From Actinomycetota bacterium (lineage in GTDB: Bacteria > Actinomycetota > Actinomycetes > Nanopelagicales > Nanopelagicaceae), in contig JAPLBP010000074.1 of the NCBI GenBank assembly GCA_026392695.1, forward strand, positions 1-37,171: 37,171 nucleotides of DNA, given 5' to 3'. The position numbers and the translations under genes are program-made. The stretch's first letter is position 1. Each line of letters opens with the position of its first letter. The notes below the pieces were generated by a model. It was not told the DNA's origin. It saw only the letters and a program-made list of their open reading frames with translations, and searched no databases. Below, piece after piece: positions 1 through 37,171 of this stretch.

Positions 1-183
1 TGCTAGGTCCGAAGCTGTGGGCCAGCGTTGCATCCATTCGTTCCATTTTGGAAGTACGCGGCTTACTGGTGTTTGTTGCAACATGAATTCGCTGACTAAT
101 ACACCCCAAGGTGTGGAGTTTCGCCACGGTAGGTCTCGTTTATTTATCTCAAACCAAGAGATAACTTCACCCTGAAGGGTCAT
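1..183 (-). CDS. mutY: A/G-specific adenine glycosylase MutY, N-terminal part (runs off the window edge)
   Basis: Reverse-strand translation from ATG at 183: MTLQGEVISWFEINKRDLPWRNSTPWGVLVSEFMLQQTPVSRVLPKWNEWMQRWPTASDLA. This has the MutY/HhH-GPD N-terminal signature (DLPWR...SE.MLQQTPV.RV...W). ATG overlaps the radA TGA (ATGA). Not in the ORF track because it is truncated. Confidence 0.92.
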   Translation of the reverse strand, partial: MTLQGEVISWFEINKRDLPWRNSTPWGVLVSEFMLQQTPVSRVLPKWNEWMQRWPTASDLA

Positions 184-1547
184 TCCCCTGAAATCTTCAC
201 TCGGCTTAGCGCTTGGTCAAGGCGAGAAACTTCAACTATCTCCATCCCTGCGATCTTTGTTTCACTGCCTAATGGAACAAGAGCGCGTTTGAAACCAAGT
301 CGAAAAGCTTCTGCGAGTCGGCGATCAACTCCGCTCACTTTGCGAATCTCACCAGCCAGACCCACTTCACCAATTGCAACAAGGTCAGATGGCAACGCCA
401 GCCCCTTAGCGGCAGACGCAACAGCAAGTGCCAACGCCAGGTCTGCTGCAGGCTCCGTCATCTTCATACCACCGACCGTGGCGGCATAAACATCTCTGCC
501 CGCAATACGAACGTTGGCGCGTAGTTCAAGAACTGCAAGTGTCATGGAAGTTCGGGCACTATCCAAACCACTCGTTACACGACGCGCGTTTCCATAATCG
601 TTATCACGTCCTACGCCGACGAGGGCTTGAATCTCGGCGAGAAGTGGTCGTCGACCTTCAAGAGCTACGGTCACGCAAGTTCCAGGTACGGGCTCGGTGT
701 GGCGTGTTGTGAATAGCCCAGTCGGATCGATCACACTTTCTATTCCGCCGTCGTTGAGATCAAAGCAACCGACTTCGTCGCTTGCACCGAATCTATTCTT
801 TGTCGCGCGGATAAGGCGAAGCCGAGAATGGCGCTCTCCCTCAAATTGCAACACAACATCGACGATATGTTCGAGAAGTCGTGGTCCCGCGATAGAACCG
901 TCTTTAGTTACATGTCCAACGAGTAAAAGAGTGATGTCTCGTTCTTTACAAATTCTTATTAGCGCGGCTGCTACTTCTCGAACTTGCGTGACTCCGCCTG
1001 AAGCACCATCTGCGGCACTGCTACTCATTGTTTGAATGCTGTCGATAATAACTAGATTGGGTTTCACCGTATCGATGTGGGAGATGACTGCACCCAAATC
1101 ATTTTCTGACGCTAGAAAGAGATTCGGATCCAGTGATCCAATTCGTTCGGCTCGCAATCGAACTTGCGAAGCGGATTCTTCTCCACTTATATAAAGGCCC
1201 CTGATTCCACGAGAAGCACTCTTCGCCGCCACACTCAACAAGAGAGTGGATTTTCCTACCCCTGGCTCACCCGCCAAAAGAATTGCTGCTCCCGGGACCA
1301 GCCCGCCTCCTAGAACTCGGTCGAGTTCGGAGACACCCGTTGTGCGAGCCGATGCGCTGGAAAGATCTATTTCACCGATCGGTGAAGCGGCGCGAGTAAC
1401 AGCGCCAGGGACGAGCGATAATCGTTTTGGTGCCGCGATTTCTTCAACGCTTCCCCAAACCTGACATTCGCCACATCGGCCGACCCATTTAGTCGTTGTC
1501 CATCCACATTCGGAACAACGGAACGGATCCTTTTCAGGTTTAGCCAT
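180..1547 (-). CDS. radA: DNA repair protein RadA
   Basis: 455 aa; N-terminal C-x2-C...C-x2-C zinc finger (CSECGWTTTKWVGRCGEC), Walker A GEPGVGKST, RadA KNRFG motif, Lon-like C-terminal domain. Confidence 0.97.
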   Translation of the reverse strand: MAKPEKDPFRCSECGWTTTKWVGRCGECQVWGSVEEIAAPKRLSLVPGAVTRAASPIGEIDLSSASARTTGVSELDRVLGGGLVPGAAILLAGEPGVGKSTLLLSVAAKSASRGIRGLYISGEESASQVRLRAERIGSLDPNLFLASENDLGAVISHIDTVKPNLVIIDSIQTMSSSAADGASGGVTQVREVAAALIRICKERDITLLLVGHVTKDGSIAGPRLLEHIVDVVLQFEGERHSRLRLIRATKNRFGASDEVGCFDLNDGGIESVIDPTGLFTTRHTEPVPGTCVTVALEGRRPLLAEIQALVGVGRDNDYGNARRVTSGLDSARTSMTLAVLELRANVRIAGRDVYAATVGGMKMTEPAADLALALAVASAAKGLALPSDLVAIGEVGLAGEIRKVSGVDRRLAEAFRLGFKRALVPLGSETKIAGMEIVEVSRLDQALSRVKISGE

Positions 1548-1556
1548 GTCGGTAGC

Positions 1557-2366
1557 CTAGAGCGCCGCACCCAAAGTTGCAGGGTGAGTAATGACAAATA
1601 AGGGCAAAGAACGTCGGGTTAACTCACGTACGGCTGCCATTCGGGCATCACAATGGTCGGCCAATACGCGGTAGTTGGCTTCACCCATGAGTGCAATGAG
1701 CTCAGTCTTGTTGGAAATATAAACTGGTTCGGTTCCGACGTGTGCTTCCGTGTTGCTCGTGCAGTACCAATCAAAATCATCACCCCCGTCGCCCCAAGCC
1801 AATCGTTCGTACTCGCCAATGACAGTTATGGAGTACTCGCGCTCTCCAACTTGACGAGTTTCAAAGCTACGTCGGAGGGGGAGTTGCCAACATACATCTG
1901 GTTTTGTTTCTACGAAATGAAGACCTTCTTTTTGAGCTAAGTGGTGCAATACACATCCAAATGAACCAGAGAATCCGGGAGCCTCATATCCCTTTCGGTT
2001 GAGGAAAATACAAGAACCCTCAACGGTTTTTGTTTTCCTGTCACCATCTTCATCAATATCGCTAACGAGTAAATCCTGTCCAAGTGACGCGGGTTGCGCA
2101 GCTCCATGGAACTGCCACATATCTGGTGAAAGCTTTCGAGAAATTTCCAAAACTCGCTTTTCGTCGTCTTCGTCGGAGTACATGGCACCTTCTGTGCAGC
2201 ATCCGTCATTGGGGCGATCAGCGAACACGCCTTTGCAGCCATCGCCATAAATGCAACTCCAAAAAGAAGTGAGCCAGGTGAGATCGCATTTAAAGATTTC
2301 TGCCTCGTCTGTTGGATCAGTGAATTCAATCCAATCGCGCGCGAATCCTGGCTTAATCTCAGACAT
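1557..2366 (-). CDS. Cysteine-rich conserved hypothetical protein, co-directional with radA/mutY
   Basis: 269 aa ORF ending 9 nt before the radA start; many Cys (CDLTWLTSFWSCIYGDGCKG, DGCCTEG, further C residues), suggesting metal binding. No confident family assignment by eye. Confidence 0.75.
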   Translation of the reverse strand: MSEIKPGFARDWIEFTDPTDEAEIFKCDLTWLTSFWSCIYGDGCKGVFADRPNDGCCTEGAMYSDEDDEKRVLEISRKLSPDMWQFHGAAQPASLGQDLLVSDIDEDGDRKTKTVEGSCIFLNRKGYEAPGFSGSFGCVLHHLAQKEGLHFVETKPDVCWQLPLRRSFETRQVGEREYSITVIGEYERLAWGDGGDDFDWYCTSNTEAHVGTEPVYISNKTELIALMGEANYRVLADHCDARMAAVRELTRRSLPLFVITHPATLGAAL

Positions 2367-2421
2367 AGTGGCAGAGCCTACGGGCTATTGGCCGACCACG
2401 CACATCGCGAGCAGGTAACCT

Positions 2422-3237
2422 TTGGACATGAGCGAGACGTTTCCAAAGGCCATTGCCGTAATAGGTGCCGGCATTATGGGAGAGGCATTGATCAGCGCCC
2501 TCATTGCATCAGGCATTAGTCCAAGCTCCATAACAATTTCAGAGAAACGTGAAGAAAGAGGACTACAACTTAATCAGCAATATGGTGTCAGTGTTGCGGA
2601 CTTAGAGTTTAATGTTCGAAGCAGCGATGCGATTTTGCTCGTCGTGAAACCACAGGATATGTCTTCGATGCTTAGTGAAATAAGACCCTTTCTTTCTCAT
2701 GATACTTTGCTGATCTCTTTTGCTGCTGGCAAGAAGATTCAATTTGTGCTCGAACATGTAGGTGAATCGTTTCCAGTAATTCGCGTCATGCCCAATACTC
2801 CCGCCTTGGTAGGCGAGGGCATGGCCGCAATGTCTATTGGCTCTTACGTTTCCAATGAACAGAGAGATTTTGTCCGCGGTTTCCTTCAGGCCACGGGACG
2901 AGTCGTTGAAGTTGAGGAGGGATTGCAGGATGCCGTTACGGCTGTGAGTGGTTCAGGGCCGGCATATTTCTTTGCTTTCGTTGAAGCCATGGTTGCCTCG
3001 GGCGAAGAACTTGGTCTTTCTCAGGACGTGGCTACGGAACTCACTATTCAGACAATCGTCGGAGCAGCGAAATTGCTGGCAGTTTCCAATAAAAGTGCCA
3101 CGGTATTGAGAGAAAATGTAACGAGTCCGAACGGCACAACTGCCGCAGCCCTGCATTCTTTGAAGGAATCTGGACTTGATGAAATAGTAAAGAAAGCAAT
3201 GACTGCCGCACGTGATCGTTCTCAAGAATTGGCTTAA
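2422..3237 (+). CDS. proC: Pyrroline-5-carboxylate reductase
   Basis: 271 aa; N-terminal Rossmann motif IAVIGAGIMGEAL, VKPQ, VIRVMPNTPALVGEG, SGSGPAYFF, C-terminal TSPNGTTAAALHSL. Start may be ATG 2428. Confidence 0.96.
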   Translation: MDMSETFPKAIAVIGAGIMGEALISALIASGISPSSITISEKREERGLQLNQQYGVSVADLEFNVRSSDAILLVVKPQDMSSMLSEIRPFLSHDTLLISFAAGKKIQFVLEHVGESFPVIRVMPNTPALVGEGMAAMSIGSYVSNEQRDFVRGFLQATGRVVEVEEGLQDAVTAVSGSGPAYFFAFVEAMVASGEELGLSQDVATELTIQTIVGAAKLLAVSNKSATVLRENVTSPNGTTAAALHSLKESGLDEIVKKAMTAARDRSQELA

Positions 3238-3247
3238 GTGATTTGAA

Positions 3248-4483
3248 GTGAAGGCACTTAGATCCTTACTGGTGATTGTTCTGATTTCACTGACTATTTC
3301 CCCTGCACTGGCAGCTAGTAAGTTGGTTACTCCAGCGCCCATGACTTTGATCGCAAACATTCTTTCCGAAAAGCAGGTAACCGGCGCGTTAATCAAAGCA
3401 AAAACTATTTTTCTTTTCGGTAATACTCAGACTGATCCAGTAAATACGAACCCGCATGGATTTATTGAAGCGATAGGCGATACTGGCGCTACGTTGTGGT
3501 CTCTTCCACTCCAATCGGGTACAAATGACGTGATTACCTGCGCAACATTTGATGCCAAGGGCCATATATGGGTTGTCGGGACCTCTGGGCCCTTGACTGA
3601 CACCGCTGCGACCACCGCGTCTCAATCACCAACGGTTCTCAATCCAGATTCTGTTGTTCCGAGCCCTGTTTCGCCTTTGCGAAGCGATCTCACAACACTC
3701 GTATTGTGGGAAGTTGATCAAAGTGGAAATGTCATTTCTACATTTAGGTCTGACTTATCTCGTTCAGCCATTGCACGAGGAATTGTCTCTTCGCCCGCTG
3801 GTCTTGCGATTACTGGCGTAGTTGCTACGGTCTCAGGAACAGCGGGATTCTTTCTGCAAACGGATCATTTGGGCACATTTGGAAAGATTCAAATCATAGG
3901 ATCGACAGATACTGAGATTTCTTCGATCGTCGCGACTTCCACAGGATTTCTACTCAGCGGAAGTAGCGTTGAGAAGTTGGCAGGAAAGCCCTTGCTAGGC
4001 ACTCGTGATGCCATTGCAGTTTCTCTGGCAGTTGACGGAGGGAAAATTTCCTCCGTTATTCGAAGTACAAATACATCAACGATCAGAACCTGGAGGGTCG
4101 CAACGCCCTCACTGTTTCTAGGCGGAGACGCCGTGATCTCAGGGAAGATTTCGGCGGTGGTGACGAAATTCTCTTCAAAGATGGTTCCAACGTGGACCAC
4201 TCGTTTTCCCGCTACGGGACCTGCGCATGTTGTAGATGCCTCACCCAATCGCCTCATGGTCTTTGCCTCTGACTCGCCCTTGATTGGTATCGGTGGATGG
4301 AAGCCGACGAAGCCGTCACTTATTGCCATCGGATTTGACGCAAAAGGGCTGATAAAGAGTGCGTTTTCGGCAAAGTCCGTCTCTCAACCGATTGCTATTG
4401 GATATAGCACCGCTCTTGGTCTCGTGGTAGTTGGCCGATCGGGCGAAAAAGGCGTTTCGATTTTTCATGCCCTAACACGCTAA
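3248..4483 (+). CDS. Secreted protein with signal peptide, probable beta-propeller-like repeats
   Basis: 411 aa; N-terminal hydrophobic signal (MKALRSLLVIVLISLTISPALAAS); beta-rich repetitive body. GTG start. Confidence 0.7.
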   Translation: MKALRSLLVIVLISLTISPALAASKLVTPAPMTLIANILSEKQVTGALIKAKTIFLFGNTQTDPVNTNPHGFIEAIGDTGATLWSLPLQSGTNDVITCATFDAKGHIWVVGTSGPLTDTAATTASQSPTVLNPDSVVPSPVSPLRSDLTTLVLWEVDQSGNVISTFRSDLSRSAIARGIVSSPAGLAITGVVATVSGTAGFFLQTDHLGTFGKIQIIGSTDTEISSIVATSTGFLLSGSSVEKLAGKPLLGTRDAIAVSLAVDGGKISSVIRSTNTSTIRTWRVATPSLFLGGDAVISGKISAVVTKFSSKMVPTWTTRFPATGPAHVVDASPNRLMVFASDSPLIGIGGWKPTKPSLIAIGFDAKGLIKSAFSAKSVSQPIAIGYSTALGLVVVGRSGEKGVSIFHALTR

Positions 4484-4493
4484 CCTAACTCCC

Positions 4494-4512
4494 TTAGGGT
4501 CATATGCCCTAA
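4494..4512. repeat. Short inverted repeat TTAGGG-N7-CCCTAA; ATGCCCTAAC also occurs at 4467-4476 and 4504-4513
   Basis: Read directly: atgccctaacacgctaacctaactcccttagggtcatatgccctaacc. No T-tract, so not a canonical intrinsic terminator. Confidence 0.5.
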
Positions 4513-4557
4513 CCAGTAAGTGAGTAAATAAGATCAGGCATAAGGAGATCGTGGCGT

Positions 4558-4656
4558 ATGGGTTCAGTAATCAAGAAGCGACGCAAGCGGATGGCTAAGA
4601 AGAAGCATAAGAAGCTTCTAAAAAAGACCCGAATCCAGCGTCGTAACGCCAAGTAA
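4558..4656 (+). CDS. Small 30S ribosomal protein bS22 / AURKAIN-type protein (32 aa)
   Basis: ATG at 4558 translates to [32 protein letters not shown], matching the highly basic actinobacterial bS22 family; preceded by AAGGAG. Below the ORF-track length cutoff. Confidence 0.93.
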
Positions 4657-4683
4657 TTAATCGGGTAATCAAACCGGTATTTC

Positions 4684-7065
4684 CTAAGGCTTTACCAGAC
4701 TCAACTTTCCGTTCATGGACGTTACAAGGTAGCGAACCTTGTTAAGCATTATCCATTCACTATCGTTACGTTCTGCTTGGCGCACATTCGTCACCAATGT
4801 CAATGTTGGTTTATTCGACGTTGATAGCAACGAAGTTGTGCATAGTCGAGTCTGACAACCAAAGGCCAGGCTGTTGTTATTGACTGTAAGTGGCAAACTG
4901 GGCGCACCAAAACCCTCCGTTGAGATTGAGGCAACGCTTGAACCTTGATCAAGGTTTGTCCATCTGATCTGTGTGGGACTTGATAAGGAAACTCCACTCG
5001 ATGTGAGCCACATTGCGATAACGCCACTAACGGTCTTGCTAAGAGAAACTCCGTATCCTGCGACCGCGATCGCACCACTTGGTCCATCTAGTGTTGTATA
5101 GCTCCATGGAGTCGACGCACCAGTTCGAACTGCCAAACGAACTTCGCCCGAAGTACTTGCGTGTTGTTGATTGATAGCCAAAACCGAGTCATAAATAACG
5201 GAAACCTTTGAGCCAACAGTGACAGCTCGGAGAGCTGTGGCGACATCGCCAGTAGTTCTGTTGTTCTCCTTTGTATCACCGTCAACAATTTCATATCTCC
5301 ATTTGTTGTTGGAACCCTTAAAGGCACCCAACAGAATTCCCTGACTTTCATCGCGATAAAAGACCTGTAGCCCTTCAGCGGTAACTGCGCAGGCGTTGCT
5401 AACGCTGACGTCACCCGCAGTGCGAACTCGATCTGCTACGTCATAGGACAGGACAGTCGGTCCGTTGCCGTCAACAATCTCGTAGCTAAATTTCACCGCG
5501 TTATATGACGCGTGTCGCAAATCCTTATCGACAGTATCAGTGTAAAAAATCTGAAGAACTTCTTTAGTTCCAGATCCACTTACGCAGACAGATATGGCTC
5601 CAGCAACGTTATGCGAAGTGCGACCTTCCGTCCCACCTCTCCCATCCACGATGAGTTTGCTCCAAGTTTTTCCATTCCAAAGCGCGACCCTTAGATCACC
5701 CCGTTTTTTATCCGTGTAAACGATCGCGGGCTGACCTCTAAATTGAGTCGTTGCCAAGTGCAATCCATCTGAAGTGGCATCCAGCGGGCTTACTTTCCAC
5801 GACGGTTGAGGGATTATTGTGTTTGTTAAAACAGAATTTGATGCACCTAACATATTTAGTGCAGTGATTCCGAAGGAGTATGAAACACCGTTTTTCAATC
5901 CGGTGATTGCAACTGGACTGGATGTAGCAGAGATTGATTCGCCCGTTGTTGTATTGGTGATTGAATAAGAGGTAATTTGAGCTGTTCGTGCGTTTGCAGG
6001 CAAGTCGAAGGTAACGAGCGCCGACCTATCTCCAACAAGTGCGCTCGCATTTCGAGGAGCTTGCGGGATCGTGCTCGACAACCCAATCGGAGGCTTAGTA
6101 CGCAGATCTGCCAACATTGCAACGGCCAGCGGTCCTGGTCCTTGAAAGACTTCACCAGCGTCCAAATTAGGTGTCATTACTGCATCTAATCCACTTGATG
6201 AAAAAGTGGATTCGTCCAAGTGGCTTACAGAAGAACCAGCTTCGTATCGACTGGGAGTAAACAACTTCGGCTTAACTCCACCATTGGCGGCAACCCCAAG
6301 TGGACCAGTCCAAACTAAATTGTTTGTGAGTGCTACTCCGAGATCAATGGATGGAGATGGAAGGTCTGAAAGTCGACGACCGTCGGGTGTCTGAGTAAAA
6401 GCATCGAAGGGTGTTGGTTGTTCGAGAATTCCATATTTATAAAAATTGTCATAGCTATCAGTTGAAAGAAATCCTAAGCCGTGCCCGAGTTCATGAATGA
6501 AAACTGATGTTAAATCGTATTCGCTTGTGGTCGGCAAATGATCGTTTCGCTGATCCCAGTTCGCGGCTGAGTTCGCTTGAATAATTATTTCGGGATTTCG
6601 CTTATCTAGGTCAGTGCCCGAGATCGCATTTGCCAAAGCGGATGGGTACCAAAGAACTGGATCGGGGGTATTTACAAAATTAGAAAAATAATTACCGGGT
6701 CGTGCACTGCCTAGAACTCCCGGTGAGGATGATCGTGCCCATGTAGCGTCGACTGTAATTGGAACCGTTGATGCGAAATTGGCAGACCAGATATCAATTG
6801 CTGCCTGTACATCTGCTTTGGCCCAGTCCGGAAAGTTTGTGTAAGTTACGACGAAGTTGCTCTGCTTCTCCAGATGCGCGGCGGTTGATGTGGTTGAAAC
6901 CACGTTTTTTGTCGCAGGTCCGGCAAAGGTGTATCCCCATGTAGTCGAGGGGCGTTCAAGTGTGAGTGAAAGCGCGTTGGCATGGGGTGTCGAGAGAAGA
7001 CCCGCGACGAGTCCAACTAGAGCAAGGCCACGGAGGAGACGAGGAAATCTGGGGGACGCGTACAT
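4684..7065 (-). CDS. Secreted zinc metalloprotease-like protein with Fn3 domain and C-terminal repeats
   Basis: The ORF track starts at TTG 7101, but ATG 7065 gives a signal peptide MYASPRFPRLLRGLALVGLVAGLLSTPHANA. Contains HELGHGLGF, downstream SSVSHLDE and VMTP, Fn3-like segment (PRNASALVGDRSALVTFDLP...ITSYSITN), and repeats around 'YEIVDG...TGDV'. Confidence 0.82.
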   Translation of the reverse strand: MYASPRFPRLLRGLALVGLVAGLLSTPHANALSLTLERPSTTWGYTFAGPATKNVVSTTSTAAHLEKQSNFVVTYTNFPDWAKADVQAAIDIWSANFASTVPITVDATWARSSSPGVLGSARPGNYFSNFVNTPDPVLWYPSALANAISGTDLDKRNPEIIIQANSAANWDQRNDHLPTTSEYDLTSVFIHELGHGLGFLSTDSYDNFYKYGILEQPTPFDAFTQTPDGRRLSDLPSPSIDLGVALTNNLVWTGPLGVAANGGVKPKLFTPSRYEAGSSVSHLDESTFSSSGLDAVMTPNLDAGEVFQGPGPLAVAMLADLRTKPPIGLSSTIPQAPRNASALVGDRSALVTFDLPANARTAQITSYSITNTTTGESISATSSPVAITGLKNGVSYSFGITALNMLGASNSVLTNTIIPQPSWKVSPLDATSDGLHLATTQFRGQPAIVYTDKKRGDLRVALWNGKTWSKLIVDGRGGTEGRTSHNVAGAISVCVSGSGTKEVLQIFYTDTVDKDLRHASYNAVKFSYEIVDGNGPTVLSYDVADRVRTAGDVSVSNACAVTAEGLQVFYRDESQGILLGAFKGSNNKWRYEIVDGDTKENNRTTGDVATALRAVTVGSKVSVIYDSVLAINQQHASTSGEVRLAVRTGASTPWSYTTLDGPSGAIAVAGYGVSLSKTVSGVIAMWLTSSGVSLSSPTQIRWTNLDQGSSVASISTEGFGAPSLPLTVNNNSLAFGCQTRLCTTSLLSTSNKPTLTLVTNVRQAERNDSEWIMLNKVRYLVTSMNGKLSLVKP

Positions 7066-7100
7066 ATTGGGAAACCGTATCAGGGTGAGATGATGCTCCA

Positions 7101-7355
7101 ATGCGTCCCGTAGTCACAGTTTTCGGTCGAAATGGATGTCATCTCTGTGAAGTTGCGGAGGAAACACTTAAAGGGCTTCAAGACGAATTGGATTTTGATA
7201 TAGAAAAACGCTCTATTGAAGGCGATGCTGCCCTAGAAGCGAAATATGGAGAGCAAATACCAGTTATTTTGATAGATGGAGAGCATCACGATTTTTGGCG
7301 GGTAAACCCAGATCGCTTCAGAGCTTCCCTTGCGAAACATCGTCAGCGTCAATAA
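7101..7355 (+). CDS. Glutaredoxin-like (DUF836) thiol-disulfide protein
   Basis: 84 aa; VTVFGRNGCHLCEVAEETL (CxxC) and IPVILIDGEHHDFWRV. Confidence 0.9.
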   Translation: MRPVVTVFGRNGCHLCEVAEETLKGLQDELDFDIEKRSIEGDAALEAKYGEQIPVILIDGEHHDFWRVNPDRFRASLAKHRQRQ

Positions 7356-8967
7356 TTCGGTACGAATAACCCTGCTCGGCAAGGAAACGTTGGCGATTTT
7401 GGGCAAAATCCTGATCGATGGTGTCGCGGGATACAACTGAGTAAAAACGTGCGGTACGGCCATCTGATTTAGGTCGAAGAATACGACCGAGTCGTTGAGC
7501 TTCTTCCTGGCGTGATCCAAATGCTCCCGAAACTTGAATTGCAATCGTCGCTTCGGGGAGATCGATTGAAAAGTTTGCAACTTTGGAAACCACTAGACAT
7601 TTCACTTCTCCGCTGCGAAAAAGCTTGAAGAGTCGTTCGCGCTCTTTTATTGGGGTGTCGCCCTTGATTAACGGAACTCCTAAAACTTCGGCGAGTTCAT
7701 CGAGTTGATCTATGTATTGCCCGATTACTAAAACTTGATCTTGAGAGTGAATCTTTGTAAGAGTTTCAACCACTTTTCTTTTTGTTGCTGTGGTTGCACA
7801 GAGGCGATATCTATTTTCAGGTTCAGCCGTGGCATATGTCATGCGCTCTGCCTCGGTAAGAGTGACACGCACTTCGATGCATTCGGCAGGAGCGATATAA
7901 CCCTGCGCTTCTATCTCTTTCCAAGGAACGTCATAACGCTTGGGCCCTATCAAAGAAAAAACTTCACCCTCTAGCCCATCTTCGCGCACAAGCGTGGCCG
8001 TTAATCCAAGACGTCGACGCGATTGAATATCTGCGGTGAAGCGAAAAATAGGGGCTGGAAGAAGATGAACTTCGTCGTAAATGATCAAGCCCCAGTCGTG
8101 AGTGTCAAAGAGATCCAAATGTGAGTACACGCCATTCTTCTTCTTCGTCATGACCTGATAGGTCGCAATTGTTACTGCGCGAATCTCTTTCTTGGAACCA
8201 GAGTATTCGCCAATTTCATCTTCATGAAGAGTTGTGCGAAGAAGTAGTTCCTCTCGCCATTGTCGTGCGGCAATGGTGTTAGTAACAAGAATCAATGTCG
8301 TCGCCTTAGCGTGAGCCATGGCTGCTGCACCGACAATCGTTTTACCAGCTCCACATGGCAGTACTACAACCCCAGAACCTCCGTGCCAAAAACCTTCTGC
8401 GGCCAACGTTTGATATGGGCGAATGTTCCATCCATTTTGAACGAGTTCGATCTCATGATGTTGTCCGTCTACATATCCAGCAAAATCCTCGGCTGGCCAC
8501 CCCAATCTAAGTAACGCTTGCTTGATCGCACCCCGTTGGCTGGGATGAACGACGATAGTTTCGGCGTCAAGGCGTAAGCCCAAAAGTGGGGCAATTTTCT
8601 TAGCCCGGATGACTTCTTCGAGGACAGCAGTGTCGGTGGTGATAAGTATCAAGCCGTGAACTGGGTCTGCTTCCAACCGAAGGCGCCCGTATCGAGACAT
8701 AGTTTCTGCGATGTCAACCAAAATCGAATGTGGGACTGCGTATCTCGAATACTTTAATAGCGTATCGATAACTTGTTCCGCGTCATGTCCTGCGGCACGC
8801 GCGTTCCAGAGCCCGAGGGAGGTGAGGCGATAAGTGTGGATGTGCTCAGGAGAGCGTTCAAGCTCGGCAAATGGAGCGATCGCGCGTCGACACTCGGTGC
8901 TAAGAGGATGGTCTATGTCTAGCAAAAGAGTTTTATCACTCTGAACGATCAGTGGACCGTCAGTCAT
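7318..8967 (-). CDS. XPB/ERCC3-type DNA helicase
   Basis: 549 aa; motif I PCGAGKT, DEVH box, motif III LTAT, C-terminal QRLGRILRPK; bacterial XPB domain order (cf. mycobacterial Rv0861c). Confidence 0.94.
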   Translation of the reverse strand: MTDGPLIVQSDKTLLLDIDHPLSTECRRAIAPFAELERSPEHIHTYRLTSLGLWNARAAGHDAEQVIDTLLKYSRYAVPHSILVDIAETMSRYGRLRLEADPVHGLILITTDTAVLEEVIRAKKIAPLLGLRLDAETIVVHPSQRGAIKQALLRLGWPAEDFAGYVDGQHHEIELVQNGWNIRPYQTLAAEGFWHGGSGVVVLPCGAGKTIVGAAAMAHAKATTLILVTNTIAARQWREELLLRTTLHEDEIGEYSGSKKEIRAVTIATYQVMTKKKNGVYSHLDLFDTHDWGLIIYDEVHLLPAPIFRFTADIQSRRRLGLTATLVREDGLEGEVFSLIGPKRYDVPWKEIEAQGYIAPAECIEVRVTLTEAERMTYATAEPENRYRLCATTATKRKVVETLTKIHSQDQVLVIGQYIDQLDELAEVLGVPLIKGDTPIKERERLFKLFRSGEVKCLVVSKVANFSIDLPEATIAIQVSGAFGSRQEEAQRLGRILRPKSDGRTARFYSVVSRDTIDQDFAQNRQRFLAEQGYSYRIIDADDVSQGKL

Positions 8968-10081
8968 TAAGAATCTCTTGCACGAATCTTCTTAAGAAGG
9001 CACTTCTCTCATCGAGTGCCTTCACGCTGGCCCACTCATTCTGGGCGTGTGCGCCTGCGCCGATTGCGCCCATCCCGTCCAAAACGCGAGCCCCGGTTGC
9101 CGCAGCAAAGTTTCCGTCGCTTGCTCCACCAACTGCGACGCCTTCGATAGTGAAACTCATTTCGTTAGCGACTCTCTGAGCGATTTCAAATAGTTCTTTA
9201 GTGGAACTTGGCTCAAGTGGCGGTCTATTCAAACCACCGCGAATTTCAAAGCGAGCATCTGGATGTTCAGTCGCTAAGGATCTAATTGCTGCGTCGACGC
9301 GAATTAGATCGGCTTGCGAATATGAACGGGCATCTATATCTAACACCGCCAGATCAGGCACGGTGTTCGTTGTGTTTCCCGATCGAATCATTGTTGGAAC
9401 AACTGTTGTTCCGTGCTCTGAATTTTCGAGTGCTTCAAGTTTTAATATGAGATGGGCGATTTCGACACTTGAATTAATGCCTTTCTCGGGTTCAAGCCCC
9501 GCATGCGCCGCCCGCCCGTGGGCGCTGATTTGGTACATGGCGGTTCCTTTGCGACCGATCTTGACTTTGCCATCAAGAGAGGCTTCCAGTACTAGAACTG
9601 CGCTGGAGTTTCGAGAAAGTTCTTCTATGAGCTCACGCGAAGTGGCACTGCCAGTTTCTTCATCGGTTGTCGCGACGAGGGCAACAGAACCGGAGATTCC
9701 TTTTAGCGAATAGAGTGCTTGGATAAAACCGGCTTTCATATCAAAAACACCGGGCCCGCGAATCACATCGCCCTCAACGCTCCACACTGGCTCGAAGGAG
9801 CCTTTTGGCCAAACCGTATCCAGGTGGCCGAGCAGAACGACTGCAGGATTCTGTGCGCCCCACCAGAAAACGGGCCGACCATTAATTTGCAGAATTCTCG
9901 CGGGAACGCCCAGCACTTCTTCAGCTAGCGTGGCGGCGAGTGAAACGACCTCGTTACACGCTTCAAGATCTTCCGTGGGCGACTCACAGCGGACGAGTCT
10001 TTCCAAGGCGCTAAGTGGTGAAAGCATGGCGTCTATTCTGCCTTCTTTTTCACTTGAGTGCTTCGCATTAGAGGTGCTCAT
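8960..10081 (-). CDS. M20 family metallopeptidase (carboxypeptidase G2-like)
   Basis: 373 aa; VVLLGHLDTVWP, GPGVFDMKAG, TTDEETGS, HAGLEPEKGINS, GGASDGNFAA. Confidence 0.93.
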   Translation of the reverse strand: MSTSNAKHSSEKEGRIDAMLSPLSALERLVRCESPTEDLEACNEVVSLAATLAEEVLGVPARILQINGRPVFWWGAQNPAVVLLGHLDTVWPKGSFEPVWSVEGDVIRGPGVFDMKAGFIQALYSLKGISGSVALVATTDEETGSATSRELIEELSRNSSAVLVLEASLDGKVKIGRKGTAMYQISAHGRAAHAGLEPEKGINSSVEIAHLILKLEALENSEHGTTVVPTMIRSGNTTNTVPDLAVLDIDARSYSQADLIRVDAAIRSLATEHPDARFEIRGGLNRPPLEPSSTKELFEIAQRVANEMSFTIEGVAVGGASDGNFAAATGARVLDGMGAIGAGAHAQNEWASVKALDERSAFLRRFVQEILND

Positions 10082-12273
10082 AGCGGAGCCACGCCGGTAA
10101 TGCGAGGAATCCTAAAAGATTGAACTTCGCCAGTTGCGTGATCTCGAGCGATAAGGGATCCAGCGCTGATGCTCAGTGGATCCACGATTCGATGAGTCGC
10201 CGAGCCATTGTTATCGGCATAGCCGATTGAGAGAGTACAAGCTTGGGCAATAAATTTGTTAAGAAGATCCAATGTTTCATTCGCGGTCGTTCGGGGCAAA
10301 GCGCCTAGCGCGTTTGCAGCGATTTCGCGTAAGGCGTTTTGTTTGTTGCTCGATTTTTCCCCTACGCGAATCGCTCGAAGTGCAGCCGCAAGGGTTTCTT
10401 CAGAAGGCGTTTCCAACTCTCCAATAATTCTTGGGGGACGTGGTTTCGATTTCGCTCGGTTGAGTCGGGGACCAAGCAGAAGCACACCGGAGTTCGACTC
10501 CGCGGCCGGAAGATATCCAGCAGTTCGCAACGTGACGATAATTTCCTTGGCATCCATGTCGCACACCAAAACCTCAGGTGCGATGCGACGCATTGGAAGT
10601 ATTTCCATTCGCTTATCGCTGAGTATTTGCGAAATGAGAGTCGGGTCTTCACACCTAATGTAGGCGCTTGTATTGCCGACCCTTAGACGCCCGTGTCGTT
10701 TAGAGACATCGCTGATTAAATAGTCAAGAGGTTGTGGAATGGGAGTCTTGGAAGTCTTACGCAGAAACTCTCGGATTTCCTCGCCTGTTTTTCCATGATC
10801 GAGTCCACGACGAAGTGAAGTCTCGCTGAAACGATAAACAGTGGCGCCTCCACGGCTCTCAATATCCGCAATCGAGTCCAGCGTTCGGGCAATGTCTATC
10901 TCTAATCTTCCCGGAGCAATCGCTGTGTTATCGCTTTGAATCAAAATATGATTTACCGGTTTTGGTAAGTCAATGTTGATTCCTATTTCTTCTTCTCCCT
11001 GGATGAAAGCAGCACCATATTTCGAGATGGCACCCTGTCCAGTAATTCCTATCCATTCCGCCTCTCGTAGCGTCCACTTAACCAAGTCGGGCTGGAGACC
11101 AGGACTCCGACGAGAAGGCGCTCTCCATTTTGTAAGGGCGAGGAATGAATTGATCTCGGGGCACAGCTCTTGAGAATTTAGAAGCAGATCTAAAGTCAAT
11201 TTTCGCGTGCTTGCGGCGTTTACTCGATCAAGTTCGGGACCAAGAGCAGAAATGTGTTTTGATTCCGCTCGTCCAACAAGTCCACTGACTCTGGAAGTCA
11301 TTAGCCAGAGGGAAGACAATCCTCGCCAACGTTCTTCTGCTCGTTGCGTTAGCCAAAGATCAAATGCGTGGGTGGGCAAAACGCGATCATCTGCGTCAAT
11401 AACAACGAGACCGCTTAGATAAACAAGTTCCGAGACAAATGCCGCGCAGTTTTCATCGACCCCTAAGTGCTCTGCGGCAGATTTAAGATCTCGTACGCCG
11501 AGGCCACCAGCACGCAAGGCACTTGGCGGTTCTTCTGACCAAAAATTCAAAATTTCTTCACACCAGCGAAGGATGGTTGCGATATTTGCTATTGCGGCGC
11601 GGTCGATAACGCTTTGTTTAACGCTCTTACCCTCGATAACAGGAGGGTTAGGCTGCGGATTTCTATGAACTTTCCCACCACGCAAGTGAATTGCGACGTT
11701 GCGCGGCAATACGACAGTTCGTTGATCAAGGGGCACAAGAAAATTTTCTTTCAATAACCATGCGATTCCAGGACCTGGATTTCGAATGTCGCCCACGCTT
11801 CCGCGAGGTGGGCCCCACGTAAGTTGTTCCAAAATCTTCTTAGATCCAGCGGGAGCCTCTTCAAGTTTCTTCATGGAAAGCTTGGCCATAGAGGCCGGAC
11901 CAAGTCCTGCAGGTTCATTCCCCAAGACATCGCGTAGCGTGTGGGGAATTCGTATTCCATCACGCGACGTGTATAGGAGTGCAAGGCTGATGAGGTGGGG
12001 AATTACGAATTTCGCCGAGGGGTCAGTGACCGAAATGATTTCCTTTTCTGTCATCGGCTCATTTATCGCTACGCACGCTTCTAAAACTTGGAATTGCCAC
12101 TCATTGAGTCCATCAACCGCACGCGCCAAACTTGGAGCGGAATTTGCTCGGACGGATAGAGATGAAAGGTCAGATGGGACGGGGGAAATCAAATCTGGAC
12201 GGTTCGCAAAGAGCGCGGCGAGGGATTCGTCGCTTAGCCCGCGCATGTAGTCAGCAAAAGATCTAGTTTCCAT
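10078..12273 (-). CDS. Helicase-associated protein with XPB/Ssl2 N-terminal-like domain
   Basis: 731 aa; helix-rich, no Walker motifs seen; similar to the actinobacterial protein next to XPB (Rv0862c-type). ILIQSDNTAIAPGRLE is typical of the family. Starts METRSFADYMRGLSDESLAALFANRPDL. Confidence 0.85.
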   Translation of the reverse strand: METRSFADYMRGLSDESLAALFANRPDLISPVPSDLSSLSVRANSAPSLARAVDGLNEWQFQVLEACVAINEPMTEKEIISVTDPSAKFVIPHLISLALLYTSRDGIRIPHTLRDVLGNEPAGLGPASMAKLSMKKLEEAPAGSKKILEQLTWGPPRGSVGDIRNPGPGIAWLLKENFLVPLDQRTVVLPRNVAIHLRGGKVHRNPQPNPPVIEGKSVKQSVIDRAAIANIATILRWCEEILNFWSEEPPSALRAGGLGVRDLKSAAEHLGVDENCAAFVSELVYLSGLVVIDADDRVLPTHAFDLWLTQRAEERWRGLSSLWLMTSRVSGLVGRAESKHISALGPELDRVNAASTRKLTLDLLLNSQELCPEINSFLALTKWRAPSRRSPGLQPDLVKWTLREAEWIGITGQGAISKYGAAFIQGEEEIGINIDLPKPVNHILIQSDNTAIAPGRLEIDIARTLDSIADIESRGGATVYRFSETSLRRGLDHGKTGEEIREFLRKTSKTPIPQPLDYLISDVSKRHGRLRVGNTSAYIRCEDPTLISQILSDKRMEILPMRRIAPEVLVCDMDAKEIIVTLRTAGYLPAAESNSGVLLLGPRLNRAKSKPRPPRIIGELETPSEETLAAALRAIRVGEKSSNKQNALREIAANALGALPRTTANETLDLLNKFIAQACTLSIGYADNNGSATHRIVDPLSISAGSLIARDHATGEVQSFRIPRITGVAPL

Positions 12274-12323
12274 AACCTTCCTACATTACTGCCTTATCTA
12301 GACATCTCAGACCGCCAGAGTTC

Positions 12324-13109
12324 CTAGGCGCTTGGCGGACCACTTCTTTTTCGTCGAGACGGCGTAATGAGAGTGATAAGTGAACCTAAGCGACTGATGA
12401 CTGGCCCAAGAATACGGTTGAGAATTCGCGCCCTTCGAAAATCATGAATCGGCCATGATTCGCGTAGTGCTCGAAGTCTCAAGATCGCGTCAGGATTGAT
12501 CGCGCTTGGGTGACCTACACCGAGGAGAAGTGGGAGATCATTGTGACTATCGGAGTATGCGTAACAATCCTTTAGATCAAAACCATGTGAAGCGGCCAGT
12601 TCTTTTATGGCGACTACTTTCTCTTTGCCGTGCAATAGGTTGCCACACATGCGACCCGTGTAGCAGCCATCGGCGGTCTCGACTTTTGTGCCAATCGCCC
12701 CAGTAAATCCAAGCTTTCGGGCTATGAGGGCGGCCATATCTTCCGGAGCCGCTGTCACTAGCCAAACCTCTTCATCATTACTGAGATGGGTCTGAGCAAT
12801 ATCGATTGTTCCTTGCCAAAGCGAAGGCGATACATATTGGTCGTAGACATCTTGAGCCATGAGTTCAATGTCATCGACTTTGTGGCCTGCGATGAAGTCT
12901 GTAGCAGCGCCTTGCCAGCGTTTCATCTCCTCTGGCTTCTCTTTGCCCGTTAATTTAAAGCGAAGATTTGCCAGAACAAATCGAGAGATATCTTTTTTGG
13001 AAAAGAATCCGCGCTGATACATGCCGCGCCCTAAGAAGTAGAGAGTGGATCCTCGGGTAAGCGTGTTGTCGACATCGAAAAAAGCCGCTCGCTTAGGGGT
13101 GGGAGCCAT
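12324..13109 (-). CDS. HAD-IB family hydrolase (SerB-like phosphatase)
   Basis: 261 aa; AAFFDVDNTLTRGST, VTAAPEDM, YAYSDSHNDLPLL. Confidence 0.93.
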   Translation of the reverse strand: MAPTPKRAAFFDVDNTLTRGSTLYFLGRGMYQRGFFSKKDISRFVLANLRFKLTGKEKPEEMKRWQGAATDFIAGHKVDDIELMAQDVYDQYVSPSLWQGTIDIAQTHLSNDEEVWLVTAAPEDMAALIARKLGFTGAIGTKVETADGCYTGRMCGNLLHGKEKVVAIKELAASHGFDLKDCYAYSDSHNDLPLLLGVGHPSAINPDAILRLRALRESWPIHDFRRARILNRILGPVISRLGSLITLITPSRRKRSGPPSA

Positions 13110-13188
13110 TGTCTCAGTCTATCTCCTCGGTAGGAGGTCTTTTCTGAGTAGGGAATGAGTACCTCTCCTGCCGCTTTATGCTTTCTTT

Positions 13189-13748
13189 ATGACATCTGTA
13201 CACGTAATTCGTCACGGGGAAGTAGAAAACCCTAAGAAGATTCTTTATGGGCGTCAGCCAGGTTGGCGGTTATCGCAAAGAGGGTTTCGCCCTTGCAAAG
13301 AGCACAAGAAACCAGCGCGCCGATCGCGAAAGCACACAATATTGAAATCACGACAGATGAGCGGCTCATTGAAGCCTCAAATATTTTTGAGGGCGAGCCA
13401 TTTGGTGTTGGCGATGGCGCGCTCTTACGCCCAAGAGCATGGCGTCATCTCTGGAACCCATGGAGACCTTCATGGGGCGAGCCATATGTTGAGCAAGTAG
13501 ATCGCATGCTTGCTGCTGTTTTTACTGCGCATGCGGCTGCAAACGGGAAAGACGCAATTTGCGTATCGCATCAACTCCCGATTTGGATTTTGCGAAGCGC
13601 AATAGAACAACGGCGAATGTTGCACGACCCGCGTAAACGAGAGTGCAGTCTGGCTTCAGTCACATCGATACATTTTGACGACAACGACATGATCTCCGGA
13701 TTGACATATTCAGAACCGGCTCGACATTTGTTGCCTGCGAAAAAGTAA
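13189..13748 (+). pseudogene. Histidine phosphatase family protein, disrupted by an apparent internal deletion plus frameshift at ~13282-13290
   Basis: Frame 1 (13189 onward): MTSVHVIRHGEVENPKKILYGRQPGWRLSQRG. A different frame continues VSPLQRAQETSAPIAKAHNIEI...CVSHQLPIWILRSAIE...LTYSEPARHL to 13748. Both halves align to one actinobacterial family (Rv0525-type), but the linker between LSxRG and SPLQRAQE is missing. Confidence 0.85.
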
Positions 13749-14296
13749 TGAAGTCACGTTCGCGATTAATTTTTGTTGGGTTTCTGGCCTCATTTCTATT
13801 GTCTTCTTGTGGAGGCGGAAGCTCGTCAAATGGATCACAGAGTTTTGTCGCGGGCAACGGAACTGTTACTTTCAAAAGTGTTGACGCGAGAAAAGCAGCT
13901 CCTTCACTGTCGGGTAGAACTCTTGACGGTGGCAGTTATTCAACTACGGCGGGACGAATAACCGTAGTAAACGTTTGGGCATCATGGTGTGCTCCATGCC
14001 GAGCAGAGGCACCTGCGCTCGCTTCCTTGTCCCAGAGCTATCCGAAAGTGTCGTTTGTAGGAATACTTACTCGAGACAACGAATCGACGGCAAGAGCTTT
14101 TGTGAAAAGATTTTCATTGCCGTATCCGACACTGGTGGACGATTCGGTTCTTCTTGGGTTTCAAGGTTCCCTCTCTGCCAATGCAATTCCCACAACTGTG
14201 ATCATTGACAAGAATGGGCGATTGGCAGCAAGAATTTCCGGCGAAATTACCGTTGCCTCATTGAGGGACTTGATAGATCGCGTGAGCTCTGAATGA
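13748..14296 (+). CDS. TlpA/ResA-like thioredoxin-fold lipoprotein
   Basis: 182 aa; lipobox LLSSC, WASWCAPCRAEAP active site, IPTTVIIDKNGRLAARI. Confidence 0.94.
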   Translation: MKSRSRLIFVGFLASFLLSSCGGGSSSNGSQSFVAGNGTVTFKSVDARKAAPSLSGRTLDGGSYSTTAGRITVVNVWASWCAPCRAEAPALASLSQSYPKVSFVGILTRDNESTARAFVKRFSLPYPTLVDDSVLLGFQGSLSANAIPTTVIIDKNGRLAARISGEITVASLRDLIDRVSSE

Positions 14297-15018
14297 AAGA
14301 CTTCTTCGTAAATCAGATTATGGACGCCACTATGGTGACGGCCTTTCCTATTGCGATCATTACTGGACTTATTTCATTTCTTTCCCCGTGCGTACTTCCA
14401 CTTGTTCCCGGATATATTTCCTATGCAGCAGGAATGTCGAAGAGTCGGAGTAAAGTTTTGCTTGGATCCATTCTCTTTATTTCTGGTTTTAGTTTCCTCT
14501 TTGTTTCATACGGCGTTCTTTTTGGTGGCATTGGTTCGAAGATCTTGGGCCACGAAAAAATCATCACCCAAGTTTTGGGAATCTTTACAATCGGACTTGG
14601 GTTAGTTTTCATGGGTCGCTTCCCCCTGATGAGGAGCTTTAAGCCTTCAATATCAACCACGGGTGGACTTCTCGGTGCTCCTTTACTGGGATTTTTATTT
14701 GGTATTGGTTGGACCCCGTGCATCGGTCCAGCACTTGCCGCTGTGGAGACTTTGGCATTCGAGCAAGCTAGCGCCGCCAGAGGCGCAGTTCTTTCCTTTG
14801 GTTATTGCATAGGTTTGGGAATTCCATTCATTCTCTCTGGTCTTTTTCTGGATCGATCAATGAGGTTGCGAGCGTTTATTTCTCGACGCGGCAACTTAAT
14901 TTCGCAAATCGGTGGATGGATGCTTATCGCAATTGGCGTATTACAGGTCTTGGGAATCTGGAATGACGTCATGAATTCCCTTCGTTCAACTATTTCCGGT
15001 TTTATTCCGGTGGTTTAA
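14293..15018 (+). CDS. ccdA: Cytochrome c biogenesis protein CcdA
   Basis: 241 aa membrane protein; SFLSPCVLPLVPGYISYAAG and GWTPCIGPALAAV. Confidence 0.96.
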   Translation: MKDFFVNQIMDATMVTAFPIAIITGLISFLSPCVLPLVPGYISYAAGMSKSRSKVLLGSILFISGFSFLFVSYGVLFGGIGSKILGHEKIITQVLGIFTIGLGLVFMGRFPLMRSFKPSISTTGGLLGAPLLGFLFGIGWTPCIGPALAAVETLAFEQASAARGAVLSFGYCIGLGIPFILSGLFLDRSMRLRAFISRRGNLISQIGGWMLIAIGVLQVLGIWNDVMNSLRSTISGFIPVV

Positions 15019-16497
15019 ATGAGCGAAGTAACGAACGTTCCCGAGGTTGGGCTTAAAGGCCTGCTTCGATTTGTCTGGCGTCAACTGACAAGTATGCGAA
15101 CCGCGCTAATACTTCTTCTCCTGCTGGGCGTGGCTTCTATTCCCGGATCACTTATTCCGCAGAGAGCACAAAACCCGATGAAAGTGCGAGAGTATTTTGC
15201 GAGCGACCCAACGATCGCTTCGTGGATGGATCGGTTATCGCTTTTCGATGTCTACGGTTCAAGTTGGTTCAGCGCAATCTATATTTTGCTTTTCATATCC
15301 TTGATTGGATGTGTCCTGCCGCGTTCGCTTGAACATCTAAGGGCGGCCCGGGCACTTCCTCCTCTCACGCCCCGCAACCTCCATAGAATGGATTTTCATC
15401 AGATGTGGATTGGATCTGGCGAGGAACTTTCCGTTGCCAAGTCGTGGTTCGGGAAAAAGAGATTTCGAATCCGAGACTTTGAAGGTGCCATGTCTGCGGA
15501 GAAGGGTTACTTGCGAGAAAGCGGCAACCTACTTTTTCATCTCGCGCTCATTTTAATACTCATCGGTGTAAGTCTTGGCGCCCTTTTCAGTATGAATGGC
15601 GAGGCCATAGTAAATGTTGGGGAACGTTTCATAAACACACCAACGACCTATGACGACTTGAGCTACGGCAGACTTTTCCGAGATAGTTCATTGCCACCTT
15701 TCTCCCTTACTGTTGATGATTTCAAGGCAACGTATAACCCAGCCACGAGCGCTCCCGAGGATTACACCTTGAAAGTCAGTGTCATTGAAAAACCCGGAGC
15801 AAAGCCAGTATCCCGAATAATAAAAGTGAACAGTCCGCTTGGATTCGGAAGTACAAATGTATATTTACAAGCCAACGGTTACTCTCCAGTTGTAACTGTG
15901 AAGAACAAAGAAGGCGAGATTGTTCTGCAAGGGCCTATTCCATTTTTGCCTCAAGACTCCAACATGACTTCTATTGGGGCAATAAAAGTTCCAGATACTT
16001 CTCCTCAACTTGGATTTGTAGCCTCGTTCCTCCCGACAGCAGCACGTGACAAGGTTCGCGGTGGTATTTCTTCATATCCAGCAGCGTTAGATCCGCGACT
16101 TCTACTTTCCGTCTGGAAAGGCGATCTGGGACTAGATCGAGGAATTCCACAGTCTGTCTATCGAATTGACACTTCAAAGATGCAAAAAATTGGACTCAAA
16201 GCTTTGAAAGTGGGAGATACCTTCACATATGCTGATGGAAGTATTCGCTTTGACGGCGTAGAGCAGTGGGTGAATCTGCAGGTCGTAAAAGACCCGGGCA
16301 AGGGGTATGCCCTTTTTGGGGGTATCCTCGCCATTCTTGGTTTGCTTGCTTCACTATTTACTCGACGTCGTCGAATCTGGGTTCGAGTGAATTCAGAGGG
16401 AACGGTAGAGGTAGCGGGTCTAGCGAAGAGCGGGGCCCCAGGCCTTGCTGAGGAAATCGATCAGCTGATCACGGACTTGAGGAGAGCCAATCCATGA
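15019..16497 (+). CDS. resB: Cytochrome c biogenesis protein ResB
   Basis: 492 aa; LTSMRTALILLLLLGVASIPGSLIPQR, ResB family architecture. Confidence 0.96.
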   Translation: MSEVTNVPEVGLKGLLRFVWRQLTSMRTALILLLLLGVASIPGSLIPQRAQNPMKVREYFASDPTIASWMDRLSLFDVYGSSWFSAIYILLFISLIGCVLPRSLEHLRAARALPPLTPRNLHRMDFHQMWIGSGEELSVAKSWFGKKRFRIRDFEGAMSAEKGYLRESGNLLFHLALILILIGVSLGALFSMNGEAIVNVGERFINTPTTYDDLSYGRLFRDSSLPPFSLTVDDFKATYNPATSAPEDYTLKVSVIEKPGAKPVSRIIKVNSPLGFGSTNVYLQANGYSPVVTVKNKEGEIVLQGPIPFLPQDSNMTSIGAIKVPDTSPQLGFVASFLPTAARDKVRGGISSYPAALDPRLLLSVWKGDLGLDRGIPQSVYRIDTSKMQKIGLKALKVGDTFTYADGSIRFDGVEQWVNLQVVKDPGKGYALFGGILAILGLLASLFTRRRRIWVRVNSEGTVEVAGLAKSGAPGLAEEIDQLITDLRRANP

Positions 16498-17417
16498 CAC
16501 ATACATCGTTAGCTTATTTATCCAATAACTTCATTTATTCGGCGATGGCCGTTTACACCTTAGCTTTCTTTGCTCACGCATACGAGACGGCATTCGCTGT
16601 CCGCGCTCCGCAGAGCGACGTGGTCGATCCGGCCCACGGCAACCTTCTTGTTAAGACTTTTGATTTTAAACGGACTGAAAGAGCAGCCCGAATCGCAACC
16701 GCTTTTATGATTTTAGGTTTTCTTTTGCTCTTTGCTGGGGCGGTCGCACGAGGACTCTCTGCTGGGCGCGTGCCTTGGGGAAACATGTACGAGTTTTCGA
16801 TTACTGGCGCTCTCGCGTTTAGCGGGGCTTATCTATTTGCCCTTCGGAAGTACGATCTGCGCTGGTTAGGTCTCCTGGTTTCCATTTCGGTTCTGCTTAC
16901 TCTTGGCACGGCCGTTGCCGTTCTCTATCGGCCAAGCGCACCCCTTGTTCCGGCGCTTAAGTCGACGTGGCTGGTAATTCACGTTTCGGCTGCAATTATT
17001 TCAGGCGGTGTTTTTTTACTCTCCAATGTTATTGCGGCCGCTTATCTCTACTTGGATTCAATGGAGCAGAAAGGAGCGCGTAATCGTTGGGCACAACGTT
17101 TACCTTCCTTAGAAGTATTGGATCAACTCTCTTATCGCTTAGTCGCGTTCGTGTTTCCATTGTGGACATTTTCAGTTATTGCTGGAGCAATTTGGGCAGA
17201 ACATGCATGGGGAAAGTATTGGGGATGGGATCCAAAAGAAACGTGGGCGTTTATTACATGGGTTGCTTACGCCGCTTATCTTCACGCCAGAGTGACAGTT
17301 GGTTGGCGCGGTCGCAAAGCAGCGTGGCTTTGCCTATTAGCTGGATCTACTTTTCTATTTAATTACGTATACATAAATATTTGGGGAACAGGCAAGCACA
17401 CCTATTCAGGCTTATAG
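16494..17417 (+). CDS. ccsA: Cytochrome c biogenesis protein CcsA/ResC (named CcsB in some actinobacteria)
   Basis: 307 aa; tryptophan-rich WAEHAWGKYWGWDPKETWAFITW motif. Confidence 0.96.
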   Translation: MTHTSLAYLSNNFIYSAMAVYTLAFFAHAYETAFAVRAPQSDVVDPAHGNLLVKTFDFKRTERAARIATAFMILGFLLLFAGAVARGLSAGRVPWGNMYEFSITGALAFSGAYLFALRKYDLRWLGLLVSISVLLTLGTAVAVLYRPSAPLVPALKSTWLVIHVSAAIISGGVFLLSNVIAAAYLYLDSMEQKGARNRWAQRLPSLEVLDQLSYRLVAFVFPLWTFSVIAGAIWAEHAWGKYWGWDPKETWAFITWVAYAAYLHARVTVGWRGRKAAWLCLLAGSTFLFNYVYINIWGTGKHTYSGL

Positions 17418-17497
17418 GGCGACTCTTCTTGAAAAATTGAACGATTGTGTACATAAAAAAGGACTTGATTTTCGGCGCAACGGCGAGGAGACAGATC

Positions 17498-17947
17498 ATG
17501 GATCTGGAGATCTTCGACGGACTCCCACTAGATATTTCAAGGTTGGACGGACTTCGTTTTGCCGCAGAGGAAGAAGGAATCGAAAATGTATCGAGATTAA
17601 TTCAAGATTGGATTCTAGGACAAACACTTTTTGATGGCACGGGTGAGTGTTTATGCTTAGCCGAAGTAGGTGGGTTAATAATCGGTGTCGGAGGCCTTCT
17701 TAACTGCAAAGTAGTGCCCGATGCTTTGCGAGTAAGTCGTTTTTACGTTCATCCCGATTGGAGAAGGAAGGGCATTGCGCGAGAGATCGCAGATGAAGCG
17801 CTTTCTCATGTGTGGAATTTTGCGAAAGTGGTGACTTGTAATGCTCAGGCTTCTTCGATTGCGTCACTATTTTGGGAATCACTTGGATTTAGAGAAGTAA
17901 ACATGCCTGGAATCACTCATATGTTGGACGTAAGCAAGATCTCATGA
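17498..17947 (+). CDS. GNAT family N-acetyltransferase
   Basis: MDLEIFDGLPLDISR...; VSRFYVHPDWRRKGIAREIADEAL (acetyl-CoA binding), LFWESLGFRE. ATG 17498 follows GAGGAG; the ORF track used GTG 17447. Confidence 0.85.
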   Translation: MDLEIFDGLPLDISRLDGLRFAAEEEGIENVSRLIQDWILGQTLFDGTGECLCLAEVGGLIIGVGGLLNCKVVPDALRVSRFYVHPDWRRKGIAREIADEALSHVWNFAKVVTCNAQASSIASLFWESLGFREVNMPGITHMLDVSKIS

Positions 17948-17955
17948 GTCCCACA

Positions 17956-18282
17956 TCAGACGAGTTTGTTGAGACTCTTCACCAGTAATGGGACATCGAC
18001 GGTCGCCGAAATCCACAATTGAGATTTCTTCACGCGTTGATAATTATGTGCCAGGAGAACCCTTAGTCCGATTAGGCCGGACCAATCGACACCTGATATT
18101 TCATTTTGTGTCTCGATTGAAATAGAAGAGCCCGCCTCACCTATTAATTCGATAACTCGTTCAATCGCTCGAACTTGAGACAAGTGAGAATTGAAATGAT
18201 CTTGACCTTGGCTGACATATTCCGCTAGCTCGGCCGCCAGTTCAGTGATGTCTTGAATGCGGCGCCGATCATTTTGATTCAC
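17956..18282 (-). CDS. hepT: HepT-like RNase toxin (DUF86)
   Basis: 108 aa helical protein; HEPN Rx4HxY catalytic motif in GLRVLLAHNYQRV; partner of the overlapping upstream nucleotidyltransferase. Confidence 0.88.
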   Translation of the reverse strand: MNQNDRRRIQDITELAAELAEYVSQGQDHFNSHLSQVRAIERVIELIGEAGSSISIETQNEISGVDWSGLIGLRVLLAHNYQRVKKSQLWISATVDVPLLVKSLNKLV

Positions 18283-18569
18283 AGTGCAAGTGATTCTGCT
18301 TGAATATGGGCGTCACGAGGATACAAACCACCACGATCTACAAGATCAACTTCCGCGCTAAGGAAAGTTGCAAGTTCTTGCCGCATGTGAACGAGATCGA
18401 AAAGCGAAGCAGATGGGTCGCAATCAACCAGAAAGTCGATATCACTATCAAGTCGATCATCCCCTCGAGCCACACTTCCAAAGACTGCAATGGAGAGAGC
18501 TTTATGGCGTCGCGCGATAGCCTTAATGGCCTCACTATTGGCTCGAAGGTATTCCAGACGTTCGCTCAT
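18279..18569 (-). CDS. mntA: MntA-like nucleotidyltransferase antitoxin
   Basis: 96 aa; FGSVARGDDRLDSDIDFLVD (GSx10DxD). ATGA overlap with hepT. Confidence 0.9.
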   Translation of the reverse strand: MSERLEYLRANSEAIKAIARRHKALSIAVFGSVARGDDRLDSDIDFLVDCDPSASLFDLVHMRQELATFLSAEVDLVDRGGLYPRDAHIQAESLAL

Positions 18570-18658
18570 ACTTTAAGAGTACCAGCGAGGCGAACCAAGG
18601 TGGCAAGTCATATATCGTGCATAAGGAATATAAAAGAAAGGATTTGACTAATAGCTTC

Positions 18659-18910
18659 CTAAAGCTTGCGTAGAAAATCTGGATCGTCGTCAGGTGGCAA
18701 AATTCTGCGGGATCCTCCACGTCCGATTCCTGGTCGTCGAGGTCGTCCTGCGATCCAATAGGCAATGGCACCAATAGGTTCAAAGAGAATAATGATCAGA
18801 ATCCATCCCCACTTGGGAAGGTTTCGGATAGCGGAAACATCTGTACCGGCGCAATCAACCAATGAATAGATTGTGAAAATGATGGGGAGTAGAAAAAGTA
18901 AGACGCGCAT
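18659..18910 (-). CDS. PLDc_N domain small membrane protein
   Basis: 83 aa; two hydrophobic helices with LPKWGWILIIILFEPIGAIAYWIAGRPR, typical of PLDc_N. Confidence 0.85.
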   Translation of the reverse strand: MRVLLFLLPIIFTIYSLVDCAGTDVSAIRNLPKWGWILIIILFEPIGAIAYWIAGRPRRPGIGRGGSRRILPPDDDPDFLRKL

Positions 18911-18930
18911 GGGTTGAGTCTAGCCTTTAG

Positions 18931-19785
18931 TTATGCAAGCCAGAGAGAGATTGCTAACAGGAGAGCAAAGAGAAGTTGGAGTTGACCAGTTTTTGCTAGG
19001 AGTGGGATAAGTGCTGCTCCTTCTGCGTTTCCGTTTACTTTTCGAGCAAGGCTTAACGACAGTGGCGCTACGGCTAAGGTGAGAAGCGCCCATGGTGTAA
19101 CAAATAGGGCAACCACATGAGCAATCAGCAAAAGCATTGCAAAAAAGAATCGACTTCCGTCATCTCCCATGCGCACTGCCAAGGTCCTCTTGCCCACAAG
19201 TGCATCTTTCTCACGGTCCCTTATGTTGTTGATCGCGAGCAATGAACAAGACAGAGCACCTATTGGAACCGAGATAAGAAATGAGTTGAGGGTTAGCTTT
19301 TCGGTCTGGACGAAGAAGGTACCCATCGTGGCAACGAGTCCAAAAAAGACGAAGACTGAAATTTCTCCAAATCCACTGTATCCATAAGGGGATTTTCCTC
19401 CTGTATAAAACCAGGCCGCAGCAATGGCTATCGCGCCAACCAAGAGAATCCACCACGAACTTAGCGCCGCAAGAGCCAGTCCAGAAACGCCTGCTACAAA
19501 AAATGAAATAAAGGCCGCCTTCTTTACTGCCAGCGGTGTAGCAAGGCCACTCGCAACAATGCGCGTTGGTCCTATCCTGTCTGTATCCGTTCCGCGAACG
19601 CCATCGGAATAATCATTTGCATAGTTAACAGCGATTTGAAGTGAAAGGCTAACAACGAGTGCGAGTAAAGCGCGCAGGATATTGCTCTGTGAGCCAGCCA
19701 GTGCCGTGGCAACCAAGACTGGAGTAACAGCCGCTGGGAGCGTGCGAGGCCGAGCTCCCTTTACCCATGTATCAACTGTCGTCAT
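18931..19785 (-). CDS. menA: 1,4-dihydroxy-2-naphthoate polyprenyltransferase
   Basis: 284 aa; WVKGARPRTLPAAVTPVLV, NYANDYSDGVRGTD, NNIRDREKDALVGKRTLAVR. Confidence 0.96.
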   Translation of the reverse strand: MTTVDTWVKGARPRTLPAAVTPVLVATALAGSQSNILRALLALVVSLSLQIAVNYANDYSDGVRGTDTDRIGPTRIVASGLATPLAVKKAAFISFFVAGVSGLALAALSSWWILLVGAIAIAAAWFYTGGKSPYGYSGFGEISVFVFFGLVATMGTFFVQTEKLTLNSFLISVPIGALSCSLLAINNIRDREKDALVGKRTLAVRMGDDGSRFFFAMLLLIAHVVALFVTPWALLTLAVAPLSLSLARKVNGNAEGAALIPLLAKTGQLQLLFALLLAISLWLA

Positions 19786-20797
19786 TTCAGACCTCTCTGC
19801 GCAGTGGCTAATTCTATTAGGGCTCGACGATCGACTTTCCCGATTAGCGTGTAAGGAAATTCAGCAATTATTAAGAAGCCTTTGGGTTTTGCAACATGAC
19901 CAAGGGCGCGAGTAAGGGAATCAGATATTTCCTCTTGTGAAATGTCGGAGTTTTGAGCGAGGGCAATGTGAAGAGCGCTGCCCCATTCAGCATCATCCAA
20001 GGTGAACGCAGCCAAAGCCGCTGCCGGGTGATCCTTCCTTATTGCCGCCTCGCTGAATCAAATGAGCCCAGATCCTTTGTAAGAAACCAACCGTCTTGAA
20101 GAGATTCCAACCATTCGATCTCATTGTTGAGATATGTTGTCGCTAAAACTGCACCCTTAATTGCAATGTATCCATCGCGTATTTCAACATCGACGCCGTC
20201 TAGAGGTATTCCGTTGTAAACGCATCCGCCGCAGGTTTCAGTCATTCCATACGTGGTGACGATATTTATTCCAGCATCTTTTGCTTGAGAATGTAATTCG
20301 TCGGTAAGTGCCGCGCCTCCTACTAGTACTGCTTTGCAGTCACGTAGGTGGTTTAGCAATAGCTGGTCTCCGTTTAGTGCTCGGAATAGTTGGGTCGGCA
20401 CAATTGCCGTGAAATCTGCTTTCGGGAATTCAACTGCATTCCTTAAATCAATGGCAGCGGTACCAAGTCCTAAACTTCGCGCTAGAACATTGACTCCGGC
20501 AATGTGGGTCAACGGCAACAACAATGACCATGTGTCCCCAAACCGAGCACCGAGGAAGTCATTTGACGATTTTGCGGAAGCAATAATCGCTCTCGAACTC
20601 AGTGCCACTTCTTTTGCGGCCCCAGTAGAGCCACTCGTGGCGACCACAATCGCGATGGAGGCGGGTACTTCGTGGGAGGTTGATGGCCCGAACGCTAACG
20701 CGGGTCCGACGCCAGATAACGCCCTAGCCAGATCATCCATTGCGGCTTGGGCGGAAACGTTGTTGATCGAGCGGAGCTCTTTTGTTAGATTTTCCAT
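19782..20797 (-). pseudogene. menE: o-succinylbenzoate-CoA ligase, split by an apparent internal deletion plus frameshift at ~20045-20062
   Basis: N-terminal ORF 20039-20797 has IVVATSGSTGAAKEVALS, TTYGMTETCGG, GWFLTKDLGSFDS and then a stop. A second frame reads FSEAAIRKDHPAAALAAFTLDDAEWGSALHIAL...FPYTLIGKVDRRAL (to 19782). Together they make one MenE, but the hinge/A8 region (GRxDDxI..GGE) is absent. Confidence 0.88.
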
Positions 20798-20838
20798 TGC
20801 CGCCGTAGGCTATCGCTTGTGACCGAGCAGGAGGAAAT

Positions 20839-21717
20839 GTGAGCAAGCCTATTAAGCGTGAATTCGGCAGTCGTTCGATTCCGGAATGGAAAGTTGGCGA
20901 AGGCGGAGAGAATTTTGTGGATGTTATCTACGAAACTGCCGATGGCATCGCCAAGATCACTATCAACCGCCCTCAAGTCCGTAACGCTTTCCGTCCACAA
21001 ACGATTATTGAATTGCAAAACGCTTTTTCACTCGCCCGTGATGCCGAAGACGTGGGCGTAATCATTTTGACAGGTGCGGGACATGAAGCATTTTGTTCAG
21101 GCGGAGATATCGCAGTGCGCGGTGACGATGGCTATTTAGGCGATGACCCGTTGGCAAAGAAAGGTATTGGACGTCTCAACGTCCTTGATCTTCAAATTCA
21201 GATTCGACGTACACCAAAACCTGTAGTCGCGATGGTTGCGGGTTGGGCAATTGGCGGTGGCCATGTACTTCACGTTGTTTGCGATCTGACGATTGCGGCA
21301 GACAACGCAAAGTTCGGTCAGACAGGTCCGATGGTTGGTTCATTTGATGGTGGTTATGGCGCGGGTCTGCTGGCAGCGCACGTTGGCCAGAAGAAAGCGA
21401 GAGAAATTTGGTTTCTTACTCGACAATACGATGCTCAAGAAGCCCTTCAGATGGGATTAGTTAACACGGTTGTACCGGTGGATGAATTGGAAGCAGAAAC
21501 CGTGTCGTGGTGTCGGGAAATGCTTCGCAATTCGCCAATGGCGCTTCGACTATTAAAAGCGAGCTTGAACGCGGCAGATGATGGGCTTGCCGGAGTACAA
21601 CAACTCGCTGGTGATGCGACTCTTCTTTTCTATATGTCTCAAGAAGGCCAAGAGGGCCGCGATGCCTACAAAGAAAAGCGCGCTCCAGATTTTGGAAAGT
21701 TTCCAAGGCGCCCATAA
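20839..21717 (+). CDS. menB: 1,4-dihydroxy-2-naphthoyl-CoA synthase
   Basis: 292 aa; crotonase fold with [46 protein letters not shown] start after AGGAGG. Confidence 0.96.
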
Positions 21718-22689
21718 ATGCTTGATTCAATTCTTGAATCACTCCATGTTGTTGCGTTGCCGACGAAAACAAATTTTCGCTCTGTGCTCGTCCGTGAGGT
21801 TGCACTATTTGAAGGACCAGAGGGATGGGGCGAGTTTTCGCCATTTCTGGAATATGACGCAGATGAGTGCGTCCCTTGGCTTGCGAGCGCCATTGAATCT
21901 GTAACAGTTGCGCCCCCATCTCTGAATCGCGACGTAATTAAAATCAATGCAACACTTCCAGCGATAAACGGAAGGGAAAAGATTGAGCAAGTTCTCTCGT
22001 GGTTTCCAGGTTGTCGGGTGGCCAAGATTAAAGTGGGGGAAGATTTCAACCAGGACTTAACTCGAATTAAACTTGCTCAAGAAATTATCCCAGGTCTAGA
22101 AGTTCGTCTTGATGTAAATGGCCAATGGACCACGAGGCAAGCGCTCCAGTATCTGGGGGATATTTACTCTCAGGTTAGTAACATCCAATACGTGGAACAA
22201 CCTTGCGCGACACTGGAAGAATTACGGGAGTTAAAGAAATCCCTTGAGGTTCCGATTTTGATCGCAGGAGATGAGGTAATTCGTAAAGCAAGAGACCCAT
22301 TTAGCCTGGATCTTGAGGGAGCAGTCGATATCGTAATGCTGAAAGTTGCCCCTCTCGGCGGAATCAAAAGATCACTGGCACTTGCAAAGTTTCATGGCCT
22401 TCCCGTAGTTGTTTCCAGTGCTCTTGATTCTGCGGTGGGAATTTCTCGAGGACTGCTATTGGCGGGAGCGTTGCCCGAAATTTCGTACGCTTGCGGACTA
22501 GGCACTGGGGCGTTGCTCGAAGCAGATGTGTCGGATCTCGCAATCACTCATGGAGATATTCAAATAGTTTCTGTAAAGCCTTCAATCCAAGCGCTCAAAA
22601 AGTACGGTGCAACCAAGGATCGTGTTGAATGGTGGAAGGCCAGGATTAGGCAGACTTGGCTAGCCGGAGCGGAAAGAGGTGAGTGGTAG
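21718..22689 (+). CDS. menC: o-succinylbenzoate synthase
   Basis: 323 aa enolase superfamily; KIKVGEDF, RLDVNGQW, YVEQPC, IAGDE, LKVAPLGG. Confidence 0.93.
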   Translation: MLDSILESLHVVALPTKTNFRSVLVREVALFEGPEGWGEFSPFLEYDADECVPWLASAIESVTVAPPSLNRDVIKINATLPAINGREKIEQVLSWFPGCRVAKIKVGEDFNQDLTRIKLAQEIIPGLEVRLDVNGQWTTRQALQYLGDIYSQVSNIQYVEQPCATLEELRELKKSLEVPILIAGDEVIRKARDPFSLDLEGAVDIVMLKVAPLGGIKRSLALAKFHGLPVVVSSALDSAVGISRGLLLAGALPEISYACGLGTGALLEADVSDLAITHGDIQIVSVKPSIQALKKYGATKDRVEWWKARIRQTWLAGAERGEW

Positions 22690-22691
22690 AG

Positions 22692-24269
22692 ATGAACACT
22701 GCGACAAATCTTGCGCGCGCAATTGTGGTGCGCCTCCTTTCCGAAGGAATCACTGACGTTGTTCTATCACCAGGTTCGCGCAACGCTCCACTTTCCATCG
22801 CACTTTTTGCCGCGGAACAAAAGAGTTTAATTACTTTACATGTTCATATTGATGAAAGATCTGCAGGGTTTTTTGCGCTCGGGATTTCCAAGGCATCGAA
22901 CCGACCTGTCGCGATTGTTTGCACGAGTGGAACGGCAGTGGCAAATTACCATCCCGCGATATTGGAAGCTTGGCATTCTCAAGTTCCGTTGCTGGTGTTG
23001 ACTGCGGATCGACCGGCGCGTCTTCGTGAGACGGGTGCAAACCAGACGACTCTGCAATCAGGGATCTTTATGGATGCCGTTGCGTATAGTGCAGATGTAG
23101 AAGACATGGAATTTGATTTTGACTCTGCCTTCGATTCTTTATCCACTGGTCCAGTTCACTTAAATGTGCAATTCGATGAACCGCTTTTGCCCGATGATGA
23201 AGCTGATTGGCTAGTTGGTCTAACTACACAAGCTCGTGGGGTTATTTCAAAGCACGCCGCAAAGGATTTGCACATTGACACCCAGCTCGGTGTCATAGTC
23301 GTTGGTCACGATCGAGCGGGATTTTCCGTTGAGGATCTTGAAGAATTTGCTGGCAAAGTAGGCTGGCCCATTCTGGTTGAAGATCCACTCTCTTTCAAGA
23401 CGTCAATAGCTCACGCATCGCTTTTTCTCACTGCATCCCATGTGCGTGAGGTGTTAAAACCTGAGTGTGTGATTGTTATTGGCCGTACAACTTTGTCACG
23501 TTCTATCAATGCGCTAATCAAATCTGCCGGACGTGAAATTGTTATCGACCCTCGGATTGAGTTTGTAGACACGAAAAGAGTGGCAGACGAAATCTTTTTT
23601 AATTTGCCCACTCCAGTTGGCGAATTAATGCCCAGCGATGAGTGGCTCGCGAGATGGAAGGATTACTCAGCAAAAACTGAGTCGCTTATTCGGGGAATGG
23701 ATGCGTGGGGTGAGCCCACCATTTGCGGGGCAATTTCGGAAAGTTTGGAAAATGGAAGCGCTTTCTATCTCTCATCCTCTAGGCCTATTAGAGATATTGA
23801 AGGTTTTTCCACTCCACGTGCTGGTGTTGAAACATTTGCCAATAGAGGCTTGGCTGGAATCGATGGGAATATTTCCACTTCGGTTGGCATCGCCTCGCAG
23901 CGCAAATCGACAACCGCTCTCATGGGAGATCTTTCTTTTTTACATGATCACAATGGGCTCTTGTCAGCACAAAAAGTTGCGCTTCGAATTATCGTTCTGA
24001 ATAACAACGGTGGAGGTATTTTTTCTACCTTGCCACAAAATGGGGTAAAAGGATTTGAGAAGATCTTTGGTACCCCTCACGGTTATGATCTCGCGGCGAT
24101 TTCCTCCGCGTTAGGAATCCGAACGGTGACGGTTTCGACAGTGGCTGCACTCAAGGACGAGTTGGTATCACCTATTGTCGAACTCTCAGTTGTTATCGTT
24201 GAACTTCCTTCAAGGGAGAAGAACGCGGAAGTTCTTCGTTCACTGTACGAAGCAATTGCAAAGTTCTAA
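22692..24269 (+). CDS. menD: SEPHCHC synthase MenD
   Basis: ThDP enzyme; VVLSPGSRNAPLSIAL, HIDERSAGFFALG, CTSGTAVANYHPA, MGDLSFLHDHNGL, NNNGGGIFS. Confidence 0.96.
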   Translation: MNTATNLARAIVVRLLSEGITDVVLSPGSRNAPLSIALFAAEQKSLITLHVHIDERSAGFFALGISKASNRPVAIVCTSGTAVANYHPAILEAWHSQVPLLVLTADRPARLRETGANQTTLQSGIFMDAVAYSADVEDMEFDFDSAFDSLSTGPVHLNVQFDEPLLPDDEADWLVGLTTQARGVISKHAAKDLHIDTQLGVIVVGHDRAGFSVEDLEEFAGKVGWPILVEDPLSFKTSIAHASLFLTASHVREVLKPECVIVIGRTTLSRSINALIKSAGREIVIDPRIEFVDTKRVADEIFFNLPTPVGELMPSDEWLARWKDYSAKTESLIRGMDAWGEPTICGAISESLENGSAFYLSSSRPIRDIEGFSTPRAGVETFANRGLAGIDGNISTSVGIASQRKSTTALMGDLSFLHDHNGLLSAQKVALRIIVLNNNGGGIFSTLPQNGVKGFEKIFGTPHGYDLAAISSALGIRTVTVSTVAALKDELVSPIVELSVVIVELPSREKNAEVLRSLYEAIAKF

Positions 24270-25492
24270 GTCTTGGTTAGCGCACTCATCATCGGTGCGA
24301 ATTTAGCTTGGCTCTCATCAAGTTCCCGAACTGGATCTGATCCAGACACGATTCCACATCCGGCATAGAGGCGAATTTTATTTCCTTCGACCTGGCCACA
24401 TCGCAGGGCGATTCCTAGTTCGCCGTCACCTCGAGCATCAATCCACCCGACGGGACCGGCATATCTGCCACGTGCCATACCTTCCAATGTCGAAATTACT
24501 TTCGTAGCGATATCTGTTGGTGTCCCGCAAACAGCGGCGGAGGGATGTAATTTTTCTAGGATTGAAAAGACATCGAAGTGCTGTGAAGTTTCCGCTAGGG
24601 CACCTGTCACATCGGTAGCCAAATGCATGACGTTTGCGAGGTGAAGCACAAAGGGCGAATCGGGAACATTCGTTGAGGAGCAAAAGGGGGCCAGTGACTC
24701 AGCTACGGACCTAACCGCATACTCGTGTTCTTCTAGATCCTTGGATGAGCGAGCAAGTGATCCGGCCAATGCAAGATCTTTCTCATCATCACCAGTTCTC
24801 GTAATTGTTCCGGCAAGCACTCGCGAAGTGACCATCGATCGATTCAGGCGAAGAAGAAGTTCTGGCGTAGCACCAATCAGGCCCGCAACGGAAAAGCACC
24901 ACGTAGATGGGTATTCCTCTTCAAGGTTGCGCAAAATTTGGCGGGGATCAATCTGACTATCGGCCGTTCCATTGAGATCGCGAGCTAAAACAACTTTGTC
25001 GATCTGTCCCGCCGCGATCGCCGCGATCGCTTCAGCTACACGTTCTTGCCATACTTCTGGAGTAAGGGTTCCATTTCTCCATGAATATTTGGGAGCGCTC
25101 GTACTATCAATTTCACCCAACAAAACTGGCTGAGGATTTTGCCCTATCCATGTAATCCAGGATTGACCACCACGATTTCCCACAATTACTTTTGGAATTA
25201 CGAGGACAGATTCTTCCTCTTGAGAAAAGGAAAAGGAGGAAAAAAGAAGTGGCCCAGTTCCACTGCTGTGCACTGTGTCAGTAATTGAAAACGTACCTAA
25301 CTGCTGGTGCCACCACTCACGAGCATCGCGAAATCGATTTTTCCCCGTGACCGTTGTCGTGGCATGTACTCCCCAACCAACTAGTCCTTCTCCTCTGCGA
25401 ACCCATGAAAGTGGCTCTGCGTCCGGAAGTAGTTGGAGGAGCGGTAAGTGATCGCCGATGCGCGCACTTGTGACAGGGATGAGAGGGGGCAC
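24266..25492 (-). CDS. menF: Isochorismate synthase
   Basis: 408 aa chorismate-utilising enzyme; KVVLARD, GATPELLLR, LAGTITRTGDD, KLHPSAAVCGTPT, GRYAGPVGWID, AGCGIVSGSDP. Confidence 0.93.
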   Translation of the reverse strand: MPPLIPVTSARIGDHLPLLQLLPDAEPLSWVRRGEGLVGWGVHATTTVTGKNRFRDAREWWHQQLGTFSITDTVHSSGTGPLLFSSFSFSQEEESVLVIPKVIVGNRGGQSWITWIGQNPQPVLLGEIDSTSAPKYSWRNGTLTPEVWQERVAEAIAAIAAGQIDKVVLARDLNGTADSQIDPRQILRNLEEEYPSTWCFSVAGLIGATPELLLRLNRSMVTSRVLAGTITRTGDDEKDLALAGSLARSSKDLEEHEYAVRSVAESLAPFCSSTNVPDSPFVLHLANVMHLATDVTGALAETSQHFDVFSILEKLHPSAAVCGTPTDIATKVISTLEGMARGRYAGPVGWIDARGDGELGIALRCGQVEGNKIRLYAGCGIVSGSDPVRELDESQAKFAPMMSALTKT

Positions 25493-25504
25493 GGAAAAGG
25501 GGAG

Positions 25505-26002
25505 TTACTTCTGAACGAAACGCCACACCAGTGGCAGAGAAGTTCCGGCAATAGCGATTTTTAAAGCTTCGCCGAAAAGAAATGGAGTTAAGCCCGCGGC
25601 GAGCGTCCACGACCATGTCTGATTAGAGAAGGAATGGAGCCAATAGAGGCCGAAAGAAAAGATAATGGCATCTCCAATGACCATGGTTGGAAGTGCAGAG
25701 CGCAATCGCTGATCCCATCGACGGCCCGCGAGGGCACCAACGACAACGGTGGCCAAAAGCATGCCCGCCAAATAACCTCCAGTGGCACCTGTGAGTCGGG
25801 ATAACCCGTGAGCCCCGTTTGCAAAAACTGGAGCTCCAGCAATTCCGACTAACAAATAGGTGAGGAAAGTGGAAAGCCCGAGTGCGCTTCCATAACTTGT
25901 CCCGATGAGAAGGACGCCTAGAGTTTGACCAGTCACCGGAACAGGCGATCCTGGAATTGGTACCGCGACCTGAGCCAGTGCCTCCGAATTCACTTGACGC
26001 AA
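25505..26002 (-). CDS. bioY: Biotin transporter BioY (N-terminus appears short)
   Basis: [21 protein letters not shown] and [14 protein letters not shown] are BioY signatures. At most ~10 residues precede the conserved region in frame. Confidence 0.85.
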
Positions 26003-26060
26003 GACTTTTAACAGTCAGGGTAATTTGTGGCGCAAGCCTACTCTGGACAACAATACGGGT

Positions 26061-26753
26061 ATGTCCCGCGCCAATCTTGATAAAGATCCAGATGAAGTGG
26101 CAGCAATGTTTGACGCAGTGGCCAAGCGCTACGACCTGGTCAATGATCTTTTGAGCCTCGGGCGAACGAAGGCATGGCGAAAAGTTGCCACCTCCATCAT
26201 CGCCCCGACAGCAGGGATGAAAATATTGGATTTAGCGGCTGGGACTGGGTCATCTAGTGAGCCACTGGCCGCTGCTGGTGCTGAGGTCATTCCAGCCGAT
26301 TTTTCAGAAGGGATGTTGGCGGCTGGCCGAAAGGCCCGCCCTCACCTGCCCTTTACCAAGGCCGATGCCCTCAATTTGCCCTTCAAAGAGGGCGAATTTG
26401 ACGTTGTCACCATCTCTTTTGGCCTGCGCAATACCGCTGATATCGATAAGGCGTTGCGCGAAATGCTTCGTGTTACCAAAAGCGGGGGCCGATTGGCCGT
26501 TGTGGAGTTTTCACATCCTGTCTGGCGCCCGTTTCGTACCATTTATACCAATTATCTGATGCGAGCCCTTCCTTTTATTGCTCGGTTTACCTCCAGCAAT
26601 CCGGATGCCTATATCTATCTGGCTCAATCGATCCGGGCCTGGCCAAATCAAGTCGATCTGGCTGCCCGCATTGAGGCGGCAGGATGGACGAAGGCCCATT
26701 GGACCAACCTCACCGGGGGAGTTGTCGCAGTTCACACAGCTCTCAAGGCATAA
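26061..26753 (+). CDS. menG: Demethylmenaquinone methyltransferase
   Basis: UbiE/MenG family; [53 protein letters not shown] at 26061. Confidence 0.95.
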
Positions 26754-26796
26754 CGGTTACAGGTAAAGCCGTGGCGACAATAGGATTTCGATCATT

Positions 26797-27168
26797 ATGA
26801 CGTCCACACCCAACCCATATGTACCGATATTTGTCATCGGAGCAATCGGTTTTGGCTTTGCTGCTATCTCGGTGACGATCGCGGCAATTACGGGACCGAA
26901 GAGATACAACCGCGCCAAACAAGCAGCGTATGAATGTGGAATCGAACCAAGTCCACAAGCTGCAGAAGGTGGTCGCTTTCCAGTTAAATATTTTTTAACT
27001 GCGATGCTATTTATTATTTTCGACATAGAAATAGTTTTTCTTTATCCATGGGCGGTAACTTTCGACAAGCTTGGCCTTTTCGGTTTGGTTGAAATGGGAG
27101 TCTTTATCGCAACCGTGTTTGTCGCATATGCATATGTGTGGCGCCGCGGCGGACTGGAATGGGATTAA
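26797..27168 (+). CDS. nuoA: NADH-quinone oxidoreductase subunit A
   Basis: 123 aa; [34 protein letters not shown]. Confidence 0.96.
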
Positions 27169-27170
27169 TA

Positions 27171-27599
27171 GTGGGCCTAGAAGAAAAATTACCCAGCGGA
27201 TTTGCTTTAACAAGTGTAGAAAAACTTGCAGGTTACATGCGAAAGAATTCGCTCTGGCCTGCGACATTCGGACTTGCTTGTTGTGCAATTGAGATGATGG
27301 CCGCAGGTGGCGGTCGATACGACCTAGCGCGATTCGGAACGATGGGCGCCTGTGCTTCCTCTGGAGGCATGTTCAATAACTACGCCATTGTTCAAGGCGT
27401 TGACCATGTCGTTCCCGTAGATATTTATTTACCAGGCTGTCCTCCGCGACCAGAAATGTTGATGGACGCAATTTTGAAACTTCACGAGCAAATTAGTAAT
27501 ACAAAACTTGGTGCAAATCGCGCAGACATTATTCGAGAAGTTGAAGCCGCAGCGCTCGCCGCTAAGCCAACCCACCAGTTAAAGGGGCTACTAGCGTGA
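27171..27599 (+). CDS. nuoB: NADH-quinone oxidoreductase subunit B with apparent in-frame internal deletion
   Basis: [18 protein letters not shown]...[30 protein letters not shown] joined directly to [48 protein letters not shown]. 142 aa from GTG 27171; the conserved ~40-aa block (..[23 protein letters not shown]..) is missing. Confidence 0.92.
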
Positions 27600-28219
27600 G
27601 CGGAATGTTTGGGTCTCAAGGATCAGGAGATACCTCCGGCTTTGGCGGGTTAGTTCGGGTAAGTGTTTCCGAAGGCTCTAGCGAGCGACCATACGGCGGA
27701 TATTTCGACGAGGTGGCAGATGATCTTGAGCGCGCCTATCCAGATTTTGCAGATGCAATTGAAAAAGTTGTTGTAGATCGTGGTGAACTCACACTTCACG
27801 TAAAGCGCGAAAAATTACTTGAAGTCGCTCTTATTTTGCGTGACAAACTGCTATTTGAAATGTCGCTTGGCGTAAATGGAGTCCACTACCCCGCAGAAGT
27901 GGGCCGCGAACTTCACGCTGTTATCCATCTACTTTCGATGACACATAATCGACGAATTCGACTTGAGATTTCAGTTCCTGATTCCGATCCACATATGCCT
28001 TCTTTAGTTGAGGTATGGGCTGGATCTAACTGGAACGAGAGAGAAGTTTTTGACATGTTTGGAATTATTTTTGATGGTCACCCAGGTCTGACGCGCATCT
28101 TGATGCCCGATGATTGGCGTGGACATCCTCAAAGAAAAGATTATCCACTTGGCGGAATTCCTGTGGAATACAAGGGCGCAACGGTCCCACCTCCTAGTGA
28201 GCGCAGGTCATATCGATGA
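27596..28219 (+). CDS. nuoC: NADH-quinone oxidoreductase subunit C
   Basis: 207 aa; [49 protein letters not shown]. Confidence 0.96.
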
Positions 28220-29568
28220 GCACATCAACAGATCCTTTAATTGATCCATACGCTACTTCTCGGGAAACCACGGAAGGCAGAGTCTTCTCAGTTACTGGTG
28301 GTGACTGGGATTCACTCGTCACGGAGATTGGTGCAACAAAGGAAGAGCGCGTTGTGGTCAATATGGGCCCACAACACCCTTCTACTCACGGTGTGCTCCG
28401 ACTTGTTCTTGAACTAGAAGGCGAATCAGTCACGGAATTGCGCGCTGGTATTGGTTACTTACATACCGGAATCGAAAAGAACGCTGAGTACCGAAGTTGG
28501 ACTCAAGGCGTCACTTTCGTAACTCGCATGGATTATCTTGCTCCGCTTTTCAATGAAGCCGCGTATTGCCTTGGCGTAGAGAAATTACTTGGGATAACCG
28601 ATGATGTAACAGAAAGAGCGAGCGCGATACGTGTGTTGATGATGGAGTTCAACCGAATCTCTTCTCACATGGTTGCTTTAGGGACTGGTGCTCTGGAACT
28701 AGGCGCTCTTTCTCCAATGATCTTCTGCTTCCGTGAGCGCGAAAAAGTTCTTGATGTTTTTGAAATGATTTCGGGTTTGCGCATGAACATGGCGTATATC
28801 CGTCCGGGTGGAGTCGCACAGGATTTACCACCAAATGCACTTGCGAAGATTCGCGAGACGGTGAAAGAGCTTCGTCGGGATTTTAAAGATAACGACAAGC
28901 TTCTCATCGGCAACACTATCTGGATGAAGCGCACTGAAGACGTGGGGTACTTGGATTTGGCTGGTTGCACAACTTTGGGAGTGACTGGTCCAGTCCTTCG
29001 AGCAACTGGAATGCCTTGGGACCTTCGCAAACTCCAGCCATATAGCGGTTACGAAAACTACAACTTTGATGTTGTCACAGCCGACACGTGTGACGTTTAT
29101 GGACGCTTCTTAATCCGCATGAGCGAATTGGAACAATCACTTCGCATTATCGAACAGTGTGTGGACAAACTAGAGAAGTTAGAAGGACAGCCAGTAATGG
29201 TTGCAGATAAGAAGATTGCTTGGCCTTCACAACTAGCTCTTGGTGGGGATGGACTTGGAAACTCTCTTGACCACATTAGAGAAATTATGGGGACCTCCAT
29301 GGAGTCTCTGATTCATCACTTCAAACTAGTTACCGAAGGCTTCAGGGTTCCTGCTGGTCAGATTTATGAAGCGGTGGAATCACCTCGTGGCGAAATTGGA
29401 GTCCACCTGGTTTCTGATGGCGGTACCCGCCCATACCGACTTCATTTCCGCGAACCGTCTTTTAATAACCTGCAATCAACTTCAGCGATGTGCGAAGGCT
29501 CCCTTATTGCCGACGTAGTAGCTGCTGTTGCGTCAATCGATCCCGTGATGGGTGGTGTAGATCGCTAA
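28216..29568 (+). CDS. nuoD: NADH-quinone oxidoreductase subunit D
   Basis: 450 aa; [65 protein letters not shown]. Confidence 0.97.
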
Positions 29569-30194
29569 TGGCATTTACCGAAGATAATGTGAAGACGATG
29601 GATTCAATGATCGCGCGCTACCCGCGACCGCGTTCCGCGATCATGCCTCTCCTGCACTATGTGCAATCGATTGATGGGTTTGTTACGAACGAGGGAATTG
29701 AACTTGTTGCAAAGAAGTTGGATCTGAGCACCGCCGAAGTTACTGCGGTCTCAACTTTCTACACTCAATACAAGAACAAGCCTGTGGGCGAGTATCACGT
29801 GGGAGTCTGCACCAATACCCTCTGCGCTGTAATGGGCGGGGATGCAATCTTCTCGGCGTTAAAGGAACACCTTGATCTTGAAAACGATGGCGTTACTCCT
29901 GACGGAAAAGTGTCTCTCGAACATCTTGAATGCAATGCAGCGTGTGACTACGCCCCTGTTGTCATGGCCAACTGGGAGTTCTATGACAATCAAACAGTTC
30001 AGTCAGCAATAGATCTTGTAGATGGTGCTCGAGCTGGAAATCCTCCAGCTCCAACCCGTGGTCCAGATGTTCTTCCAACATGGAAACAGAATTCTGCTGT
30101 TCTGGCGGGATTAAATGATGGTCACGCAAATGAAGGTGTTCAAGCCGGGGCTCCGTCACTTCTCGGACTAGAGATTTCAAAGGTGCAGGGATGA
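29568..30194 (+). CDS. nuoE: NADH-quinone oxidoreductase subunit E
   Basis: ATG at 29568 overlapping the nuoD stop; GVCTNTLCAVMGG, ECNAACDYAPVVMANWEFYDN. Confidence 0.96.
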   Translation: MAFTEDNVKTMDSMIARYPRPRSAIMPLLHYVQSIDGFVTNEGIELVAKKLDLSTAEVTAVSTFYTQYKNKPVGEYHVGVCTNTLCAVMGGDAIFSALKEHLDLENDGVTPDGKVSLEHLECNAACDYAPVVMANWEFYDNQTVQSAIDLVDGARAGNPPAPTRGPDVLPTWKQNSAVLAGLNDGHANEGVQAGAPSLLGLEISKVQG

Positions 30195-31498
30195 CAACAC
30201 TTACGCCAGTTCTATCCGAACATTGGGACGAGAAAGATTCGTTTACCATCGAGGGTTACAAACGTCACGGTGGATATGAAGCGGCGAAAAAAGCACTCGC
30301 TATGGAACCAGATGCAGTAATTCAACTCGTTAAGGATTCTGGCCTGCGCGGTCGTGGTGGAGCAGGATTTCCTCCGGGAATGAAGTGGGGATTCATTCCT
30401 CAAGGTGACAATAAAGACCATTATTTAGTTGTTAATGCCGATGAATCAGAGCCTGGTACTTGCAAAGACATGCCGCTCTTGTTGGCCAACCCGCATGTAC
30501 TAGTCGAAGGCGTCATTATCGCTTCTTATGCAATCCGCGCCAAGAAAGCTTTTATCTATGTCCGCGGTGAAGTCACGCACGTTGTTCGTCGCCTTAATCA
30601 AGCGATTGAAGATGCTTACAAAGCTGGCTACCTAGGAAAGAATATTTTTGGAACTGGAGTCGAAGTTGATCTCGTTCTCCATGTCGGCGCCGGTGCCTAC
30701 ATCTGCGGAGAAGAAACAGCTCTCCTGGATTCACTTGAAGGTTTCCGCGGACAACCCCGACTTCGACCTCCGTTTCCTGCAATCGCTGGTCTATATGCGC
30801 GTCCTACAGTTGTGAACAACGTTGAATCAATTTCATCTGTTCCTTCAATTGTTGCCCGAGGGGCTGAATGGTTTTCATCTATGGGAACCGAAAAGAGCAA
30901 GGGCATGACCCTTTATTCGCTCTCTGGACACGTTGTTCGACCGGGACAATTTGAAGCGCCCCTAGGAATTACTCTTCGGGAATTGCTTGAAATGTCAGGT
31001 GGAATTCGTGAAGGTCACCAACTTAAATTCTGGACTCCTGGTGGATCATCAACGCCAATCTTCACGGCTGATCATCTTGACACTCCTTTAGATTATGAAG
31101 GTGTTGCCGCGGCTGGTTCCATGCTTGGCACCAAAGCACTTCAAATTTTTGATGAAACTACCTGCGTCGTTCGCGCAGTGTTGCGATGGAGTGAGTTTTA
31201 TAAGCATGAGTCTTGTGGAAAATGCACGCCATGTCGTGAAGGCACTTGGTGGCTGGTTCAGCTTCTTCGCGATCTTGAAAATGGAAAAGGCACAGCCACA
31301 GATCTCGATAAGTTGCTCGACTTGTGCGAAAACATTCTGGGGCGCGCATTTTGCGCCCTTGGTGATGGAGCTACGAGTCCGATTACTTCGTCGATCAAGC
31401 ACTTTAGGGATGAGTACATCGCACACATCACTCATGGAGGGTGCCCTTTTGACCCTCAAGCGTCAACTCTTTTCGCATCTGCAAAGGCAGGTGCATAG
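30191..31498 (+). CDS. nuoF: NADH-quinone oxidoreductase subunit F
   Basis: 435 aa; GLRGRGGAGFPPGMKW, NADESEPGTCKD, AGAYICGEETALLDSLEG, ESCGKCTPCREGT. Confidence 0.97.
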   Translation: MTTLTPVLSEHWDEKDSFTIEGYKRHGGYEAAKKALAMEPDAVIQLVKDSGLRGRGGAGFPPGMKWGFIPQGDNKDHYLVVNADESEPGTCKDMPLLLANPHVLVEGVIIASYAIRAKKAFIYVRGEVTHVVRRLNQAIEDAYKAGYLGKNIFGTGVEVDLVLHVGAGAYICGEETALLDSLEGFRGQPRLRPPFPAIAGLYARPTVVNNVESISSVPSIVARGAEWFSSMGTEKSKGMTLYSLSGHVVRPGQFEAPLGITLRELLEMSGGIREGHQLKFWTPGGSSTPIFTADHLDTPLDYEGVAAAGSMLGTKALQIFDETTCVVRAVLRWSEFYKHESCGKCTPCREGTWWLVQLLRDLENGKGTATDLDKLLDLCENILGRAFCALGDGATSPITSSIKHFRDEYIAHITHGGCPFDPQASTLFASAKAGA

Positions 31499-33847
31499 AT
31501 GACGACGGCAGAGCTCGTAGACATGATTACGGTCGTAATTGATGGTTTTGAAATTAGCGTTCCTAAGGGAACGTTAGTTATTCGTGCTGCTGAAAAATTG
31601 GGAATTCAGATTCCACGTTTTTGCGATCATCCGCTTTTAGACCCTGTTGGTGCTTGCCGCCAATGTTTGGTTGACATAGAAATTAATGGTCGAGCATTTC
31701 CAAAACCACAGGCCTCTTGCACGATTCCTGTTGAGCCAGGCATGATCGTAAAAACTCAATTGACATCGGCTGTTGCTGAAAAGGCACAGCGAGGAGTAAT
31801 GGAGTTGTTGCTGATCAATCACCCGCTTGATTGCCCAGTGTGCGATAAAGGCGGCGAGTGCCCTCTTCAAAATCAGGCGATGAGCACAGGTCAAGGCGAG
31901 TCTCGCTTCGAAGGCGTTAAGCGCACATTTGAAAAACCAGTCAATATCTCTTCTCAAGTTTTGCTAGATAGAGAGCGATGCATCCTTTGTGCTCGCTGCA
32001 CTCGATTCTCCGATCAGATTGCTGCAGATCCGTTCATTACTCTGAACGAGCGAGGCGCACTCCAGCAAGTCGGTATTTACGAAAAGCAGCCATTCGAATC
32101 TTATTTCTCGGGAAATACAGTTCAGATCTGCCCAGTCGGTGCGCTAACAGGTGCGTCATATCGATTCCGTGCGCGTCCTTTCGATCTTGTTTCAACACCA
32201 TCCGCTTGTGAGCATTGCGCATCAGGATGCTCATTACGTACAGACGTGCGTCGCGGAAAAACTCTTCGTAGGTTGGCTGGAGAAGATGCCAGCGTCAATG
32301 AAGAGTGGAACTGCGACAAAGGTCGTTGGGCTTTCAAATACGTAACTTCAGCTCAACGTCTCTCTCACCCACTGGTTAGAAATTCATCAGGTGACCTTCA
32401 AGAAGCCTCGTGGCCAGAAGCTCTTGCCGCAGCGGTTGCAGGATTACAAGGAAAGCGCACTGCTGTATTGGTTGGTGGACGAGCAACGGTTGAAGATTCA
32501 TATGGCTATAGCAAGTTTGCGCGAGTTGCACTTAAGACAAACGATATTGACTTCCGTAATCGCGTGACATCCAATGAAGAACGCGATTTCCTAGCGACTG
32601 CAATTATTAAGTCTGAACCCACTTATATCGATATTGATCGGGCGGATGCAGTTCTTCTTGTTGGATTTGAGCCAGAAGAAGAGTCGCCAATTGTTTTCTT
32701 GCGTATTCACAAGCAAGTTCGAAAGCGCGGCTTAAAAGTCACAGCCATTGCGAGCAAGCTTTCTATTGGAAATGAGAAATTGAAAGCGAATTTCATTTCT
32801 GTAGTTCCAGGTACTGAGCCTGCTGAGATCAAGAAACAAGAACTTTCTGCCAAGTCAATTATTCTTGTTGGGGAGCGAGCAAGTGAAAGTTCTGGATCGC
32901 TCTCGGCGGTTGTTGAATTGGCACTTAAGAGCGGTGCGAAGATCGCATGGATTCCACGTCGCGCGGGTGAACGTGGAGCGCTTAGTGCCGGTGCGATCGG
33001 AAATCTTCTTCCCGGTGCTCGCCCAGTAAATAACATTGAGGCACGAGTAGATCTCGCTGCAGCGTGGGGTGTCGATTCACTTCCATCTGATAATGGTTTA
33101 GGTAGTGAAGAAATCTGGGCAGCGGCGAACACGGGCGAGATCGAGGCTCTTGTTGTTGGCGGTGTGGACCCAATGGATGGCGAAAAGAGCCATGAAGCTT
33201 TGAGCGCATTACAGAAGGCATTTGTTATCAGCCTTGAGATTGCCACCAGCAATGTGACCCAATTTGCTGACGTCGTTTTCCCTGTGGCTGCAGTCGTTGA
33301 GAAATCTGGTTCATTTATGAACTGGGAAGGGCGCTCGCGTGCTTTCGAAGCAGCGGTGGACTCACTCCAACGATCCGACCTTCGCATCCTCTCAATGCTG
33401 GCCGACGCCATGGGCCTTCCAATTTCATTGCCTACGGTTAAGGCTGCTGCCAAAGAGATTGCATCCGTTGGAAATTGGGATGGAGCAGGTGCTGATTTCA
33501 TCGCTACGAAACCATCTGCGCCTCACACTCTCAAAAAGAATGAAGCGATTCTCACTTCGTGGAGAAGACTGCTAGATGAAGGGTCTTTGCAAGAGGGAGA
33601 AGAGAATTTGGCTGGCACCGCACGTAAGACAGTTGTGGTGATTTCGCCGAAGAGGGCAAAGGCGATAGGTGTGGTGGACGGAGATCCAGTTTGTGTCTCC
33701 AACGCTCATGGATCTGTTGTTCTTCCTGTTCTAGTTGAAGAAATTCATGACGACGCAGTTTGGTTGCCACGCAATTCGCGTGGATCACATTTACTCGCCA
33801 CATTGGGTGTTGCCAGTGGCGCCGTTGTATCGGTGGTGAAGGAATGA
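31499..33847 (+). CDS. nuoG: NADH-quinone oxidoreductase subunit G
   Basis: 782 aa; [61 protein letters not shown]. Confidence 0.96.
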
Positions 33848-35058
33848 CTACATCAGAAATCATCGGACAAGATCCTGGGTGGATCATCGCGGTCAAGGGG
33901 CTTCTGGTCTTCGCCGTATGCGTTCTACTTACCCTGATGGCGGTTTGGGGCGAACGAAGAATCGTCGCTCGAATGCAAATGCGTCTAGGACCTAACCGCG
34001 TAGGACCATTCGGATTAGTTCAAGCCCTTGCCGACGGCGTGAAATTGGCGCTCAAAGAAGACCTTATTCCAGCGGCTGCTGACAAGATCGTTTTTATTAT
34101 CGCGCCAATTATTAGCGCAACTACTTGTTTCATGTCCTTCGCAGTTATTCCAGTTACAGGCAAAGTGAGCCTCTTCGGACACCAAACGGTCATGCAGATG
34201 ACCGATTTACCTGTTGGTGTTTTATATGTTTTGGCTATCGCTTCGGTCGGTGTTTACGGAATTGTTCTAGCTGGTTGGTCTTCGGGCTCTACATATCCTC
34301 TTCTCGGAGGGCTTCGTTCAAGTGCACAGGTAATCTCCTATGAAGTTGCGATGGGCCTTTCACTTGTCGCTGTATTTATTTATTCAGGATCAATGTCCAC
34401 CTCAGACATCGTTGCGGCTCAAAATAAGTGGTGGTTCGCAGTAGTCCTCTTCCCGTCATTTGTTATTTACGCGATTTCAATGGTGGGCGAAACAAACCGT
34501 GCGCCCTTTGACTTAGCTGAAGCAGAAGGTGAACTCGTGGGTGGGTTCCACACCGAGTATTCCTCGCTTAAGTTCGCTCTCTTCTTCTTGGCTGAATACG
34601 TCAACATTGTTGCTGTATCTGCTTTGGCAACAACGCTTTTCCTCGGGGGATATCACGCACTTCCCGGCTTAACCTTTACCGAGTCATGGTTGGGCGGTTG
34701 GTTCACGATGGTGTGGTTCTTCGCCAAGGTCTTGTTCTTCTTCTTTATTTTTGTATGGCTTCGCGGAACGCTTCCGCGATTGCGTTACGACCAATTCATG
34801 AAGTTCGGCTGGAAAGTTCTTATCCCAGTGAGTTTGTTTTGGATTATGGTCGTTGCCACGATGCGCGTGCTTTCGCTTAGAGGCGCGTCACGGCCAACCG
34901 TTCTTATCTGTGCTGGCGTCGTTGTTGGAATCGTTTTGATCGCCAACCTTGCATACGATTCTTCGAAGAAAAAGGTTGCCGAAGCAACCCGGCCGGGTCC
35001 CGATTTGCCTGCTCCATTTGCAGTTCCCGCCATTCCAGGTTCACGCGAGGAGGCATAA
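33844..35058 (+). CDS. nuoH: NADH-quinone oxidoreductase subunit H
   Basis: ATG 33844 overlapping the nuoG stop; [58 protein letters not shown]. Confidence 0.97.
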
Positions 35059-35059
35059 A

Positions 35060-35683
35060 GTGTCAGATCAGATCGAGCCGACTCGTCGCGACTTAGGCCT
35101 TGAGCCAATACAGATTTCTGCGGTCAATACAGCACCCGTAAGTAAAGATGGAGCAAGTAGCTTTGGAAAGCAGCTTCTCGGTTTTTGGGTCACCTTCCGT
35201 GCGATGTTCAAGAAGGTAACCACAGTTCAGTACCCAGAAGTTAAAGAACCAACTGCTCCTCGCTTTCACGGTCGCCATCAACTCAATCGCCATCCTGATG
35301 GGCTCGAAAAGTGCATCGGTTGCGAACTTTGCGCGTGGGCATGTCCTGCGGATGCAATTTATGTTGAAGGTGCCTCGAATACAGAAGAAGAGCGGATGTC
35401 ACCCGGCGAGCGTTATGGCAAGGTGTATCAAATTAATTATCTTCGCTGTATTTTCTGTGGACTTTGCATTGAAGCTTGTCCTACTCGTGCGTTGACTATG
35501 ACCAACGAATACGAGCTAGCCGATAACTCGCGCTCGAGTTTGATTTATGAAAAAGCAGATCTCCTTGCACCTTTAAGAGAAGGCATGTTGATGCCACCGC
35601 ATCCCATGTACCCCGACATGACTGACACCAATTATTACAAGGGTGATGTACTCGGTTTTCATCCTTCTCAAGAGGTGAAGTGA
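35060..35683 (+). CDS. nuoI: NADH-quinone oxidoreductase subunit I
   Basis: GTG 35060; two 4Fe-4S motifs [12 protein letters not shown] and [12 protein letters not shown]. Confidence 0.96.
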
Positions 35684-36462
35684 TGTTGAACTTAGCACTG
35701 CAAGTCGGCAAGACTTCGACTCCAGAGTCAGTTCTCTTTTGGATACTTGGTCCAGCGTGTGTTCTTGCGGCACTTGGCATGGTTATGGTTAAGAAGGCAG
35801 TTCACTCAGCAATTCTTTTGGCGTCCATCATGATTACATTGGCGATCTTCTACATCGCTCAGGACGCGCTTTTCCTCGGCATTGTTCAGGTGGTCGTCTA
35901 TACCGGCGCAGTGATGATGCTCTTCCTCTTTATTCTCATGTTGGTCGGCGTTGACACATCGGACTCGCTTACCGAGACGATTCCATTCCTGCGACCAATT
36001 GCGATCCTTTCATCGCTCGGCTTTGGCGGACTTCTCATTGCATTAATTGGGCGCGCAACGCTTGGACATCCGATGGTTGGACTGACCGAAGCCAATGCGG
36101 AAGGCAATGTTCCAGCTCTATCTCAACTTCTATTTTCTAAATATGTGTGGGCATTCGAAGTTGTTTCGGCCTTGCTTATCACAGCAGCGCTTGGAGCCAT
36201 GGTTTTGGCGCACAACCATCGCGTTAATGCTCGTCCAACCCAACGCGATCTATCCATTGCTCGCTTCCGAACGGGCTCTTTGGCTACCGCCGCTGGGCTA
36301 CCAAATCCAGGTGTTTATGCGCTGCACAATGCGGTAGACGTGCCGGCTTTGCTTCCCGACGGCACGCCGGCTGCAGCGTCCATTTCAGCGATGTTGGAAG
36401 CTCGTGGCGATGTTATTGAATCCTTGCCCTTCCAATTACCCGCGAAAGGAGAGGATGAATAA
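35683..36462 (+). CDS. nuoJ: NADH-quinone oxidoreductase subunit J
   Basis: Membrane subunit; [20 protein letters not shown] motif; ATG at 35683 (GTG 35680 possible). Confidence 0.95.
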
Positions 36463-36761
36463 TGAACGCCGCTAATTATCTTTATATCTCCGCTCTCCTC
36501 TTTAGCATTGGGGCGATCGGTGTCGTAGTACGTCGAAATGCAATCGTCGTTTTTATGTGCATTGAGTTGATGCTCAACGCTTCAAACCTTGCCTTCGTTA
36601 CTTTTGCTCGAATCAATGGCAATCTAGATGGGCAAGTTGTTGCTTTTTTCACAATGGTTGTGGCCGCCTGCGAAGTCGTAGTCGGTCTGGCAATCATCGT
36701 GACTATTTATAGGTCTCGTCGATCGGCATCAGTTGATGATGCCAGTTTGTTGAAGCGGTGA
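36462..36761 (+). CDS. nuoK: NADH-quinone oxidoreductase subunit K
   Basis: 99 aa; [33 protein letters not shown]. Confidence 0.97.
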
Positions 36762-36765
36762 ACTG

Positions 36766-37171
36766 ATGACAAGCAACTCACTCGTATATCTCATCGCCCT
36801 TCCGCTCTTTGGGTCGGCAGTATTACTACTCGCTGGACGCAGAAGTGATCGATGGGGTCACATTCTGGCGACCGTCCTTTCGGGGAGTGCATTTCTTGTA
36901 GGTATTTATCAGTTCATACAAATGCTTGGCCGAAGCAATGAACAGCGGGCGATAACCCAGAAGCTATTCAGCTGGATTTCGGTGGGTTCCTTCAAAGTAG
37001 ATGCGTCTCTAATGCTGGATCAGCTTTCTATCTGTTTTGTTTTGCTTATTACAGGCGTAGGAACACTTATCCATATCTATTCCATCGCCTACATGTCACA
37101 TGACCTTGATCGACGTCGATTCTTCGCCTACCTCAACCTCTTTATTGCTGCCATGCTGTTGCTTGTTCTTG
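36766..37171 (+). CDS. nuoL: NADH-quinone oxidoreductase subunit L, 5' part (runs off the window edge)
   Basis: ATG 36766: MTSNSLVYLIALPLFGSAVLLLAGRRSDRW...MLDQLSICFVLLITGVGTLIHIYSIAYMSHDLDRRRFFAYLNLFIAAMLLLVL. Open to the window end, so absent from the ORF track. Confidence 0.94.
   Translation, partial: MTSNSLVYLIALPLFGSAVLLLAGRRSDRWGHILATVLSGSAFLVGIYQFIQMLGRSNEQRAITQKLFSWISVGSFKVDASLMLDQLSICFVLLITGVGTLIHIYSIAYMSHDLDRRRFFAYLNLFIAAMLLLVL

Follow-up and report, generated by a model that had tools for sequence, protein, structure and literature searches.

The men genes of the window and the divided menE

The window, meaning the whole 37,171-nt stretch of DNA analysed here, carries menA, menE, menB, menC, menD, and menF, as well as a menG/ubiE-like gene (26025–26753) named by sequence. 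Family cut-offs are exceeded by menA (18931–19785, minus strand; NF004751 and TIGR00751), menB (20839–21717, plus strand; NF005637 and TIGR01929), menC (21718–22689, plus strand; NF002782), menD (22683–24269, plus strand; TIGR00173), and the isochorismate synthase gene menF (24266–25492, minus strand; TIGR00543), all of which are intact, as they had seemed to be in a preliminary description of this DNA. The minus-strand menE is split at ~20052 in the letters of the assembly, as read from the open frames of the window. Its upstream frame (20797–20039, 252 aa) ends in GWFLTKDLGSFDS-ARRQ, with the final four residues foreign and out of frame, followed by TAA. A second minus-strand frame (20057–19782), which reads EAAIRKDHP...GKVDRRAL, runs up to menA. 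The join (20045–20060, minus strand) sits between ~20054, where the Ser codon of FDS ends, and ~20051, where EAAI starts. At the other end of this second frame, the menE stop and the menA start overlap (ATGA, 19782–19785), and a similar overlap is found at the menE end in several relatives, which suggests translational coupling.

Both pieces match consecutive parts of the short actinobacterial form of MenE (NCBIfam NF005877 / PRK07824, 362 positions). The N-terminal part, which also matches PF00501, corresponds to positions 37–253 (E 4e-52) and the C-terminal part, in the other frame, to positions 279–360 (E 6e-6), and jointly they cover all but ~25 positions of the model. The C-terminal frame also matches the end of TIGR01923, and its match to PF13193 is below the cut-off. 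The location, before menA and beside menB, is likewise that of the known form. The difference here is a gap of ~25 residues that takes in the A8 hinge block, together with a shift of frame, and because of this neither piece reaches the curated NF005877 cut-off (177 and 25.5 bits versus 345), so that there is no full-length family match. The phosphate-binding TSGSTG, the YGMTE motif, and the C-terminal catalytic Lys (GKVDRRAL) are found in the pieces and align with relatives. Away from the join, menE has no further lesion and its conserved motifs are kept.

The missing hinge block and menE in relatives

A single uninterrupted menE, in an open frame of 365 to 375 codons, is present in each of the other 20 genomes of the genus. 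None of these genomes is conspecific, and the nearest MenE is ~67% identical; the loci nearest to the window come from actinobacterial metagenome-assembled genomes, some of them named Candidatus Planktophila or Nanopelagicales. When the menE of relatives was aligned to the window by tblastn, the same gap opened each time against an uninterrupted reference: the net loss is 73 nt, or 24 codons and one base, versus each of four relatives. The block that is gone is GRxDDxIxSGGE, the A8 hinge, which reads GKLKIQGRVDDVIVSGGEKISLNAV in one relative. Taken as a test of MenE membership, this block is absent here and kept in 20/20 of the other genus genomes. The preliminary description had proposed that the two frames are flanks of a single MenE C-terminal region, from which a deletion plus frameshift had removed the hinge motif. 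Its coordinates for both frames are exact, and the model matches and the comparison with relatives confirm this account of the assembled letters.

A chance pair of open reading frames was ruled out by the consecutive NF005877 matches, the constant loss of 73 nt, and the intact menE of relatives. The assembled sequence around the join contains no N run, no duplicated end, and no flanking direct repeat. On the last of these points, and as far as the assembled flanks show, a repeat-mediated deletion was rejected.

ANL enzymes turn their C-terminal domain by ~140 degrees between half-reactions (PMC6594144), and because of this rotation a MenE without the hinge should fail. A functional split MenE, working as two chains or as a fusion made by programmed frameshifting, is vanishingly unlikely: both frames are open as far as the join, but a fused chain would still be without the A8 block that every relative keeps, its C-terminal domain would still have to rotate, and a split gene occurs in no relative.

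Gram-positive bacteria have been described as having menaquinone as their only quinone for electron transport (PMC6594144). Searches with PF00501, PF13193, and NF005877, following up a suggestion of the preliminary description, found no further OSB-CoA ligase in the assembly to which the window belongs; the other AMP-binding genes there are acetyl-CoA-synthetase-like, long-chain acyl-CoA-ligase-like, and one weak match (E 0.11). This absence is expected if menE is truly intact. We consider it highly improbable that a freshwater actinobacterium truly lost the MenE hinge and with it its own OSB-CoA ligase, and that it uses another ligase or scavenged quinone precursors.

Frame-broken genes across the assembly

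The source is a scaffolded metagenome-assembled genome of 155 contigs, rated 92.7% complete. We scanned 807 kb of this assembly against proteins read from 800 kb of a relative (G013, 3 contigs), taking matches of at least 55% identity, and as a control we ran the same scan on 797 kb of relatives' contigs, which came from 20 contigs of G019, three recA loci, and the loci nearest to the window. Matches with internal stops, mostly alignments overrunning a gene start or end, were left uncounted. Conserved gene matches broken into adjacent frames numbered 10/180 in this assembly versus 2/508 in the relatives (Fisher p = 5e-5), and one of the two broken control matches adjoins N gaps. Net changes among the ten broken genes range from −158 to +40 nt, where the lesion sizes of the ettA-like gene and of L159 are approximate owing to ambiguous alignment ends. 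The broken set includes recA, an ettA-like ABC-F gene, leuB, hflX, a pgsA-like gene, a dapF-like gene, and two transporters; the identities of recA and leuB are backed by family searches and the other names are readings of the sequence. Genus-wide searches found recA and leuB broken within a contig in this genome only, of 21; leuB is intact in 20/20 relatives, and recA is divided between contigs in two relatives and was not found in one.

The window itself holds a second broken gene, a histidine-phosphatase-like gene with an RHG motif (13189–13748, plus strand). According to its frames and the intact L034 protein, ~61 nt are lost near 13275 (−61 nt versus both L034 and L037). This gene, intact in L034 and L037, precedes a thioredoxin-like gene and a resB/ccsA-like cluster.

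Several of the broken genes bear marks of joining. N runs of 30 and 47 nt interrupt two of the ten, on the contig that also bears the broken recA and hflX. The N gaps inside genes of that contig (L163) lie at 8157–8186 and 14978–15024. Around 20 short N runs of 6 to 84 nt occur in 770 kb sampled outside the window, and some short contigs are wholly N besides; gaps of this kind, short, unequal in length, and placed within genes, point to scaffolds that were joined by estimated distance. The recA lesion (L163 = G000 C81, 11697–11773, minus strand) is an extra 38-nt near-duplicate. Its two copies are identical apart from three synonymous differences, a pattern that would follow from butting together the alleles of two strains. 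The leuB gene (L136 = G000 C14, 10189–11188, minus strand) is broken twice, once by an exactly doubled 14-nt end and once by a loss of ~58 nt. The remaining lesions, including that of menE, are losses with neither a repeat nor an N at the join.

Genome-wide decay, with many real young pseudogenes and menE among them, would also leave conserved genes broken, here ~5% of them, but we regard it as extremely improbable: recA and housekeeping genes are in the broken set, lesions fall at N gaps and at the near-duplicate resembling two alleles, and the broken genes otherwise retain high identity, e.g., 97% on one side of the recA lesion and 93% on the other.

A real loss of menE that breaks menaquinone synthesis, as the preliminary description envisaged, is not supported: recA, leuB (twice), hflX, the ettA-like gene, and others carry similar indels that break the frame, and short N gaps lie inside genes. 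Such a loss would be a recent 73-nt deletion, in the lineage or in one strain, that abolishes OSB-CoA synthetase. It would fit the two clean frames, the identical loss versus every reference, and an assembly without a second OSB-CoA ligase, yet it is very unlikely, as lesions of the same type affect recA, leuB, hflX, and other genes in this assembly only and menE is kept by all 20 relatives. The intact remainder of the men pathway also argues that the break is not real in the organism.

Contig joining as the probable source of the menE break

Because this draft genome has similar breaks in many conserved genes that are unrelated, the menE break is almost certainly a joining error, that is, an unmarked contig join produced during assembly. 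As menE itself shows no N run or duplicated end, we infer its join from what is seen in other genes of this assembly, and any one of the sites, taken singly, could be a true small deletion. The organism almost certainly carries one ordinary menE before menA. A metagenome with a mixture of strains would have been assembled into short contigs, which would then have been joined by estimated distance. A positive distance estimate would have left the N runs of 6 to 84 nt, and with a zero or negative estimate the ends would have been abutted unmarked. At such ends, bases without coverage would be lost, as with the 73 nt of menE, or an overlap would be kept twice, as with the 38 nt of recA and the 14 nt of leuB.

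The menE break teaches nothing new about menaquinone synthesis. Its meaning is that contigs joined without a mark, in a metagenome-assembled genome rated this complete, can mimic the loss of an essential enzyme, and claims of gene loss made from this assembly (menE, recA, leuB, hflX) need reads first; reads across the join would be expected to yield one open menE frame. Misassembly in metagenomes is known to arise from strain mixtures and from external scaffolding (PMC8021871). In contrast to the cases reviewed there, the exact joining step in the present genome is deduced from its products. These products are spread over unrelated genes and comprise losses that bear no mark, N gaps, and ends that are near-duplicates; they resemble the misassembly known where contigs are joined in metagenome-assembled genomes from strain mixtures (PMC8021871).
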